Below, in pieces: positions 1 to 64,000 of a stretch of DNA of 64,000 nucleotides (the first letter of the stretch is position 1; each line of letters starts with the position of its first letter). A program made the position numbers and the translations under genes. Source of the DNA: a marine actinobacterium MedAcidi-G2B (GTDB taxonomy: Bacteria; Actinomycetota; Acidimicrobiia; Acidimicrobiales; MedAcidi-G1); the NCBI GenBank assembly GCA_000817115.1, contig JUEO01000003.1:1-64000 (forward strand), read 5' to 3'. The notes beneath the pieces are model-generated. The model searched no databases, was not told where the DNA came from, and saw nothing but the letters and a program-made list of their open reading frames with translations.

Positions 1-181
1 GGGTTCCCGAGGCTAACAAAGATACGTTCGCTGAATTTGGGACAAAATCTGGATGAGTGAGTTGCTGAACCAGTTGCGGATCAACCGCTGCTACTGCTTC
101 CCATCGTGCTTCTATAGTTCCATTTTCTTCAGCATCGTTGATCAGTTTTTGAAGATCACTAAGGGTTTTTGCTTTACTCAA
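1..181 (-). CDS. 5' part of an unrecognised protein, cut by the window edge
   Basis: On the minus strand a frame stays open from a TTG at 181 to the window edge (60 codons), beginning SKAKTLSDLQKLINDAEEN. It is absent from the ORF track because it is truncated. A weak GGAC ribosome-binding-like sequence lies 6 nt before the TTG. The start is 23 nt downstream of the glyQS stop on the same strand, so the two are probably co-transcribed. The visible part is acidic and helical-looking, with no signal peptide and no motif I recognise. Function is unknown. Confidence 0.5.
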   Translation of the reverse strand, partial: MSKAKTLSDLQKLINDAEENGTIEARWEAVAAVDPQLVQQLTHPDFVPNSANVSLLASGT

Positions 182-204
182 TTTATTGTCCAAAATAGTA
201 AAAA

Positions 205-1533
205 TTAAAGATTCAAGCGTTCAGATAAGTATTCAACGAGACCAACTATCGGTATCCGATCCTGAGTCATAGTGTCACGTTCTCTTACCGTTACTGCTTG
301 ATCGTCAAGTGTGTCAAAATCAATAGTCACACAATAAGGGGTTCCTATTTCGTCTTGACGACGGTATCGACGTCCGATCGCTTGAGTCTGGTCATAGTCA
401 CACATCCAGTGAGGCTGCAAGAGTCCCAAAACTTCTTGCGAAGGTTCAATTAATTCGGGTTTCTTCGAAAGAGGCAATACGGCAATTTTGTATGGAGCGA
501 TACGTGGATCAAGACGAAGAACTGTTCGTATGTCATCATTGACTTCTTCTTCATCATAAGCGGCCATAAGGAACGCCATTGCAGCTCGAGTGGCCCCGGC
601 GGCAGGCTCAATGACATAGGGCGTGTACCGCTCGTCGTTATTTGCATCATGATACTCAAGACGACTACCAGAAGCTTCTGAGTGTTGTTTGAGGTCAAAA
701 TCTGTTCTGTTTGCTATTCCTTCAAGTTCATCCCAACCCCAAGGAAAGAGAAATTCGATGTCTGCTGTAGCTGCTGAGTAGTGACTCAACTCATCTTCAG
801 CGTGTTCTTGTAAACGAAGCTTGCTGTCTGGTATACCAAGATCGAGATACCAGTTGTGTCTCTCTTTGCACCAGTAGCGGTACCATTCATCTGCTTCTGC
901 AGGTGGAACAAAGTACTCCATTTCCATTTGTTCAAATTCTCTAGTTCTGAATACAAAGTTTCCAGGTGTAATTTCGTTACGGAAAGATTTACCGATTTGA
1001 GCTATACCAAAAGGTGGCTTTTTCCTGCTGGTATTTAAAACGTTGGCAAAGTTGATAAACATTCCCTGGGCAGTTTCAGGACGTAAGTAAACTTCTGCAC
1101 TCGTATCCACAACCGGTCCAGCCTGTGTTTTGAACATGAGATTAAATTCGCGAGCTTCGGTAAGGCTGCCAGTCTTTCCACATGAAGGACATGTTGTTAG
1201 ATCTTCTAATTTGTCTTCACGGTGCCTTGCTCCGCATTCTTTACAATCCACTAAGGGGTCTGAGAAGTTAGTTAAGTGCCCTGAAGCTTCCCAGATCGCT
1301 GGAGGAGAAAGAATGGAAGCGTCTAAACCCACTACATCTTGGCGTAATTGGACCATAGTCCTCCACCACTGGTCTTTAACGTTTCGTAATAGTTGGACTC
1401 CTATCGGCCCATAATCATAGGTTGATCTAAACCCACCATATATTTCTGCGGATTGGAATATAAAGCCTCGACGTTTTGAGAGGTTTACGACTTTCTCAAA
1501 AAGTGTTTCATCATTAGTAACCATACTCTTCAA
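205..1533 (-). CDS. glyQS: Glycyl-tRNA synthetase, single-chain (alpha2) class II type
   Basis: This enzyme charges tRNA-Gly with glycine in the cytoplasm. The 442-residue protein has the dimeric GlyRS layout: an N-terminal class II segment (RRGFIFQSAEIYGG, YDYGPIG), a CxxC-x9-CxxC zinc-like insertion (CKECGAR...CPSCGKTG, about residues 97-118), motif 2-like FRNEITPGNFVFRTREFEQME, motif 3 (GATRAAMAFLMAAY) and a C-terminal anticodon-binding domain (IAVLPLSKK...RYRRQDEIGTPYCVTID). Length is normal for the bacterial and eukaryotic alpha2 form. The track start is a TTG; an ATG three codons in (1524) is equally possible. Actinobacteria often keep this gene near recO and uppS; here an exporter cassette separates them. 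Confidence 0.95.
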   Translation of the reverse strand: MKSMVTNDETLFEKVVNLSKRRGFIFQSAEIYGGFRSTYDYGPIGVQLLRNVKDQWWRTMVQLRQDVVGLDASILSPPAIWEASGHLTNFSDPLVDCKECGARHREDKLEDLTTCPSCGKTGSLTEAREFNLMFKTQAGPVVDTSAEVYLRPETAQGMFINFANVLNTSRKKPPFGIAQIGKSFRNEITPGNFVFRTREFEQMEMEYFVPPAEADEWYRYWCKERHNWYLDLGIPDSKLRLQEHAEDELSHYSAATADIEFLFPWGWDELEGIANRTDFDLKQHSEASGSRLEYHDANNDERYTPYVIEPAAGATRAAMAFLMAAYDEEEVNDDIRTVLRLDPRIAPYKIAVLPLSKKPELIEPSQEVLGLLQPHWMCDYDQTQAIGRRYRRQDEIGTPYCVTIDFDTLDDQAVTVRERDTMTQDRIPIVGLVEYLSERLNL

Positions 1534-1605
1534 GGTTACCCTGCCTGTCTGGTCGGAGGGGGCTGTTCAACGCCATAATGCAATTAAGACTTCAATGGCA
1601 GGCAA

Positions 1606-2151
1606 ATGAAAACGATAAATAATCCAAAAGCAGTTTTGTTTAGACGCGCGACTGCTTGGTCTATCGACGCCTTCTTAATCCTCATTCTCATTTCTGTAGT
1701 GGTAATAACTACTGCAGAACGTTACGACACTCCATCAGGTTTGAGTGAAGAAGAAATATGTAGTCAACTATCAGATGCATCTGACAACTGTCTACAAGTC
1801 TTAGATGAAGTCCTAGTTTTTGATCTTGGAGTTAAGTCTCCTATTTTCTGGATTCCTTTCTTTAGTCTCGTAGTGAACTTTGTAGTACTTACAGGATTTA
1901 CGGGATTCAGCATCGGAAAACTGTTAACAGGCATCCGCGTTGTCAATCGAGAAAATAGAAAGCTACCTGGATTAACTGCTGCGGTTGGGCGTACTTTGCC
2001 TTGGATAGTGGTTACAGCAATTCCTCAAATAGGTTTAGGTTTACTTTTAGTAGAAATTGCGCTCGTTGTCTCGTCTCCTGAAAATAGACGTCTTGGCGAT
2101 CGCATTGCTGGCACAGTAGTCATTAGCCGATCAATAAACCAAGAGGATTAG
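1606..2151 (+). CDS. RDD-family membrane protein
   Basis: A 181-residue integral membrane protein with the RDD arrangement. It has an N-terminal FRRATAWSIDAFLI helix carrying the Arg/Asp pair, a middle helix (FWIPFFSLVVNFVVLTGF), the signature GFSIGKLLTGIRVVNRENRKLPGLTAAVGRT, a further hydrophobic stretch (LPWIVVTAIPQIGLGLLLVEIALVV) and a closing RRLGDRIAGTVVI. The loop after the first helix is extracytoplasmic-looking and has two Cys (EEICSQLSDASDNC), possibly a disulfide. RDD proteins are poorly characterised; transport roles have been suggested for some. It precedes the lipoprotein and exporter genes on the same strand, but a 92-nt gap with an inverted repeat argues for a separate promoter for those. 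Confidence 0.85.
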   Translation: MKTINNPKAVLFRRATAWSIDAFLILILISVVVITTAERYDTPSGLSEEEICSQLSDASDNCLQVLDEVLVFDLGVKSPIFWIPFFSLVVNFVVLTGFTGFSIGKLLTGIRVVNRENRKLPGLTAAVGRTLPWIVVTAIPQIGLGLLLVEIALVVSSPENRRLGDRIAGTVVISRSINQED

Positions 2152-2194
2152 AGCGTTAGCGCCGTAAATGCTAGAAATGATAAATTACAGATGA

Positions 2195-2216
2195 TAAGTT
2201 ACCACTCAGTAACTTA
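2195..2216. promoter_or_regulatory. Inverted repeat upstream of the lipoprotein/exporter genes
   Basis: TAAGTTAC and GTAACTTA form perfect 8-bp arms around a 6-nt spacer, 27 nt before the TTG start at 2244. The core GTTAC-N6-GTAACTTAC recurs once more in the window, at 16733-16752, upstream of the thioredoxin/UGSC operon. This looks like a regulator-binding site, although a small RNA hairpin is also possible. No T-run follows, so a terminator is unlikely. Confidence 0.5.
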
Positions 2217-2243
2217 CGTAACCTTTAGAGAAATGGTGAACTC

Positions 2244-3005
2244 TTGAAATCCTCTATAGCTACAGCCTTAATGCTTCTTGTCTGTATATCTTGTGCTGGT
2301 GATAGTGGGAGTGGGTCATCTGAAGAAACAATTGCGGGTATTCAGGGCGGACAGCAGGTGGTAAGCCAAGACATAATCGAAGCCGCCCAAGCCCAAAGAG
2401 ATAACAAAAGCGAAACCATTGAAGAAATTGCAGAAGAAGTAGGTGTTCTTTCTGTCGAAGAAGTAGAAGTTGAAGAACTCGTCACAGAAATAGAAGAAGA
2501 AGTTGAAGAAGAAGAGATAGATGTCGCTACCGCTGAAGAAGACCCACTAGAAGGAATCCTGAACGCCCTATCTGTTTTCACCACATGTATAGAAGAAGAA
2601 GGATTTGAATTCGTTGGTGTTCCTGGGCAACCCGGTCCGGACGGTGAAATCCTTAGCCCCGAAGATATTGAACCGGGTTACATTGAAGCACTTCAAAAAT
2701 GTGCAACTCAAAGCAACATTCTTGAATCATTTCAGTCGTATTCAGATTCTCAAGCTAATTTGACTACTGAACAAATAGCTGAAATCAACTTTGGCATACC
2801 AGTCTTTCAAGAATGCATGGAACGCATCGGTTGGGAGGTTGAAGAACCTATCCCAAATGAGCGCGGCCTACTTGAATTTGGTCAAAACGGAACTGGACTT
2901 ACCCCACCTGAAGGCACAGACAATCTTGATCCTGAAGATATCAGTGCATGCCGTAACGAAGCCCAGACTTATACAACAGAGAATTACGTGACAGAGGAAG
3001 AGTAG
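2244..3005 (+). CDS. Glutamate-rich secreted lipoprotein, function unknown
   Basis: The 253-residue product starts at TTG with a short signal peptide ending in a lipobox (LVCISC, Cys at about residue 17), so it is probably lipid-anchored outside the membrane. Residues about 55-100 are an extremely acidic low-complexity stretch dominated by Glu and Val. The remainder (about 105-253) is soluble and has four Cys (TTCIEEEGF, QKCATQS, QECMERIGW, SACRNEA) in what may be two related halves, each with a C-x3-E/G pattern. The stop lies 8 nt before the adaptor gene at 3014, so it is probably the first gene of a lipoprotein-adaptor-ATPase-permease operon. I do not recognise the family. A substrate-handling or Ca2+-linked role with the Calx-beta adaptor is only a guess. 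Confidence 0.8.
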   Translation: MKSSIATALMLLVCISCAGDSGSGSSEETIAGIQGGQQVVSQDIIEAAQAQRDNKSETIEEIAEEVGVLSVEEVEVEELVTEIEEEVEEEEIDVATAEEDPLEGILNALSVFTTCIEEEGFEFVGVPGQPGPDGEILSPEDIEPGYIEALQKCATQSNILESFQSYSDSQANLTTEQIAEINFGIPVFQECMERIGWEVEEPIPNERGLLEFGQNGTGLTPPEGTDNLDPEDISACRNEAQTYTTENYVTEEE

Positions 3006-3013
3006 CTATACCC

Positions 3014-5224
3014 ATGAATAAAAAGCAGAAATGGACATTAAGTGCCATCGGAATAGTTGCAGTTGTTCTTGTAGGTTTATTCGTCTGGCCAGGTATTGGC
3101 AGCGACAATGACTCTTCTTCGAGCGTAAGTGATGGACCAACTTATGTTGTTGCTCCAGTTGAACTGAGAACACTCTCTGACGACATAACCGTGCGCGGCG
3201 AGATTCGCAGAGATCAGCTTCAGCGAATTACTTCAGGAGTTGACGGACAAGTAAGTTCTGTCCTTGTTGATGATGGCGACACAATAAACACTGGAGACGT
3301 ACTTTACGCCATTGATGGTCGTGCTGCGGTTGCAGTTGATGGAGAATTTTCGTTCTTTCGTCGACTAGATGTTGGATCCGATGGTCCAGACGTACTGCAA
3401 CTTGAAACAATTCTTTCTTCCGAAGGTTACGACGTTGGGGTTGTTGATCAGCTCTACACCGAATCAACCCGTGCCGGGCTTCGAGAGTGGCAGATTGATC
3501 GCGGGTATGGAGGCGCTAGTCCTGAGCCAAATGAGAACATCATCGTTTCACTTAGCTCCAACTCTGCTGGCTATAGCATCGGGGCAAAAAACACAGTGGC
3601 TATTGAACTTCAACCAAGTGTCCCCAATCAAGAGTTAACCTCCGATAATTCTGAGGGGCTTGGAGGAGGAGATCATTACGCTAAAAGAGAAATTCGTAAT
3701 CATTTTTATGGATTATCAACCTTTGCCAGTGAGAACAACGGTCCCGTTGTTCAAGTAGACAGACCAAGTGTGGAAGTGACTGTAAGCCCTACATCAGTTG
3801 CGGAAGGAGAAAGCGCTACCTTCACTTTCACCTCCGATATTGCTATGCCTTCCGACACCGTTATTGAATACACGGTTACCGGCTCAGCTACAGCCGATGA
3901 TGATTATGAGGATGACCCGCTAGATGGAAGTTTTGTTTTTCCTCAAGGAACCACAAGTTACACCCTCGCAGTCACAACATTAACCGATGATGTAATTGAA
4001 AACGTTGAAGAGTTAACCATTGGAGTAGGAGATGGATTTAACGTCAACCAAGACTCTGCTTACATACCTGGCCCATTAAATGAAGCAACTCTTGAAATCA
4101 TTAGTCCGGCAGGAGATGTGCAGACAATTGAGGTGAGAGCTACCACTGTTTCTACTTCCGAAGGAGGGAATCTCTCTTTCGAATTTGAAACGGATCTCGT
4201 ACGAAACGAGGAAACCACAATTACTTTCTCTGTCTGGGGTACCGCAATAAGTGGGTCCGACTATTTTGCCGAAGATCTCGAAGTTGACCTCCCAGCAAAT
4301 GCTGAAACAGTGTCCGTTACTTTTCAAACCCGAGATGACAAATGGGTAGAGCAAGATGAGACTCTTTGGGTAACCATCACTTTAAATCCCGATGAGGATT
4401 ATGTCATCGGAACTCAAGAATCTACTTTAGGAACTATCGAATCAAATGATATGCCGGAGTTAACAATTGAAGGCGGTGGGAACGTTGGGGAGGGCGGGAA
4501 CGCTCAGTTCATAATAAAAGCAGATCAACCTGTGGTTGAAGACACCTCGATTAACTACCAGTTGAGAGGAAGCGCTTCTCCTGGTTCAGACTATAAAGAG
4601 CTTCCTGGCACAGTGGTGATGCTTGCCGGAGAGAGCGAAGTTACCGTTCAGATTGAAACTATAGACGATGACGTAATTTTTCTTCCTGGAGATATGGTCG
4701 TAGCTTCTTGGCCGGCACGAATCGGTACAGTTTCAGTCGATGACGGAGAATTCATCCTTCTTGGCCAGCAGGTACTCACACTGACAGAACCCGACTTCAC
4801 GATCACCTTGACTTTGAACCCAACAGACCGAGGAAATCTTCAGGTCGGAATGGCAGTAGAAGTTGAACTACAAGCAAGCGATCAAGATGCCGTTCCGGGA
4901 GTCATCATTGAGTTAGATGAAACTGCGACAGTGAGCGCTGACGGATCTGAACGATACGAAGGTGTAATAGAAACCTCCGAGAGTCTTGATGCAGTTGATG
5001 GCGCAAACGTGAACGTTGATGTCACACGTGAAGAAAAGATTGACGTAATAACTGTCCCAGTTGCTGCAGTTCTTCAAGACGGGCAAGGAAACGACGTTGT
5101 CAGAGTTGTGTTAAGTGATGGAACAACAACTCAAGTACAAGTGGAAGTTGGGCTTTCTGAAGGAGCTTTTGTGGAGATCACTGATGGTCTTACCGGCAAT
5201 GAACTGGTTCTGGTGGAAACGTAA
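3014..5224 (+). CDS. Membrane-anchored exporter adaptor with peptidoglycan-binding and Calx-beta domains
   Basis: A 736-residue periplasmic-adaptor-like protein for the ABC exporter encoded next. Residues 8-25 form a transmembrane anchor. Residues about 45-110 form a lipoyl-like half motif (SGVDGQVSSVLVDDGDTI). Residues about 123-167 form a peptidoglycan-binding type 1 domain (DVLQLETILSSEGYDVG...LREWQIDRGYG). Residues about 250-362, 372-478 and 481-558 form Calx-beta-like modules with the usual SVAEGESATFTF and GSATADDDYED pattern. Residues about 560-736 return to the adaptor barrel (VGMAVEVELQ, VITVPVAAVLQDG). Peptidoglycan-binding plus HlyD-like adaptors are known in Gram-positive exporters; the Calx-beta insertion makes this one much longer than the usual 350-450 residues. 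The stop overlaps the next ATG (TAATG), indicating coupled translation. Confidence 0.85.
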   Translation: MNKKQKWTLSAIGIVAVVLVGLFVWPGIGSDNDSSSSVSDGPTYVVAPVELRTLSDDITVRGEIRRDQLQRITSGVDGQVSSVLVDDGDTINTGDVLYAIDGRAAVAVDGEFSFFRRLDVGSDGPDVLQLETILSSEGYDVGVVDQLYTESTRAGLREWQIDRGYGGASPEPNENIIVSLSSNSAGYSIGAKNTVAIELQPSVPNQELTSDNSEGLGGGDHYAKREIRNHFYGLSTFASENNGPVVQVDRPSVEVTVSPTSVAEGESATFTFTSDIAMPSDTVIEYTVTGSATADDDYEDDPLDGSFVFPQGTTSYTLAVTTLTDDVIENVEELTIGVGDGFNVNQDSAYIPGPLNEATLEIISPAGDVQTIEVRATTVSTSEGGNLSFEFETDLVRNEETTITFSVWGTAISGSDYFAEDLEVDLPANAETVSVTFQTRDDKWVEQDETLWVTITLNPDEDYVIGTQESTLGTIESNDMPELTIEGGGNVGEGGNAQFIIKADQPVVEDTSINYQLRGSASPGSDYKELPGTVVMLAGESEVTVQIETIDDDVIFLPGDMVVASWPARIGTVSVDDGEFILLGQQVLTLTEPDFTITLTLNPTDRGNLQVGMAVEVELQASDQDAVPGVIIELDETATVSADGSERYEGVIETSESLDAVDGANVNVDVTREEKIDVITVPVAAVLQDGQGNDVVRVVLSDGTTTQVQVEVGLSEGAFVEITDGLTGNELVLVET

Positions 5225-6015
5225 TGAACTCAACTGGGTTAAAAGATCCCAACCCGGTAAATTCCCGCCAGACGCAACTCTTCTGTTTAAACGACGTCTA
5301 CAGGATTTATGGTGAAGAACCAGTAGCTGTTCATGCTTTAGATGGAGTTTCTTTAGACATTCACTCCGGCGACTTCATGGCAATAATCGGTCCTTCCGGA
5401 TCAGGAAAATCAACATTGCTTGGGCTTCTTGGTTGTCTTGATTTACCCTCCCGCGGGTCAATAAAAGTTTCTGGCACAGAAGTCACAGAACTAGACGATG
5501 GAGCGCGCTCTAGGTTACGAGGCGACTCTATTGGGTTTGTTTTCCAACAATTTCACCTAATTCCACATTTAACAGCCTTAGGGAACGTAGCGACCGCTCT
5601 TCTCTATCGTGATTTAACCAAAAGTGAAATAAATCAACGTGCATTACAAGCTCTTGACACCGTTGGTCTAGCCGAACGTCATGATCACCGGCCAGTTCAA
5701 CTGTCTGGAGGAGAGCAACAACGAGTTGCCCTTGCGCGAGCAATAGTTACTGACCCGCTGATGATTCTGGCTGATGAACCAACAGGTGCCCTTGACACGA
5801 AAAACGCCAAAATGGTGATGGATATTTTCAAAAATCTTCAGGGGCAAAACCGTGCAGTTGTTCTCGTTACCCACGATCTTGAAATAGCTGAACAGATGGA
5901 CCGGGTTGTTTCTATGCGAGACGGAAAAATCATTGCAGATGATTTACGCGATGAACGTAAACAGTCGTTACAAGATACTTTTTGGGAATCCGGCAGCGGT
6001 TCCAAACTCGAGTGA
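5224..6015 (+). CDS. MacB/LolD-type ABC transporter ATP-binding protein
   Basis: A 263-residue cytoplasmic ATPase that would power the permease at 6018. Walker A is GPSGSGKST, the Q-loop is [12 protein letters not shown], the signature is [15 protein letters not shown], Walker B is [12 protein letters not shown] and the switch His is in LVTHD. The layout is that of the MacB/LolD/FtsE subfamily, which works on substrates outside the membrane by mechanotransmission and does not carry them through a pore. The ATG overlaps the adaptor stop by one base. Residues 1-25 before the NDVYRIYG strand are a non-conserved tail, so a later start is conceivable. Confidence 0.95.
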
Positions 6016-6017
6016 CT

Positions 6018-7205
6018 ATGAATTGGTTTCGCGAGATACTCAATGTCGCTATTAGCGGCCTAACGGCAAGAAAAGTCCGTACTTTGCTCATCATGCTTGG
6101 CCCGGTGTTAGGAGCAGCAGGTATTGTTGCTGCCGTTGGATTAAACGAATCCGCAAAAGGGGATGTGCGTCAGACTCTAGAAAGACTTGGCACGAACTTG
6201 ATTGTCGCTTCTGCAGATGGGTCTTTCTCTGCAGGTCAAGCACCAACTCTCCCTGAAGATGCTGTTGAAAGAGCCATGTATGTATCAACAGTTGATCGAG
6301 TAGCTGGAATTACCGAAATAGGTAGTCTCATTGTTCTTCCCTCTCAAGGTGGGAAAGATTTTTTTCGAACGATTCCGATTCCAGTATTAACTAGCGATCA
6401 AACCCTTCTTGACGTCTTAGACGCCAAAATGCTTCACGGTCGATTCATTAACGGGGCCGACGAAAATAACATCTTTCGTTCTGCAGTGATTGGCCAAGAT
6501 CTCGCTAACGACTACCAATATCTTCCTGGTGAAGTGCGAACTATAGACGTAGATGGGGAAACCTATGGAATAGTTGGTGTTCTAGAAAACGTTGATCTCG
6601 TACCAAAACTCGACACCGCGGTGATAATCCCTAAATCTGCAGCTGAGGAAGACTTTGACGTTGAGCAAAAACCAACCACACTTTATGTAAGAGCAACTGA
6701 AGGAAACGTTGACTCAACAGCAGAAGCCTTACCTATGGCCATTAACCTCGGAGGCGACGAAGCAGTTACCGTCGCTGTTCCTTCTGACTTACTCGAAGCT
6801 CAAGGAGCTGTTGATACCACTCTCAGAAACATTCTTTTCTTAATGGGTGGTTTAGCTCTTCTCGTAGGTGGAGTTGGAATAGCAAATGTTATGTCAATTT
6901 CTGTCATTCAACGCTCCGGAGAAATAGGTATCCGTCGCGCTCTTGGACATACAAAAACGACAATAGCTTTACAATTCGTCCTTGAAGCCCTATTTGTGGG
7001 AGTTCTAGGAGGAATCGCAGGAGTGGTAACCGGAGTGTGCGTTATTTATCTTGTCTCTTCAATTCTTGGATGGATAGCGACACTAAACATCCCTCTTTTC
7101 TTAGTTGCAGGAGGCATGGCTTTAATTGTTTCAGTGATCGCCGGCTTGTATCCGGCTTGGAAAGCAGCCCGCCTAGAACCTCTCGAAACATTACGTTTAG
7201 GTTAA
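6018..7205 (+). CDS. MacB-like FtsX-domain ABC transporter permease
   Basis: The ORF track begins at 5982, inside the ATPase gene. The ATG at 6018 (MNWFREILNVAISGL), two bases after the ATPase stop, is the likely start and gives 395 residues. It has the MacB topology: one N-terminal helix (VRTLLIMLGPVLGAAGIVAA), a large extracytoplasmic MacB_PCD-like domain (about 45-270), then an FtsX core of three helices (NILFLMGGLALLVGGVGIANV, FVLEALFVGVLGGIAGVVTG, IPLFLVAGGMALIVSVIAGL) ending PAWKAARLEPLETLR. The motif RSGEIGIRRALG is typical of the family. With the adaptor and ATPase it forms a tripartite-style exporter or cell-envelope machine; the substrate is not predictable. Confidence 0.92.
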   Translation: MNWFREILNVAISGLTARKVRTLLIMLGPVLGAAGIVAAVGLNESAKGDVRQTLERLGTNLIVASADGSFSAGQAPTLPEDAVERAMYVSTVDRVAGITEIGSLIVLPSQGGKDFFRTIPIPVLTSDQTLLDVLDAKMLHGRFINGADENNIFRSAVIGQDLANDYQYLPGEVRTIDVDGETYGIVGVLENVDLVPKLDTAVIIPKSAAEEDFDVEQKPTTLYVRATEGNVDSTAEALPMAINLGGDEAVTVAVPSDLLEAQGAVDTTLRNILFLMGGLALLVGGVGIANVMSISVIQRSGEIGIRRALGHTKTTIALQFVLEALFVGVLGGIAGVVTGVCVIYLVSSILGWIATLNIPLFLVAGGMALIVSVIAGLYPAWKAARLEPLETLRLG

Positions 7206-7207
7206 AC

Positions 7208-7227
7208 AGATCAGTTATGTCTGATCT
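7208..7227. terminator. Hairpin between convergent exporter and recO genes
   Basis: AGATCAG and CTGATCT form a perfect 7-bp stem around a 6-nt loop, followed on the plus strand by ATTACTTTT. It lies at the junction of the convergent permease and recO genes and overlaps the last recO codons, so a weak bidirectional terminator is the simplest reading. Confidence 0.45.
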
Positions 7228-7934
7228 ATTACTTTTCGACTTCGTAAACGACGTTCTAAATGGAATTCAATCGCTTCGTGAGTGATAGATTCAACTTCTG
7301 CGCACACTTGTTCATCTTTGACTGCTAACGCCATACTGAGCCCTCCTCCGAGAATTGAACGCATAACCGCGACCGATCCTTCTGAGACAGCTCGGCCTCG
7401 ACGACATCTTTCACAAAGCACTCCCCCTTCGTGATAATCAATAGACACAAGTGGCCCATTTGAGTCGCAACGTGTGCACCTATCTAGCTGGGGTTCTAAT
7501 CCTTCGTGAGTAAGGAGTTTCAAGAAAAAAGCTGGAACAACCAATGGTGCTGGATCGCTATCCAAAGTCTTTAATGCGCCAACCAGCATTTCATACCTTC
7601 TTGTATCGCTTACCTGATCTAAAGCGAAATGATCCACTACTTCGAGCATCGCAGAAGCATTAGCGAACAAGTTTGGGTCCGTGCGAAGATTTGCGAAACG
7701 ATCAAGCGTTTCTGCTTGAGTGACTATCCCAAGTTCTCCTCTTCCTTCAAACATTTGAAAAGCCACATGACTTGTTAACTCAAGTCTCCCACCAAATTTG
7801 CTTTTCGTTTTTCGAACACCCTTAACTACCGCTCTGACTTTTCCATGTTCTGCGGTGAGTAAAACCACTATGCGGTCTGATTCTCCTAATCGCCATCCAC
7901 GAAGCACTACCCCTTTGTCGTTGTATTGGCTCAT
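7215..7934 (-). CDS. recO: DNA repair protein RecO
   Basis: RecO loads RecA onto SSB-coated single-stranded DNA together with RecR in recombinational repair. The 239-residue protein has the N-terminal OB fold (YNDKGVVLRGWRLGESDRIVVLLT), a central helical domain, and a four-Cys zinc site (CTRCDSNGPL...CERCRRG, about residues 157-184). Its ATG lies two bases after the uppS stop on the same strand, so the two are an operon. Length and order match the usual actinobacterial recO-uppS neighbourhood. Confidence 0.92.
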   Translation of the reverse strand: MSQYNDKGVVLRGWRLGESDRIVVLLTAEHGKVRAVVKGVRKTKSKFGGRLELTSHVAFQMFEGRGELGIVTQAETLDRFANLRTDPNLFANASAMLEVVDHFALDQVSDTRRYEMLVGALKTLDSDPAPLVVPAFFLKLLTHEGLEPQLDRCTRCDSNGPLVSIDYHEGGVLCERCRRGRAVSEGSVAVMRSILGGGLSMALAVKDEQVCAEVESITHEAIEFHLERRLRSRKVIDQT

Positions 7935-7936
7935 AA

Positions 7937-8659
7937 TTAGGTTTCAGATACTCCGCCGTATCGACGATCCCGATCTTGATACTCTTTGATCGCCGTGAAA
8001 AGATTTTCACGTCGAAAATCAGGCCAAAGCACTTCTGAAAATACGAGTTCGCTGTAAGCAATCTCCCAAAGAAGAAAATTTGACACCCGGTACTCTCCCG
8101 AAGTGCGTATCACGAGATCTGGGTCCGGAATAGTCGAATCGTAAAGATACCGATTTATAGTTTTTTCCGTTATACGTGTGGAAGACATTCCTGTATCAAC
8201 AATTTGTTTCACCGCATCAACGATTTCAGCCCGTCCTCCATAATTGAATGCAATAGTGAAAGTAAGCCCAGTATTTTTCTTTGTCAGGTTTTCTGCTTCT
8301 TCCATGCGGCGTATTAGTCGTTTTGGAACTTGACGATTTCTACGGCCAATAAATCGTATGCGTACATTCCGTTCGTGTAACTCATCTTGTCTCTCTAAAA
8401 GAATTTTTTCGTTGAAGTTGAGAAGAAACTGCACTTCCTCAGGTGGCCTTGACCAGTTTTCTGTTGAAAAAGCAAACACGGTGAACCATTTGACTCCAAG
8501 GTCATCTGCACCTTCGAGAACATCCATTAGGGATTGCTCTCCGGCAGTGTGACCTTCAGTTCGGGGCAATTTACGTTTTTCCGCCCATCGTCCATTTCCA
8601 TCCATCACTGCAGCGATGTGGGTGGGAACCCTTGAGGGATCTAAATCAGAAATCTTCAC
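7937..8659 (-). CDS. uppS: Isoprenyl (undecaprenyl/polyprenyl) diphosphate synthase
   Basis: This enzyme condenses isopentenyl diphosphate units in cis to make the polyprenyl carrier lipid for cell-wall synthesis. The 240-residue product carries the cis-prenyltransferase signatures MDGNGRWAEKR (with the catalytic Asp), TVFAFSTENWSRP, FNYGGRAEIVDA, DPDLVIRTSGEYRVSNFLLW and the C-terminal RRYGG. It is the upstream gene of the recO pair. Its start region lies opposite the divergent dinG-like gene, and the true dinG start (8740) leaves an 80-bp shared promoter space. Confidence 0.95.
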   Translation of the reverse strand: MKISDLDPSRVPTHIAAVMDGNGRWAEKRKLPRTEGHTAGEQSLMDVLEGADDLGVKWFTVFAFSTENWSRPPEEVQFLLNFNEKILLERQDELHERNVRIRFIGRRNRQVPKRLIRRMEEAENLTKKNTGLTFTIAFNYGGRAEIVDAVKQIVDTGMSSTRITEKTINRYLYDSTIPDPDLVIRTSGEYRVSNFLLWEIAYSELVFSEVLWPDFRRENLFTAIKEYQDRDRRYGGVSET

Positions 8660-8739
8660 ATATGAAACTTACCTTCTCTTTTACCAATGAACCGCACCTT
8701 AAGCACCAAGAATTGAACTTAACCATCTACTCTCTAGAC

Positions 8740-10635
8740 ATGGCTTTGCAGAATATTTCACATATCGCTCTTGAAGAAGTATGCAGCAACTTGCCTAATG
8801 GTGGAGAGAGACGCCCAGGACAAGAATCAATGACTCGCATGGTTGCTGCATCAATCGCTGAAGAAAGCCATCTCGTTGTACGAGCAGGAACTGGAACAGG
8901 TAAATCCTTAGCTTATTTATTACCATGCATCCTTTCTGGAAAATCAACAATTGTTGCAACCGCAACAAAAGCCCTACAAGATCAATTAGCCCAGAAAGAC
9001 CTCCCCTTCCTGCAGCTACATCTGGATACACCTTTTTCATTTTCCGTTCTAAAAGGACGTTCAAATTACGTATGCCGCCAACGACTCCTTGAATACGAAT
9101 TATCAGATCAACAGCAGTCCTTTGATGAACCCAGTAAGGGAGTGAATGAAGAACACATAAATTCAATAATTGAGTGGTCTAACGACACGGTGACCGGCGA
9201 CCGATCGGAACTTCCATTTGAACCAAATAACGCCACTTGGGAAAAAGTTAGTGTCACCTCAAATGAATGCCCTGGAAGAAACAAATGTCCAAGTGGCGGA
9301 AACTGTTTTGCAGAAACTGCTAGAGATTCTGCAGCTGCAGCCGACATAGTTGTAACTAATTTGCACCTTTATGCCTTAGATGTTTCTTCAGAGAATTCTT
9401 TTCTCCCTGAACACGAGGTTGTTGTACTTGATGAAGCACACAAAGTTGAAGAAATTCTTTCTTCATCATTGGGTTTTGAGATCCATCAAGGAAAGTTTCG
9501 CTCTCTTCTTAGAGAAGCAAAATCTGTTCTTTCATCATGTCCAGAGTTGGAAGATGTTGGAGAGCTAGGTGAAATATTTGATACAGCTTTATCTCAGCAT
9601 TTAAATAAGCGTGTTATACCGCCAGAAGACGCAGTTCTTTCTGACGCTCTTGATTTAGCGGAAACCCGTTTGGTGTCTTTGGCGGTGGTTTTAAGAGATC
9701 TCCCAGATGCAGAAACTCTTGATCTTGGCGCAAGAGTGACAAGAGTTGTTCAGTTGATTGAATCGCTTTTAGAAAATGTGAGAGTAGCCAGATGGCTTGA
9801 GGATGAACTCGTCGCATGGGTTGAGTCTCTCTATGGTCGCCCTTGCTTAAAAGTTGCTCTTATTTCCGTAGATCACATTCTCAACGAGAATCTGTGGCCA
9901 GTACGAACTGTGGTTTTGACGAGCGCTACCGTTCCAGCGAACCTTGCAGTCAGATTAGGTCTTGACGAAGAGGACTTTAATTACGAAGATGTCGGCAGTC
10001 CTTTCGACTTTGAAAATCAAGCACTTCTCTACTGTGCTTCTCATCTTCCAGACCCTCGTGCGGAAAACTATCGCGAAGCTCTTCACGATGAGATTGAGCG
10101 GCTAATTATTGCAGCTGGAGGGCGGTCTCTGGTCTTATTTACTAGTCGACGCGCTCTTGACGAAGCGACTACCTATCTTCGCCCGCGACTACCTTGGACG
10201 GTTCTTCATCAAGATGATCTGCCTAAACCAGCTTTAATAGCTTCTTTCGCTCGAGAAGAAGAATCCTGTCTCTTCGGCACAAAAGGACTATGGCATGGAA
10301 TAGATGTTCCCGGGCCTTCTTGTTCTTTAGTAATAATTGATCGGATACCCTTCCCGAGTCCTGTTGATCCCTTACTTAGTGCACGTAGAGAGAAGGTTGG
10401 AGATAAATCTTTTAACGAAATAGATCTCCCTATAGCTGCAACTGAACTATCTCAAGGAGTAGGAAGGTTGATTCGGTCTACATCTGATTTCGGGGTTGCT
10501 GCAGTTCTAGATTCTCGATTAGCTACGAATCGAAGTTACCGAGGACAGCTGATTGAAGCCTTACCGCCTATGACGCGCACCGTAGATCAAGAATCTGTTC
10601 TCTCTTATCTGGAACGTATTGAAACTCGTATCTAG
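8740..10635 (+). CDS. dinG: DinG/XPD-type superfamily 2 DNA helicase
   Basis: An ATP-dependent 5'-3' DNA helicase of the DinG/XPD group. The track starts at 8632 inside the divergent uppS gene; the ATG at 8740 (MALQNISHIALEEVC) gives 631 residues and clears uppS. Walker A is GTGTGKSLAYLLP, the DEAH box is VVVLDEAHKVEE, and helicase motif VI-like ELSQGVGRLIRS is near the end. Four cysteines between Walker A and the DEAH box (YVCRQRL...CPGRNKCPSGGNC) are positioned like the XPD/DinG [4Fe-4S] cluster. It is transcribed against both flanking operons, and its last codons overlap the era stop by four bases. Confidence 0.88.
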   Translation: MALQNISHIALEEVCSNLPNGGERRPGQESMTRMVAASIAEESHLVVRAGTGTGKSLAYLLPCILSGKSTIVATATKALQDQLAQKDLPFLQLHLDTPFSFSVLKGRSNYVCRQRLLEYELSDQQQSFDEPSKGVNEEHINSIIEWSNDTVTGDRSELPFEPNNATWEKVSVTSNECPGRNKCPSGGNCFAETARDSAAAADIVVTNLHLYALDVSSENSFLPEHEVVVLDEAHKVEEILSSSLGFEIHQGKFRSLLREAKSVLSSCPELEDVGELGEIFDTALSQHLNKRVIPPEDAVLSDALDLAETRLVSLAVVLRDLPDAETLDLGARVTRVVQLIESLLENVRVARWLEDELVAWVESLYGRPCLKVALISVDHILNENLWPVRTVVLTSATVPANLAVRLGLDEEDFNYEDVGSPFDFENQALLYCASHLPDPRAENYREALHDEIERLIIAAGGRSLVLFTSRRALDEATTYLRPRLPWTVLHQDDLPKPALIASFAREEESCLFGTKGLWHGIDVPGPSCSLVIIDRIPFPSPVDPLLSARREKVGDKSFNEIDLPIAATELSQGVGRLIRSTSDFGVAAVLDSRLATNRSYRGQLIEALPPMTRTVDQESVLSYLERIETRI

Positions 10636-11492
10636 TAACCCAAACGATTCAATGCACGAGGCTGCCTCTGCCAGTTCTTGTCTACTCTGACAAAAAGTTC
10701 GAGAAACACTTCCTCAGGTAGATGCTGCCGAGCTTTGGTTCCAACTTCTTTTAGAACTAAACCCTTTTTTCCGATAACTATTCCTTTTTGTGATTCACGT
10801 TCAACAAGAATTTCGCAACGAATTCGTGGCCACTCCCACTCTGTCACGCGTGTAGCGATTGAATGTGGAAGTTCTTCTTTGACTATGGCCAGAAGTTGTT
10901 CTCGTACTAGTTCAGCAACCCAAAAGGCTTCAGGATTATCTGTGATCATTTCGTCTGGATAATATTGTGGCCCCTCAGGTAATTGTTCCAATATGTATTT
11001 AACTAATTCTTCTACTCCTTCGCCGGTCTTAGCTGAGATAGGAAAATATTGTTCGAAATCAAATCCAGCTGCTTCCGAAAGTTGCGTGAGGACCCGATCT
11101 TTATCAGTTTTATCAATTTTGTTCAGCACTAAAACTGTTCGGGCTTTGGGTAATGTTTCAGCTATGCGACGGTCACCTTTGCCAATGCCCCCATCTGCAT
11201 CCACCAAAAAAAGAACAACATCCATATCTGGTAAAGACTCTCGAGCGGTGGCGTTAAGTCTTTCTCCTAGAAGCGTGCGTGGTTTATGTATCCCAGGGGT
11301 GTCACAAAATACTGCTTGAGTATTATCTCGGTTTAATACTCCACGGATTTCCGTTCTCGTAGTTTGTGGTTTGTCAGAGACGATTGTGACTTTCGTTCCC
11401 AGTATTTGATTCAACAACGTTGACTTACCTACATTTGGTCGACCAACTAGCGTTATGAAACCTGATCGAAAATCTTCAGCTTGTTCTATCAT
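10632..11492 (-). CDS. era: GTPase Era
   Basis: Era is an essential GTPase that binds 16S rRNA during maturation of the small ribosomal subunit. The 286-residue protein has G1 (GRPNVGKST), G3 (DTPGIHKP), G4 (NKIDKTD) and G5 (SAKTGEG), then a KH domain with the VIGKKGLVLKEVGTKAR loop. Its ATG overlaps the ybeY stop by four bases, so the phoH-ybeY-era string is translationally coupled. Length is normal. Confidence 0.96.
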   Translation of the reverse strand: MIEQAEDFRSGFITLVGRPNVGKSTLLNQILGTKVTIVSDKPQTTRTEIRGVLNRDNTQAVFCDTPGIHKPRTLLGERLNATARESLPDMDVVLFLVDADGGIGKGDRRIAETLPKARTVLVLNKIDKTDKDRVLTQLSEAAGFDFEQYFPISAKTGEGVEELVKYILEQLPEGPQYYPDEMITDNPEAFWVAELVREQLLAIVKEELPHSIATRVTEWEWPRIRCEILVERESQKGIVIGKKGLVLKEVGTKARQHLPEEVFLELFVRVDKNWQRQPRALNRLGY

Positions 11493-11971
11493 TTTTTATC
11501 AAGCCCGTATTCTTGGAGAATATCTTGCTGACGTTTTTCCATTATCAGCCTTTCATCTTCTTTCGCATGGTCATATCCCAAAAGATGCAAAATTCCATGA
11601 ATCAAAAGCAAAGAAATTTCAGCTTCATAGGAGTGATTTGTTGCCTGTCGGTCAGCCACTTTCGGACAAATAACAACATCCCCAAGTAAAAGAAATTCAT
11701 CATGGTTATCTGATTTTTTCGGGTCATCAAGAGGAAACGCTAAAACGTCTGTGGGGCCTATTTGATCCATGTGTTGGGCATTTAAATTTGCAATCGATTC
11801 TTCATCTACAAAATAAATATTCACTTCTATGAGACGATCACTTAGACCTTCTTCGTCTAAAACAGCAGTTGCAAGACCTACAATTTCTTCATTTCTAACC
11901 GTAAGTTCAGTTGAAGGTTCTTTTTGTTCGTCAACAAACACCACATTAAGAGTGTTGTTACTTTTAGCCAT
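11489..11971 (-). CDS. ybeY: Endoribonuclease YbeY
   Basis: YbeY is a zinc-dependent RNase involved in 16S rRNA 3'-end processing and ribosome quality control. The signature HGILHLLGYDHAKEDE carries the three metal-binding His. The track start at 12010 lies inside phoH; the ATG at 11971 (MAKSNNTLNVVF) overlaps the phoH stop by 8 bases and gives 160 residues, the usual length. The middle of the phoH-ybeY-era operon is its standard place. Confidence 0.94.
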   Translation of the reverse strand: MAKSNNTLNVVFVDEQKEPSTELTVRNEEIVGLATAVLDEEGLSDRLIEVNIYFVDEESIANLNAQHMDQIGPTDVLAFPLDDPKKSDNHDEFLLLGDVVICPKVADRQATNHSYEAEISLLLIHGILHLLGYDHAKEDERLIMEKRQQDILQEYGLDKK

Positions 11972-12920
11972 TTTTCTTACGTCTCTGCACTCGTCGATCG
12001 TATGCTTCAACTATGTCTTGGACGATGCGGTGCCTGACAACGTCTCGACTTGACAGATTCACAAAAGAAAGATCTTTTATTCCAGACAGCGTTTCTTCAA
12101 GTCCCTCCAGTCCACTACGGCCACCAGGTACATCCACTTGACTTGTATCACCAGTCACCACAACACGTGATCCGAATCCGATACGCGTAAGAAACATTTT
12201 CATTTGCTCAGGCGACGTGTTCTGCGCTTCATCAAGTATCACGAATGCATTGCTTAAGGTGCGGCCTCGCATGAATGCTAAAGGCGCTACTTCTATCTGT
12301 CCGCGTTCCAGGAGACGTGTTGCCGTTTCGTGATCAAGCATTTCAAATAAAGCGTCATACAAGGGTTTCAAATATGGGTCAACTTTTGCCATAAGATCTC
12401 CTGGCAAAAACCCGACTCTTTCTCCTGCTTCTACCAAGGGGCGGGTAAGAATTATTCGATCAACTTGTTCGTTTTTAAGAGCTCTCACTGCCATTGCTAC
12501 AGCAAGCCAACTTTTTCCAGTTCCTGCGGGGCCCAATGCGAAGGTTATGACTCCATCTCGAACCGCTTCGAAATATCGCATCTGCCCTGATGATCTTGGC
12601 CTAACAGACTTCCCGCGAGCAGTTCGAAGTATTTCCGTAGTAAGAACTTCAGAGGGTTGTTCGTCTGCTTTGATCATGTCAATTGTTCGGTCCAAGACAC
12701 GTGAATTGAGTTCATGTCCATTCTCAAGCAGATGAACGAGTTCGTTGAATAAACGACCAACGACATCTACCTCGTGCCCATTTACCATAACTTCGTTACC
12801 GCGTACCGAAATCATTGCTTGAGGAAAAGCTGCTTCTATTTGTCGGAGGAGTCCGTCGCGCTCCCCTACGAGTCCAACCATTAAATCATTGCTCGGCACA
12901 CTTAATTTGATATTTGTCAT
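11964..12920 (-). CDS. phoH: PhoH-family ATPase
   Basis: A 318-residue cytoplasmic P-loop ATPase of the PhoH/PhoL type, linked to RNA metabolism and found with ybeY in most bacteria. Walker A is GPAGTGKSWLAVAMAV, Walker B is FVILDEAQNTSPEQM and the sensor region is VVTGDTSQVDVPGG. An N-terminal region of about 100 residues (NEVMVNGHEVDVVGRLFNEL) resembles the KH-like N-domain of the family. It is the first gene of the operon, with 45 bases to the next upstream gene on the same strand. Confidence 0.94.
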   Translation of the reverse strand: MTNIKLSVPSNDLMVGLVGERDGLLRQIEAAFPQAMISVRGNEVMVNGHEVDVVGRLFNELVHLLENGHELNSRVLDRTIDMIKADEQPSEVLTTEILRTARGKSVRPRSSGQMRYFEAVRDGVITFALGPAGTGKSWLAVAMAVRALKNEQVDRIILTRPLVEAGERVGFLPGDLMAKVDPYLKPLYDALFEMLDHETATRLLERGQIEVAPLAFMRGRTLSNAFVILDEAQNTSPEQMKMFLTRIGFGSRVVVTGDTSQVDVPGGRSGLEGLEETLSGIKDLSFVNLSSRDVVRHRIVQDIVEAYDRRVQRRKKNG

Positions 12921-12965
12921 ACAGATCTCAAACGATAACTAGTGAAAAGAGGTTCTTGAGATTTT

Positions 12966-13334
12966 TCACTTTTTCTTTTTCCTTTGTTTCTTTCGTTTGA
13001 GCATATTGAGAGGTGATCGATTTTTTTTCTTTCGTTCAGCTTCTACTTCTGCTTGCATCTGAGGCGCAGCAGCATTAACAATTCCTTCTACTGATTCAAG
13101 CAAGTGTGCGATGCTTTCATCCTCGCCTAAACCGACCGGTTCTTCGGGCGTAGCCGGGGTAATCAGTGTTCCGTGACTCCAGTTCACATCAACTGTTCGT
13201 CTTTCGTAAGAAGAGCAGTTCTCTGGACAACGCCAAGGGGCTTCTGGAGCTAAGTCAAGGTTACATTTACGCACAGTATCCCCATTGGGGTAGGTGCGAC
13301 TCTCAAATTGCTTACACTCTTGACGCATCGGCAT
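12966..13334 (-). CDS. Small Cys-rich, Lys-tailed protein of unknown function
   Basis: The 122-residue product starts with a cysteine-containing head (QECKQFESRTYPNG, RKCNLDLAPEAPWRCPENCSSYERR) with five Cys in the first 45 residues, which could bind a metal. A neutral linker follows, then a strongly basic tail ending KRKKQRKKKK that suggests nucleic-acid or membrane-surface contact. It starts 38 bases downstream of sufB on the same strand, so an Fe-S-related role is possible but unproven. ATGs at codons 1 and 3 are both possible starts. I do not recognise a named family. Confidence 0.75.
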   Translation of the reverse strand: MPMRQECKQFESRTYPNGDTVRKCNLDLAPEAPWRCPENCSSYERRTVDVNWSHGTLITPATPEEPVGLGEDESIAHLLESVEGIVNAAAPQMQAEVEAERKKKNRSPLNMLKRKKQRKKKK

Positions 13335-13372
13335 GGTTTTAGAACCTTAGCAACTGCCGGTGTTTAGCGCGA

Positions 13373-14776
13373 CTAACCGACTGAACCTTCCATTTGGAGT
13401 TCAATTAGTCGGCTCCATTCAACAGCGTATTCCATAGGTAAAGTCTTGGTCACTGGCTCAATAAAACCATTAACTACTAAAGACATTGACTGTTCTTCAG
13501 TCAGCCCTCTACTCATTAAATAAAAGAGTTGATCATCCGCGACTTTTGAGACTGTTGCTTCATGTCCGATTACGGCATCTGAAGAACCAACTTCCATATA
13601 CGGATAGGTATCTGAGACGCTGTCATCGTCAAGTATCAGAGCATCGCATTGCACATGGCTCTTGCATCCATACGCATCTTCTTCAACTCGAACAAGTCCG
13701 CGATAACTTGATCGGCCTCCGTCTTTTGAGATCGATTTAGAAACTATTTTTGAAGTGGTCTCTGGTGCAGCATGTGTCATCTTCGCACCCGCATCTTGAT
13801 GTTGTCCTGCACCTGCGTAAGCGACAGAAAGAACTTCTCCTGAAGCTTTTGGTCCAGCCATCACTACCGCCGGATACTTCATGGTCAAGCGAGAACCTAT
13901 ATTCCCATCAATCCATTCCATATGGCCTTCTGCTTCAACCCGAGCACGTTTCGTCACCAAGTTGTAGACATTAGATGACCAATTTTGGATTGTTGTGTAG
14001 GTAACTCGAGCCGATTCTTTAACTATTATTTCAACCACTGCAGAATGTAGTGAGTCTGTGCTGTAGACCGGAGCAGAACAACCTTCGATGTAATGAACTT
14101 CAGAGCCCTCATCAGCAATAATGAGTGTTCTTTCAAATTGGCCCATGTTCTCTGCGTTGATACGGAAATAAGCTTGTAACGGCATTTCCACTTTCACACC
14201 TGGTGGAACATATATAAACGATCCCCCACTCCAAACAGCTGAATTTAAAGCTGAAAATTTATTGTCGTTTGGAGGTATCACTCTCCCGAAATAAGCTTTG
14301 ACTATCTCCGGGTGTTCCCTTAATGCTGTATCCATGTCACAAAAGATCACGCCTTGCTGTTCCAGATCTTCTCGGTTGCGGTGATACACAACCTCCGATT
14401 CATATTGGGCAGTAACACCAGCTAAGTATTTTCGTTCAGCTTCTGGTATTCCTAATTTTTCATATGTGTCTTTTATCGCGTCTGGGACATCATCCCAGTC
14501 TTCAGAAAGAGACTCTGTTGGTTTGATGTAGTAATAAATATCATCAAAATCGATTCCAGTCATGTCCCCGCCCCACCATGGCATAGGACGATCAAGAAAA
14601 CGTTGGTGAGATTTCAGACGAAAATCCCGCATCCATTCCGGTTCGCTTTTCATCCAAGAAATTTCTTGAATGAGTTTTTCATCTAAACCTTTTGTGGGCT
14701 TGTAGACGTAGTCTTCTTCGTCGCTCCAACCGAGCTTGTACTTACCAAGATCAACTCCAATATCTGCGCTACTCAC
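13373..14776 (-). CDS. sufB: Fe-S cluster assembly scaffold SufB
   Basis: SufB, with SufC and SufD, forms the scaffold on which Fe-S clusters are built. The 467-residue protein has the full family layout: an N-terminal segment ([20 protein letters not shown]), [20 protein letters not shown], the core beta-helix ([20 protein letters not shown]), and a C-terminal [14 protein letters not shown] block with the Cys pair CKSHVQC and GHEATVSKV. sufC, sufD and sufS are not adjacent, unlike the usual operon. Only the small Cys/Lys-rich gene follows. Confidence 0.94.
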
Positions 14777-14862
14777 TGCTAGATCATCTCCTTGATTTGG
14801 TTATTTTCCCTACATAGATAATACCAATATCTCGTCGTTGATCCCAATAACACATAAATATT

Positions 14863-15630
14863 TTAATCACTAGATAAATACTGTCGATCTAACCAACCGA
14901 GAAGTATTGCTATTGCTCGTGGATCATGACGTAGATGGTGACCCGCCCCACTAATCATTCTCAGATCACAACTTTGATGTGCGCCAGCTATAGCGCGTGA
15001 ATCTAAAGGAGGGACAATCTCATCGTCTGTTCCATGTACGAGCAGCAAGGGGTTTGGAGAGAATGCTTCAGCAGATTTTTCGGCAGATATTTTTGACAAA
15101 GATGATTTCCAATCATCAAAATCTTCCAAGGGAGATGATTCATTAATAAGTCCAGCATCACGTGCATGCAGTAGCAGTCTGCGTGGATTTTCAGCCCAGT
15201 CATTGAAATCTGCTGGAGTTGCTAATGCCGCTACTCCTTTAATTCGGTCATCATCTGAAGCTGCTGCCAAGGACAGAGCTCCACCTGTTCCAAAACCTAC
15301 AAGCCATATTGGTCCTACTTCTTCAAATGTTGAAAGATATGAAACAGCTGACTTCAAGTCTTCACGCCAACCATCAAGGCTGAAAAATCCTTCTGATCCC
15401 TCCATCCCGCGTAGATGAGGAACCATTGCAACCCATCCCATTTCTTGAGAAATTCTTTCAGCCAATTCTGGGAGCGTGCCTGGAGAGTTCGCTCCACCGG
15501 TTTCTCCGGTAGGAAACCCATGCGTGATAACTAGGCCTGGGCTTGTCTTTTCAGCGTCTTCAGGAAATAGAAGGTTAGCTTCTAGAGATAACCCTTCTGA
15601 AAGAAAATTATGTGTTGTCACTGGAATCAA
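14863..15630 (-). CDS. Alpha/beta hydrolase-fold protein with altered nucleophile elbow
   Basis: A 255-residue alpha/beta hydrolase-fold protein of the dienelactone-hydrolase/BAAT-like type. The fold is shown by VITHGFPTGE (oxyanion loop), WLVGFGTGGALSLAA (elbow), LLVHGTDDEIVPP (acid residue) and GAGHHLRHDP (catalytic His). The elbow reads G-F-G-T-G where G-x-S-x-G is expected, so the nucleophilic Ser is replaced by Gly. It may be non-catalytic or use another residue. Its start overlaps the end of the gamma-carbonic-anhydrase gene by four bases, making a three-gene operon with the flavin reductase. Confidence 0.85.
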   Translation of the reverse strand: MIPVTTHNFLSEGLSLEANLLFPEDAEKTSPGLVITHGFPTGETGGANSPGTLPELAERISQEMGWVAMVPHLRGMEGSEGFFSLDGWREDLKSAVSYLSTFEEVGPIWLVGFGTGGALSLAAASDDDRIKGVAALATPADFNDWAENPRRLLLHARDAGLINESSPLEDFDDWKSSLSKISAEKSAEAFSPNPLLLVHGTDDEIVPPLDSRAIAGAHQSCDLRMISGAGHHLRHDPRAIAILLGWLDRQYLSSD

Positions 15631-16145
15631 TCAATTCGTTTCATCTGTTCACGAAACTGTTTTCCACGTTCAACATAAATTTGCGCATTCATTAAATTAG
15701 CTTCTTCAGGAACCACTCCTTCTCGGACTGTTGCAGGAACCCCCAATGCCATTGAATGCGGCGGAACAATGGTTCCGTTACGCACCATTGCATTAGCACC
15801 AACTATTGATCCGTAACCAATTACAGCTTCATGAATCACGACAGCTCCTACTCCGACAAGTGCTTGGTCTTCTATAACGCATCCTTCAAGATGGCAAAGG
15901 TGTCCAAGAGTGACATCTTCACCAACAATTGTTGGAAGTTCTGCAGTGCAATGAAGTACTGCGTTGTCTTGAACTGAAGATCGAGCCCCTATTGAAATGA
16001 GAGAATCATCTCCTCTGATAACTGCGTTTGGCCAAACACTTGCTTCTGGTCCTATTTCTACATTTCCAATAATCACTGCTTCAGGATGAATATAAGCAGT
16101 TGGGTCAATTCGCGGAACAAGTTCACCGAGACTATATATGGGCAT
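15627..16145 (-). CDS. Gamma-carbonic-anhydrase-like hexapeptide-repeat protein
   Basis: A 172-residue left-handed beta-helix protein built from hexapeptide repeats (YIHPEAVIIGNVEIGPEASV, IVGEDVTLGHLCHLEGCVI, IVGANAMVRNG). Metal-ligand-like His are seen in VLHCT and GHLCHLEGC, as in the gamma-carbonic anhydrase/YrdA family. Whether this member hydrates CO2 is uncertain, since many YrdA-like proteins lack clear activity. Its ATG overlaps the end of the flavin reductase gene by one base. Confidence 0.88.
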   Translation of the reverse strand: MPIYSLGELVPRIDPTAYIHPEAVIIGNVEIGPEASVWPNAVIRGDDSLISIGARSSVQDNAVLHCTAELPTIVGEDVTLGHLCHLEGCVIEDQALVGVGAVVIHEAVIGYGSIVGANAMVRNGTIVPPHSMALGVPATVREGVVPEEANLMNAQIYVERGKQFREQMKRID

Positions 16146-16633
16146 TAGCTAGCTCCTTGAAATTGGCCATAGTTTCCTCCGAGAAAAACTAACGGCGAGC
16201 CAACATTGTTATATATAGCTTCCTGAACTAAACCAGAAACAAAGAAATGGTCCCCTGCGTCGGACACCTCATAAATTGAACAATCCATGTTGGCTAGACA
16301 AGAAGGAATCATTGGAGAGCCGGATGCCATTGGCTCCCATTCTGTTCCTTCCCAAGGGTCTCCTTCTTTCTGAAAAAAACCGTTCGAGAGATCCGCCTGT
16401 TCATCCGAAAGAACATTGACACCAAAAGAACCTGTTTTCTCTATTCTTTGCCATGTCTGACTGCCCGCGCCAATGAAGAATCCGACTAATGGAGGTTGCA
16501 TAGACACTGACGTAAAAGAACCAATTACTATCGCTAACGGTTCAGCTTCATCTATCCCAGTGACCAAAGTTACTCCAGTGGGATAACGGCCTAAAACTTT
16601 TCTGTAAAGATCTCCGTCAATTGTCATTTTCAA
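16145..16633 (-). CDS. Flavin reductase-like FMN-binding protein
   Basis: A 162-residue protein of the flavin reductase (HpaC/DszD-like) split-barrel family. The family start YRKVLGRYPTGVTLVT, the central GSFTSVSMQPPLVGFFIG and a C-terminal GGNYGQF are all present. Members reduce FMN or FAD with NAD(P)H, often for a partner monooxygenase. No monooxygenase is adjacent; the operon partners are the hexapeptide protein and the hydrolase. It is the first gene, with 129 bp to the divergent thioredoxin/UGSC operon. Confidence 0.9.
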   Translation of the reverse strand: MKMTIDGDLYRKVLGRYPTGVTLVTGIDEAEPLAIVIGSFTSVSMQPPLVGFFIGAGSQTWQRIEKTGSFGVNVLSDEQADLSNGFFQKEGDPWEGTEWEPMASGSPMIPSCLANMDCSIYEVSDAGDHFFVSGLVQEAIYNNVGSPLVFLGGNYGQFQGAS

Positions 16634-16732
16634 CCTTTAAGTAAACAACTATTCACTCTAAGGTTACAGAAATGGTTCTCAGGTCGCGATCAAGATCATG
16701 GACTAGAAGTCATAATTCAACACAACTTGCCT

Positions 16733-16752
16733 GTTACTAACTGGTAACTTAC
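16733..16752. promoter_or_regulatory. Second copy of the GTTAC-N6-GTAACTTAC motif
   Basis: GTTAC-taactg-GTAAC followed by TTAC lies 14-29 nt before the ATG at 16763. The arms, spacer length and trailing TTAC match the copy at 2198-2217. It overlaps the expected promoter region of the thioredoxin/UGSC operon, which suggests a repressor operator; TetR-type sites in actinobacteria can look like this. Inference only. Confidence 0.5.
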
Positions 16753-16762
16753 CATTCTAGTT

Positions 16763-18208
16763 ATGGCGAAACATGCAAATGGTTATGAGTTAACCGATGG
16801 CATTTCTGTTGTCGTCAATTCCGAATGCCCTACTTGCCAATTGACTTCAGATCTTTTAGTTGAACTTGGAACTAGCGGCCATGTGAGAATCTTTTCGCAA
16901 GACGATCCGTCTTTTCCTACTTCAGCCGAATGGGTTCGCGACGATAGTGAATTGTCTTTTAGTTGGCATAACGATGTTGAAGCTGTTCCCACTCTCATCC
17001 AAGTCGTCAACGGAAAAGAGGTTGAAAGATTAGTGGGGTGGAATAGGAAAGAATGGGAAAGGTTACTTGAAATAGAGAACCTCGCTCCGGGTCTTGTTGA
17101 CCATAAACCTGGTTGCGGTTCACTATCTGTGTCACCGGATCGAGTTGATGAGCTTGAAATAAAGTTTGGCGGAAGAACATTTATTTCTCGCCAAGTAGAA
17201 CTAGCTTCCCTTGAAGATGAAATGGAAGCAATGCATGACCGCGGTTGGAGCGATGGATTGCCTGTTGTTCCGCCTACTGAATCACGGGTAAACCGAATGC
17301 TCGCCGGAACGTCAAGAAACTCCGATGACATCGTTGCGATAATTCCACCAAATCTTGTGGAATGTTCGGTAGAAAAAGTAGCAATCAATGCCGTCATGGC
17401 TGGATGTCTTCCTGAGTATCTTCCCGTTGTGATTGCCTGCCTTGAAGCGATTTGTACCGATGAGTTTAATATGCATGGAGTTCTGGCTACCACTATGGGT
17501 GTAGGTCCTATTTTTGTTGTTAGTGGGCCCATAACTGAACGCTTGGGTATGAATTCTGGTATCAACGTTCTTGGACATGGGAATCGTGCTAACTCCACTA
17601 TTGGTAGAGCTGTTCAACTTGTTTTAAAGAACGTGGGTGGTGGGGCACCTGGAGGGATTGACCGAGCAACTCTTGGCCATATGGGAAAGCAGGGTTTCTG
17701 TTTCGCGGAAGCTCCTTCGCCTTGGGAGAATTTAGCTGAAGGTTTCGGATTCTCTTCAGAGCAAAACACGGTTACTGCTTTCACAGGAGAAGGCCCACGT
17801 ATTCTCGTTGATCAGAAAAGCAGAAGCCCAGAGTCATTAACGCGATCTTTGGCTGATGGGTTGAAGTCAACGATTTCCACACGAATGGTTTTAGGCATGG
17901 ACGCTATGTTGGTTGTCTCTCCAGAACATCTCAGCCGATTTACTGACGCAGGTTGGAGTCGTTCACAGTTCATCGAAAAACTAACTGAACTCCTGATGAT
18001 CGATAGTGATGAAATAATTGAAGGCGCTGGAGGGATTGAAGATGGTATTCCGTCAACTTTTGGAGGAAATCAATTACCTAAATTTCGCCCTGGCGGCCTC
18101 TTAGTAGTTCATGCTGGTGGACCTGCAGGGCTCTTTTCAGCCATAATTGGTGGGTGGTTAAATGGAACTAAGGGAAGTGACCCAGTTACAAAGGAGATAA
18201 CCCTATGA
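16763..18208 (+). CDS. Thioredoxin-domain protein, partner of the UGSC selenoprotein
   Basis: A 481-residue two-part protein. Residues about 12-115 look like a thioredoxin fold with a CPTC redox motif (NSECPTCQLTSDLL) and the cis-Pro region VEAVPTLIQV. A short link (PGCGSL) leads to about 330 residues containing GWSDGLPVVPPT, AIIPPNLVECSVEKVA, a Gly-rich stretch (NVGGGAPGGIDRATLG) and a closing LVVHAGGPAGLFSAIIGGW. I know this second part as the large partner of UGSC-motif proteins, with no established activity. It ends ATGA, overlapping the UGSC gene start by four bases, so the two are co-translated and likely act together. A redox exchange between CPTC and the Sec/Cys site of the partner is an inference. 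Confidence 0.8.
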   Translation: MAKHANGYELTDGISVVVNSECPTCQLTSDLLVELGTSGHVRIFSQDDPSFPTSAEWVRDDSELSFSWHNDVEAVPTLIQVVNGKEVERLVGWNRKEWERLLEIENLAPGLVDHKPGCGSLSVSPDRVDELEIKFGGRTFISRQVELASLEDEMEAMHDRGWSDGLPVVPPTESRVNRMLAGTSRNSDDIVAIIPPNLVECSVEKVAINAVMAGCLPEYLPVVIACLEAICTDEFNMHGVLATTMGVGPIFVVSGPITERLGMNSGINVLGHGNRANSTIGRAVQLVLKNVGGGAPGGIDRATLGHMGKQGFCFAEAPSPWENLAEGFGFSSEQNTVTAFTGEGPRILVDQKSRSPESLTRSLADGLKSTISTRMVLGMDAMLVVSPEHLSRFTDAGWSRSQFIEKLTELLMIDSDEIIEGAGGIEDGIPSTFGGNQLPKFRPGGLLVVHAGGPAGLFSAIIGGWLNGTKGSDPVTKEITL

Positions 18209-18726
18209 ATCAAACACTGTCTGTACTTGATCCCACGTCCGAGGACCGTTCTACGGAAATCCAGTTAAGTGAACGAATTAAAAGTATTGAAGGTTCAACA
18301 ATAGGATTGCTTGATATCGCAAAACCAAGAGGCGATATTTTTCTTAATCAATTAGAAAAAAGACTCACTGAGCATGGGGCGACTGTTCTTCGATTTATGA
18401 AACCAACTTTTACTAAACCTGCACCCGTAGATCTTCGTTATGAAATTTCTAGTAAATGTGATGCGGTTATTGAAGCTCTCGCTGATTGAGGTTCCTGTAC
18501 GACATGCAGTGTGCATGACATAAGTAACTTAGAAAAAGATGGTCTCCCAGGGGTATTTGTGGCCTCCTTACCTTTTATTGATGCCGCAGAGACTCAATCA
18601 AAAGCGGTTGGAATTAATGTGTCTCGTATTTTTGTTGACCACCCGATACAAGACAGAACTGATGTTGAAATGATTGAACTTGCTGATTCTGCTTTTGATG
18701 ACCTTGTTAAGGCTTTAACCCAATAA
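18205..18726 (+). CDS. UGSC-family selenoprotein (in-frame TGA = selenocysteine)
   Basis: The track shows two ORFs (18205-18489 and 18511-18726) that are one gene. Both are in the same frame, interrupted only by TGA at 18487-18489. Read as Sec the junction is EALAD-U-GSCTTC, which is exactly the UGSC motif that names this family; the product is 173 residues with Sec95, Cys98 and Cys101. The N-terminal half resembles a Rossmann-like segment (IGLLDIAKPRGDIFLNQLEKR) and the second half continues VFVASLPFIDAA...IFVDHPIQDRT. A strong AAGGAG lies 8 nt before the ATG. A perfect hairpin after the TGA could be the SECIS. The family's biochemical role is unknown to me; its tight coupling to a thioredoxin-domain partner suggests redox chemistry. 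Confidence 0.88.
18503..18517 (+). promoter_or_regulatory. Candidate bacterial SECIS hairpin of the UGSC gene
   Basis: CATGCA and TGCATG form a perfect 6-bp stem with a GTG loop starting 20 nt after the TGA. Bacterial SECIS elements lie just inside the coding region after the UGA and usually have a G in the first two loop positions, which fits. The stem is short, so this needs a structure-aware search. Confidence 0.55.
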
Positions 18727-18728
18727 TT

Positions 18729-19604
18729 TCAAATTTGTGGCAAAGACAAAGTATCACCCTTAGAGGTAGCTAAACCATCAGAAATAACAGTAGAAGCAAC
18801 TCTCTCTGCCCTTTCTGGATCTAACGGCCATCCCATGACTTCTGCTAATTCGCTTTTTTTAATTGGGTTTTTTCTTAAAGCGGCTACTAATTTTCCACGC
18901 CCTTGACGATCTGATCCTTCAAATCTGGATTGAGTCCCACTTACTCCCGCTGATCCTTTAGCTGGATCAACTCCAATGCCTTGCCATGCACAAGAACTGT
19001 ATATCGGGCATTCTTCGCATTTTGGATTTTTAGAGCGGCAAACCATAGAACCAAAATCAAGTACTGCTTGATTCCAAGCCCAACCCTCTCCTAATGGAAC
19101 AGAACGATCAGCTAGTTCTTGGGCTTCTGCAGGTTTCAAACGGCGCCCCATCCACCTTGCGAGAACTCTTCCTACATTTGTATCTACGACCGCCGAGTCT
19201 TGTTCGTATGCAAAAGCGAGAATCGCTCGAGCCGTGTATGGCCCTATACCAGGAAGTAATAAAAGCTCGTCAAGCTCTAATGGAACTTCCCCTCCATGAT
19301 TATCTTTTATAGATTTTGCAGCCTGATGCAGCAGCACCGCTCTACGATTAAAACCCATTCCTTCCCATTGTTTTACCACTTCAGAAGTTGGCGCCACAGC
19401 ACAACTTATTACTGTTGGAAATTCTTCCAGAAATGCCGGCCACTTCGAAAGAACTCGATCTATTTGAGTTTGTTGAAGCATCACTTCAGCAACTAATACA
19501 AACCAAGGGTTTCGTGTTCTTCTCCACGGCAAGTCACGTAAGTGTTCTGCGCCCCATGCCAGAATATCGATGGGAAGAATTCGTGTAAGTTCCTTGGTGT
19601 TCAC
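18729..19604 (-). CDS. mutY: A/G-specific adenine DNA glycosylase MutY
   Basis: MutY removes adenine mispaired with 8-oxoguanine. The 291-residue protein has LPWRRTRNPWFVLVAEVMLQQT with the catalytic Glu, the helix-hairpin-helix LLLLPGIGPYTARAI with the catalytic Asp in VVDTNVGRVLARW, and a [4Fe-4S] loop (CRSKNPKCEECPIYSSC). The C-terminal NUDIX-like 8-oxoG recognition domain of E. coli MutY is absent; the protein ends instead with a small winged-helix-like tail (ALRKNPIKKSELAEVMGWP). The short form is common in actinobacteria. Its stop is two bases from the end of the convergent UGSC gene. Confidence 0.92.
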   Translation of the reverse strand: MNTKELTRILPIDILAWGAEHLRDLPWRRTRNPWFVLVAEVMLQQTQIDRVLSKWPAFLEEFPTVISCAVAPTSEVVKQWEGMGFNRRAVLLHQAAKSIKDNHGGEVPLELDELLLLPGIGPYTARAILAFAYEQDSAVVDTNVGRVLARWMGRRLKPAEAQELADRSVPLGEGWAWNQAVLDFGSMVCRSKNPKCEECPIYSSCAWQGIGVDPAKGSAGVSGTQSRFEGSDRQGRGKLVAALRKNPIKKSELAEVMGWPLDPERAERVASTVISDGLATSKGDTLSLPQI

Positions 19605-19683
19605 AGTATTGACAGTAGTAGGTCACAAAGAACATCTTCCATATGTCGTCAGAATACTGATTCACTTGCTAGCGTCACCACTT

Positions 19684-20175
19684 GTGGCAACTAATCCTGA
19701 CCTCAACATACAAATCCATCCAGTTTCGGGCGACCCAAGACCGTTAAAAGAATTTTTGACAAACTTCCCTCTTGCTGTTGTAGTACTAGATCCATACACC
19801 CACGAAAGTTCTTGGATTCTAAATACGGCCCGACGTGTTCTTTCGAATTTTCGAGGAGCAGATGTGAGAGTTGCTTATTTAGTTACGGGAACAGATTCTG
19901 AAGGCGCTCAAAAATTTCTTGGTCCGTTAGCAGAGGAAATTTTTGCTTTGGCAGATCCTGAGCGGACTCTGGTTCGATCTCTTGAATTATCCAATGTTCC
20001 AGCCTTCGTTGTCTTAAAACAGGATGGTTCAGTTCTAGATTCAGCAGAAAATTGGGATCCTGAATCTTGGCGAAGAGTGGCTCAGGAGCTATCTGACTTG
20101 TCTTCTTGGTCGCGACCCGAGTTACCCGGTGAAGGTGATCCTGCTCCATATGCTGGAACCCCTTCTCTTGGGTAA
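19684..20175 (+). CDS. Thioredoxin-like domain protein without CxxC
   Basis: The 163-residue reading begins at GTG 19684 (ATNPDLNIQIHPVSGDPRP). The track start at 19570 lies inside the divergent mutY gene and adds residues of no clear merit. Earlier GTG (19597) and TTG (19666) starts cannot be excluded. The body has a thioredoxin-like alternation (FPLAVVVLDPYTHESSW, VRVAYLVTGTD, LSNVPAFVVLKQDGSVL with a cis-Pro-like Pro) and ends with a WSRPELPGEGDPAPYAG tail that I associate with actinobacterial proteins of this type. No redox Cys pair is present, so it probably has a binding or structural role. It lies 18 nt before the hydroxyacid dehydrogenase gene. Confidence 0.7.
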   Translation: MATNPDLNIQIHPVSGDPRPLKEFLTNFPLAVVVLDPYTHESSWILNTARRVLSNFRGADVRVAYLVTGTDSEGAQKFLGPLAEEIFALADPERTLVRSLELSNVPAFVVLKQDGSVLDSAENWDPESWRRVAQELSDLSSWSRPELPGEGDPAPYAGTPSLG

Positions 20176-20193
20176 ATTTTTCTTGGTGTTCTC

Positions 20194-21114
20194 TTGACTC
20201 GTTCTGTCGCAGTAGCTCCTTCTACTCGACCGGAGATGTTTGATGTCTTGTGTAAATCTGTACAAGATGCTGGAGCTAATCTCTGCACAGTTGAAGATGC
20301 TGAGGGATTGATTTGGGCTGACCCCTCTAAAGCTAATTTTTTTCCAGAAATTTCTGAGAGTGCTCCGAATCTTAAATGGATTCAGCTTCCTTATGCCGGG
20401 ATAGAACCGTTTGTCCCTTATCTTGACGATAAATGGACTTGGACATGCGGTAAAGGCATTTATGCACGCGAAGTTGCCGAAACCGCACTTACTTTATCTC
20501 TAGGAGGCTTTAAAAATCTTCATGGCTACTCCAGAGCGACTTCTTGGGGTGAACCGATCGGTCGGGTTCTTGGCGACTCGCGAGTTTGCATACTTGGTGC
20601 AGGTGGAATCACTCAATGCCTACTCCCCCTTCTTAACCCCTTTGGATGTGACATCACAGTTGTTCGACGACGTTCTGAATCCCTAGAGGGGGCGAACCGA
20701 ACAATAACGACTTCTCGCCTCTTTGAAATTCTTCCACAAACCGATCTTCTGATTCTCGCCCTTTCGCTTACCAAAGAAACATATGGAATCATCAATAAGG
20801 AAGTTCTTTCTGCTCTTCCAAATCATGCTTGGATAGTAAATGTTGCACGCGGAGGACATATTGTCACCGATGATCTTGTGGAATCTCTCCAACAAGGAAC
20901 TATTGGTGGAGCAGCTCTAGATGTAACAACTCCTGAGCCTCTCCCGGATGATCATCCGCTCTGGAGAGAACCGAACTGTCTTATCACCCCCCATATTGGA
21001 AACACTCCGGAGATGGGTCTAAGAGTTCTTGGACCATTCATTTCTGAAAACGTTAAGCGCTTCTGCAGTAACGAAGAGCTACTTGGTCTTGTAGACGTAA
21101 CCCAGGGATATTAA
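20194..21114 (+). CDS. D-isomer-specific 2-hydroxyacid dehydrogenase family protein
   Basis: A 306-residue NAD(P)-dependent dehydrogenase starting at TTG. The Rossmann motif is VCILGAGGITQCLLPLL. The active-site Arg is in NVARGGHIV, the Glu in TTPEPLPDDHPLW and the His in LITPHIGN, so the catalytic set is complete. A Pro/Trp-rich catalytic domain (LKWIQLPYAGIEPF) precedes it. Substrate cannot be told from sequence; glyoxylate/hydroxypyruvate or phosphoglycerate-like acids are typical. It lies between the thioredoxin-like and MauE-like genes, with 3 bp to the latter, so the three look like an operon. Confidence 0.9.
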   Translation: MTRSVAVAPSTRPEMFDVLCKSVQDAGANLCTVEDAEGLIWADPSKANFFPEISESAPNLKWIQLPYAGIEPFVPYLDDKWTWTCGKGIYAREVAETALTLSLGGFKNLHGYSRATSWGEPIGRVLGDSRVCILGAGGITQCLLPLLNPFGCDITVVRRRSESLEGANRTITTSRLFEILPQTDLLILALSLTKETYGIINKEVLSALPNHAWIVNVARGGHIVTDDLVESLQQGTIGGAALDVTTPEPLPDDHPLWREPNCLITPHIGNTPEMGLRVLGPFISENVKRFCSNEELLGLVDVTQGY

Positions 21115-21117
21115 GAA

Positions 21118-21489
21118 ATGGCAAATTTTGCTGGCTACATTCTTGGTGGTGTTTTCCTCATTGCTGGGATGGCCAAACTACGTTCCCCCTTAGACACTCG
21201 TCGTTCCCTACGTGACCTTGGTTTTCCTTTTCCTAAAGAAACAAGCATTGTCCTTCCTCTTGTTGAACTTTTAACCTCTGCTCTTTTATTCATTGACCCT
21301 GCTACTGGCGGACCATGTGCCGTGGCGCTACTGGTTGCCTTTACTGTCTTGATTTCCAGTCGCCTTGCCGCAGGAAATAAAAGCGGATGTGGTTGTTTTG
21401 GGGCTTGGTCCACCCGCCCCCTGTCTTATAAAGACATTGTCCGAAATGTTATTTTTATTATTCTTGGTGCAATAGCAACGCTCGGATGA
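21118..21489 (+). CDS. MauE/DoxX-like small membrane protein
   Basis: A 123-residue protein with four predicted membrane segments: FAGYILGGVFLIAGMAKL, SIVLPLVELLTSALLFI, AVALLVAFTVLISSRLA and IVRNVIFIILGAIATLG. A GCGCFG motif lies in the loop before the last helix. This is the layout of MauE/DoxX-like redox-associated membrane proteins, some of which help disulfide formation in exported proteins. The upstream thioredoxin-like gene fits that theme, though it lacks a CxxC. Confidence 0.82.
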   Translation: MANFAGYILGGVFLIAGMAKLRSPLDTRRSLRDLGFPFPKETSIVLPLVELLTSALLFIDPATGGPCAVALLVAFTVLISSRLAAGNKSGCGCFGAWSTRPLSYKDIVRNVIFIILGAIATLG

Positions 21490-21550
21490 GAAAATTTGGC
21501 GAAGATTTGCTACCGTCCTGACGTTATAACAACTATCTAGAAATTTTTCC

Positions 21551-22270
21551 GTGAACCCTCAACATTGTGCTCAAAAAACTGCAAGCGCTGTACAAGTGCT
21601 CGGCGCACGTTTCATGTTGGATCCTGTGACTTTCAAAACGGGACCTGAACTCGGATTACCAAAAGGTCTTCCAGGGTATGTAATGGGACGTTTCGGCACC
21701 ATAGGAGATATTTCTGCAGAAGAAGCAAGTGCCGCAGCTTGGTGCTGGAATCCATCTCAAATCAAAGAAAACTGGATTGAAGATTTCTCTCCATCTCTGG
21801 CTGGTGCTTTGTATGGCCAAATTTGTGCTGAACGTGGACGTGATTACCTCAATGGCTTCAGTGGCGCAGCTCGCTTAGTTGAGTTAGCTGAAAAAATAGT
21901 TGACTCAGCTGATGGAGAAAATGCGCCGACTTTTACAGGGTGGCGTAATGTAAATCGTCCAGACGATACGGAAGGGCGTTCCTACTTGCTCATACAAGTT
22001 TTACGGGAACTTCGTTTCTGTAGGCATATTGTTGCTGCGAAAAGTCTTAACGTATCACCAGTAGGATTAGTAAAGTTGAAGAGTAGCTACAACATTAATT
22101 TATTTGGGTGGGGAGATTCCGATGATTCTCCAACAGCGCAGGAAATTAGCGACGAAGTGGAATCTTTAACTGCAGAATCTTCAGGAAAGGATCACGAAGT
22201 CCTAGACGAAGACGAGCGCAACGAATACGTTGAGTTAGTATTAGCTGCGCTCGCGCATGCTGACCAATAA
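21551..22270 (+). CDS. SCO6745-family protein
   Basis: A 239-residue soluble protein starting at GTG. The N-terminal part (LGARFMLDPVTFKTGPELGL...YVMGRFGTIGDISAEEASAA) and GALYGQICAERGRDYLNGF match my memory of the SCO6745 family, which is widespread in actinobacteria and without a firm function. The rest is helical, with a nucleotide-unrelated LLIQVLRELRFCRHIVAA segment and an acidic C-terminus (VLDEDERNEYVEL). No signal peptide or membrane segment is seen. It is 48 nt upstream of the acyl-CoA synthetase on the same strand. Confidence 0.65.
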   Translation: MNPQHCAQKTASAVQVLGARFMLDPVTFKTGPELGLPKGLPGYVMGRFGTIGDISAEEASAAAWCWNPSQIKENWIEDFSPSLAGALYGQICAERGRDYLNGFSGAARLVELAEKIVDSADGENAPTFTGWRNVNRPDDTEGRSYLLIQVLRELRFCRHIVAAKSLNVSPVGLVKLKSSYNINLFGWGDSDDSPTAQEISDEVESLTAESSGKDHEVLDEDERNEYVELVLAALAHADQ

Positions 22271-22317
22271 TTCAACCAAATAGAGAATACAACTAATAGA
22301 AATTAAGGAGTTTGATT

Positions 22318-23940
22318 ATGGATGGCCTAATGATGGACGTTCCTTTGTCGTTGATCCATTTATTCGATCGTGCCGAGAGGATCTTTCCAGAAAAAACTAT
22401 TGTTACTGCCACACCGAATGGAAGAGAACGTCTCTCATACAAAGACTGGGCAACCCGAACACGAAAACTAGGAAGTGTGCTGGACCAACTAGGAATCTCT
22501 GATGACGGCCGAGTAGCAACTTTTGGGTGGAATACTTCTCGCCATCTTGAACTATATTTTGCTCCGCCATGTAGCGGAAGAGTTGTTCATACTCTCAATA
22601 TTCGACTTTTCCCAGACCAACTGTCTTACATCGTTGACCATGCTGAAGATGAGGTTATTTTCCTTGACCATTCTGTTGCAGGTTTAATTTGGCCATTAAT
22701 GGACGGATTCTCCACAGTTCGCCATGTGGTTTTGATGGATGATGGAGCCCCTGCTCCAGATGCAGATGCTATACGAGCGGAAGTACACGACTATGAGGAT
22801 CTACTAGCAGGAGTCGAACCCGCTGAATGGAAAAGAGTTGAAGAAAACCAAGCCGGTTCAATGATGTACACATCTGGTACTACCGGTAACCCGAAAGGAG
22901 TGGTTTACTCACACCGCTCAATGGTTCTCCATACTTTTGGAGCCATGATGGCAGACACCATAGGTGTCTCTGAAAGAGACGTCGTGCTCCCAGTTGTTCC
23001 AATGTTTCATGCTAATGCTTGGGGATTCGCTCATGCGGCAGTAGCTACTGGAGCCACCATTGTTATGCCAGGTGCCGATCTCAGTGCACCTTCCCTAGCG
23101 GACATCATAGAGACAGAGAAAGTGACAGTAGCTGCCGGTGTTCCAACGATTTGGATGGGTGTTTTACCAGAATTAGAAGGAAGAGATGTTTCGGCTCTTC
23201 GTGCTATACCGTGTGGGGGCTCTGCTGTTCCAAAGGCACTTTCAGAAGGCTTCCGTGAAGCTACTGGACTACCAATACTGCAAGCTTGGGGAATGACTGA
23301 GACCAGTCCGCTCGCTGCTGTTTGCAGCATCAAATCCACTCTTGACCATCTAAGCATTGATGAGAAAGCTGACCTACGGACTTCAATCGGACTAATTTCT
23401 CCTGGAGTTGATTTTCGTATAGCTGATGATGAAACCGATGAAGAGCAACCCTGGGACGGAGAATCTCGAGGCGAACTTCAAGTTCGGGGACCATGGGTGG
23501 CGAAAGAGTATTACAACGACGAACGTGCTAATGAATCTTTCACTGATGATGGCTGGCTGAAGACAGGAGATGTCGCTACATGTGACTCCGAAGGCTACAT
23601 AAGGCTCGTAGACAGAACCAAAGATCTGATTAAATCAGGTGGAGAATGGATAAGTTCTGTTGAATTAGAAAACGAAATCATGGCCCACCCTGATGTTGTT
23701 GAAGCTGCGGTAATTGGTGTGACTTCCACTAAGTGGGGAGAACGGGCAATGGCATGCGTTGTAGTTGCTGAGGGAGCTTCATTAACAAGTGAAGACATTC
23801 TGGAATGGCTGGATGGACGCATTGTCAAGTGGTGGATGCCTGATCGGGTGGAATTTATTGAAGAAGTTCCAAAAACTTCTGTCGGTAAGTTCTCCAAAAA
23901 GACTTTACGCAGCCAATTCGCCGATGTAGTTGTTGACTAA
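22318..23940 (+). CDS. Fatty-acid/long-chain acyl-CoA synthetase (AMP-binding)
   Basis: A 540-residue ANL-superfamily ligase that activates a carboxylate as acyl-AMP and then acyl-CoA. AAGGAG at 22305-22310 sits 7 nt before the ATG at 22318; the track's TTG at 22312 is too close to it. The P-loop is MMYTSGTTGNPKGVVYSH, with later motifs QAWGMTETSPLA, GWLKTGDVA, RTKDLIKSGGEWISS and the C-terminal catalytic Lys region TSVGKFSKKTLR. The sequence resembles medium/long-chain FadD-like enzymes (PMFHANAWGFAHA). The true substrate is not predictable; the beta-oxidation genes further on supply context. Confidence 0.92.
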   Translation: MDGLMMDVPLSLIHLFDRAERIFPEKTIVTATPNGRERLSYKDWATRTRKLGSVLDQLGISDDGRVATFGWNTSRHLELYFAPPCSGRVVHTLNIRLFPDQLSYIVDHAEDEVIFLDHSVAGLIWPLMDGFSTVRHVVLMDDGAPAPDADAIRAEVHDYEDLLAGVEPAEWKRVEENQAGSMMYTSGTTGNPKGVVYSHRSMVLHTFGAMMADTIGVSERDVVLPVVPMFHANAWGFAHAAVATGATIVMPGADLSAPSLADIIETEKVTVAAGVPTIWMGVLPELEGRDVSALRAIPCGGSAVPKALSEGFREATGLPILQAWGMTETSPLAAVCSIKSTLDHLSIDEKADLRTSIGLISPGVDFRIADDETDEEQPWDGESRGELQVRGPWVAKEYYNDERANESFTDDGWLKTGDVATCDSEGYIRLVDRTKDLIKSGGEWISSVELENEIMAHPDVVEAAVIGVTSTKWGERAMACVVVAEGASLTSEDILEWLDGRIVKWWMPDRVEFIEEVPKTSVGKFSKKTLRSQFADVVVD

Positions 23941-24035
23941 GTGAAGGAAACTTCATTTAGATGATTGATTACAACATGTCATTGTTTATAGAATTGTGTT
24001 ATTAATTAACTAAATCAAAAGTTGGGGAGATTTAC

Positions 24036-24773
24036 GTGGAACTATTTAATGATTGGCTTGGAATGGCTGGTGGCGGACAAGCTCTTGGACGCTTCGCCCA
24101 CTACTTGGGGGGTATCACCTGGATCGGCTTGCTTTATTTCTTCAACTTCATTCAAGGAGCCGCTTTTGCAGAAATGGGTGAAGCAGCACGAGGTGAAGCA
24201 CTTCGGAAGATTACTTGGCGAACTCTTTGGTGGTTCCGCTGGGCTGCAGCCCTCACTTGGGTCAGCGGTATCTGGATTCTCGCCCATCAAGAGGTCTTGA
24301 ATAGTGGTGACTATTGGAGATCTGCCTCAGGTATGGGTATTGCCTTTGGTGTTGTATTAGGTACCACAATGGCAGCGAACGTCTGGATGGTTATCTGGCC
24401 AGCGCAACAAATTGCTATCGGCTCTTCTGTCTCTGTTTCAGAAGGCGGAGAAGCAGATCCAGAAGCTCCTGCCGCAGCCAAACGTGCCGGTCGAGCAAGC
24501 CGTGTCAACACCTTGTTCTCTATTCCCCTCATCTTCTTCATGATGTGGCCTAGTCACTTTGGAATGAATTTTGGTAGCCCAGAAGCTAGTACACGAATAG
24601 TAATCTGGATTGTCTTTGGACTCATTTGGGCAGTTATGGAACTTTCTGCCTTAGGAAAACTAAGCGGGTACGACAATGTGATAAACAAAGTCGTTTTGGA
24701 TAAGCATCAAGACACCATCAAATGGGGATTTGCCATAACTTTGGTTCTATACCTGCTCTTTGAAATTCTTTAA
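24036..24773 (+). CDS. PuuD-like membrane protein (urate hydroxylase N-terminal domain) without cytochrome c domain
   Basis: A 245-residue polytopic membrane protein starting at GTG after a GGGGAG ribosome-binding site. It has about six to seven helices, for example HYLGGITWIGLLYFFNFIQG, WWFRWAAALTWVSGIWIL, GMGIAFGVVLGTTMAANVWM and IVIWIVFGLIWAVMELSAL. HYLGGITWIG with conserved His and WMVIWPAQQ match the membrane domain of urate hydroxylase PuuD as I know it. Canonical PuuD carries a C-terminal cytochrome c domain; none is present here and there is no CxxCH. No purine catabolism gene is nearby, so urate as substrate is doubtful. Confidence 0.75.
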   Translation: MELFNDWLGMAGGGQALGRFAHYLGGITWIGLLYFFNFIQGAAFAEMGEAARGEALRKITWRTLWWFRWAAALTWVSGIWILAHQEVLNSGDYWRSASGMGIAFGVVLGTTMAANVWMVIWPAQQIAIGSSVSVSEGGEADPEAPAAAKRAGRASRVNTLFSIPLIFFMMWPSHFGMNFGSPEASTRIVIWIVFGLIWAVMELSALGKLSGYDNVINKVVLDKHQDTIKWGFAITLVLYLLFEIL

Positions 24774-24785
24774 AATTAAGCGATA

Positions 24786-24814
24786 GAAAGACCCACTTAA
24801 ACAGTGGGTCTTTC
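24786..24814 (+). terminator. Terminator hairpin after the PuuD-like gene
   Basis: GAAAGACCCACT and AGTGGGTCTTTC form a perfect 12-bp stem around a 5-nt loop, 12 nt after the stop codon. The stem ends in TTTC, not a long T-run, but its length and position make it a convincing intrinsic terminator that separates this gene from the SDR gene at 24852. Confidence 0.85.
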
Positions 24815-24851
24815 CGCGCTTAGCAACACTTATTGTTCATAATTCTTTTAA

Positions 24852-25781
24852 ATGATTAACTCCAATGCCGCTATTCTCATCACTGGTGCCACTAGTGGAT
24901 TGGGTAGAAAAAGTGCCCTTAACCTAGGTGCTGCTGGACGAACAGTAATTGTTCATGGAAGGAGACATGAAGCAGTTGACGATACCGTCCACCAGATCTC
25001 TAAAGCAGGTGGAACCGCTCTACCCTTCATTGCTGATTTCAATGACTTGCAGGAACTCAATAGTGCTCTTGAGAATTTCCCAAACTTGCCATTACATGGA
25101 ATGATGGCCAATGCCGGTGTCATATCTAGACAACCAAAAACCTTAGGGCAAAGCGCTCAAGGGTACGACATGACTTTTGCCGTTAATGTTCTGGCGCATC
25201 AATTAATTTTTATGAAGCTCGCTGACAAAATTCTTGAAAATGGACGAATCGTAGTCGTTACCAGCGGAGTTCATGACCCCAGAAATCAACTATCTCGTTT
25301 CGCTCGAGTGCCCGGACCGCAATGGGTTGACATTGAGCAGTTAGCCCATGCAGATAAAACTCCCCCTGAATCAGGTTTATCTAATGGATTCTTAAGATAC
25401 TCAACATCAAAATTGTTGAATATCTTTCAAGCACGAATCTTGCAGGAACAACTCTCTCATCTTGATGTATTTGCTCTTAATCCTGGTTTTATGGCAGATA
25501 CAAATCTTGTCCATGAAGTGCCTCTTTTCTTCAGGCCTCTGCTTAAAACTCTTGGCCAAATCGTCACTCCATTCGTAAAGAATATGCGGCTATCTTCCAC
25601 CACCGCAGAAGATGTACGTTCTCTGTTTGAGGACTCTAAATGGAAAAATAAAGGCTTTGCATACATAGATAGAGGAGAAATTGAATCTCCTTCTTCCACT
25701 GCTCTTCGTGACGACTTAGCTGCAGAGCTATGGGCAAGCACCTCTGAGATTGTGAAAATTCAACTTGTCTCTAATAAATAA
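24852..25781 (+). CDS. Short-chain dehydrogenase/reductase
   Basis: A 309-residue NAD(P)-dependent oxidoreductase resembling the retinol-dehydrogenase-like extended SDRs. The cofactor motif is TGATSGLGRKSAL, followed by NAGV (MMANAGVISR). The active-site Ser is in VVTSGVHDP and the Tyr-x3-Lys in RYSTSKLLN. Substrate is unknown. It stands alone: a terminator precedes it and the convergent cupredoxin gene follows after 12 bp. Confidence 0.9.
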   Translation: MINSNAAILITGATSGLGRKSALNLGAAGRTVIVHGRRHEAVDDTVHQISKAGGTALPFIADFNDLQELNSALENFPNLPLHGMMANAGVISRQPKTLGQSAQGYDMTFAVNVLAHQLIFMKLADKILENGRIVVVTSGVHDPRNQLSRFARVPGPQWVDIEQLAHADKTPPESGLSNGFLRYSTSKLLNIFQARILQEQLSHLDVFALNPGFMADTNLVHEVPLFFRPLLKTLGQIVTPFVKNMRLSSTTAEDVRSLFEDSKWKNKGFAYIDRGEIESPSSTALRDDLAAELWASTSEIVKIQLVSNK

Positions 25782-25793
25782 GGTGCTTGAGAT

Positions 25794-26180
25794 TTATTCA
25801 ACTAAAAGTTGAGCTTCCATTCCTGATTCACGATGACCAGCAACGTCGCAATAAAGAATGTACCTACCTGGTTCTAATGAAATAGAGCCTGTTGAAGTCT
25901 CACCATTTTCTACTTCTAGAACCATTTCATCTTCATATCCCTCAACTAAGAGATTATGAAATTGGAACCCGTCTAAAATATATTCTATTTCTATTACACC
26001 GGCAGCTGCCGTGTAACGATCCTTGTCAAAGTCTTGAGTGTCGTCTGCTACCACTCTCAAAACTCCATCTGTTGGCTCTGATGTTGACGGTTGCGTTGTA
26101 GTGCCACCGCCACAGCTGCTAAATATGAGAGCTGCTGTTGACACCAGTAAAAAAATTTGAAGTTTTATTTTTTTGCTCAT
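25794..26180 (-). CDS. Cupredoxin-like lipoprotein
   Basis: The track start at 26276 is too far upstream; the ATG at 26180 (MSKKIKLQIFLLVSTAALIF) gives a 128-residue protein with a lipoprotein signal peptide ending FSSC. After a Thr/Ser/Pro-rich linker comes a plastocyanin-like beta domain. Candidate type 1 copper ligands are His in FQFHNLLVEG, Cys and His in ILYCDVAGH, and Met in ESGMEAQ, so the protein is probably an extracellular electron carrier or copper binder. Its 5' end faces the divergent lipid kinase gene across a 97-bp region with repeats. Confidence 0.85.
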   Translation of the reverse strand: MSKKIKLQIFLLVSTAALIFSSCGGGTTTQPSTSEPTDGVLRVVADDTQDFDKDRYTAAAGVIEIEYILDGFQFHNLLVEGYEDEMVLEVENGETSTGSISLEPGRYILYCDVAGHRESGMEAQLLVE

Positions 26181-26199
26181 GGCTTGAAGGATATCCATG

Positions 26200-26272
26200 G
26201 GTAATGATAGAGAGATGACCATATCGGTATCATCGACATGGTCATGGGTCATAGTTGTAGGCAATGATAGAG
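26200..26272. repeat. Direct and inverted repeats between divergent genes
   Basis: The 97-bp gap between the cupredoxin and lipid-kinase genes holds a 13-bp direct repeat with one mismatch (GGTAATGATAGAG at 26200 and GGCAATGATAGAG at 26260). Between the two copies lies an 8-bp inverted repeat (ATGACCAT at 26215 and ATGGTCAT at 26238). These could be regulator sites for the divergent pair. Confidence 0.45.
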
Positions 26273-26277
26273 GCATT

Positions 26278-27141
26278 ATGAAAGTTGCTCTTCTCTTAAA
26301 TAATTTTGCTAAAGCTGGACGGGCTAATGACTATTTAGAACAGGTACTAAACCGTTTAAAATTTCATGGCCAGTCTCCTGATATCCTCTCACCCAATTCG
26401 GCTGATCAAGTAAAGAAAGAAGTTTCTCAATCATCAGCAGATCGAATAATCGTTGCAGGAGGAGATGGTTCACTCCACTACGCCGCCAACGCTCTTGCAA
26501 ACACTGACCGCACTTTGGGTCTTATCCCTTTAGGAACCGGAAATGATGCGGCGAGAGCACTTGGGATTTCTGACGGTGACTTGGCCAACTACGTAGATAG
26601 GACTCTGGAAGATCCTTCACCTATCGATTTGGTCAAGAGCGGCTCTCGCTATTTTGTTACGAGTTGCATCATGGGATTTCCATCAAAAGTAAACCAGCGT
26701 TCAAACGCCATGCAATTTCCTAAAGGTCAATCTCGTTACACTGTGGCGACTTTAGCTGAACTCAAGTCCTTAGAGTCCGAGCGATACTGGTTAGAACTTG
26801 ATGAAGGAAACTTTGAAATAGAAGCAACAGCTGTAGTAGTCGCAAATACTTCTTTTTTTGGCGGTGGGATGAAAATATGTCCAGAGGCCGATCCTTGTGA
26901 CGGGATACTGGACATCTGCGTATTAGGGGATGTGAGCCGAATGAAGTTACTTCATTCATTTACAAAGATTCGAAATGGGTCTCATGTTCACGAATCAGAA
27001 GTTTTTCTTTATCGATCTCGATCAATCGGTATCAGAGCAGATGGTCGAGCAAGAGCGGACGGTGAACCCTATGCAGATCTTCCGCTCACAATGAAAGTTC
27101 AGCCCAATGCTCTTCTAGTTGCAGGCGTACGACTAGCCTGA
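26278..27141 (+). CDS. Diacylglycerol/lipid kinase family protein (YegS/DgkB-like)
   Basis: A 287-residue kinase that would phosphorylate a diacylglycerol-type lipid with ATP. The nucleotide-binding signature is VAGGDGSLHYAANAL, followed by LGLIPLGTGNDAARALG. The C-terminal domain has GGGMKICPEADPCDGILDICVLGD and IRADGRARADGEPY. The track start at 26197 reads through the repeat region; ATG 26278 (MKVALLLNNFAKAGRAN) starts at the conserved beta strand. Four bases separate its stop from the SelW-type selenoprotein ATG, so the two are likely co-transcribed. Confidence 0.9.
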   Translation: MKVALLLNNFAKAGRANDYLEQVLNRLKFHGQSPDILSPNSADQVKKEVSQSSADRIIVAGGDGSLHYAANALANTDRTLGLIPLGTGNDAARALGISDGDLANYVDRTLEDPSPIDLVKSGSRYFVTSCIMGFPSKVNQRSNAMQFPKGQSRYTVATLAELKSLESERYWLELDEGNFEIEATAVVVANTSFFGGGMKICPEADPCDGILDICVLGDVSRMKLLHSFTKIRNGSHVHESEVFLYRSRSIGIRADGRARADGEPYADLPLTMKVQPNALLVAGVRLA

Positions 27142-27145
27142 CCCT

Positions 27146-27415
27146 ATGAGCGACTACCAAATTAAAATTACCTATTGCGTCCCTTGAGATTATTCGCAGC
27201 ACGCCGTGAGCGCTGCTAACGATCTTCTCTCCAACTATCAACATGTCATCAAAGACCTTTCCTTACTTACAGGAGACAAAGGGATATTTGATGTCGAAGT
27301 AAATGGAACCAAGATTTATTCGAAACATGAAACAGGGAGACACGCCGAACCTGGTGAGGTTTTAGAGATTTTCACTGAACTTGTTGGACCAGAAATTTCA
27401 ATTTACGGAACTTAG
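27146..27415 (+). CDS. SelW/Rdx-family selenoprotein (in-frame TGA = selenocysteine)
   Basis: The track gives only 27206-27415 from a GTG. In the same frame the coding extends upstream to ATG 27146, crossing one TGA at 27185-27187. The resulting N-terminus is MSDYQIKITYCVP-U-DYSQ, the C-x2-U motif after a first beta strand that defines SelW/Rdx thioredoxin-like proteins. The full length of 89 residues is normal. The rest fits the fold: a helix (AANDLLSNYQHVIKDL), GIFDVEVNGTKIYSK, and RHAEPGEVLEIF. Such proteins are thought to be thiol oxidoreductases that may interact with glutathione or other thiols. Neighbours (rubrerythrin, Fe-S oxidoreductase) support an oxidative-stress context. Confidence 0.9.
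27196..27216 (+). promoter_or_regulatory. Candidate bacterial SECIS hairpin of the SelW gene
   Basis: GCAGC (27196-27200) pairs with GCTGC (27212-27216). Inside it GC (27203-27204) can pair with GC (27210-27211), leaving a CGTGA loop whose second base is G. The loop begins about 18 nt after the TGA, inside the usual range for bacterial SECIS elements. Confidence 0.5.
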
Positions 27416-27511
27416 TTCAATAGCACCTCTTAGCTTTAAAGCGGGTAAGATTGAAGAGGTTAAGGTTTTCTCTTAGTTGGGAAAAGTTGGGAAAATTGTT
27501 GAGGAGAAATT

Positions 27512-27928
27512 ATGAATCTTGCCGATAGTGAAACTCTTGAGAATCTTAAGGCAGCCTTTGCTGGCGAATCTCAAGCTAATCGTCGTTACCTCTATTTCGC
27601 GAAAGTTGCAGATGTAGAGGGGTATCCAGATATTGCGGGAAATTTCCGTGACACCGCTGAAGGTGAAACTGGTCATGCGCACGGCCATCTTGATTACATC
27701 AAAGCGGTTGGCGACCCTGCTACTGGGCTTCCAATCGGTGACACCATGGAAAATCTTGCTGCAGCAGTAGCTGGAGAAACTCATGAGTACACCGAAATGT
27801 ATCCAGGTATGGCAAGTAAAGCTCGAGACGAAGGTTTTGGAGAAATTGCAGATTGGTTTGAAACTCTTGCTAAAGCTGAGAAAGCTCATGCAGGACGCTT
27901 CCAGTCTTTACTTGACCAAGTCAACTAA
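27512..27928 (+). CDS. Rubrerythrin-type diiron protein without rubredoxin domain
   Basis: A 138-residue ferritin-like four-helix protein. Metal-binding pairs are seen as [46 protein letters not shown] and [13 protein letters not shown], i.e. the E-x-x-H/E-x-x-Y pattern of the rubrerythrin erythrin domain. The C-terminal rubredoxin iron centre of classical rubrerythrin is missing. It probably scavenges peroxide with electrons from a partner. A good AGGAG precedes the ATG. It lies between the SelW-type gene and the Fe-S oxidoreductase/DUF3501 pair, a common grouping for the latter three. Confidence 0.93.
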
Positions 27929-27999
27929 TAGTTCTCCATATCTCTTTCTATGACTGGGTTAGCCACTCCTAGTGCACTACTCGTCGCGTCTATAGACCT

Positions 28000-29346
28000 A
28001 TGACTGAAAATATTTCTTACCATCCGACTTCGGGACTCACTTATGATCCTGAAGATGATCTGTACTGGGATGCTTCAGCTCTGCACGCTGAAATTGAAAG
28101 AACATTCGAAATTTGCCACGGCTGTCGAATGTGCTTCAAATACTGCGATAGTTTCCCTTCCCTTTTTTCCTTCATTGACGACCGCCACGATGGGGACGTC
28201 CGGAAAATTAGCGATGTAGAAACCGCACAAGTAATGGACGAGTGCTTCCAATGTAAACTTTGTGAAGTGCAGTGTCCTTACACAGTCCGCGAGAGCCATG
28301 AATTTCAGCTTGATTTTCCAAAACTCGTACACCGCTACAAAGCGCAGAGACATAGAGCCCAAGGTTCTAGTTTGAGAGATCGACTTCTGGGAGATCCAGA
28401 TCGTATAGCACGGTTCTCACGACTTTCCAGCGGATTAGTTAACTCCCTGAATTCTCGTAGCCAAATTCATCGTCTTTTTTTAGACAAGATTCTTGGTATT
28501 CACCCTAAGAAAGATCTTCCAAAATTTTCTAGAAAAACATTCACTCAATGGGCTCAGAAACGCGGACTGATTCGATCAGCTGAAGAAGGAGAAGTAGTAA
28601 TTTTCCCTACTTGTTACGTAGAACATAATGAACCAGAAGTAGGACACGACACGATTTCTGTACTTGAAAAGAATGGGATTGATGTTACGTGCGATAAAGG
28701 ACTTGAGTGTTGTGGCATGCCGGCTTGGGAGTCAGGAGATTTAGAAACTTTCAGAGAAAAAGCTCGAAATAACTTGAATCGACTTCTACCACACGTCCAA
28801 GCAGGAAAAAAAGTTGTTGCTATTAATCCAACTTGTTCAATGATGTTGCGGCAAGAGTACCCAGAACTCGTAGCTACTTCTGACCGAGAAGATGCAGAAG
28901 CTCTCGCTCAAGCAGTAACAGACCCGGGTGAATTTTTATGGTCAATACGATCGGAAGATCGATTCAATACTGACTTTAAGTCCACCCCAGAAACCGTAAA
29001 TTATCACACTCCTTGTCATCTCCGATCTCAGGCTGTCGGTTTCAAGGGTAGAGATCTTCTTCGTAAAATTCCTGGCGTAAAGCCAATCACCACAATGGAA
29101 TGTTGTGGTCACGATGGAACGTTTGCTATGAAATCAGAAGGATTTGAGGTCTCAGTCCGCGTGGGTCAGAAGGCATTTGATGGGATGTCTTCCCAGGAAG
29201 CATCCATTTGGGCTACAGACTGTCCGTTAGCAGCTCTTCAATTTGCTCAACATGCTGATAAACGACCACTTCACCCAATGACTATTTTGGCAAGAGCTTA
29301 TGAGCCTGATGGATTTCCTACCCCAATAGAAAACGTAAAGGATTAA
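28000..29346 (+). CDS. GlpC/HdrD-like Fe-S oxidoreductase
   Basis: A 448-residue protein with two ferredoxin-type [4Fe-4S] motifs near the N-terminus (CHGCRMCFKYCDSFP and CFQCKLCEVQCPY) and two CCG domains (CYVEHNEPEV...LECCGMPAWESGD and TPCHLRSQAVG...MECCGHDGTFA). This is the architecture of GlpC, the anaerobic glycerol-3-phosphate dehydrogenase electron subunit, and of heterodisulfide-reductase subunit D. With no flavoprotein partner adjacent, the likely role is passing electrons to rubrerythrin. The DUF3501 gene follows after two bases. Confidence 0.9.
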   Translation: MTENISYHPTSGLTYDPEDDLYWDASALHAEIERTFEICHGCRMCFKYCDSFPSLFSFIDDRHDGDVRKISDVETAQVMDECFQCKLCEVQCPYTVRESHEFQLDFPKLVHRYKAQRHRAQGSSLRDRLLGDPDRIARFSRLSSGLVNSLNSRSQIHRLFLDKILGIHPKKDLPKFSRKTFTQWAQKRGLIRSAEEGEVVIFPTCYVEHNEPEVGHDTISVLEKNGIDVTCDKGLECCGMPAWESGDLETFREKARNNLNRLLPHVQAGKKVVAINPTCSMMLRQEYPELVATSDREDAEALAQAVTDPGEFLWSIRSEDRFNTDFKSTPETVNYHTPCHLRSQAVGFKGRDLLRKIPGVKPITTMECCGHDGTFAMKSEGFEVSVRVGQKAFDGMSSQEASIWATDCPLAALQFAQHADKRPLHPMTILARAYEPDGFPTPIENVKD

Positions 29347-29348
29347 AT

Positions 29349-29924
29349 ATGAATTCTGCTCCTCACCACGTTAAAAGAGAAGAAATAATCGATTACCAGA
29401 CCTATTCAGAAATACGTGACGAAATACGTGACGAGATAATGAAGATAAAAACTTCTAGACGTATACATCTTGGCCAGTATCTAACTTTTCTTTTTGAAAA
29501 CCATGAGACCATCAAGTATCAAATTCAAGAAATAACTCGAGCTGAACGTACCGTTCGTGAATCTTCTATCCAAGAAGAGATTGCTGTTTATAACAGCCTT
29601 CTTGGGAACAAAGGACAACTCGGATGTGCTTTGCTCATAGAGATACCTGAAGAAAAAGATAGAAGACCGCTACTAACTGCTTGGTTAGGGCTTCAAGAGC
29701 ATTTCTACCTAGTGTTAGCAGATGGTTCTCGAGTTTATGCAGAATACGACTCTTCTCAAGTCGGCGAAGACCGTCTTTCTGCTGTCCAGTACCTGACCTT
29801 TTCTCTTGATTCTCCTCCTGTTGGCCTAGGTTGTGATTTTGAAAATCTGAACGAAGAGATAGATCTATCTAAAGAACAAATGGAAGCTCTCGCTGAGGAT
29901 CTTTCTGCCACGCAGGTTGCATGA
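29349..29924 (+). CDS. DUF3501-family protein
   Basis: A 191-residue soluble protein whose start (KREEIIDYQTYSEIRDEIR) and RRIHLGQYLTFLFENHETIKYQIQEITRAER match DUF3501, a family usually encoded just after rubrerythrin and a GlpC-like Fe-S oxidoreductase. Its function is unknown. A 12-bp perfect tandem repeat (GAAATACGTGAC twice) near the 5' end encodes EIRDEIRD and could be a recent slippage event. The stop TGA marks the left edge of a GC-rich patch; the upstream coding sequence has ordinary low-GC composition, so the last few residues (ATQVA) may have been altered by whatever created that patch. Confidence 0.87.
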   Translation: MNSAPHHVKREEIIDYQTYSEIRDEIRDEIMKIKTSRRIHLGQYLTFLFENHETIKYQIQEITRAERTVRESSIQEEIAVYNSLLGNKGQLGCALLIEIPEEKDRRPLLTAWLGLQEHFYLVLADGSRVYAEYDSSQVGEDRLSAVQYLTFSLDSPPVGLGCDFENLNEEIDLSKEQMEALAEDLSATQVA

Positions 29925-30075
29925 GTAGAGCGTCACTGCTGCAGGCCGGACTCGACCTCCGTCTCGGATCGTTCGACCGCATCGACGGTTTCTGGCACTG
30001 ACGCGGTATGTCCTGCACGTTGAGACGACCGCCAGCACCGTCGAACTCATCGGTGTGTAGCCAGTGGGTTCTTTT
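29925..30075. other. GC-rich anomalous patch, unidentified
   Basis: By hand count 75 of 120 bases in 29941-30060 are G or C, against the low 40s around it. The change is sharp at both ends: DUF3501 stops at 29924 and AT-rich sequence resumes at about 30070. All three minus frames and one plus frame are partly open, as expected for GC-rich DNA. A short plus frame from ATG 29921 reads QAGLDLRLGSFDRIDGFWH with GC-ending codons, like the tail of a gene from a GC-rich genome. I cannot identify it as protein, RNA or mobile element. Confidence 0.5.
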
Positions 30076-30111
30076 ATTTTTCAGACCTGACAATTAAACA
30101 AGTCTTTACGC

Positions 30112-30594
30112 TCAAGGTCGGGGTGCTGCTAGTCCTTCTACTATCTCTGTATTTGGAAGTTTTAAAAGACCTTCTGGTGGTAGATATATTTTTCGGTCTC
30201 GCGATCCTCCACCGACAATAATTTTTTCGCATTCTAAAACGCGGCTATCTACCCACAGAGGAAGGTCACTAGGCAGACCAAAGGGAGTTATTCCACCTAA
30301 AGTTTGTGAAGTGACCTCAATTGCCTCTTCGGGGGAAGCAAACGAAACTTTTCTTACTTCTAATTTTTTCTTTACTGTCTTATTTACATCAATTCGTGTT
30401 GACGCAAGCGCTAAACAAACGGCATATTTTTTTGGTTCGTTCTTTCCGGCAACCAAAATCGCATTAGCTGACTCTTCTATTCGATAGCCATAGTGCTCGC
30501 AAAAACTTACGGTGTCAGCTAGATCAGGATCGCACTCAATTATTTCGTGTTCTACTCTTGTAGTAATTAGTGATTCAAGAACAGGGTCTGACAT
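30112..30594 (-). CDS. YbaK/EbsC-type aminoacyl-tRNA deacylase domain protein
   Basis: A 160-residue stand-alone editing-domain protein. The family pattern is visible in NAILVAGKNEPKKYAVCLALASTRIDVNKTVKKKL (with the conserved Lys), EEAIEVTSQTLGGITPFGLP and the closing KIIVGGGSRDRKIYL. Such proteins hydrolyse mischarged aminoacyl-tRNAs in trans; which amino acid is not clear. Its start is 8 nt after the LLM oxidoreductase stop on the same strand. Confidence 0.85.
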   Translation of the reverse strand: MSDPVLESLITTRVEHEIIECDPDLADTVSFCEHYGYRIEESANAILVAGKNEPKKYAVCLALASTRIDVNKTVKKKLEVRKVSFASPEEAIEVTSQTLGGITPFGLPSDLPLWVDSRVLECEKIIVGGGSRDRKIYLPPEGLLKLPNTEIVEGLAAPRP

Positions 30595-30602
30595 TATTTA
30601 AC

Positions 30603-31448
30603 TTAGAAATTTTCTTTTAATTCTGTCAGTGAATCTAAAATGCTCATCACTGGTTCAGTTCCCTCTGGCGGCAAGCCGAAAACAACTCGGTCAATACCTG
30701 CGTTCTTTAATTCCTCTAATTGACTCGGATTAGTTGGTGCACCATAAATTGATATTTCTATCTCTTTTGGGTCACGGCCTGCTGTTTCGCAAGCAATGTT
30801 TCTTTCCTCTACCCATCTTTTTGGATTGAACTCTCCTCTTCCGGCTATGGGAATCCATCCATTTCCATAGCGGACAGCACGGTTAAGTCCACCTGGAAAT
30901 ATGCCCCCTACATGTATGGGTGGATGAGGTTTTTGCACCGGTTTCGGATTGGAGATAATGGGGTCAAAGTTGACTTGAGTTCCATGATATTCCGCTTCTT
31001 CGTTCGCCCATATTGATTTCATTGCCTCAATCCGTTCACGCATTAACCCGAATCTTCGAGTTGGATCTGTTCCGTGGTTTTCCATTTCTTCGAGGCTCCA
31101 GCCAGCTCCAATTCCAAAAAGAAATCTTCCCTCAGAAAGAACATCTAAACTGGCTACTTCTTTTGCTGTCTGAATCGGGTCGCGCTGTATAACTAAAGCT
31201 ATGCCAGTTGCTACTTTCAATTTTTTTGTTACCGCTGCTACTGCTGAAAGAACTACAAAAGGATCCATAGCGTCGTAATACATTTGAGGAAGAACATCAC
31301 CTCCAGGCCATGGCGCAGTGCGGTCTCTAGGTATATGGCTGTGTTCCGCCACCCAAAGCGACTCGAATCCACGTTCTTCTAGTGCTGACCCGAGAACTGT
31401 GAGAGAAATGCTGTACTCGCAAGGAAAAATATTTACACCAAAATCCAT
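30603..31448 (-). CDS. LLM-class (probably F420-dependent) oxidoreductase
   Basis: A 281-residue luciferase-like monooxygenase-fold protein. Typical pieces are ERGFESLWVAEHSHIP, KLKVATGIALVIQRDPIQTAKEVASLDVLSEGRFLFGIGAGW and PHPPIHVGGIFPGGLNRAVRYGNGWIP. The DVLSEGRFLFGIGAGW segment and absence of an FMN-reductase partner point to the F420-using actinobacterial branch, which is an inference from family knowledge. Substrate unknown. It is divergent from the TetR gene at 31555. Confidence 0.88.
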   Translation of the reverse strand: MDFGVNIFPCEYSISLTVLGSALEERGFESLWVAEHSHIPRDRTAPWPGGDVLPQMYYDAMDPFVVLSAVAAVTKKLKVATGIALVIQRDPIQTAKEVASLDVLSEGRFLFGIGAGWSLEEMENHGTDPTRRFGLMRERIEAMKSIWANEEAEYHGTQVNFDPIISNPKPVQKPHPPIHVGGIFPGGLNRAVRYGNGWIPIAGRGEFNPKRWVEERNIACETAGRDPKEIEISIYGAPTNPSQLEELKNAGIDRVVFGLPPEGTEPVMSILDSLTELKENF

Positions 31449-31519
31449 TAAAACTCCTCAAAACCATTTAAGTCTTTACTTGTTATATATCACCTTTAGT
31501 GTTTTCACCTAATCTTGCC

Positions 31520-31550
31520 TTGTATTCGCGGATAATGACCGTTATTATCC
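31520..31550 (+). promoter_or_regulatory. Leaderless promoter with overlapping palindrome upstream of the TetR gene
   Basis: TTGTAT (31520-31525) and TATTAT (31543-31548) are spaced by 17 bp like -35 and -10 boxes. The -10 box ends 6 nt before the ATG at 31555 and there is no Shine-Dalgarno sequence, so the mRNA may be leaderless. GGATAAT (31530) and ATTATCC (31544) form a 7-bp inverted repeat with a 7-nt spacer that covers the -10 box, a fit for an auto-repressing TetR operator. Confidence 0.55.
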
Positions 31551-31554
31551 TTAC

Positions 31555-32202
31555 ATGTCCTTAGATACCGCTATTGAAACCACAACAAGTGATCTAACAA
31601 ATAGCGAACTATCTGAACGCCTTCTCGCTGCAGCTGCTGATCTCTTCGCAGAAAAAGGCTACGAACAAGCAGGAGTTGCTGAAATAGCTCGCCGAGCCGG
31701 TGTCACCACAGGAGCTATCTACAGTCGATACACCGGAAAAGCAGACCTCCTTCAGGATGCGGTCAAGAATCACGCCCCCACCGAAATCACTCGACTACTT
31801 AGAGCTGAAGATAATGATCAGTCGCCAAAAGACATTTTGGCCGATATGGGTGAGCACCTTTTAGATGACCTTCATGAAAGCACTGGGATTTTCATAGAAG
31901 CTCTTGTTGCTGCAAGACGCGACCCTGATTTAGCAATCGTTCTGCACCAACTCGCCACACAAGAAGGCGAACAAGTTGAAAAAATTCTTGAAGCCGCAAA
32001 AGCATTCGGAAGTATCGACCAAGACTTAGATAATCTCGCTCTTGTCCGCCTTGCCCATGCCATCGGTTACGGCATGAACGTGACTCGGCTACTCGGATTA
32101 GAACTTCCCACTAACGACTCCTGGACCGATGTGATTAACCGAGTAATAAATAGTTTTGCCCCAACCAATGAAAACAATTCTGAAATAAATGGAGAAAAAT
32201 AA
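31555..32202 (+). CDS. TetR/AcrR-family transcriptional regulator
   Basis: A 215-residue repressor-type protein. Residues about 18-65 form the TetR helix-turn-helix (ADLFAEKGYEQAGVAEIARRAGVTTGAIYSRYTGKADLL). The remaining helical domain would bind a ligand, perhaps an acyl-CoA or another hydrophobic compound. The stop TAA overlaps the ATG of the ferritin-like gene by one base (TAATG), with GGAGAAA shortly before it, so the two are translationally coupled. A palindrome covers its own promoter, suggesting autoregulation. Confidence 0.93.
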   Translation: MSLDTAIETTTSDLTNSELSERLLAAAADLFAEKGYEQAGVAEIARRAGVTTGAIYSRYTGKADLLQDAVKNHAPTEITRLLRAEDNDQSPKDILADMGEHLLDDLHESTGIFIEALVAARRDPDLAIVLHQLATQEGEQVEKILEAAKAFGSIDQDLDNLALVRLAHAIGYGMNVTRLLGLELPTNDSWTDVINRVINSFAPTNENNSEINGEK

Positions 32203-33356
32203 TGACAACCACTGAAAACCCTTCAAACGAAACATTTGACCTCGTTGATTACGCCAATGACCCAGAGCGCATCGGTGAGATATCGATGTGGAATCCAGAT
32301 GTGAGTTCACTAATACATGCTGTTGAAGACAACTGTGATGCCATCTTCACTTGGGGTTACGACAAAGGAGAGCGTAAGCCTTTAGACAAACTTTATGAAA
32401 AAGCTAAAACTTCTCAATGGAATGGACAAACAGACTTGGATTGGTCAATAGAGGTTGATCCAGAAGCTCTTGCAAGTGCTGGAGCCCGCGACCCGTTGGA
32501 AGTAAGTTATTTTGCAGATAATCCAGAGTCCCCAATTCGTAATTTCAATGAAAAAGAATGGTCCCAATTAGGGATGGAGTCTTTTAACTGGAGCCTTTCT
32601 CAATTCATGCACGGAGAACAAGGAGCTTTACTTTGTACGGCCAAAATTGTAGAAAGCGTTCCATGGATTGACGCTAAATACTATGCCGCCACTCAAGTAG
32701 TTGATGAAGCCCGACATGTTGAAGTGTTTGCCCAATACCTCGACTCAAAACTTGGAGGAATCGGATACCCGGTTAACCACCATTTAGGTCTCTTACTTGA
32801 TGACATTCTCAACGACAGTCGCTGGGATATCACTTACCTTGGTATGCAAATTATGGTTGAAGGGCTTGCTTTAGCAGCCTTTGGCTTTATGCATCAGACA
32901 ACAGAAGAACCACTGCTTAAAAAATTGCTCCGTTACGTTATGAGCGATGAAGCTAGACACGTAGCGTTCGGCGTCCTCTCTTTGAAAGAAGTTTACGAAG
33001 ACATGACTCAAGCGGAATTAAGAGAACGACAAGAATTTGCTTTCGAAGCTGCCCTCAGAATGCGTGACCGTTTCATGCGTCAAGAAGTTTGGCACCGTAT
33101 GGGAGTTGATACCGAAGAAATGGTCAAGTTCCAATTAGCCATGCCTGATGAACTTCGCGTTTTCCAACGCATGCTATTTTCTAAGATCGTCCCTAACTGC
33201 AAGAAACTAGGTCTCTTAGATGCCGGCGACGGTTGGCTACGCGATCGCTTCACCGACATCGGCGTCATCCAATTTGAAGATTGGGTAGATACCAGTGAAG
33301 AATTTCTTGAATTAGACGAAGTAGCTAAAGACAGAGAAGCACAAGAAGCTAGTTGA
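32202..33356 (+). CDS. Ferritin-like diiron protein
   Basis: A 384-residue helical protein with a diiron ligand set: Glu in HGEQGALLC, E-x2-H in VVDEARHVEVFA, Glu in MVEGLALAAFG and E-x2-H in MSDEARHVAFG. The spacing resembles ribonucleotide-reductase-R2-like and ferritin-like oxidases (AurF-like size). It may act as an oxygenase or desaturase on a hydrophobic substrate sensed by the co-encoded TetR regulator; this is inference. No ferredoxin partner is adjacent. Length and motifs look intact. Confidence 0.87.
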   Translation: MTTTENPSNETFDLVDYANDPERIGEISMWNPDVSSLIHAVEDNCDAIFTWGYDKGERKPLDKLYEKAKTSQWNGQTDLDWSIEVDPEALASAGARDPLEVSYFADNPESPIRNFNEKEWSQLGMESFNWSLSQFMHGEQGALLCTAKIVESVPWIDAKYYAATQVVDEARHVEVFAQYLDSKLGGIGYPVNHHLGLLLDDILNDSRWDITYLGMQIMVEGLALAAFGFMHQTTEEPLLKKLLRYVMSDEARHVAFGVLSLKEVYEDMTQAELRERQEFAFEAALRMRDRFMRQEVWHRMGVDTEEMVKFQLAMPDELRVFQRMLFSKIVPNCKKLGLLDAGDGWLRDRFTDIGVIQFEDWVDTSEEFLELDEVAKDREAQEAS

Positions 33357-33389
33357 TTACCTGGTCATTAAACAGAAAATTCTTTCTAC

Positions 33390-33683
33390 TTAATGATCAT
33401 TTCCAGCTTTTTCATGATGACGAATCACCTCGTCTATAACGAAACGTAAAAATTTCTCAGAGAATACAGGGTCAAGACCGGCTTCATTGGCTAGTCGTCG
33501 AAGGCGTTGTATTTGTTCAGCTTCACGATCTAGATCCGCAGGCGGCAACCCAGTTTTTGCTTTGTAATCACCAACCTTGCCCGTGACTTTGAACCGTTCA
33601 GCTAACAGCAAAATAAGCGCTGCATCTATATTGTCGATACTGGAGCGAAATTCGTTAAGGGTTTCGTCACCTTGCGTACTCAT
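33390..33683 (-). CDS. Chorismate mutase (AroQ type)
   Basis: A 97-residue all-helical AroQ-class mutase, converting chorismate to prephenate for Phe/Tyr synthesis. Active-site-type residues occur in FRSSIDNIDAALILLLAERFKVTGKVGDYKAKTGLPPADLDREAEQI (Arg near the start, Arg and Lys in helix 1, Asp/Glu in helix 2). It is a stand-alone domain without a fused dehydratase or dehydrogenase. It is convergent with the ferritin-like gene and divergent from the acyl-CoA synthetase. Confidence 0.9.
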   Translation of the reverse strand: MSTQGDETLNEFRSSIDNIDAALILLLAERFKVTGKVGDYKAKTGLPPADLDREAEQIQRLRRLANEAGLDPVFSEKFLRFVIDEVIRHHEKAGNDH

Positions 33684-33805
33684 AAATTGCCTTTCTGTCT
33701 TTTACTTACTCCAGCGTAGACCCAACATGGTTGAGGCGACACGATGGGACTACTGTCTCATTTATCAACTAAACATCAACGTACATCTAGTTAAGGACAA
33801 GAACT

Positions 33806-35335
33806 GTGGAGATACCACTAACTATTGCAGATTATTTAGATCGAGCTGAACGAGTTTATGGTGATCGCATTGCAGTCATTGATGAGCCTGATCAACCCGC
33901 TCCCCCGTTACCTGACATTACCTACAGTCGGCTCGCTGAACTTTCAAGAGGTATGGCTACAGGATTTGATGAATTAGGACTTGAAACTGGAGCACGAGTT
34001 GCAATGGTTTCACATAATGCAGCAAGGCTTCTCGTTTTCTTGTTTGGCAGTAGCGCATATGGAAGAGTTGGCGTTCCAATTAACTTTCGTTTAAGCACTC
34101 CTGAAATCCAATACATTCTTGACCATTCTGGAGCGGAGGTTTTGTTTATCGATCCAGAACTAGCTGAGCAACATGGTTCTTTCAATGTGAAGCATCAATT
34201 TGTAATCGGACCAGAAGCAGATCAAATCTTCATCGAAGGAGGTGTCCCTAAACCTTGGACCCCAGATGAATCTGCTACTGCCACTATCAACTACACAAGT
34301 GGCACTACCGCCCGTCCAAAGGGTGTGGAGATGACACATCGGAATATTTGGCTGAACGCTTCCATTTTTGGCTGGCAAGCAGGGGTTTCCGATCGAGACG
34401 TTTACTTACACACGCTGCCAATGTTTCATTGTAATGGATGGGGTATGCCCTATGCCATGACTGGTATGGGTGGTAAACACATCGTGCTCAGACAAGTTAA
34501 CGGCCAAGAAATTCTTGAACGGATCCAAAAACATGGGATCACTCTGCTTTGTGGAGCTCCAGCAGTAATCACCGCTGTTCTTGACGCTGCGGCTGATTGG
34601 GACGGAGAAATTCCTGGCGCAGGCCACATGCGTATCGTGGTCGCTGGCGCTCCCCCTCCAACTCAACTAATTGCGCAAGTTGAAACTGAACTGAATTGGG
34701 AATTCATCCAGATTTACGGTTTAACCGAGACCGCCCCTCTTCTAACTATGAACAGAAACCGTTCTGAATGGGACCATCTCGACCCTTACGAAAGAGCAGT
34801 CAAGCTTTCTAAAGCTGGGGCACCCGCTTTAGGAGTGGAACTTTCTACTAGCAGCAACGGAGAGCTTTTAGCTCGTTCAAATCATGTTCTCAAAAGTTAC
34901 TGGAGTCAACCTGAAGCAACTGAAGAAGCTTTGGCTAATAATTGGTTCCACACTGGAGATGGAGCGACAATAGGTGACGACAATTACGCGACTATCACTG
35001 ACCGGAAGAAAGACGTAATCATCTCCGGAGGAGAGAATGTCTCTTCTATTGAGGTGGAAGATGCTTTGTTCTCGCACACTGCAGTAGCTGAAGTTGCCGT
35101 TATTGGTGTCCCCGATGAGAAATGGGGTGAAACAGTAAAAGCTCTGGTAGTTGTGACTGATGATTCAGTGACCGAGCGAGAACTTATTGACCATTGCCGG
35201 GAACTTCTAGCCCACTATAAATGCCCAACCTCAGTTGAATTCCGTGACGAACTTGCCCGTACCGCCACAGGCAAACTTCAGAAGTTTAAACTTCGTGCCC
35301 CTTACTGGGAGCACATGGATCGACAAGTCAATTAG
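33806..35335 (+). CDS. Acyl-CoA synthetase (AMP-binding), second copy
   Basis: A 509-residue ANL-superfamily ligase starting at GTG with AAGGA 8 nt upstream. Motifs: INYTSGTTARPKGVEMTH, PMFHCNGWGMPYAMTG, QIYGLTETAPLL, WFHTGDGATIGDDNYATITDRKKDVIISGGENVSS and the catalytic Lys in TATGKLQKFKLR. The PMFHCNGW pattern is typical of medium-chain FadD-like enzymes. It shares family but not close sequence with the synthetase at 22318. It stands alone, convergent with the phosphotriesterase-family gene. Confidence 0.92.
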   Translation: MEIPLTIADYLDRAERVYGDRIAVIDEPDQPAPPLPDITYSRLAELSRGMATGFDELGLETGARVAMVSHNAARLLVFLFGSSAYGRVGVPINFRLSTPEIQYILDHSGAEVLFIDPELAEQHGSFNVKHQFVIGPEADQIFIEGGVPKPWTPDESATATINYTSGTTARPKGVEMTHRNIWLNASIFGWQAGVSDRDVYLHTLPMFHCNGWGMPYAMTGMGGKHIVLRQVNGQEILERIQKHGITLLCGAPAVITAVLDAAADWDGEIPGAGHMRIVVAGAPPPTQLIAQVETELNWEFIQIYGLTETAPLLTMNRNRSEWDHLDPYERAVKLSKAGAPALGVELSTSSNGELLARSNHVLKSYWSQPEATEEALANNWFHTGDGATIGDDNYATITDRKKDVIISGGENVSSIEVEDALFSHTAVAEVAVIGVPDEKWGETVKALVVVTDDSVTERELIDHCRELLAHYKCPTSVEFRDELARTATGKLQKFKLRAPYWEHMDRQVN

Positions 35336-35350
35336 AAAGCTAAGAGACGT

Positions 35351-36361
35351 TTACGAAGTCGGATTTAGAGATTTCAATGACTCACCTGAAAAAAAACGTC
35401 TCGGGTTATCAACCACCAACATCTCGATCTGCTCTTCTGTAGCTCCTCGATCTTTAAGCATTGGAATTATTTCACGATCAAATCGAGTTGGCTCCATAAC
35501 CTCTGATAAACGATCCATTGCGTATGTGGGGAAAGGCTCCCCTTTCCAACACCAAACAGAATCATGGCTAACTACTATTCGATCACCAGCTCCTTGTGTA
35601 ATCAAACGCATCAAAGAATCTGCTCGATCCTCATCTGACATCAATGCTGCGATGCCAAAACGATCAAAACCAAGATAACTACCGCCTGACGCAATAGTCA
35701 TATGGTAATCAGTATCTGTTGTTCCACAAGAATGACCGATGATAATTCGGTTAGATGGGACATTGCCTCGTGTTAAGACTTGCTGCTGTAAATCTCCAAC
35801 AGTGCCGTCATCAGTATGTGTAGTCACAGGGGCACCTGTAACCACCGACGCTCTTGCTACTGCAGCAAACACTTTTCCTTCGTATTCCGACATGCTTCCA
35901 TGCCCTGTTCCACATTTAATGATTCCTGGACGCACTCCAGTTGTTCCGATTCCTTCAGTGAGTTCTGAGACAAACATCTCTTCCATGACCCCTTCAATAT
36001 CTTCATACTGAGCTTTATGGGTCCAATAAAACGCTCCACCTCCCTCCTCGCGATAAAGACCTGTTGCGCAAATAATGTTGAACCCGGTGGCTTCTGCTAC
36101 TTCGACCATTAATTCGACATCGCGTCCAAGGTCTGCTGGACACGGATCTAGAAGCGTTTGATAACCCAAATCCTGCAATTCGCCAATTCGGTCTACACAG
36201 ATAGAACGCATATCTGTACGAGAGTTCCTTAAACGGTTTGTATGAGATTCCCACCCAGAATAACCGACTGCTAAATGCTCATGCATAAGAGTGCGTCCGA
36301 GTTTTTCTATAGGGATAGGACCTAAAACCGTCTGAACTTCAAGATTTTGGCTTAAATTCAT
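35351..36361 (-). CDS. Phosphotriesterase-family metal-dependent hydrolase
   Basis: A 336-residue TIM-barrel amidohydrolase. The metal ligands expected for the family are visible: HEH in LMHEHLAVG, a candidate carbamylated Lys in GIIKCGTGHG, His in VTTHTDDGT, His in IIIGHSCG and Asp in VVSHDSVWCW. These proteins are often lactonases; true phosphotriesterase activity is rare and cannot be claimed. The C-terminus has the usual LVDNPRRFFSG type ending (MLVVDNPRRFF). It is divergent from the aap operon across 167 bp. Confidence 0.9.
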   Translation of the reverse strand: MNLSQNLEVQTVLGPIPIEKLGRTLMHEHLAVGYSGWESHTNRLRNSRTDMRSICVDRIGELQDLGYQTLLDPCPADLGRDVELMVEVAEATGFNIICATGLYREEGGGAFYWTHKAQYEDIEGVMEEMFVSELTEGIGTTGVRPGIIKCGTGHGSMSEYEGKVFAAVARASVVTGAPVTTHTDDGTVGDLQQQVLTRGNVPSNRIIIGHSCGTTDTDYHMTIASGGSYLGFDRFGIAALMSDEDRADSLMRLITQGAGDRIVVSHDSVWCWKGEPFPTYAMDRLSEVMEPTRFDREIIPMLKDRGATEEQIEMLVVDNPRRFFSGESLKSLNPTS

Positions 36362-36481
36362 CTTTTTTCTTTCATGACAAAATGATGACAGATTTTTATT
36401 TCTAATGCAGATTCGGCTATTTCGGTTGCCTATAGCAATTGTAACTCCTACCGTTAGGTGGACTATTCAATAGTGGATAGG

Positions 36482-36504
36482 GTTCCAATATTTCATATTG
36501 GAAC
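36482..36504 (+). promoter_or_regulatory. Perfect palindrome in the aapJ leader
   Basis: GTTCCAATAT and ATATTGGAAC are perfect 10-bp arms around TTC, ending 24 nt before the aapJ ATG and just upstream of the GAGGGGG ribosome-binding site. It may be an operator for a nitrogen or amino acid regulator, or an mRNA hairpin that sets aapJ expression. It does not resemble a terminator (no T-run). Confidence 0.6.
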
Positions 36505-36528
36505 AACGACGAACCGAGGGGGTTCCAT

Positions 36529-37644
36529 ATGAGCAAGCTTTTCAAGCTTCTCTCGTTGTTCCTTGCCATCGGAGTTGTTGCTGCTGCTTGCAGTAGTGAT
36601 TCTTCTGATGACGCAAGTACAACTGCTGCTCCGGCAGAGACAACCGCTGCGCCCGCTACTACGGCCGTTGAACTGGATGCTGATGGCAGCCTGCTCGACA
36701 CCGTTATAGCTCGTGGCACACTCAACTGTGGCGTAAGCGGCAGTGCGGTTGCATTCTCTGAGACTCAAGCCGATGGCTCAGTCACCGGATTTGACGCTGA
36801 CTACTGCCGTGCAGTAGCCGCCGCCGTATTAGGCGATGCTGACGCTGTCAACTTCGTAGCATTAACCGCTTCAGAACGTTTCACCGCTGTACAAACCGGC
36901 GATGTTGACCTTCTGATGCGTAATACCACTTGGACACAGAGCCGTGACTCTGACGTAGGTATGGACTTTGGTCCAACCACCTACTATGACGGTCAACAGC
37001 TTATGGCACGCGTAGATGATGGCTTCGATGCTTCAAGCACCGTAGCTGACCTTGACGGCGCCATTGTGTGCACCAATGCTGGTACTACAACTGAAAAGAA
37101 TATTGCTGAAGCCGCTGAGTTAGCTGGTGCAGACATCGAATTACTTGCTTTTGAAACAAGTGATGAGGTATACGAAACATTCATTGCTGGTGGTTGTGAT
37201 ATCACTACCACTGATGGTTCCGCACTAGTTGGCCGTAAGGTCAAGCAACAGCCTGCAGATCAAGAGTGGGTGATTTTCCCAGCTACTCCGATCTCTAAAG
37301 AGCCACTTGGACCAACATATGGTCAAAATGACTCTGCTTGGGCTGACGTCATTAACTGGACTGTATATGCCACCATCATCATGGATGAATATGGCATCAC
37401 TTCAGCGAACGTTGATGATCATGTCGGTGATCCAGGTGAAGTTGGTCGTCTACTTGGAGGCGAAGGCGAACTCCAGACCGTTATGGGTCTGAGCGCTGAT
37501 GCTTTCCATCAGGTGATCAAGCAAGTTGGTAACTACAGTGAAATCTACAACACGAACCTGAATCCTGTTGGTCTTGTCCGCGAGGGCAGCGCTAACGCTG
37601 GATGGCTCGATGGTGGTCTCATTTATGCACCACCTGCACGTTAG
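36529..37644 (+). CDS. aapJ: General amino acid ABC transporter substrate-binding lipoprotein (AapJ/BztA type)
   Basis: A 371-residue extracellular solute receptor. The signal peptide ends in a lipobox (VVAAACSS), followed by a Thr/Ala-rich linker. The mature part shows the AapJ/BztA pattern: LDTVIARGTLNCGVSGS, GFDADYCRAVAAAVLGDADAVNFV, LTASERFTAVQTGDVDLLMRNTTWTQSRD and VGRLLGGEGEL. In alphaproteobacteria this receptor binds a broad range of L-amino acids. Codon use is richer in C-ending codons than its neighbours, as expected for a highly expressed protein. A strong terminator lies after it, before the permease genes. Confidence 0.93.
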   Translation: MSKLFKLLSLFLAIGVVAAACSSDSSDDASTTAAPAETTAAPATTAVELDADGSLLDTVIARGTLNCGVSGSAVAFSETQADGSVTGFDADYCRAVAAAVLGDADAVNFVALTASERFTAVQTGDVDLLMRNTTWTQSRDSDVGMDFGPTTYYDGQQLMARVDDGFDASSTVADLDGAIVCTNAGTTTEKNIAEAAELAGADIELLAFETSDEVYETFIAGGCDITTTDGSALVGRKVKQQPADQEWVIFPATPISKEPLGPTYGQNDSAWADVINWTVYATIIMDEYGITSANVDDHVGDPGEVGRLLGGEGELQTVMGLSADAFHQVIKQVGNYSEIYNTNLNPVGLVREGSANAGWLDGGLIYAPPAR

Positions 37645-37659
37645 ATTTAACTAACAATT

Positions 37660-37717
37660 CCGCAAAAAGCCCCACGGAAGAGGAACTAATAGTTCCAAAC
37701 CCGTGGGGCTTTTTCGG
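37660..37717 (+). terminator. Strong intrinsic terminator between aapJ and aapQ
   Basis: AAAAAGCCCCACGG and CCGTGGGGCTTTTT pair perfectly over 14 bp, and three more outer pairs are possible. The loop contains a second small hairpin (GGAACT-aat-AGTTCC). The T-run is part of the stem's 3' side. This is a textbook stop signal 16 nt after aapJ, yet the operon continues, so it probably lets only some transcripts through to the permease genes. Confidence 0.9.
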
Positions 37718-37759
37718 AATTAGGCTCCGTGTCCCGCTTCATGCTCATTTCTTACTAAT

Positions 37760-39304
37760 GTGACTTACAACATGCCCGATACTCCCACGTCAACTTCTGC
37801 AAAAGTACTTTCCGCTCGCCCTCCTCTTTGGCGGGACGCTGTGGTGCTCAAATGGGTAACACAACTTTTTCTTCTTTTTATAGTCTTGACTTCTTTATGG
37901 TTCCTCACCAGCCAAGCTGGGGACAATCTAGAAGCTCGCGACATTCCCTCTGACTTCAACTTCATTGAACGACCTGTTGATATCCAACTCAGCGAAGGAA
38001 TCGATACCCATCCGGATTCTGGTGGGCGCGCTCTTTGGGTAGGAATGGTAAACACCATACGGATATCAATAGTTGGGATCATATTTGCGACAATGCTCGG
38101 AATTATGGTTGGTCTCGCTCGTCTATCGAATAATTGGCTCATAAATCGTCTTGGAACAATGTGGGTAGAGACTCTCAGGAATATCCCTTTACTAGTACAA
38201 ATTATTTTCTATTTCTCTGTACTCACTGTTCTTCCGCGCTTAACCCTTGAAAGCGGTCCGATTAACGGATGGTTCCATATATCTAATAAAGGCATATCTA
38301 TGCCCAGAGTTTTTCTCGCTGATGGCTTCTACCAATGGCTCGTTGTTGTACTTATCGGTGCCGTAGTGGGTTACTATGTTCATCGCCATCGAACCCGCCT
38401 GCATAACGAAACGGGTGCCATCACTTCACCAATACTTTGGGCATTTGCTGTAATAACACTATTTGCGATAGTAGGAATCTTTATTCATCCGATTTTTTCT
38501 TGGGTGGGTTCAATTTTTGGAGCCTTAGCCTCCCTGTTTGATTCCCTTACAGTTCTAGTCCCACAGATAGTCCTCAGTGGAGTCGCACTAGTTGGGGCGA
38601 CAACATGGGTCCTCAGATTTATTCGTAAACACCGAAGTGCAGGCGGACACCTTTCATTAGTAGATGACGACTGGTTCAGAATTATCTTTACGATCGCTGT
38701 TTCAGTAATTCTTGTATTCGTATTTATTAGTTGGGAAGGGCTTTCGTCCTGGATATTAAATAGTGGACGCGACTTATTTCAAGTAATTGAATCTAAATTC
38801 AATGTTGATGGCGCTGCACGCCCATTTGATGCAATGCGCCCTGAAATAATACAAAAAGGAAAATTCCCTAACTACGGGCCAAGTGGTTTAACTATGAGCG
38901 TGAGTTTCGCCGCAGTTTTCTTTGGTGTCGTCTTCTACACCTCTGCTTTTATAGGCGAAAACGTGCGTGGTGGAATCCTTGCTGTGCCCAAAGGACAAAT
39001 TGAGGCAGCTCGTGCGGTGGGGCTTCGCCAAAGTCAAGCCTTACGGCATGTCATCCTCCCACAAGCCTTCCGGGTCATCCTTCCCCCTACTGGGAACCAG
39101 TATCTAAACCTCACCAAAAATACTTCACTAGCCATCGCTGTGGGTTATAGCGACATTGTTCAAGTAGGAACTACAGTCTTCAATCAAACTGGAAAGACTT
39201 TACCTGTGGTTGGAATCTGGATGCTGTTCTACCTGAGTTGCTCTCTAACAATTTCTGTAATCGTGAACTGGTTTAATGTTCGAATGCAATTGGTGGAACG
39301 ATAA
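37760..39304 (+). CDS. aapQ: Amino acid ABC transporter permease (AapQ type), enlarged
   Basis: A 514-residue inner-membrane permease, longer than the roughly 400 residues usual for AapQ/BztB. The start is either GTG 37760 or ATG 37772; neither has a clear ribosome-binding site. The first transport helices (VGMVNTIRISIVGIIFATMLGIMVGLARL) and WVETLRNIPLLVQIIFYF match the family. Several extra hydrophobic segments (about 195-330) follow, then the conserved end with the EAA loop (GQIEAARAVGLRQSQALRHVILPQAFRVILPP). It pairs with AapM, whose ATG overlaps the aapQ stop by one base. Confidence 0.9.
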   Translation: MTYNMPDTPTSTSAKVLSARPPLWRDAVVLKWVTQLFLLFIVLTSLWFLTSQAGDNLEARDIPSDFNFIERPVDIQLSEGIDTHPDSGGRALWVGMVNTIRISIVGIIFATMLGIMVGLARLSNNWLINRLGTMWVETLRNIPLLVQIIFYFSVLTVLPRLTLESGPINGWFHISNKGISMPRVFLADGFYQWLVVVLIGAVVGYYVHRHRTRLHNETGAITSPILWAFAVITLFAIVGIFIHPIFSWVGSIFGALASLFDSLTVLVPQIVLSGVALVGATTWVLRFIRKHRSAGGHLSLVDDDWFRIIFTIAVSVILVFVFISWEGLSSWILNSGRDLFQVIESKFNVDGAARPFDAMRPEIIQKGKFPNYGPSGLTMSVSFAAVFFGVVFYTSAFIGENVRGGILAVPKGQIEAARAVGLRQSQALRHVILPQAFRVILPPTGNQYLNLTKNTSLAIAVGYSDIVQVGTTVFNQTGKTLPVVGIWMLFYLSCSLTISVIVNWFNVRMQLVER

Positions 39305-41112
39305 TGAGTGATCTAAACACTACCGGTGTAGAAGGAACCGTCACTATAAAACCGGCTCCAGAGACTCCAAAACTACCTCCACGAGAATGGTTAAAAGAAA
39401 ACCTTTTCTCCAACAAGTTCAATACTCTTCTAACTCTTTTCTCAGCAGCGATCCTTTTAATGATCAGCCGAGGGCTTCTGTCTTTCATTTTCAATCCGGA
39501 ACGACAATGGGGGTCAACATCTACAAACCTTCGCCTCATGATGACACAGGCCTACCCTGAAGAACAGTACATACGAGTATGGGTCTCCGTAGCCGTTATC
39601 TTCACATTAGTTGGCGCTTCTATGGCCATATGGAATGCTGGAAGTCGCGTAACTCTTAGAAGACTTGGATCATTTCTTCTGAGTTCTGGTGTAGTAATAG
39701 ATATCTTGACACTGTTAGCTCCATTTAGTGGTCAAGCAAAAATTATTTGGTTAATTATCGGGTCTGCTGTATCTGGAGCAGGAGGAGTTCTCCTCCGTGT
39801 AAGCGATAAAGATAAAGACATTAGTAGTTTGACTCTTGTTGTAGCCACTTTGGCTGCTGCGATTCTCTCACTTTGGATTGTCCCTTTTGGCCATCACAGT
39901 TTTGTTTTTGAACGCACTCCTCGCTCTATGGCAGAAACTGGAACCGTAGCATTAACAACCAAGTTGCCCTGGACAATAATGGTTGTCATTGGAATACTCG
40001 CTTACTTCCTTGGGAAAATAGTGATGAATCGTTTTCCGTCAAAGAATTTACGTCCGACAATTATTGGTATTTGGTTCCTAACTCCCCCCACACTTTTATA
40101 TCTCGTTCTTCGTGATCCTGATTTTGACATGGGTCATGTTTTAAACACTGATATTCCGATTTTCTTGATCTTTGCTATTGCTGGTGGGGCTCTTCTCTCT
40201 TGGTTCACTCGTCCAACTACAGGAGAAATAGGGCGGGTTTGCGCTGCTTTAGTTCTTTTAGCTGGATTTGGAATGTTCTTTACTCCGATGCGAATGATCA
40301 TTCGAATACTGATGCTTCTTTTAGCTACCTTTGCTCTTGCTGCACCCACTTTTGCTGGCGACTCTAAAACACGGCGACGATACGTCCTAGCTTGGTTAGG
40401 TGTATCTGGAATTATCACTTGGCTCGTAACTGCTGTAAATACACCATCAACTATTGAAGTTCCAGGAGATTTCTTTCTTGGTGGTATTTCTCTTACTCTG
40501 CTGGTTGCAATTTTCACCATTGTGATTTCTTTCCCTATAGGGATACTTCTCGCTTTAGCTCGAACTTCCAAGATGCCGATATTTCGTATCCTTTCAACCT
40601 GGTTTATTGAGTTCGTTCGCGGAATTCCTTTAATAACAATTCTTATTTTCTTCAGCATTATGGTTCCACTGTTCCTACCGAAGGGCATGGAACTTAGCGA
40701 AGTTTCCGCAATTGTGATTGGGTACTCACTTTTCTCTGCTGCCTATCTCGCTGAAAACGTGAGGGGTGGACTTCAATCAGTGACTCGTGGCCAGCATGAA
40801 GCCGCAGAAGCAGTGGGGATGACTACGTCTCAAAAAACTTTCTTCATCGTCTTGCCGCAAGCTCTACGAGTTTCTATTCCACCGCTTGTCGGCCACTGCA
40901 TCGGCGTATTCAAAGAAACCTCATTACTCGCCATTATCGGACTGTTTGACATTCTTTACATTGCTCGAAATGTCATCCCAAACCAAACAGAATTTCTTGG
41001 AAGTACGAGAGAAAACCTGCTCTTCGTATCGCTTATCTATTTCTTTTTTGCATATCAAATGTCAAAAGCCAGCCAACGTCTTGAACGACGTGTAGGTCTT
41101 GGCGAACGATGA
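39304..41112 (+). CDS. aapM: Amino acid ABC transporter permease (AapM type) with large extra N-terminal membrane region
   Basis: A 602-residue permease. The C-terminal 230 residues or so are canonical: GISLTLLVAIFTIVISFPIGILLALAR, WFIEFVRGIPLITILIFF and the EAA loop GQHEAAEAVGMTTSQKTFFIVLPQALRVSIPP. The preceding 370 residues hold about ten further hydrophobic segments (for example VWVSVAVIFTLVGASMAIW, LRPTIIGIWFLTPPTLLYLVL), far more than alphaproteobacterial AapM of about 400 residues. Their role is unknown. The aapQ stop overlaps its ATG (TAATG). Confidence 0.9.
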   Translation: MSDLNTTGVEGTVTIKPAPETPKLPPREWLKENLFSNKFNTLLTLFSAAILLMISRGLLSFIFNPERQWGSTSTNLRLMMTQAYPEEQYIRVWVSVAVIFTLVGASMAIWNAGSRVTLRRLGSFLLSSGVVIDILTLLAPFSGQAKIIWLIIGSAVSGAGGVLLRVSDKDKDISSLTLVVATLAAAILSLWIVPFGHHSFVFERTPRSMAETGTVALTTKLPWTIMVVIGILAYFLGKIVMNRFPSKNLRPTIIGIWFLTPPTLLYLVLRDPDFDMGHVLNTDIPIFLIFAIAGGALLSWFTRPTTGEIGRVCAALVLLAGFGMFFTPMRMIIRILMLLLATFALAAPTFAGDSKTRRRYVLAWLGVSGIITWLVTAVNTPSTIEVPGDFFLGGISLTLLVAIFTIVISFPIGILLALARTSKMPIFRILSTWFIEFVRGIPLITILIFFSIMVPLFLPKGMELSEVSAIVIGYSLFSAAYLAENVRGGLQSVTRGQHEAAEAVGMTTSQKTFFIVLPQALRVSIPPLVGHCIGVFKETSLLAIIGLFDILYIARNVIPNQTEFLGSTRENLLFVSLIYFFFAYQMSKASQRLERRVGLGER

Positions 41113-41121
41113 GGTAAAACT

Positions 41122-41907
41122 ATGAATGAAAATGAAAATACTGAAACACCCGCCAGCGATCGTGACTTGAGTAACGCTCCAGACATGATCGTCTGTGAAG
41201 GTGTCTCGAAATGGTACGGCGATTTCCAGGCGTTGGACGAAGTTTCAGCGACCATAAAAGAACAAGAGGTTGTAGTTGTATTAGGACCTTCCGGTTCTGG
41301 AAAGTCAACATGGATTCGTTGCATTAACCGTCTTGAGCATCACCAAGAAGGACGAATTGAAGTTGATGGCATTGAACTTACCAATGACTTAAGAAATATT
41401 GAGAAAGTTCGTTCAGAAGTTGGCATGGTATTTCAGCAGTTCAATCTTTTCCCACATCTAAAAGTTTTAGATAACGTGACTCTTGCTCCGATTTGGGTTA
41501 GAAAAAAACCTAAAGCTGAAGCTGAAGAGCAGGCTGCTGCTTTACTCGAACGTGTAGGCATACCAGAACAGGCAGATAAATATCCGGGGCAACTTTCTGG
41601 TGGTCAGCAGCAGCGAGTGGCGATTGCACGGGCTTTAGCCATGGAGCCAAGAATTATGTTGTTTGACGAACCAACTTCTGCTCTTGACCCGGAAATGATT
41701 AAAGAAGTTCTTGATGTTATGAAAGAATTAGCTCTTTCAGGTATGACAATGATGGTGGTTACCCATGAAGTCGGTTTTGCTAAAGAAGTAGCTGATCGAA
41801 TCATATTTATGGATGATGGCCAGATCGTCGAAACTGGTACCCCTGAAATTTTCTTCTCTAACCCGACTGAAGATCGTACAAAACTTTTCTTATCCCAGAT
41901 TCTCTAA
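41122..41907 (+). CDS. aapP: Amino acid ABC transporter ATP-binding protein (AapP type)
   Basis: A 261-residue polar-amino-acid-type ABC ATPase. Walker A is [18 protein letters not shown], the Q-loop [12 protein letters not shown], the signature [15 protein letters not shown], Walker [16 protein letters not shown] and the switch His [15 protein letters not shown]. The [17 protein letters not shown] segment is typical of GlnQ/AapP. An unusual 20-residue acidic N-terminal tail ([16 protein letters not shown]) precedes the first strand. It is 9 nt after aapM. Confidence 0.96.
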
Positions 41908-41930
41908 AGAAACTGTTGTGAAGATCTGAA

Positions 41931-42779
41931 ATGAATATTGATCCTCTTACCGGTGTTCTTGGGGCTCAGATAAACGATGTCAACCTCAACGATCTCAATC
42001 AACATCAAATCAATGAGCTGTATCACGAGATCTGTGTCCATCAGGTAGTTGTCATACCTGATCAATCACTTTCTCCAGAAGAGCAAACAAGGTTCAGTCA
42101 TTTACTTGGTCCTTATTCTCCCGTTCCATTTGTTGAACCCATTCCCGGTTATCCAGAAGTAATTAAAGTGATCAAAAAAGAGTCCGAGTCTAAAGCGTTT
42201 AATTTTGGTGGAGTTTGGCATAGTGATTTCTCATTTTTAGAAAGCCCACCTGCCTTCACTATTCTTCATGCCCTTGAAGTTCCCACCATCGGAGGAGATA
42301 CTGTTTGGACTTCAAATTGTGCTGCATACGAGGCTCTGGACGATGAGTCAAAAGACAGATTTGAGACAATTACTTGTGTACATTCTGCTTCGGCTTCTTA
42401 TTCTCCAAAGCAGCAATCCGTCCATTCTGGACTTTCTGGGATGGATATACGCACTTCAACTGAAGCAGAAGAAACTAGGGAGCATCCTTTAGTTTGTAAG
42501 CATCCTACAACAGGAGATAAATCATTATTTTTTAATGGCACCTACGTAAGAGGTCTAAAGGGCGATGGAATCAACAGTCCTGAAGACGAATTAAATTTGC
42601 TCATATGGTTACACAATTGGACTACTCATGTACGTTTTACATTTCGTCATCGATGGTCAAATGGAGACGTTGTTATTTGGGATAATCGTTCAACTCAACA
42701 TGTAGCGATAAACGACTACTCAGGTCAGCATCGTGAATTAAATCGAACGACGGTCGCTGGGAAAATTCCAAGTAGTTAA
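41931..42779 (+). CDS. TauD/TfdA-family Fe(II)/2-oxoglutarate dioxygenase
   Basis: A 282-residue dioxygenase with the iron triad His97-x-Asp99 (FGGVWHSDFSFLESPP) and His257 (RSTQHVAINDY), and a downstream Arg in HRELNR for 2-oxoglutarate binding. Members hydroxylate taurine, alkylsulfates, quaternary amines and other small acids; the substrate here is not determined. It starts 23 nt after the ATPase gene on the same strand, so it may act on a compound taken up by the transporter. Its stop overlaps the convergent dehydrogenase gene by four bases. Confidence 0.9.
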   Translation: MNIDPLTGVLGAQINDVNLNDLNQHQINELYHEICVHQVVVIPDQSLSPEEQTRFSHLLGPYSPVPFVEPIPGYPEVIKVIKKESESKAFNFGGVWHSDFSFLESPPAFTILHALEVPTIGGDTVWTSNCAAYEALDDESKDRFETITCVHSASASYSPKQQSVHSGLSGMDIRTSTEAEETREHPLVCKHPTTGDKSLFFNGTYVRGLKGDGINSPEDELNLLIWLHNWTTHVRFTFRHRWSNGDVVIWDNRSTQHVAINDYSGQHRELNRTTVAGKIPSS

Positions 42780-43654
42780 AGAGAGTCGTCTCGTAAAAGT
42801 TCTATTAAAGATGATGTGTCCCACCGCCCGTGGCCTTGATTCTGAAGTTCAGCGTAATACTCATCAATTACTGTTGTAATAGGAAGTTTGGCTCCTATGC
42901 GTTCAGCTTCGTTAAACACAATATTCAAATCTTTCCGCATCCAGTCGAGAGCAAACCCATGATCAAATTCATGCTTCAACATGGTTTCTGATCGATTAGA
43001 CATTTGCCAAGAACCAGATGCTCCTTGACTGATCGCCGCAAGAACTTTTTCCATGTCTAATCCTGCTCGCCGACCAAAATCTAACCCCTCTGATAATCCT
43101 TGAACTAAGCCAGCTATACATATCTGATTAACCATCTTTGTTGTTTGTCCTGATCCAACTGGCCCTATCAAATTCACTGCTTTCGCATAACATGAAATAA
43201 CTGGCTCGACATTCGCAAAAACATCACTATTCCCACCGCACATCACAGTGAGTTGCCCATTCTCCGCCCCTGCTTGCCCCCCAGAAACTGGTGCATCAAT
43301 AAATTCAACATCTTGTTTTTTTGCTACTTCGGCTATTTCTTTAGCCACTGTTGCCGAAGCCGTAGTGTGGTCTACTAGAACACTCCCTGGACTCATTCCA
43401 ACTAGTACTCCTGTGTCTCCATAAACAACAGAGCGAACATCTTCATCATCTCCGACACAAATAAAGACAATTTCCGAGCCGTCAGCAGCGGCTGCAGGTG
43501 TAGAAGCCATACTTCCGCCATACTGGCTTACCCAGTCGTGGGCTCTACTCTCTGTTCGATTATAAACCGTGGTCGAATAACCCGATTCCTGTAAATGTTT
43601 CGCCATAGGAAACCCCATGACACCAAGACCTATAAAAGAAACTTTAGACACCAT
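42776..43654 (-). CDS. Beta-hydroxyacid dehydrogenase (3-hydroxyisobutyrate dehydrogenase family)
   Basis: A 292-residue NAD(P)-dependent dehydrogenase. The Rossmann start is FIGLGVMGFPMAKHL, the substrate loop FIDAPVSGGQAGAENGQLTVMCGG, the catalytic Lys region GSGQTTKMVNQI and the C-terminal GFALDWMRKDLNIV. Tartronate semialdehyde reductase, 3-hydroxyisobutyrate dehydrogenase and related enzymes share these motifs and cannot be separated here. It follows the MBL hydrolase directly (one-base spacing), forming a two-gene operon. Confidence 0.9.
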   Translation of the reverse strand: MVSKVSFIGLGVMGFPMAKHLQESGYSTTVYNRTESRAHDWVSQYGGSMASTPAAAADGSEIVFICVGDDEDVRSVVYGDTGVLVGMSPGSVLVDHTTASATVAKEIAEVAKKQDVEFIDAPVSGGQAGAENGQLTVMCGGNSDVFANVEPVISCYAKAVNLIGPVGSGQTTKMVNQICIAGLVQGLSEGLDFGRRAGLDMEKVLAAISQGASGSWQMSNRSETMLKHEFDHGFALDWMRKDLNIVFNEAERIGAKLPITTVIDEYYAELQNQGHGRWDTSSLIELLRDDSL

Positions 43655-44620
43655 TCAAACTCCTGACTTTAATTCAGCCATTGCTGAAAATAGTTCTAGC
43701 GGAGACTGAACTGAACTTTCTCCATCTATCTCTCGATAAATAGCATGAACGTTTACGGCTAAGCGTTCCCATTCTCCCCATTCTTTATAAGCACCGAGAT
43801 CAATTTCAGCTATTGCTTCTTCTGCTGTCTGACCAGCAGCATGACGTTCTTTGCATTCTTTCTCTACGAACGAAAGGTAATCTCGAACTGCGGTTACACC
43901 TTCCGCGTCAGTCAGGGGCCCATGGCCTGGAACGACAACATCTGCCTCTAGACCAATAATTCGATCACATGCATCTATCCAGTTGGAAACTGGACCGTCC
44001 CAAATTATTGGAGTTCCATTTATAAAAAGTATGTCTCCACAGAAAACCGTAGAAGCATCAGGAAGATACACAATCAAATCGCCAGCAGTGTGAGCCGGCC
44101 CTACTTCTATCAGTTCCACAGTCCGCCCACCCACATCTAGTTGCAACTCTCCCTGAAAGGTTCTATCAGCAGGAGGGAGATCGATATCATCAAAACTAAA
44201 GGGTCCAAAAGCTTCGCGAACGTATTTATTAGTAGTCTCTCCTAAGTCGATCGCCAGCAATGCTGAGATAGCCGAAGGAGGCATCGCATTCATTTCTTGT
44301 GCTGCTGCTTCTGTCGTAATAATTTGAGCCCCATCTTGGCCACCTACTAAACTATTTCCGTAACAGTGGTCTCCATTTGCATGAGTATTGACTACAACAT
44401 CTATTGGGCGCCCGGATGTGACTACTGACATAGAGTCCAGCATGTCTCTAGTTAAATTTAAGTCAAAGAGCGTATCGATGAGTAACGAGGACCAATCTGA
44501 AGCTAAAAGCCCAGCGTTGCTCCACCCCCATCCGCCATCGGGCTGCAAATAGGCAAACACTCCATCTGCAACCTCATGAAGACCTTTGGCATAGGGAACA
44601 GTATCAAGACTTTTACTCAC
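43655..44620 (-). CDS. MBL-fold metallo-hydrolase
   Basis: A 321-residue metallo-beta-lactamase-fold hydrolase. The metal motif reads THANGDHCYGN: the first His, Asp and last His of H-x-H-x-D-H are kept but the middle His is Asn, a variant I know from related actinobacterial proteins. Further ligands are seen in VGPAHTAGDLIVYLPD and VVPGHGPLTD. Substrate unknown; lactonase, glyoxalase and sulfatase-like activities all occur in the fold. It is the first gene of a pair with the beta-hydroxyacid dehydrogenase. Confidence 0.88.
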   Translation of the reverse strand: MSKSLDTVPYAKGLHEVADGVFAYLQPDGGWGWSNAGLLASDWSSLLIDTLFDLNLTRDMLDSMSVVTSGRPIDVVVNTHANGDHCYGNSLVGGQDGAQIITTEAAAQEMNAMPPSAISALLAIDLGETTNKYVREAFGPFSFDDIDLPPADRTFQGELQLDVGGRTVELIEVGPAHTAGDLIVYLPDASTVFCGDILFINGTPIIWDGPVSNWIDACDRIIGLEADVVVPGHGPLTDAEGVTAVRDYLSFVEKECKERHAAGQTAEEAIAEIDLGAYKEWGEWERLAVNVHAIYREIDGESSVQSPLELFSAMAELKSGV

Positions 44621-44727
44621 GAATTTACTTTAGGCGAACTGTATAGAATAGGTGAACCCCGTCTAGCCGATTCGGCCTTGAAGATGGCAGGCTATAACGA
44701 CAACCTTTTGAATTAGGAGATTTTAAA

Positions 44728-45660
44728 ATGGGCAACCTGTGTGAAGGCCGTGTGGCCATTGTTACTGGAGCGGGACGCGGTATAGGACGTGAACACGCTT
44801 TATTGCTAGCTGAAAATGGAGCCAAGGTCATAGTAAACGACCTTGGAGGTGACACTGATGGTTCCGGCGATGATATTAGTCCCGCCCAATCAGTAGTAGA
44901 AGAAATTGTTGCTATGGGTGGAGAAGCGGTAGTCAATGGAGCCAACGTTGCAGATTTTGATGCTGCTGGAGAAATGATACAACAAGCCATTGATACTTTT
45001 GGAAGTTGTGACATCTTAGTTAACAACGCAGGCATACTTCGCGATCGAATGATCTTCTCAATGTCCGAGGGCGACTGGGATGCAGTAATTAATGTTCATC
45101 TGAAAGGAACATTTGCTCCCACTCATCATGCCGCTGTTTATTGGAGAGAAAAAGTAAAAGCAGGCGGTGAAGCATTTGGGCGTATTGTGAACACCTCTTC
45201 CCCTTCTGGTATCTACGGGAACGTAGGACAGTCAAACTACGGAGCGGCAAAAGCAGGAATTGCGGCATTCACCTTGATCACTGCTGTGGAATTAGCAAAA
45301 TACGGCGTCACAGTTAACTGTCTAGCCCCTGGGGCCTACACACGTATGACTGCTGAGCTTCCAGGTTTTTCCGGTCTCGATGAGGAAGGACAAGAAAATT
45401 TTGGGCCGCGTTGGATATCTGTTCCAACTGTTTGGCTTTGTAGCGAAGCGGCTCAAAATGTGACAGGTCGAGTCTTTGATGTGGGTGGACAAAAACTTGG
45501 AATTGCTGAACAATGGCGTTTAGGCCCAACAGCTGTTCAACCAGATGATCCAGCAGAACTTACTGAGATTATGGCGCAACTCATGGCAGATGCCCAACCG
45601 AACTCGGGTATGGATGGTAAGCCTGTTGAGGGACCTGGAAGACCAGGAAAAGCGATCTAA
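44728..45660 (+). CDS. Short-chain dehydrogenase, MFE-2/3-hydroxyacyl-CoA dehydrogenase type
   Basis: A 310-residue SDR with TGAGRGIGREHALLLAENGA, VNDLGGD (the pattern of the peroxisomal multifunctional enzyme type 2 dehydrogenase domain), NNAGILRDRM, a Ser in VNTSSPSG and YGAAKAG as Tyr-x3-Lys. This suggests NAD-dependent oxidation of a (3R)-hydroxyacyl-CoA. TTAGGAG precedes the ATG. It heads a three-gene series with acyl-CoA dehydrogenase and thiolase, enough for most of a beta-oxidation turn. Confidence 0.9.
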   Translation: MGNLCEGRVAIVTGAGRGIGREHALLLAENGAKVIVNDLGGDTDGSGDDISPAQSVVEEIVAMGGEAVVNGANVADFDAAGEMIQQAIDTFGSCDILVNNAGILRDRMIFSMSEGDWDAVINVHLKGTFAPTHHAAVYWREKVKAGGEAFGRIVNTSSPSGIYGNVGQSNYGAAKAGIAAFTLITAVELAKYGVTVNCLAPGAYTRMTAELPGFSGLDEEGQENFGPRWISVPTVWLCSEAAQNVTGRVFDVGGQKLGIAEQWRLGPTAVQPDDPAELTEIMAQLMADAQPNSGMDGKPVEGPGRPGKAI

Positions 45661-45666
45661 ACAATT

Positions 45667-46905
45667 ATGTCTATAGATTTTTCCTTAACCCCAGAGCTAG
45701 AAGAAATACGGGCTCGGATTCGTGTATTCATTGACGATGTAGTTAAACCTGGTGAGGCTCTTATTGAAGGGCACGGAGAGAATGAACCGCAGGAAGGAGC
45801 GGAACGCATTGAGACTCTCGTCTCTATGCGGAAACAGGCCTTCAGTGAAGGGCTGTGGCTTCCCCATATGCCAGAAGAATGGGGAGGAATGGGTCTTGGG
45901 CACGTTCAACTAGCGATGGTTCAGGCTGAAGCAGCACGTTCAAGATACGGGCCCTGGGTTCTGAACTGTCAAGCACCCGATGAAGGAAACATGCACACTC
46001 TCCTGCATTGGGGAACTGACGAGCAGAAAGAAAAATACCTTAAACCCTTATGTGAAGGCAAAGGAACTTCTTGTTTCGCAATGACAGAACCTGAAGTAGC
46101 CGGATCAGATCCAACCTTGATACGAACCACTGGCTACCAAGATGGTGAAGAATGGGTAATCAACGGCCATAAATGGTTCATTTCAAACGCTCACCGCGCT
46201 CAATTTGCAATCCTTATCTCTCGAACAGAAGACAACCCTGATCTTCCCCAAGCAGCGAATACCGCGTTCATAGTTGACCTTCCTCACGATGGATGGAACG
46301 AAGTCCGAGAGATTGGAACTATGCATGGATCCACTGGACATAGCGAAATTCTCATTGAGGATCTAAGAGTGCATGGAACGCAAATGCTTGGAGGTAGAGG
46401 GCAAGGGCATCTACTTGGACAATATCGACTGGGTCCTGCTCGGTTAGCGCACTGTATGAGGTGGATCGCTCAAGCAGAAACAGCTTTGGACATGATGGTG
46501 GAGAGATCTCTAGAGCGCTTCAGTCATGGTTCTCTCTTGGCGGAGAAACAGGGTATTCAGTGGCTAATCGCAGATTCAACGATGGAGCTTTATCAATCAA
46601 AGTTGATGGTGCTCCATGCTGCTTACAAAATTGATCGCGGTGAAGACTTTAAATCTGAAGTCTCTATGGCTAAACATTTTGTAGCGAACTCTCTGGGTCG
46701 CATTATTGATCGCTCGATTCAGGTTCATGGAGCGTTAGGTTATTCGACTGACACTCCCCTCGCAGATATGTATCAACACGCGCGTTGGGCAAGATTTGCT
46801 GATGGAGCAGACGAAGTTCATCAGATGAGAATCGCTCAAAGAACTATCAATGCTTTTACTGATTCAGGTTCAACTTCTGCGGCTACAGGAAACCTTCCCA
46901 TCTAG
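45667..46905 (+). CDS. Acyl-CoA dehydrogenase
   Basis: A 412-residue FAD enzyme oxidising an acyl-CoA to the enoyl-CoA. The family pattern is clear in LWLPHMPEEWGGMGLGHVQLA, CFAMTEPEVAGSDPTLIRTT, WVINGHKWFISNA, LGPARLAHCMRWIAQAE, VHGALGYSTDTPLADMYQHAR and the C-terminal FADGADEVHQMRIAQR. The spacing resembles the larger ACAD10/11-like branch. It starts 6 nt after the SDR stop. Confidence 0.94.
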   Translation: MSIDFSLTPELEEIRARIRVFIDDVVKPGEALIEGHGENEPQEGAERIETLVSMRKQAFSEGLWLPHMPEEWGGMGLGHVQLAMVQAEAARSRYGPWVLNCQAPDEGNMHTLLHWGTDEQKEKYLKPLCEGKGTSCFAMTEPEVAGSDPTLIRTTGYQDGEEWVINGHKWFISNAHRAQFAILISRTEDNPDLPQAANTAFIVDLPHDGWNEVREIGTMHGSTGHSEILIEDLRVHGTQMLGGRGQGHLLGQYRLGPARLAHCMRWIAQAETALDMMVERSLERFSHGSLLAEKQGIQWLIADSTMELYQSKLMVLHAAYKIDRGEDFKSEVSMAKHFVANSLGRIIDRSIQVHGALGYSTDTPLADMYQHARWARFADGADEVHQMRIAQRTINAFTDSGSTSAATGNLPI

Positions 46906-46983
46906 TTTTAATTTCTAAAGATTTCAACATTATTACTTATCAAGGTAAAGTCTTTTAGAGATTCAAATAATTAAGGAGTTTTC

Positions 46984-48162
46984 ATGAACGATGTTGTAAT
47001 TGTAGAAGCAGTTCGAACCCCAGTTGGAAGACGCAATGGAGGGCTCTCCACCAGTCACTCTGTAGACCTTCTTGGGACCGTTCAGAAAGCCTTATTTGAA
47101 AGATCTGGTGTTGATCCCTCTGAAGTAGGTCAAGTAGTAGGTGGATGTGTCGGACAAGTCGGGATGCAATCCATGAATGTCACTAGAACTGCATGGTTAA
47201 GCGCAGGTCTACCACTGAGTGCACCGGCTACAACAGTTGATGCACAGTGTGGCTCTTCGCAACAGGCAACAAATCTCGCTTATGCTCTCGTAGCTTCGGG
47301 AACTGTTGATGTGGCAGTGGGTTGTGGTGTCGAATTGATGAGCAGAGTGGGTTTTGGTGCGACTACTCCTAAAGATCCTAATTCTGGTCGGCCGATTAAT
47401 CGAAATTACTTCGATCACTTTGAGTTCACTAGTCAATTTGAGGGATCTGAAAGAATTGCTGATCAGTGGGGAATTTCCCGTACAGATACAGACACTTTTG
47501 GTGTGATGTCTCAGGAACGTGCGGCACGAGCTTGGGACGAAGATCGATTTGGAACTCAAATTATTCCTATGGAAGTCCCAGCACTAGGTGAAGATGGTGA
47601 AATCAGCGAGGAAACCGTCATGATTTCTAAGGATGAGGGGCTTCGTGAAACCACTATGGAGTCTTTAGCTGCTTTGAAGCCAACCGGTAGAAAAGATGGC
47701 GTTCACACTGCAGGAACATCTTCACAAATTTCTGATGGAGCGGGCGCTCTGTTGCTTATGACAAGCAAAAAAGCTGCCGAATTAGGGGTGATTCCGCTAG
47801 CTCGAATTATTGATACTTGTCTTGTTGGTTCTGATCCTGAACTCATGTTGACAGGACCAATCGGCGCTACACAAAAATTATTAGAAGAAAACGGAATGAC
47901 TATTGATGATATTGATGTCGTAGAGATAAACGAGGCTTTTGCGTCTGTTGTATTGGCTTGGGAGAAAGAATTGAACCCTGATATGAATCGGGTGAACCCA
48001 AATGGTGGAGCTATCGCTCTTGGGCACCCTCTAGGAGGAACTGGTTCCATCCTCACAACGAAAGCAGTTCACGAACTTCACCGCTCTGGTGGAGAACATG
48101 CCCTAGTCACGATGTGTTGTGGTGGCGGTTTAGGAACAGGAACTTTGATTCAAAAAATTTGA
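46984..48162 (+). CDS. Thiolase (acetyl-CoA acyltransferase/acetyltransferase)
   Basis: A 392-residue thiolase for the last step of beta-oxidation or its reverse. The nucleophilic Cys is in VDAQCGSSQQATNLA, the His in GGAIALGHPLGGTGS and the second Cys in VTMCCGGGLGTG. VEAVRTPVGRRNGGL is the family start. AAGGAG lies shortly before the ATG. The 78-bp gap to the acyl-CoA dehydrogenase may hold its own promoter, but the three genes are co-directional and fit one pathway. Confidence 0.94.
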   Translation: MNDVVIVEAVRTPVGRRNGGLSTSHSVDLLGTVQKALFERSGVDPSEVGQVVGGCVGQVGMQSMNVTRTAWLSAGLPLSAPATTVDAQCGSSQQATNLAYALVASGTVDVAVGCGVELMSRVGFGATTPKDPNSGRPINRNYFDHFEFTSQFEGSERIADQWGISRTDTDTFGVMSQERAARAWDEDRFGTQIIPMEVPALGEDGEISEETVMISKDEGLRETTMESLAALKPTGRKDGVHTAGTSSQISDGAGALLLMTSKKAAELGVIPLARIIDTCLVGSDPELMLTGPIGATQKLLEENGMTIDDIDVVEINEAFASVVLAWEKELNPDMNRVNPNGGAIALGHPLGGTGSILTTKAVHELHRSGGEHALVTMCCGGGLGTGTLIQKI

Positions 48163-48167
48163 TTCAA

Positions 48168-49280
48168 TCATTCTGGAAACATAGATAAGTGTGTTGCTTC
48201 TAGTTTCTCGCCTTCTGGTGTCTCTGTGAAGAAACTTCCTCCTACTACCGAGGTTGAAACTAAAGCAAGAGCCAAGTTTGAGTCATGAAGCGGCGACCAA
48301 GAAGCCATACGGACTTCACCAACTTTTTGCCCTTCGGAGTTGAATGCTGGCCATGGATGTTCACTTGAGAACTGCATGCGGTCTCCACTTAGAAGAACTT
48401 TAACTAGTCGGCGTGATGATCCTCTTTCCTTTTCAGCCAGCAAAGCTTCTTTTCCGATAAAGTCATCTTGCCGATCTAAGGAAAGGTATTTTTCTAGGCC
48501 TACCTCTAGAGGCGTTGCTGATCCTCCACAGTCTCCGCGATAAGAAAAAAGTCCTGATTCGATGCGTTCGAGAGAAGTTGGAGCTCCAGGATGTATTCCG
48601 TATTTTTCTCCTGCTTTCCAGACAGCGTCCCATAGCTCTAAGCCTCTACTCCCATCTTGGAGGAAGAGTTCAAATCCTCCTTGTCCACTCCATCCCGAGC
48701 GACAAACCAACATGGGAATACCATCGTGTTCTATATCTTCAAAACCAAAAAATGGGATATCTCGTACCCACTCTCCTAAATAGTCCGCGACTGTGTCTTC
48801 AGCACGAGGACCTTGTACCGCTAGAGGAGAAACATCTGGTTCAAAAATTTTGCAGTCATAGCCTTTCGCTAATGCGATACCTTTACACCAAAAAAGTACA
48901 TCACTGTCTGCTATAGATATCCAATATCTGTCTTCCGCTAGTTTGAGAATCATTGGGTCATTCAGCATGATTCCATCGTTATCACATAAAGGTGCGTAGC
49001 GAACTCTACCTATCCGGCAGTCTGACATATCTCGGGCAGACACATATTGAATCAAAGTCAACGCATCTGGGCCGACAACCTCCACTTGTCTCTCCGCTCC
49101 GACATCCCAAAGAGATACACGTTCCATGAGAGCTTCGTATTCTGCATCAAGATTTCCAAAGGAGACAGGAAGAACCATGTGGTTGTAAATAGAAAAATGA
49201 GTCATTCCATGTCTTATTTGTGCCTCGTAAAAAGGTGACTTTCTATTGCGTGGACTTAAAGGAAATTGCATTTTTACCAA
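48168..49280 (-). CDS. DmdA-like aminomethyltransferase-fold demethylase (GcvT superfamily)
   Basis: A 370-residue tetrahydrofolate-binding protein of the GcvT fold. Remembered similarity to the SAR11 DMSP demethylase DmdA is high over the first 270 residues: [64 protein letters not shown] and [14 protein letters not shown]. DmdA moves a methyl group from dimethylsulfoniopropionate to tetrahydrofolate. Paralogues acting on other methylated amines or glycine-like compounds look similar, so DMSP is not proven. Its start overlaps the end of the BetA-like gene by seven bases, making an operon. Confidence 0.75.
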
Positions 49281-50932
49281 TCTTTCTCCGACACTCCATG
49301 TCGGTATTGTCCTGCTCTACTCGGTTCCAGTGGAGTATTTCCAAGAATCAAGTCGGCAGCTTTTTCTGCAAGCATCATTACAGGAGCATAAATGTTTCCA
49401 TTCGTAAGTGTTGGCATTACTGATGCATCAACCACTCTTAGCCCTTCTACCCCATGTACTCGCATCGTTTTCGGTGAAACAACTCCCATTGCATCTTCAC
49501 CCATTCGAGCTGTTCCACAGGGATGCAGCGCTGTTTCAGAGTCTCTGCGCACCCAATCAAGAACATCTTTTTCTTCTGAGATTTCGGGACCCGGAGAGAT
49601 TTCCCCCCCGTTGAATTGCTCAAACGCTGGCTGTTTCATAATATTTCTTGCTGTTGCTATAGCCTCAACCCATTCTTTCCGATCTTCAGGAGTTGAAAGA
49701 TAGTTGAATTGGATTTTTGGTTTAGCGAAAGGATCATTTGATTGAATGCGAACCCACCCAGTGCTATTTGAAAACATTGGACCGATATGAAATTGATAAC
49801 CATGCCCTTGAGTGATTGTTGTTCCGTCATAGCGAACGGCTACTGGTAAGAAATGAAACATGAGGTTTGGCCAGAGAACCCCATCATTGCTGCGTAAGAA
49901 CCCGCCTGCTTCGAAATGGTTTGTTGCCCCTGGACCTTTTCTAAATAACCATTTAAGCCCAACACCGGGTTTCCTCCAGTTCTTTAAATACGGTGCCATG
50001 GATACAGGCTCCTTACAGGCGTATTGAACATAGACTTCGAGGTGGTCTTGAAGGTTTTCTCCAACTCCGGGGAGATCTACAACTGGAGAAATTCCAGCTT
50101 GTGAGAGAACTGACGATGGTCCTATGCCAGAAAGTTGCAAGAGTTGAGGGGAATTGAAAGCACCTCCGCAGGAAATTACTTCAGTGGCTTCAACCCTGTG
50201 CCTACGTTTGTTCTTGTGGTATTCGACGCCTGTTACACGATTTTTCTTCATAATTAATTGAGTTACGTGAGCTCGAGTAATTAGATGTAAATTTTTCCGG
50301 TCTCTCAATACAGGGTGGAGATACGCTCGGGCAGCAGAATGACGTCTCCCTCTATAAATGTTTCGATCAAATGCGTTAAATCCTTCTTGGCGATACCCAT
50401 TAACATCTGTGGTAAGTGGATGCCCGGCCTCTTGTACTGCAGTGAAGAAGGCTTGAAATAGTGGACTAGTTGCTGGTCCGCGTTCAAGTTTGAGAGGCCC
50501 TTCTCCTCCTCTCCATTCATCAGGCCCCGCTAAGCAGGTTTCCATTCGTTTGAAATAAGGGAGACAGTGGCTCCAATCCCAATCTTCGCATCCTTCTATT
50601 GCTGCCCATCGATCAAAATCCATTGGATTTCCGCGTTGGAAGATCATGCCGTTTATTGAAGAGGAGCCTCCAAGAACTTTTCCTCGAGCATGATAGACGC
50701 GACGCCCATTCATCTGAGGTTCAGGTTCAGATTCATACTTCCAGTCATACAAGCGGTTACCTATACCCATTGATAGTGCTGCGGGCATATGAATAATCGG
50801 ATCTATTTTCCAGTCACTTCTTCCTGCCTCAATCAGAAGAACCTTGTTCTTAGGATCAGCGCTTAATCTGTTAGCTAACGCGCTGCCGGCAGATCCGCCG
50901 CCAATAACCACATAGTCATAAGTCTTTGTCAA
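49274..50932 (-). CDS. GMC-family oxidoreductase, choline-dehydrogenase-like
   Basis: A 552-residue FAD flavoprotein. The dinucleotide-binding motif is [20 protein letters not shown] signature 1 is [18 protein letters not shown], signature 2 is [15 protein letters not shown], and the C-terminal active site is [10 protein letters not shown] followed by [34 protein letters not shown] resembles BetA, which oxidises choline to betaine aldehyde. GMC enzymes also oxidise other alcohols, including 3-hydroxypropionate in some DMSP pathways. It heads the two-gene operon with the DmdA-like gene. Confidence 0.88.
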
Positions 50933-51058
50933 GATTTCTCCTATTAACTCTCAGGAGATTCTGCCCGATCTAACTGATTTAAACACACTATTTGCTTCTT
51001 TTATTTCTATTTCCTAAATGTTTGACGGTCGGCATTAGATTGGCGGTATCTTGATCGC

Positions 51059-52069
51059 ATGAATGCTGATTTCCGTAGTGACACTTTGACGCAGGCTACT
51101 CCTGATATGAGAACCGCTATGGCATCAGCCACTGTTGGGGATGACGTATATGGGGAAGATCCCACGGTCAATGAGTTACAAGAGCGAATTGCCGCTTTGA
51201 CTGGTAAAGAGTCTGCTCTATTTTGTACATCTGGCACACAATCAAATTTGAGCGCTGTCTTGAGCCATGGCCAGCGCGGAGACGAATACTTAATAGGCGA
51301 GAATTACCATATTCTTCTAAACGAAGTATCCGGAGCTTCAGCATTAGGCGGAATGTCTCCTTGGCCCATAAAAGTTAATGAAACTGGGGGAATTGACCCC
51401 GCAGATGTCATTTCAGCAATTAAGGAACCAGATCAGCATCATCCAATTACAAACCTTCTTTGCTTAGAAAACACTGTTAACGGATTTGTTCAACCGGTTG
51501 AACTAATTTCTGAATTAGCAGAAGCCGCACATAAATCTGGACTTTCTGTACATCTTGATGGAGCACGACTGTTCAATGCTGCTGTCGCTCTTAATGTTCC
51601 AGTTTCTTCTTTCACTAAGTCTGTTGACACTGTTTCACTATGTCTTTCTAAAGGGTTGGGAGCACCAGTAGGTTCAGTCCTTGCAGGCAGTAAAGAAACA
51701 ATCAATAAAGCTTTCCGAATAAGAAAAATGTTGGGTGGTGGAACACGACAAGCTGGCCATCTCGCCGCGGCAGGACTTTACGCTCTTGACCACCATATTG
51801 AACGTCTAGTTGAAGACCATCTTCGAGCTGAACAGATAGCTAAAGGACTTTCAGGTATTGCCGGATTAGAGGTGAAACAAACGAGCAACATGTTGTGGGT
51901 CACGCCTCTTCCCGAGTTGCATGCCGGTCTTTCTAAACACTTAGAGGAAAAAAATGTAAAGGTCATTCCATGGAGTCCAACTATGCGAATAGTCACTCAC
52001 TTAGATATAGATGACAGTCATGTCGACTATCTTGTTCAAGTCTTTCAAGACTTCTTTTCTGACCTCTAA
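51059..52069 (+). CDS. Threonine aldolase family PLP enzyme
   Basis: A 336-residue fold-type I PLP enzyme cleaving L-threonine (or allo-threonine) to glycine and acetaldehyde. FRSDTLTQATPDMRTAMASATVGDDVYGEDPTVNELQ is the family start, HLDGARLFNAAVAL carries the PLP-ring Asp, and the internal aldimine Lys is in SLCLSKGLGAPVGS. There is no ribosome-binding site, but TTGACG (51022) and TATCTT (51047) could be -35/-10 boxes with a long 19-bp spacer and the -10 ending 6 nt before the ATG, i.e. a possible leaderless message. Confidence 0.93.
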   Translation: MNADFRSDTLTQATPDMRTAMASATVGDDVYGEDPTVNELQERIAALTGKESALFCTSGTQSNLSAVLSHGQRGDEYLIGENYHILLNEVSGASALGGMSPWPIKVNETGGIDPADVISAIKEPDQHHPITNLLCLENTVNGFVQPVELISELAEAAHKSGLSVHLDGARLFNAAVALNVPVSSFTKSVDTVSLCLSKGLGAPVGSVLAGSKETINKAFRIRKMLGGGTRQAGHLAAAGLYALDHHIERLVEDHLRAEQIAKGLSGIAGLEVKQTSNMLWVTPLPELHAGLSKHLEEKNVKVIPWSPTMRIVTHLDIDDSHVDYLVQVFQDFFSDL

Positions 52070-52713
52070 CCACGCTTCCAATTTGATACATACGGGGGCA
52101 TTGAACGCTCTCCACCAGAAATTTCAGGTTCTGGTTCACCAACTGATATACCTAGTGGGATAACCCCTGCCCAAGCAGGTGAGGTGAAATCTCCAAAATC
52201 ATCTATTGGAGGACCTGTTCTGACTTTCATAGAATATTCGTCAAGCGGGAGTTCAAGTACCGTGGTTGCTTTTACTTCTTTTTCTGTATTTTCTCGTACA
52301 TCTTTCATTCGGCCTGGAATTCCATGCTCTACGACGAGATCCAAGGCTTCAACTTTCTTTTCATAGTCAACGATTTCTTGAGCTTTTCCAAAAATCACTA
52401 CAGAGCGATAATTCATTGAGATATTTACAGCTGCACGAGCTAGGACTATCCCGTCAAGCAATGTTATTTCCACACATACCTCTATACCTTTTTTGATATC
52501 ACGCAGGAGTCTGCTTGCTGCGGACCCATGCAGTAACAATTGGTCCTCTTGCCGGGCGTAAAACATTGGAATAACTAAAGGGTAAGTTTTTCCCTCTTCT
52601 TCACAAATAATCCCAACGTGAGCGACTAAACCTTCGTCTAACACTTTATAAAGTTCAGATTTTTCTTGTATTCCACGTTCAGGTTTACGTTTGATAGTTG
52701 ACCGATCACTCAT
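52066..52713 (-). CDS. FMN-binding pyridoxamine 5'-phosphate oxidase-like protein
   Basis: A 215-residue split-barrel flavoprotein of the NimA/PPOX-like type. The fold is indicated by YKVLDEGLVAHVGIICEEEGKTYPLVIPMFYARQEDQLLLHG, SAASRLLRDIKKGIEVCVEITLLDGIVLARA and NYRSVVIFGKAQEI. Actinobacteria have many such proteins; some use F420. Specific role unknown. Its stop overlaps the convergent threonine aldolase stop by four bases, and it is divergent from the EamA transporter. Confidence 0.87.
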   Translation of the reverse strand: MSDRSTIKRKPERGIQEKSELYKVLDEGLVAHVGIICEEEGKTYPLVIPMFYARQEDQLLLHGSAASRLLRDIKKGIEVCVEITLLDGIVLARAAVNISMNYRSVVIFGKAQEIVDYEKKVEALDLVVEHGIPGRMKDVRENTEKEVKATTVLELPLDEYSMKVRTGPPIDDFGDFTSPAWAGVIPLGISVGEPEPEISGGERSMPPYVSNWKRG

Positions 52714-52818
52714 CTAAAGACCCCCAAATAAAAAGATTTACTGCTTAACTATTGCAAAAAATAAAAAACAATACTCATTTTTGAGTATTTCTTCTCACTT
52801 GCTGATTGACTATCAGCC

Positions 52819-53712
52819 GTGCCCTATCAAATTGCTGCTCTTCTTGCTGCCACTTGCTGGGCTCTTAGCAGCCTGATCCTAGCTGAGCCCGTACGTCGAC
52901 TTGGAGGCCCACGATTTTGTCGACTGCGAATGCTTTACGTAAGCGTTGTTTTATTGGTGATATCTGTCTTCAGGAATCAATGGGACAACATCGAATTTGG
53001 GGACCTTGGGTTATTAACTCTTTCTGCAATAGTTGGTCTTGTTGTGGGCGATATAGGTCTTTTTACGGCCATGGCTCGCATCGGACCAAGACGCACTTCA
53101 GTTTTGTTTACGACGAATGCTCCTTTAGCTGCCTTGGGAGGAGTTCTTCTCTTCGATGAAACTCTTCGCTCTTGGGCGTTATTAGGTGCTGTGCTCACTG
53201 TTGGAGGGGTAATGCTTGCCATCAATTATGGAACTAACCAAAATGCTCAAGGTTCTATTTTTGAGAGAATAGACGGTTCATTGAAAATAGGGGTTTTTTG
53301 GGCAGGTGTCGGCGCTTTTGGGCAGGCAGCTGGTGCTTTGGCAGCAAAGCCTGTTCTTGATCACGGTGCCGATACTTTGAGTGTCGCCACTTTAAGAGTG
53401 TTAATAGCCACTCCGCTGATGTGGTTATTAGCTAAGCCAAGCGACAAGCTTGCTCAAGCTCCAGCAAAAGAAAAAATTCTGCGAACAGACTGGGTAAGGC
53501 TTGCTGCCAGTGGAACTCTGGCCATGGTGCTAGGAATGAGCTTTCTTCTTTATGCGATAGGCCGTGGCGACACAGGAATTGCAAGTATTTTAGGTGGAAC
53601 AACTCCTGTTATTATGCTGCCTCTGCTGTGGATCGCTACTCGTCGTCTTCCCGCTCTCGGTGCTTGGGTAGGAGCAATCCTCTCCATCATCGGTATTGCT
53701 TTCATGATGTAG
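52819..53712 (+). CDS. EamA/DMT-superfamily transporter
   Basis: A 297-residue protein starting at GTG with ten predicted membrane helices in two EamA repeats, e.g. AALLAATCWALSSLILAEP, GLLTLSAIVGLVVGDIGLF, TNAPLAALGGVLLFDETL and SILGGTTPVIMLPLLWIAT. The repeat pattern 'TTNAPL...LGGVLLFDE' and 'GGTTPVIMLPLLW' is typical of amino acid or metabolite exporters. The cargo is unknown. It lies 10 nt before the FAD oxidoreductase, so both may be one operon. Confidence 0.9.
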   Translation: MPYQIAALLAATCWALSSLILAEPVRRLGGPRFCRLRMLYVSVVLLVISVFRNQWDNIEFGDLGLLTLSAIVGLVVGDIGLFTAMARIGPRRTSVLFTTNAPLAALGGVLLFDETLRSWALLGAVLTVGGVMLAINYGTNQNAQGSIFERIDGSLKIGVFWAGVGAFGQAAGALAAKPVLDHGADTLSVATLRVLIATPLMWLLAKPSDKLAQAPAKEKILRTDWVRLAASGTLAMVLGMSFLLYAIGRGDTGIASILGGTTPVIMLPLLWIATRRLPALGAWVGAILSIIGIAFMM

Positions 53713-53722
53713 CATCTTTTCT

Positions 53723-54964
53723 ATGTTTGATGCAGTGGTCATTGGGGGTGGCATGCTTGGTGCTTCTGCTGCTCGTCATCTCTCAGAAATCGGTTATGCA
53801 ATAGCCGTGGTTGCCCCTCCAGAACCTTTAGCTTTGGAAAATCATCAAGGCCCTTTTGGCGCCCACTATGACGTTTCTCGCTCTTCTCGAACGCTTTACA
53901 TTGATCCAGTTGAATATGAGCTATCAAAGAGAGCCCATGCAGCCAATTCTTCAATAGAACAATTCTCAGAAGAAAAAGTCTTTTTCGGACAAGGTCACCT
54001 ATTTGTAGCCAAGAAAGAGGATGATGAAAAATTTTTTACACACTTCAGTAATTCTTCTAACTCTCATCTGGCGAAAATCTTTGATGCAGAAGGTCTGCGA
54101 AAGCAATGGCCAGAATTGAGATTTCCAACAGATTTCATTGGCCTCTTAGAATTAGATCGCAGAGGAATGTTAAATCCACGAGCTTTGGTGGCCGCACAAT
54201 TGTCTGCTGTTGCTTCATTTGGTGGTCAAATTTTTTCTTCTTCAGCTAGCAGTATGAATATAGGAAATCATTGTTCAGTGAAATTAGTTGATGGTTCACA
54301 ATTAGAAGCGAAGAAGGTACTGATAAGCACTGGGGCTTGGTCGAATTCGTCTGGACTGCTTCCTAAACGTGTTGCTTTAAAAATGAAAACTGAAATCGTA
54401 CTTTTAGCGGAGATTGATTCTGAGGAAACTAAACGACTAAGGAATCTTCCCGTCATGCACTATGAAATAAGGAACAGTGAGGCTGCTGATATATATGCTG
54501 TCCCTCCTCAGGTTTATCCGAACGGAAAAACCTTACTGAAGTGGGGCGCAAACACTCTTGCTGATAGATGGGTTAATAGTTCAGAAGATATTGATTCTTG
54601 GTACAGGCAAGGAAACAGTGACCAAATCATAAATTCAGTTAAACAATCTATGGAAAATACCTATCCTGGATTAAGAGTTAAAAAATGGCACACAAATAGA
54701 TGCGTGATTACCTACACCTCACACGGGCTCCCCTATATTGATTCTCTGGTTGGAAACAAGGTGTATGCCGCCATTGGTGGGAACGGTAGAAGTGCTAAGT
54801 GGGCTGACCCATTAGGCGCTTTAGCAGCTTCTTTAGTCGTAGAGGAAAAATGGAAGGATTCTTTGCCTTCCGACCGCTTTAAAGTAATTTTTGAGGATGA
54901 AGAAACCGACTTGGCGGATCGAAAGTTACTAAAAGAACGAAATTGTGCCCTCGGTGGGACTTGA
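53723..54964 (+). CDS. FAD-dependent oxidoreductase (DAO/sarcosine-oxidase-like)
   Basis: A 413-residue amine/amino acid oxidase of the DAO family. FAD binding is indicated by AVVIGGGMLGASAARHLSEIGYAIAVV. Further on come LSKRAHAANSSIEQF, LKMKTEIVLLAEI, KWHTNRCVITYTSHGLPYID and GNKVYAAIGGNGRSAKWADPLG, as in monomeric sarcosine oxidase/SolA. A covalent-FAD Cys is not obvious (the nearest is Cys in NRCVITY, a plausible match). The last codons (about six) run into the tRNA-Leu gene on the opposite strand, which is unusual. Confidence 0.87.
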   Translation: MFDAVVIGGGMLGASAARHLSEIGYAIAVVAPPEPLALENHQGPFGAHYDVSRSSRTLYIDPVEYELSKRAHAANSSIEQFSEEKVFFGQGHLFVAKKEDDEKFFTHFSNSSNSHLAKIFDAEGLRKQWPELRFPTDFIGLLELDRRGMLNPRALVAAQLSAVASFGGQIFSSSASSMNIGNHCSVKLVDGSQLEAKKVLISTGAWSNSSGLLPKRVALKMKTEIVLLAEIDSEETKRLRNLPVMHYEIRNSEAADIYAVPPQVYPNGKTLLKWGANTLADRWVNSSEDIDSWYRQGNSDQIINSVKQSMENTYPGLRVKKWHTNRCVITYTSHGLPYIDSLVGNKVYAAIGGNGRSAKWADPLGALAASLVVEEKWKDSLPSDRFKVIFEDEETDLADRKLLKERNCALGGT

Positions 54965-55027
54965 ACCCACATGTCCTAGAACCGGAGATTTTAAGTCTCC
55001 TGCGTATGCCAATTCCGCCACGAGGGC
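54946..55027 (-). tRNA. tRNA-Leu (anticodon UAA)
   Basis: On the minus strand an 82-nt type II tRNA folds with acceptor arms GCCCTCG/CGAGGGC, D-loop GGCGGAATTGGCATACGC, anticodon stem GGAGA-CTTAAAA-TCTCC (anticodon TAA), a long variable arm and T-arm GTGGGTTCAAGTCCCAC. Discriminator base is A, as required for leucine; CCA is not encoded. Its 3' end overlaps the convergent FAD oxidoreductase CDS by 19 bp. Confidence 0.97.
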
Positions 55028-55098
55028 TTTATACCGAGTCCACGCTAGTTTCTTATCTTGCAGTGAGAAACCCGAAGAACATAAAACGTTTACTTAAT

Positions 55099-55404
55099 CT
55101 AAGCAGCTAATTCTTCATTATCTATTGCACGCCATAAAGCAGACCGAGCTATATCTGCACGAGATCCAGAAAGTTCATTTGTGACAATTACTCCCTCCAC
55201 CATGTCGGCCACGACAGCACCCCACGGTCTTTCTTTGACAGCTACAGAAATGACAACATTTTCTCCATTCCTTCGAATGCTGCGTTGCACTCCGAGTAGT
55301 CCTGGTGGACTACGAAATACTGGGACTCCAAGCGCTAAGTGTCTGCTGGCGCGTCCTAGAGCTCGTACTGTCTCTGCGAATCTGTAAGTCTTTACTTCCA
55401 TCAC
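55099..55404 (-). CDS. Conserved hypothetical protein
   Basis: A 101-residue soluble protein, FAETVRALGRASRHLALGVPVFRSPPG...VISVAVKERPWGAVVADMVEGVIVTNEL. It has no signal peptide or Cys. The sequence shape (VVISVAVKERPWGAVVADMVEGVI) I have seen in actinobacterial proteins beside RecB-like nucleases, without a known activity. The start overlaps the 5' ORF-track extension of the divergent nuclease; ATG at 55404 or 55401 are both possible. It is divergent from the nuclease at 55440. Confidence 0.7.
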   Translation of the reverse strand: MMEVKTYRFAETVRALGRASRHLALGVPVFRSPPGLLGVQRSIRRNGENVVISVAVKERPWGAVVADMVEGVIVTNELSGSRADIARSALWRAIDNEELAA

Positions 55405-55439
55405 TCACAAGTGTCTCATCTAGGTGTGACAATGGAGTT

Positions 55440-56387
55440 GTGAGCGATTCTCAGGATAAACAAGTTTCGGATCTTAATCCGGCACAGGAAGCTGTTTTAG
55501 AGCAGTTAGGTTCTTTGCGAGATGAAAGGCCAGTTTTCTCTGAAGACCTTGGCCACCACATCCGAGGAGCTCTAGAAACCGCAGTTGAACCCTACTTATC
55601 AGCTCTTCCTTCCAATGAAGATATCTTTTTTGCTAAACACGAACTTGGACAGATCCACGGATGTCAAACAAAGTATTTAGCAGAACGTGATGACGAATTC
55701 GAATGGGCTGTGAATATTGCGAGAGGGAGTATCGTTCATAAGGCAGTAGAACTGGCAATGAATTGGAGAAAAGAGATAGAACCTTCTGTGCTTATTGACG
55801 AGGCGCTCGCCCGTTATGAGCAGGATTCAGGAAGTCTCGGTTACTGGTTGCAAGGGTGCTCTGAAGTGGAGAGAGCAGAGTTGCGTTCGGAATCTTTAGA
55901 TGCTTTTTCTAAATACCTTGAGTGCTGGCCTCCTCTTCGTCCAGCTTGGCGTCCGGTGAGTGAAAGTCGATTACGAGCAGAGTTGTGTGACAGAAGGTTT
56001 ATTCTTTCAGGACGAGCAGACCTTACGCTGGGGGCCGCAGAAGGTTTTCGGGCTGGGAAAGTAATCATTGATTTGAAAACAGGGGGGTTCGCTCCTCTTC
56101 ACGTTGAGGATTTGAGGTTCTATGCGCTGATAGAAACTTTACGCATTGGAGTTCCACCTCGTCTACTTGCCACCTACTATTTGGATTCAGCTCAGTTATC
56201 TCCTGAAGAAGTAACTGAAGATCTTTTGATGGCAACTGTCGCTCGAGTTGTTGATGCAGTTGAGAAATTTGTTTCTCTAATTTACGAGAAAGAAGAGCCT
56301 AAGGAAATTGCTGGCCCCCAATGTCGATGGTGCAGTCTTTCTGAATCTTGTGCTACTGGGCAGTCTTATCTTGAAGAGAGAATTTAA
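55440..56387 (+). CDS. RecB/Cas4-like PD-(D/E)XK nuclease with probable Fe-S cluster
   Basis: A 315-residue nuclease starting at GTG 55440 (VSDSQDKQVSDLNPAQEAV); the track start at 55305 lies within the divergent gene. The catalytic core is visible as ILSGRADLTLGA, KVIIDLKTG (D-x-K) and VEDLRFYAL. Cysteines at GCQTKYLAE and near the C-terminus (CRWCSLSESC) have the spacing of the [4Fe-4S] AddB/Cas4/RecB-like group. It is not near CRISPR-cas genes, so a repair role is more likely. Confidence 0.82.
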   Translation: MSDSQDKQVSDLNPAQEAVLEQLGSLRDERPVFSEDLGHHIRGALETAVEPYLSALPSNEDIFFAKHELGQIHGCQTKYLAERDDEFEWAVNIARGSIVHKAVELAMNWRKEIEPSVLIDEALARYEQDSGSLGYWLQGCSEVERAELRSESLDAFSKYLECWPPLRPAWRPVSESRLRAELCDRRFILSGRADLTLGAAEGFRAGKVIIDLKTGGFAPLHVEDLRFYALIETLRIGVPPRLLATYYLDSAQLSPEEVTEDLLMATVARVVDAVEKFVSLIYEKEEPKEIAGPQCRWCSLSESCATGQSYLEERI

Positions 56388-56389
56388 AT

Positions 56390-57637
56390 CTAGTCATCAT
56401 CTAAATGAAATAATCTTCCAGTTGTATAAAGGAAGATCCCACCAAGAACTAAAAGAACTCCTGCTCCTGCTCCAACTGGGCGAGGTCCTAGAGCTGAAAT
56501 AAGAATCCCCATAAGAAGATTAGAGAATGGCATAATCCCAAGCACCCCCATTAGATAAAGGGCCATTACGCTGCCTCTTAATTCATCATCTACCTGGAGT
56601 TGCACTACAGAGTTAAGGTTTGTTGCAGAGACAAGGTGGACTCCACCTATCAATAACAAAGCAAAAAATCCAACCCAAAATTTTGGCGCTAAAGCAAAAA
56701 GTACTATTGCTGCTCCGTAACCAACTAAAGAACCTAATTGAATACGTGATCTGACCCCGCGTCCCGCCATGGCAGCAACTACAGGACCTACTGCTATGCC
56801 TCCAATACCCTGTGCTGAGCCCAGAACTCCAAACCAAAATGGAGAGACTTTAAAAACATCTTCAGCAAAAACAACGATGTGCTGCGATAACGGCATGGCG
56901 AAAGCAGAGATGAAACTTACTGCCAAAATCGCTGTACGTATCCCTGGAGCATCCAAAACATAACGGATTGCTCTCTTATAGCCTTCAAAAATTTTCCCAG
57001 ATTCTTTTTTAGAAGATTGACCACTGACTAACTGATCTGTATCGAGGAGCAGCAATGCAATAGCTATCGGTAAATGCAGAATTGCAACCACCAGTAAAGC
57101 CCATCCGGGACCAAACGTTCCTATAATCAGACCGCCTATCGCTGGGCCTGTTGCACGAGCTGCATTGAATTGGGTTGAATTTAGAGCAATAGCATTTGGT
57201 AAGACTGACCGTGGCACACATTCAGCGACAAATGCTTGCCAAACTGGAAGTCTGACTCCATTGATAAATCCTCCTGCAGTGATTAAAAACAGCCAAGGCC
57301 ATGGGCTTTCTAGACCTGAATTCCAAGCAAGAGCCATAACTATGGCAGTTACTGCTTGAATCCCATTAGTTACAAGTAAAATCTTTCTTCTATTCCAGTT
57401 ATCTGACACCCAAGCTGAGAAGGGGTTCATAAGAAGCATTGGCATTGAACCAGCAAATGCAGACACTCCGACCCAAGCAGCAGACTTTGTCAATGCAAAC
57501 ATCACCCAACTACCCACAAGCATGCGTATCCACCGACCGTTATTTGTGAGTAGTCCTCCTGTCCAGAAAAGGCGAAAGTTTCTGTATTGCAAAGCTGGGA
57601 ATCTACTTTGAGACTCTTGAGGGCTGGGGGGCATCAC
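56390..57637 (-). CDS. MFS transporter (Enterobactin-exporter-like fold)
   Basis: A 415-residue transporter with about twelve hydrophobic helices. The opening FPALQYRNFRLFWTGGLLTNNGRWIRMLVGSWV and RKILLVTNGIQAVTAIVMAL and RSVLPNAIALNSTQFNAARATGPAIGGLI match the EntS/MFS_3 type. The cargo cannot be inferred. Convergent with the nuclease gene (2 bp apart) and divergent from the enoyl-CoA hydratase. Confidence 0.9.
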   Translation of the reverse strand: MMPPSPQESQSRFPALQYRNFRLFWTGGLLTNNGRWIRMLVGSWVMFALTKSAAWVGVSAFAGSMPMLLMNPFSAWVSDNWNRRKILLVTNGIQAVTAIVMALAWNSGLESPWPWLFLITAGGFINGVRLPVWQAFVAECVPRSVLPNAIALNSTQFNAARATGPAIGGLIIGTFGPGWALLVVAILHLPIAIALLLLDTDQLVSGQSSKKESGKIFEGYKRAIRYVLDAPGIRTAILAVSFISAFAMPLSQHIVVFAEDVFKVSPFWFGVLGSAQGIGGIAVGPVVAAMAGRGVRSRIQLGSLVGYGAAIVLFALAPKFWVGFFALLLIGGVHLVSATNLNSVVQLQVDDELRGSVMALYLMGVLGIMPFSNLLMGILISALGPRPVGAGAGVLLVLGGIFLYTTGRLFHLDDD

Positions 57638-57672
57638 ACGACCTTACACCACAAGACGTATAAATTAAGCCT

Positions 57673-58437
57673 ATGAATCTTTTACAAATTGAACGAAGAG
57701 AACACGTTGCAATACTGACTTTCAACGACCCAGAGCGGAGAAACGTCGTTTCATCTGAGATGAACCAAGCGCTCCTTGCAGCTTTTGATGAATTAGAGCC
57801 TGATGAAAATATTCGAGCAGTTGTTTTAACTGGTTCTGGTGCCGCGTTCTGCGCTGGGGCAATCTTAGACGACCTACTTGAAGTAGCTGAAGATAAAGGT
57901 GGAGCTCTACCAAATATTTATGCTGGGTTTCTACGAGTCGCTCATTCCCCTCTTGCAACAATCGCAGCTGTCAATGGACCAGCTGTCGGTGCTGGAATGA
58001 ACATGATTCTTGCTTGTGATTTAGTTATTGCCGGTAATTCTGCAAAGTTTGATACCCGATTTTTAGATATTGGTATCCACCCAGGCGGTGGACATACTTG
58101 GCGTCTTCGTAATATCACTGACTTAGCAACTGCTAAAGCAATGGTACTTTTTGGCCAGATTTTGAGCGGCCAAGAAGCAGCTGATCGAGGAGTCGCGTGG
58201 GAGTGTGTAAATGATGAAGACTTATTGGAGAGTGCTGTCTCTTATGCCGAACGAGCTGCAGAATTTCCAAAAGATCTATTTGCAATTACAAAAAAGACTT
58301 TACACGAAACTGCTGCCATCACTGAATCTGTTCAATCAGTAGAACTTGAACTTGCTCCACAGAGGTGGTCTATGCAACAACCAGCTTTTGTTAATATGAT
58401 TTCTCGTCTAAAAGACCGTATTGAAAAAAAGAATTAA
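57673..58437 (+). CDS. Enoyl-CoA hydratase/isomerase family protein
   Basis: A 254-residue crotonase-fold protein. Acyl-CoA binding and oxyanion hole pieces: RAVVLTGSGAAFCAGAIL, VNGPAVGAGMNMILACDLVIAG and FDTRFLDIGIHPGGGHTWRL. The usual two catalytic Glu are not both obvious: 'GAGMNM' replaces the classic GGG(C/E) with GAGM, and the HPGGG stretch carries the second. It may be an isomerase or hydratase. It supports the beta-oxidation theme but lies away from the SDR-ACAD-thiolase series. Confidence 0.88.
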   Translation: MNLLQIERREHVAILTFNDPERRNVVSSEMNQALLAAFDELEPDENIRAVVLTGSGAAFCAGAILDDLLEVAEDKGGALPNIYAGFLRVAHSPLATIAAVNGPAVGAGMNMILACDLVIAGNSAKFDTRFLDIGIHPGGGHTWRLRNITDLATAKAMVLFGQILSGQEAADRGVAWECVNDEDLLESAVSYAERAAEFPKDLFAITKKTLHETAAITESVQSVELELAPQRWSMQQPAFVNMISRLKDRIEKKN

Positions 58438-59045
58438 GGCTTAATCCATTCTTCAATTAACTGATCTGCTCGCCGAACCCATTCTTCGGACGTAACAGCG
58501 AATCTCAAATGGTCTTCCCAAGTTCCTCCTATTTCCAGATATTTTTCGGATAGTCCTTCGCATCTCAGGTTTAATTTTTCCATTACTCGCCGAGAAGAAA
58601 GATTCCTTGGAACTATAGATATCTGTAATCGGTGTAAAGCTAATTCTTCAAAAGCGAAACGCATAAGCACCACCAGAGCTTCTGGGGTGTAGCTATTCCC
58701 TGCTTTGTCTTCAGAGATCCAGTAGCCCACGTGAGAGCTTTGAAATGCCCCTCGCGTAACATTATTCAAATTTATTTCTCCTATAAAACAGTCGCCAATG
58801 AAAATACCAAAACCCCAACCGGTACCTAATTGGCTTTCTCTTTGCCGAGAACGGCATCGTGCCTCAAAAACATTTATATCTTTTGCCGGATCTTTTTGCC
58901 CAGGAGAACGAAGAGGTTCCCATTTGGTTAACCAATCATGGTTCTGCTGTCGGACCTCTTGCCAATGAATAAAGTCTTCTTTTTTTAGTGAGCGAAGGGC
59001 GATTCTACGGCCCTGAAGATTTGGAATGTCCTCTAATACGGTCAT
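58434..59045 (-). CDS. GNAT N-acetyltransferase (RimJ/RimL-like)
   Basis: A 203-residue acetyltransferase. The RimJ/RimL pattern is LQGRRIALRSLKKEDFIHWQEVR, FIGEINLNNVTRGAFQSSHVGYWISED and AGNSYTPEALVVLMRFAFEELALHRLQISIVPRNLSSRRVMEKLNLRCEGLSEKYL (the last for the acetyl-CoA loop). RimJ acetylates ribosomal protein S5 N-terminally; this member's target is not known. It follows ppx by two bases on the same strand. Confidence 0.9.
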   Translation of the reverse strand: MTVLEDIPNLQGRRIALRSLKKEDFIHWQEVRQQNHDWLTKWEPLRSPGQKDPAKDINVFEARCRSRQRESQLGTGWGFGIFIGDCFIGEINLNNVTRGAFQSSHVGYWISEDKAGNSYTPEALVVLMRFAFEELALHRLQISIVPRNLSSRRVMEKLNLRCEGLSEKYLEIGGTWEDHLRFAVTSEEWVRRADQLIEEWIKP

Positions 59046-59047
59046 TG

Positions 59048-59962
59048 TTATCCTTGAGAGACAATGGATGCGACTAATCCGTCAAGAATATCCGCTTCGG
59101 AAACAAGGCATTCTTTGAATCCGAAACTCCGCATCACTTTGACTAAAACACAAAGGCCTCCAACAATCACATCAGATCTCTCTTCCTCCATACCAGGATT
59201 ATCTAAGCGCTCAGCTTTTGTCTCTGTCGCTAAAGTTCTGAACACATCTTCAACTGCTTCTTTAGACAGCCGGAAGTGATGGATCTTGTCCCGATCATAT
59301 TCTTGCAGTCCCTGTTCAACAGCTGCTGTGCAAGAAACCGTTCCTGCCAGCCCAACAAAAGTTGTAGCGTTCAAAGCTTGAGGAATCTCTCGTTTTACAT
59401 CATCTAGATGGCCTTCAACGATAGATAGACACGATGAAAGTTCTTCAGGTAACGGTGGATCATGCTCAAACCATTTCTCAGTCAAACGAACACACCCGAT
59501 ATCACAAGAAATCACACCTTGGACTTCCTGATCGCCAAGAATAAATTCTGTAGATCCACCACCTATATCTACAACTAAGAAAGGTCCATCTTCAAGGTCT
59601 AAATCTTTTGTAGCTCCCATAAAAGAGAGTGTGCCTTCTTCTATCCCTGATAGAAGTTCAGGTCTCACACCAATAATTTCTTCCGCTAAATCAAAAAAAT
59701 CATCTGCATTGCTGGCATCTCTAGCTGCTGAAGTTGCCGTCATACGAACTTTACGAACTTGATAAGAGTCAATTATCTCCCGATATTCTCTTAAAGTTTT
59801 TCCAACTCGACTAATCGCCTCTTCGCTTAAAACTCCTGTTGCTTCTACTCCCTCTCCTAAACGAGTTATTTGCATAAGTCTTTCAGCTGTAGTGGCCCCG
59901 TCTCCTATCAACAACCTCGTGGAATTAGTTCCACAATCGATAGCGGCTACAAAATTATTCAT
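59048..59962 (-). CDS. ppx: Exopolyphosphatase / Ppx-GppA phosphatase
   Basis: A 304-residue ASKHA-fold phosphatase of the Ppx/GppA family, hydrolysing polyphosphate or pppGpp. Motifs: VAAIDCGTNSTRLLIGDG, GVLSEEAISRVGKTLREY, TATSAARDASNADDFF, GPFLVVDIGGGSTEFILGDQ and GLAGTVSCTAAVEQG. Its short length is normal for the single-domain actinobacterial form. It overlaps the DUF501 gene by eight bases; the DUF501-ppx order is conserved in many actinobacteria. Confidence 0.92.
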   Translation of the reverse strand: MNNFVAAIDCGTNSTRLLIGDGATTAERLMQITRLGEGVEATGVLSEEAISRVGKTLREYREIIDSYQVRKVRMTATSAARDASNADDFFDLAEEIIGVRPELLSGIEEGTLSFMGATKDLDLEDGPFLVVDIGGGSTEFILGDQEVQGVISCDIGCVRLTEKWFEHDPPLPEELSSCLSIVEGHLDDVKREIPQALNATTFVGLAGTVSCTAAVEQGLQEYDRDKIHHFRLSKEAVEDVFRTLATETKAERLDNPGMEEERSDVIVGGLCVLVKVMRSFGFKECLVSEADILDGLVASIVSQG

Positions 59963-60416
59963 TGTTTTCCTCTAACTGCTGGTGAACCCATTTCCCTACA
60001 GGATCATCTCCACCTGCCAAGAACCAGGCGTAATGAGCATGGAGACACTTAACCCCTCTTCTAGTCCCTCCGACACCAGCACTGGGACGATGACCTTTAT
60101 AAGAGTCTGGTATTTCGGCATCTCGTTCTTTGGCATACCGAAGATGTGCCTGAGCTAATTCATTAGGATCAACCTCAGCTTCGGCAGCTTTAACCCCTCC
60201 TAGTGATTCAAGTGTTCCGATTCGAGATCGGAGTTTTTCACCAACTAACCAATACAAAGTTGGCATAGGTTTACCGTCATCGAGTACCGGATAATTACGT
60301 ATCACGATTGGGTCCCCTGAATTATCTCTGACTACAACTTTGAATTTTCCTGATGGAGGCCGGCCAAGAAGCTCAGTTACTCTTTCGTATTCTTTCTGAG
60401 TCGAATCAACCATCAA
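59955..60416 (-). CDS. DUF501-family protein
   Basis: A 153-residue soluble protein with the DUF501 pattern: LLGRPPSGKFKVVVRDNSGDPIVIRNYPVLDDGKPMPTLYWLVG, RIGTLESLGGVKAAE and the His/Cys-rich GVGGTRRGVKCLHAHYAWFLAGGDDPVGKWV. The last block (C-x-H-x-H) might bind a metal. Function unknown. In actinobacteria it usually lies between a divIC/ftsB-like gene and ppx; here the ftsB side is replaced by a CoxG-like gene, 12 nt upstream. Confidence 0.9.
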   Translation of the reverse strand: MMVDSTQKEYERVTELLGRPPSGKFKVVVRDNSGDPIVIRNYPVLDDGKPMPTLYWLVGEKLRSRIGTLESLGGVKAAEAEVDPNELAQAHLRYAKERDAEIPDSYKGHRPSAGVGGTRRGVKCLHAHYAWFLAGGDDPVGKWVHQQLEENNE

Positions 60417-60428
60417 ATACTTAGGGGC

Positions 60429-61124
60429 CTAATTAACTATTACGAATATCACTATTACTATTGCTGCCACTATTGCCATCAAAAGAAGTGTTCGCTTTAG
60501 AACAAGGTTAAGGGCACGTTTTATAAAAAAACGAAGTACTCGCTTTAGAGCGGGAGCGCCAGCAGTACTAAGAAGATTTACTGCTTCAACTTCTTCTGAG
60601 TCCAGGATTCGTATGGATTCTCCTTCATCTTCTCTCTCAGAAGATGTCTTCTCTTGAGTCACCGTATCTTCGACTTCCGTATCTCCAGTTACTAGTTCAC
60701 TTAAATTATCTGCAAATTGATCTATAAGTTTCTTAGAAATATCAGCCATAACGCCGCGTCCAAATTGGGCCGCTTTGCCAGTGATTTTTAGATCTGTTGA
60801 TACTGTCACGTCTGTCTGATTCCCGTTAGAGACAAGTTGTGCTTCAATATCAGCAGAAGCATTTCCTGCACCTCGAGTATCGCGTCCCTCTCCCCTTATG
60901 ACTATGTGGTAATTGCTCTCATCTTTCTCAAGAAAAGTTGCCACTCCTTTGTACTGAGCTGAAATCGGTCCAACTTTAACCTTGACTATCCCGCGATATT
61001 CTTCGCCTTCTATTTCTTGAAGTTGAGCGCCAGGTAAACACGGAGCTATAAGTTCTACATTGGTAAAAAAGCTCCAAACTTTTTCTATTGGGGCCTCTAC
61101 GGAGAATTCGTTCACTAATTCCAT
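60429..61124 (-). CDS. CoxG-like SRPBCC protein with C-terminal membrane anchor
   Basis: A 231-residue protein of the CO-dehydrogenase subunit G (CoxG) type: MELVNEFSVEAPIEKVWSFFTNVELIAPCLPGAQLQEIEGEEYRGIVKVKVGPISAQYKG is the family signature, followed by ADIEAQLVSNGNQTDVTVSTDLKITGKAAQFGRGVMADIS. A charged linker leads to a C-terminal helix (TLLLMAIVAAIVIVIFVIV) that would anchor it to the membrane; CoxG-type proteins help dock the molybdenum hydroxylase at the membrane. It overlaps the MocA-like gene by ten bases, in the same operon as the Xdh/Cox maturation genes. Confidence 0.9.
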   Translation of the reverse strand: MELVNEFSVEAPIEKVWSFFTNVELIAPCLPGAQLQEIEGEEYRGIVKVKVGPISAQYKGVATFLEKDESNYHIVIRGEGRDTRGAGNASADIEAQLVSNGNQTDVTVSTDLKITGKAAQFGRGVMADISKKLIDQFADNLSELVTGDTEVEDTVTQEKTSSEREDEGESIRILDSEEVEAVNLLSTAGAPALKRVLRFFIKRALNLVLKRTLLLMAIVAAIVIVIFVIVN

Positions 61125-61672
61125 TTATCTAAGTCCTCTATGGTGTCTATATCATCTGGCCAGCCTTCGCAGGATACTTCAACAATAGGCAATGTGGCGC
61201 TCTTTAGAACATTTCTCGCACCTTGATCTCCACTAGCAGGAAGCTCCTCCCAAAACTCTTTATGAATTTTAAATGGTGGCCGGCGTTTACCTCCGTACGA
61301 ACCACACACTAATTTTCCAGGGTGTTTCAAAACTGAATTCCATGATTCTGAAGAGATCATGGGAGTGTCCGCTAAACCTAAGACTACTGAGTCATGGCCA
61401 ACAGATTTTGCATAACCAATCGCTAACTGTAAAGAACTAGCTTGACCGTTTTCCCAATTATGGTTATGCAACACGGTGTAATTATTAGGAATAAGTGACG
61501 ATAAATCCACTGCGCCAGTCACAACTACCAATTCATCAAAATCTTCTTGAAGCGGTGCTTCCAAAGACCATGAAATTAAAGGTTTACCCTTGAAAGGGTG
61601 GATTAATTTATGTTCTGGCCCTTTCCAACGAGAACCAGCACCAGCGGCCAGAATCACTGCACTAACAGTCAT
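61115..61672 (-). CDS. Nucleotidyltransferase, probable molybdenum-cofactor cytidylyltransferase (MocA/CoxX-like)
   Basis: A 185-residue GT-A-like transferase. AVILAAGAGSRWKGPEHKLIHPFKGKPLISW is the MobA/MocA nucleotide-binding start, and LGLADTPMISSESW carries the usual metal Asp. It would add CMP to molybdopterin to make the MCD cofactor needed by xanthine/CO dehydrogenase-type enzymes. Position between xdhC and coxG genes supports this over a generic NTP transferase. Confidence 0.85.
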   Translation of the reverse strand: MTVSAVILAAGAGSRWKGPEHKLIHPFKGKPLISWSLEAPLQEDFDELVVVTGAVDLSSLIPNNYTVLHNHNWENGQASSLQLAIGYAKSVGHDSVVLGLADTPMISSESWNSVLKHPGKLVCGSYGGKRRPPFKIHKEFWEELPASGDQGARNVLKSATLPIVEVSCEGWPDDIDTIEDLDKWN

Positions 61673-61675
61673 GCG

Positions 61676-62455
61676 TTAACCATGTATCGGACCTGCAGTG
61701 TCTTTGAGAGCATGCATAGGCCTTTTTGTCCGCAAGGCAATGATTTCTGAAACCACAGAGATTGCGGTTTCTTCAGGAGTTCTCGCCCCCAAGTCCATTC
61801 CAATCGGTGAACGTAGTCGAGTAATTTCTTTCTCACTAACTCCACTCTCTTTCAACCGCTCAAGCCGATCTTCATGAGTGCGACGCGATCCCATTACTCC
61901 GATATAGCCAACTTTTGTTTTTAAAGATGCCAGTACAGCCGGAACATCAAACTTATTGTCATGTGTAAGTATGCAAATTGCGTCTTGGGTATCCAAGGAA
62001 TAGCCAACTTGATCAATAAGACGATTCGGCCAATCCGCCACTACCTCATCTGCTTGTGGAAATCTTTTCTTAGTAGCAAAAATCTCTCGTGCATCACACA
62101 CTGTCACTCGATAGCCAAGCACTTTTGCCACTTTTACCAGTGCTCCCGTAAAATCAACTGCTCCAAAAATGAGCATCTGTGGTGGTGGAGCAAAAGATTC
62201 AATAAAAACTTGGATAGCTTCTTCTCGGGCTTCTCCATGCAGACCGTAGTGTCGTACTCCTGACCGACCAGCAGCTAATTCTCCAAGCGCATCCCGAGCA
62301 GCTACCCGATCTAACGATTCGTTTCCAAGTGTTCCTTCTAGAGACTTCTCTAATGGCTGAACTAAGAGTTTTGCTCCTTTATTTGTTCCTTCAATAACTG
62401 TCACCAGAGCAAAAGGGGTTTCTTCTTTTAAGAGCTTTGATAGTGATTCAAACAT
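61676..62455 (-). CDS. XdhC/CoxI-family maturation protein, long form
   Basis: A 259-residue XdhC-type protein that loads the Mo cofactor into a molybdenum hydroxylase and helps sulfurate it. The C-terminal Rossmann domain is complete (MLIFGAVDFTGALVKVAKVLGYRVTVCD, ILTHDNKFDVPAVLASL, VGYIGVMGSRRTHEDRLERL, RLRSPIGMDLGARTPEETAISVVSEI). The N-terminal domain is a degenerate version (TPFALVTVIEGTNKGAKLLVQ) without the G-S-V-S-G-G-C motif. That motif is in the separate small XdhC-N protein encoded 16 nt upstream. Confidence 0.92.
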   Translation of the reverse strand: MFESLSKLLKEETPFALVTVIEGTNKGAKLLVQPLEKSLEGTLGNESLDRVAARDALGELAAGRSGVRHYGLHGEAREEAIQVFIESFAPPPQMLIFGAVDFTGALVKVAKVLGYRVTVCDAREIFATKKRFPQADEVVADWPNRLIDQVGYSLDTQDAICILTHDNKFDVPAVLASLKTKVGYIGVMGSRRTHEDRLERLKESGVSEKEITRLRSPIGMDLGARTPEETAISVVSEIIALRTKRPMHALKDTAGPIHG

Positions 62456-62471
62456 CAGTACTGAGTCACCT

Positions 62472-62786
62472 CTACCAGTCCAGTGGCTCTAAAAATAGAT
62501 GAATGGTTCCACCACAAGTCAATCCCACAGCAAAAGCTTCGTCATCGCTATAACCAAAGGTCACTATTCTTCTGTCTTTTGACTCCATGATTTGTAGAGC
62601 TTCAGAAACAACTGCGCCCTCTACACAACCACCTGAAACCGAACCTGCAACTTCACCATCTTCGTTAACAGCCATTGAGGCCCCTGGTTCACGTGGTCCA
62701 GAACCTTCGAGATCCACAACTCGAGCGATAACGATTTGCTTGCCTGCTGAACGCCACTTTTCAAGATCGCCTAGTATTTCTCTCAT
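62472..62786 (-). CDS. XdhC N-terminal-domain protein
   Basis: A 104-residue protein equal to the XdhC_CoxI domain alone: VDLEGSGPREPGASMAVNEDGEVAGSVSGGCVEGAVVSEAL, with the conserved Cys of GSVSGGCVEG, and LTCGGTIHLFLEPL. In canonical XdhC this is fused to the Rossmann domain. Here it is a separate gene upstream of the long XdhC, so the two probably work as a complex. Confidence 0.93.
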   Translation of the reverse strand: MREILGDLEKWRSAGKQIVIARVVDLEGSGPREPGASMAVNEDGEVAGSVSGGCVEGAVVSEALQIMESKDRRIVTFGYSDDEAFAVGLTCGGTIHLFLEPLDW

Positions 62787-62822
62787 ATCTTCAGGCTAGG
62801 GCTTTTCTCATTTGAAAAACTG

Positions 62823-63941
62823 TCATTCGCTTACGACTTTTGCCAAGGTCTGTAGAGAAATTAAGTTATGTCCGGCCAGGAATTCATCCACATACGGCAA
62901 AGCTGCTGACATGCCTTTAGCTAATGGCTCATATCCAGGAGTTGCCTTCAAAGGATTCACCCAAACAATTTTATGAGAGACCAAAGCTAGGCGTTCCATC
63001 TGTTCTTCTAAAATTTCTGTTTCACCCCTATCCCAACCATCAGAAAGAATAACTACCGTTGCACCTCTAGCCATGCCACGTATACCCCACTCGTTATTAA
63101 ATAGTCGTAGGCCTTCCCCGAGTCTTGTGCCGCCAGACCAATCTGGAACTGTTCGCGCCGCACGAGTTAATGCAACGTCAGGATCTCTACTTGATAATTC
63201 TCGAGTCAAACGAGTTAAACGAGTTCCGAGTGTGAAAGCTTCTACTTGATTTCTTCCAACGATTGCTGCATGGACAAAACGAATGAGCGATCGTGCATAG
63301 CTTTCCATGGAACCGCTTACGTCTAATAAAAGAACAAGTCGACGCGGCCTTTCTCTAGAATTTCGAGAAAAAAGTTGGATCGGGTCTCCACCAAATCGAA
63401 GCGCAGCCTTCACAGTGCGGCGAAAATCTAAATACCTTCCATCGCGTGCTTTTTGAAGTCGGCGACTACGCTTAGTTGTCCCATATAAACGTAGATGCTT
63501 CATAATTTTATAAAGCTCTTCTAACTCTTTCTCTGAACATTTCGCAAAATCTTTTTCTGCCAATATTTCTGTTCGAGAATAACGAACATTTATGGCATCT
63601 TGTGTAATGTTTTCTGCTTCTTCATCTGTTTCAGGAGTTTCACCAAGTTCATCTAGTACCAACGTAAGAGGTTTAAGATCTGAAACTTCTAGAACAGTAG
63701 AAATTCCCAGATGCCAATGCTGATTGAATGCTGTATCGTAAATCGCAATTTCTTCAGGCTGTATTGCCAAAGTAACTCTGCCGGACCAATAAACGCCTTC
63801 TCGACGTTCTACTCCTATTTCTGCCAATGCCTTCCCGAATTCAAGAGTCGCTCCTAAAGGAATAGAAATTCCTTCTTCACGTAACACCTCAACAAACTCT
63901 ACGAGGTGCCTGTCGATAGTTCTCTCCAAAGATACTGACAA
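62823..63941 (-). CDS. CoxE-like von Willebrand factor A domain protein
   Basis: A 372-residue protein starting at TTG with AAGGA 6 nt upstream. It is of the CoxE type: a helical N-part (LVEFVEVLREEGISIPLGATLEFGKAL) and a VWA domain with a MIDAS motif DVSGSMESYARSL, later TRLGEGLRLFNNEW and VVILSDGWDRGETE. With the MoxR-type ATPase CoxD it inserts copper/sulfur or remodels the molybdenum hydroxylase active site. The coxD-like gene is cut by the window edge just upstream. Confidence 0.92.
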   Translation of the reverse strand: MSVSLERTIDRHLVEFVEVLREEGISIPLGATLEFGKALAEIGVERREGVYWSGRVTLAIQPEEIAIYDTAFNQHWHLGISTVLEVSDLKPLTLVLDELGETPETDEEAENITQDAINVRYSRTEILAEKDFAKCSEKELEELYKIMKHLRLYGTTKRSRRLQKARDGRYLDFRRTVKAALRFGGDPIQLFSRNSRERPRRLVLLLDVSGSMESYARSLIRFVHAAIVGRNQVEAFTLGTRLTRLTRELSSRDPDVALTRAARTVPDWSGGTRLGEGLRLFNNEWGIRGMARGATVVILSDGWDRGETEILEEQMERLALVSHKIVWVNPLKATPGYEPLAKGMSAALPYVDEFLAGHNLISLQTLAKVVSE

Positions 63942-63944
63942 TGG

Positions 63945-64000
63945 TCATCCTTGGCGAACAGCAGCTAAGACATCACCAAATCCTCGATTTCGGACACGTT
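63945..64000 (-). CDS. 3' end of a gene upstream of coxE, probably a MoxR-type AAA ATPase (CoxD-like)
   Basis: Minus-strand frame from the window edge to TGA at 63945-63947 reads RVRNRGFGDVLAAVRQG. It is only 17 codons, so the CoxD identity rests mostly on position: coxE genes are normally preceded by coxD, and the stop lies three bases from the coxE start. Absent from the ORF track because of truncation. Confidence 0.5.
   Translation of the reverse strand, partial: RVRNRGFGDVLAAVRQG

Follow-up and report, generated by a model that had tools for sequence, protein, structure and literature searches.

The window, a stretch of 64,000 nucleotides from the marine actinobacterium MedAcidi-G2B, carries two overlapping genes on its forward strand. 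The downstream gene encodes a member of the UGSC family, and the upstream gene is referred to here as its partner. The features of the pair are as follows.

16763..18208, forward strand: partner gene, encoding 481 aa with a thioredoxin-like domain, a linker and a domain of around 340 aa
16826..16837, forward strand: CPTC redox motif (Cys22, Cys25) of the partner thioredoxin domain
17114..17116, forward strand: TGC codon for Cys118 in the KPG-C-GSL linker; 41 genomes belonging to the same family have TGA (Sec) here, as does the betaproteobacterial locus L131
17252..17278, forward strand: DGLPVVPPT motif, signature of the partner C-terminal domain
18191..18196, forward strand: AAGGAG ribosome-binding site of the UGSC gene, read in the window
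18205..18208, forward strand: ATGA start/stop overlap of the UGSC gene with the partner gene, read in the window
18205..18726, forward strand: UGSC-family selenoprotein gene, encoding 173 aa with Sec at residue 95; ATG at 18205, TAA at 18724-18726
18487..18489, forward strand: TGA for Sec95 in the U-G-S-C-T-T-C motif; TGA is kept in relatives, with TAG and a CUA tRNA-Sec in Geodermatophilaceae
18501..18519, forward strand: bacterial SECIS-like apical stem-loop, 18501-18507 paired with 18513-18519, with one A.A mismatch in the window

The first-pass annotation had recognised that two open reading frames at this locus form a single frame broken only by the TGA at 18487-18489, and its coordinates were exact; the AAGGAG site and ATGA overlap that it described are likewise present. 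Reading through the TGA gives a protein of 173 residues with the local context ...EALAD-U95-GSCTTC.... When a family search was performed with the TGA read as U, as that annotation had advised, the full-length protein scored above the cut-off for both NF041046 (145.7 bits, cut-off 125) and PF24696 (128.5 bits, cut-off 25). Both profiles align on either side of the TGA, in agreement with the earlier claim that family-like sequence runs on to the TAA. The U-G-S-C motif had been said to fall at the expected place, and in an alignment with 65 relatives the U95-G-S-C of the window does match the family position of [U/C]-G-S-C. The alignment also shows that U95, C98, C101, H104, D105 and H146 are conserved in UGSC proteins. 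The family itself has been known since 2008 and is curated in both Pfam and NCBIfam; the window protein is a further member, alike throughout and with the same TGA-encoded motif, and we see no difference in the protein itself. The name ‘UGSC-containing protein’ comes from the GOS 2008 paper (PMC2398784).

Selenocysteine decoding of the UGSC gene

A profile search found UGSC in 70 of 100 related genomes. Among the matches listed, all but four contain exactly one TGA, the exceptions being two Cys forms (G066 and G059) and two fragments that begin past the motif. Three separately assembled genomes of the same genus (L054, L056 and L058) share the TGA, which supports the first-pass reading that no Cys or other sense codon stands in the motif. 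A survey of 80 more loci spanning several phyla shows TGA at this codon in every gene copy that covers the motif, apart from those of Blastococcus massiliensis and Geodermatophilus obscurus, which have TAG at the Sec codon. The anticodon of tRNA-Sec is CUA in both of these genomes; Pseudonocardia bannensis has TGA in its UGSC gene and a UCA anticodon. UAG-encoded Sec in UGSC proteins of the Geodermatophilaceae group was reported earlier (PMC5330540).

A conserved stem of seven pairs follows the TGA; taking the T of that codon as base 1, the stem starts at base 15. In an alignment of 63 sequences, 95.5% of the stem cells are paired, the column pair 18/30 occurs as G-C, G-U or A-U, and nine double changes were observed compared to 3.4 in shuffles, with none of 500 shuffles reaching as high a count. 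Taken by itself, the window sequence has a folding energy that does not exceed that of shuffles, and the support for a SECIS element comes from covariation rather than from energy. The arrangement expected of a bacterial selenoprotein gene, an in-frame UGA and then a SECIS hairpin, is found here by way of this conserved, covarying stem.

An alternative reading is that the TGA is a true stop, leaving a pseudogene or two separate small proteins. It draws on the window's own draft genome (G000, a MAG of 1.44 Mb that is 85% complete), where selA, selB and selC, encoding tRNA-Sec, were not found; the tRNA-Sec-like matches in it turned out to be other tRNAs. The first-pass annotation had considered that the lack of selB, selC and selD would speak against selenocysteine, and this lack is seen for selB and selC, and also selA, but not for selD, which is present in its Sec form. 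The missing genes do occur in sister genomes: selA and selB are present in seven of seven same-genus genomes and tRNA-Sec in six of seven. They lie within one 20 kb stretch in the sister genome G001, and the counterpart of this stretch is missing from the window's genome, save two short diverged matches elsewhere. Because the whole block of approximately 20 kb is absent, we attribute the missing selA, selB and selC to a gap in the draft and not to gene loss.

The same genome encodes two more TGA selenoproteins. Its SelD (L053:1501-2421 (+), equivalent to G000:C2:29031-29951) has an in-frame TGA at the catalytic position (GAGUGCK), and a PrdB/GrdB-like protein of 393 aa on contig C28 (L171:766-1944 (-)) has an in-frame TGA in the sequence VDVVLLTPVUPLCTRT; the latter scores below the PrdB cut-off and is clearly related. 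These two proteins argue against a true stop, as do the placement of the absent sel genes in the absent block, the TAG swap in Geodermatophilaceae, and the occurrence of TGA at one position over many phyla with the downstream part under strong protein constraint. A true stop is thus extremely improbable. Taken together, the conserved TGA, the hairpin, the TAG/CUA swap, the Sec-containing SelD, the PrdB-like selenoprotein and the Sec-decoding genes found beside the pair in other lineages uphold the reading of the window gene as a real UGSC-family selenoprotein, with UGA read through as Sec, and we consider this almost certain. The original identification is borne out by the family match, the conserved TGA, the covarying hairpin and the codon-anticodon swap.

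The partner gene, its Cys/Sec site and the gene neighbourhood

The partner was found in 68 of the 100 relatives by profile search, almost exactly the set of UGSC-bearing genomes. UGSC stands without it in just two of them, G065, which has a short partner fragment, and G072, an 80% complete genome. At two loci, UGSC and the partner domain are joined in a single reading frame; one (L072:1955-3400 (-)) reads CUGSC with a TGA, and the other (L067:4399-6258 (-)) is a Cys form. We also see UGSC near the partner on the opposite strand in MAGs labelled as Acidobacteria or Holophagales (L130, L133 and L136). From the co-occurrence and the fusions it is very probable that UGSC and its upstream partner form one two-subunit redox enzyme, in which the two proteins would be in contact.

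The N-terminal domain of the partner is a thioredoxin by sequence in 61 of 73 members, and by fold as well in structure comparisons, and there is a second partner subfamily that lacks this domain. Alignment shows conservation of Cys22 and Cys25 (the CPTC pair), Cys/Sec118 and Cys215. No Pfam or NCBIfam family covers the domain of approximately 340 residues in the 73 members searched. Class I fumarate hydratases are among the weak Foldseek matches, over about 400 columns, and Cys215 and Cys313, both conserved, might ligate a cluster, so that the C-terminal domain might be hydro-lyase-like, with UGSC giving a metal or redox ligand for an elimination or dehydration rather than a reductive cleavage. 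The Foldseek probability is only about 0.5 and the TM-score about 0.22, none of the 73 partner proteins has a sequence match to any fumarase family, and the three-Cys cluster set is still putative; we judge a hydro-lyase to be improbable.

Figure S1A of the GOS 2008 paper depicts a domain, Unknown_1, fused to UGSC. As fused UGSC-partner genes exist (L067 and L072), Unknown_1 is probably the partner C-terminal domain; the accessible text of that paper speaks of neither thioredoxin-fused nor Sec-containing forms. An identity of the partner with the GOS_C family from the same work seems unlikely, since GOS_C has a UxxC motif where the partner has U-G-S-L. Published accounts of UGSC, in their accessible portions, describe neither a Sec site in a partner nor a link to GrdB.

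The Sec site concerns residue 118. One in-frame TGA splits the partner in 41 of the 46 partner-bearing genomes of the window genome's family, and in the loci read it stands exactly at the Cys118 codon (KPGUGSL). The Cys118 form occurs in the window's own branch (G000, G001, G005 and G007), and the partner of G021 is a fragment. Outside this family, a betaproteobacterial partner (L131:5011-6438) has TGA at the same site (RPGUGSLSLEP), and its downstream UGSC gene also has TGA; other members read have Cys at 118. On a tree, the Cys/Sec118 label has to change three times, with support from starred branches: Sec was either gained three times, or gained once, reverted to Cys in the window's branch and gained separately in L131. 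The hairpin after the partner TGA is not above shuffles. All 73 partner proteins have either Cys or Sec at residue 118, and the two are exchanged in two lineages, indicating that this residue is redox-active. The partner is thus predicted, from its sequence, to be a selenoprotein in most close relatives of the window genome, and, as the TGA splits it into two open reading frames in 41 of them, gene callers likely misannotate it.

Genes for selenocysteine decoding are found beside the pair in several loci. Four loci of Actinomycetota (L087, L088, L103 and L106) have selA, selB and tRNA-Sec upstream, with selD too in two. Among Proteobacteria, selA and selB lie downstream in L116, L118, L127, L135 and L145, with tRNA-Sec in L118 and L135, and selB and tRNA-Sec lie near the pair in L114. 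A compact cassette of selA, selB, tRNA-Sec and partner-UGSC is seen in L103, L106, L118 and L135, with selD in L103 and L106. The pair therefore adjoins selA-selB in two phyla, in differing gene orders.

Around the pair in the window itself (13373-21489) are a SufB-like gene (13373-14776, assigned by eye) and genes for a hexapeptide protein, a flavin reductase, a MutY-like protein, a 2-hydroxyacid dehydrogenase and a MauE-like protein. This gene order is kept mainly within the family of the window genome. The MutY, 2-hydroxyacid dehydrogenase, MauE and flavin reductase genes were dropped as functional clues, because their linkage is kept in that family and a few close relatives and not across phyla. 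Near the second partner subfamily are open reading frames whose N-termini resemble, by eye, thiolase, acyl-CoA dehydrogenase, CoA-transferase, AMP-ligase and hydantoinase, and one relative (G059) has ten matches to UGSC and nine to the partner within its genome. Together, the CoA-type neighbours and the ten UGSC copies hint at catabolism with several substrates, and the many paralogues and such catabolic neighbours give a hint that these may be small carboxylates.

Fold of UGSC and its relation to GrdB

An AlphaFold2 model of UGSC (pLDDT 92.9) has alternating strands and helices in a Rossmann-like arrangement, and Sec95 sits where helix 96-111 begins. We see no thioredoxin fold in this model, and UGSC does not match Pfam thioredoxin. 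Sequence searches of the PDB with UGSC gave no match, Foldseek found nothing close to the UGSC model (best TM-score about 0.5), and a phmmer search of the PDB with a GrdB sequence found no GrdB structure.

The fold bears on the view that UGSC is a thiol peroxidase or disulfide reductase, wherein Sec95 reduces a peroxide or a protein disulfide and is then restored by the partner thioredoxin domain. Published work takes this view by default: the GOS 2008 paper (PMC2398784) proposed that UGSC is Trx-like and a 2026 review places it among Trx-like proteins. The UxxC motif and the thioredoxin-fused partner agree with such a role. The Rossmann-like model does not, an accompanying conserved domain of around 340 aa is unusual for a peroxidase, and the presence of up to ten copies per genome suggests substrate diversity. 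On balance we find a peroxidase or disulfide reductase doubtful.

Sequence profiles point instead towards GrdB. Of 66 UGSC proteins, 52 match TIGR01917 (glycine reductase selenoprotein B; best 2.5e-6), and other GrdB-type models are also matched (GrdF by 51, TIGR01918 by 29 and GrdH by 23). GrdB and its relatives form the Sec subunit of glycine, sarcosine, betaine and D-proline reductases. The window protein aligns over residues 81-150 with positions 333-397 of the GrdB model (E 0.0011), at 17.9 bits against a family cut-off of 602 and without the full-length architecture. Comparison of a broad UGSC profile with GrdB/PrdB-like proteins gave an E of 1.3e-7 and a probability of 94%, with Sec aligned on Sec and a later HP motif on HP. 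The real score of 50.8 compares to at most 23.8 for 100 column shuffles and 12.4 for a reversed profile. A first comparison of UGSC with PrdB-like proteins alone was not significant, and significance was reached only with the broader UGSC set (112 sequences) and true GrdB sequences; the GrdB rows alone gave an E of 1.8e-4 against the UGSC profile. A Rossmann dehydrogenase control scored too (E 3.5e-4, 37%), so part of the GrdB signal reflects a shared fold. The GrdB signal is nevertheless clearly above this control.

These sequence comparisons lead us to treat UGSC as distantly homologous to the Sec domain of GrdB and not as a member of GrdB. It shares with GrdB and its relatives (TIGR01917, TIGR01918, GrdF, GrdH and PrdB TIGR04483) a homologous C-terminal Sec region, a UxxCxxC-type motif and the downstream HP, but it consists of the Sec domain alone and scores far below the GrdB cut-offs. 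UGSC is placed outside the GrdB family because it fails the cut-offs and the length, and because its partner is not GrdE or PrdA. None of the 73 partner members matches the GrdE/PrdA-type pyruvoyl proprotein families; unlike those proteins, to which it is unrelated by sequence, the partner bears its own thioredoxin domain. Among the literature naming both UGSC and GrdB, in its accessible parts, no paper was found that states the link. GrdB proteins were also observed in relatives, namely one of 437 aa with an in-frame TGA (STUGTGTRSG) in G019 (L164:1225-2535 (-)) and a second in G023 (L162).

Binding of mercury, arsenic or a similar metal or metalloid by Sec95, for detoxification, was also considered, as a 2026 review notes that metal binding is predicted for some selenoproteins. 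No resistance genes were seen to recur beside the pair in the neighbourhood clusters, most of them read by eye, and the GrdB homology points elsewhere, making a detoxification role very improbable.

A possible reaction for the UGSC-partner enzyme

By analogy with GrdB, the UGSC-partner enzyme may work like component B of the glycine, sarcosine and betaine reductases, recharged by thioredoxin, although we put this forward tentatively. It builds on family membership across the TGA, the pairing of the two genes, the homology to the GrdB domain, the predicted fold and the conserved residues, all presented here; the reaction and the electron path would then be as follows. A substrate would be held with the partner C-terminal domain, and the Sec95 selenolate would attack its carbon and cleave a C-X bond, as in component B. 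The selenium product would be resolved by Cys98 or Cys101 of the U-G-S-C-x-x-C motif, and the resulting selenenyl-sulfide could be re-reduced via Cys/Sec118 of the partner and the CPTC pair of its thioredoxin domain.

Counting against component-B chemistry is the lifestyle of the hosts: the glycine-reductase enzymes are known from anaerobic organisms, and many bacteria with the pair, judged from their record names, look like aerobic aquatic ones. Overall, we lean towards the complete explanation, a UGSC selenoprotein working with its partner in one enzyme of component-B-like chemistry. With more reserve, we speculate that UGSC and its partner might constitute a hitherto undescribed kind of reductase system, the counterpart of component B in two genes and with a fused thioredoxin, that would be widespread in aquatic Actinomycetota and Proteobacteria, with paralogues for different substrates, a relay with a Cys/Sec-switching second site, and frequent carriage alongside Sec-decoding genes.

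The first-pass annotation had missed that UGSC is constantly accompanied by the upstream gene, which has a Sec form in relatives, and that the family is related to GrdB. The analysis adds to the known UGSC family a partner with a Cys/Sec switch, a link to GrdB and a neighbourhood of sel genes; together these make the function of UGSC testable. In short, with a link to GrdB and a fixed, thioredoxin-fused partner that has a Sec site of its own, UGSC changes from a named family into a testable enzyme.
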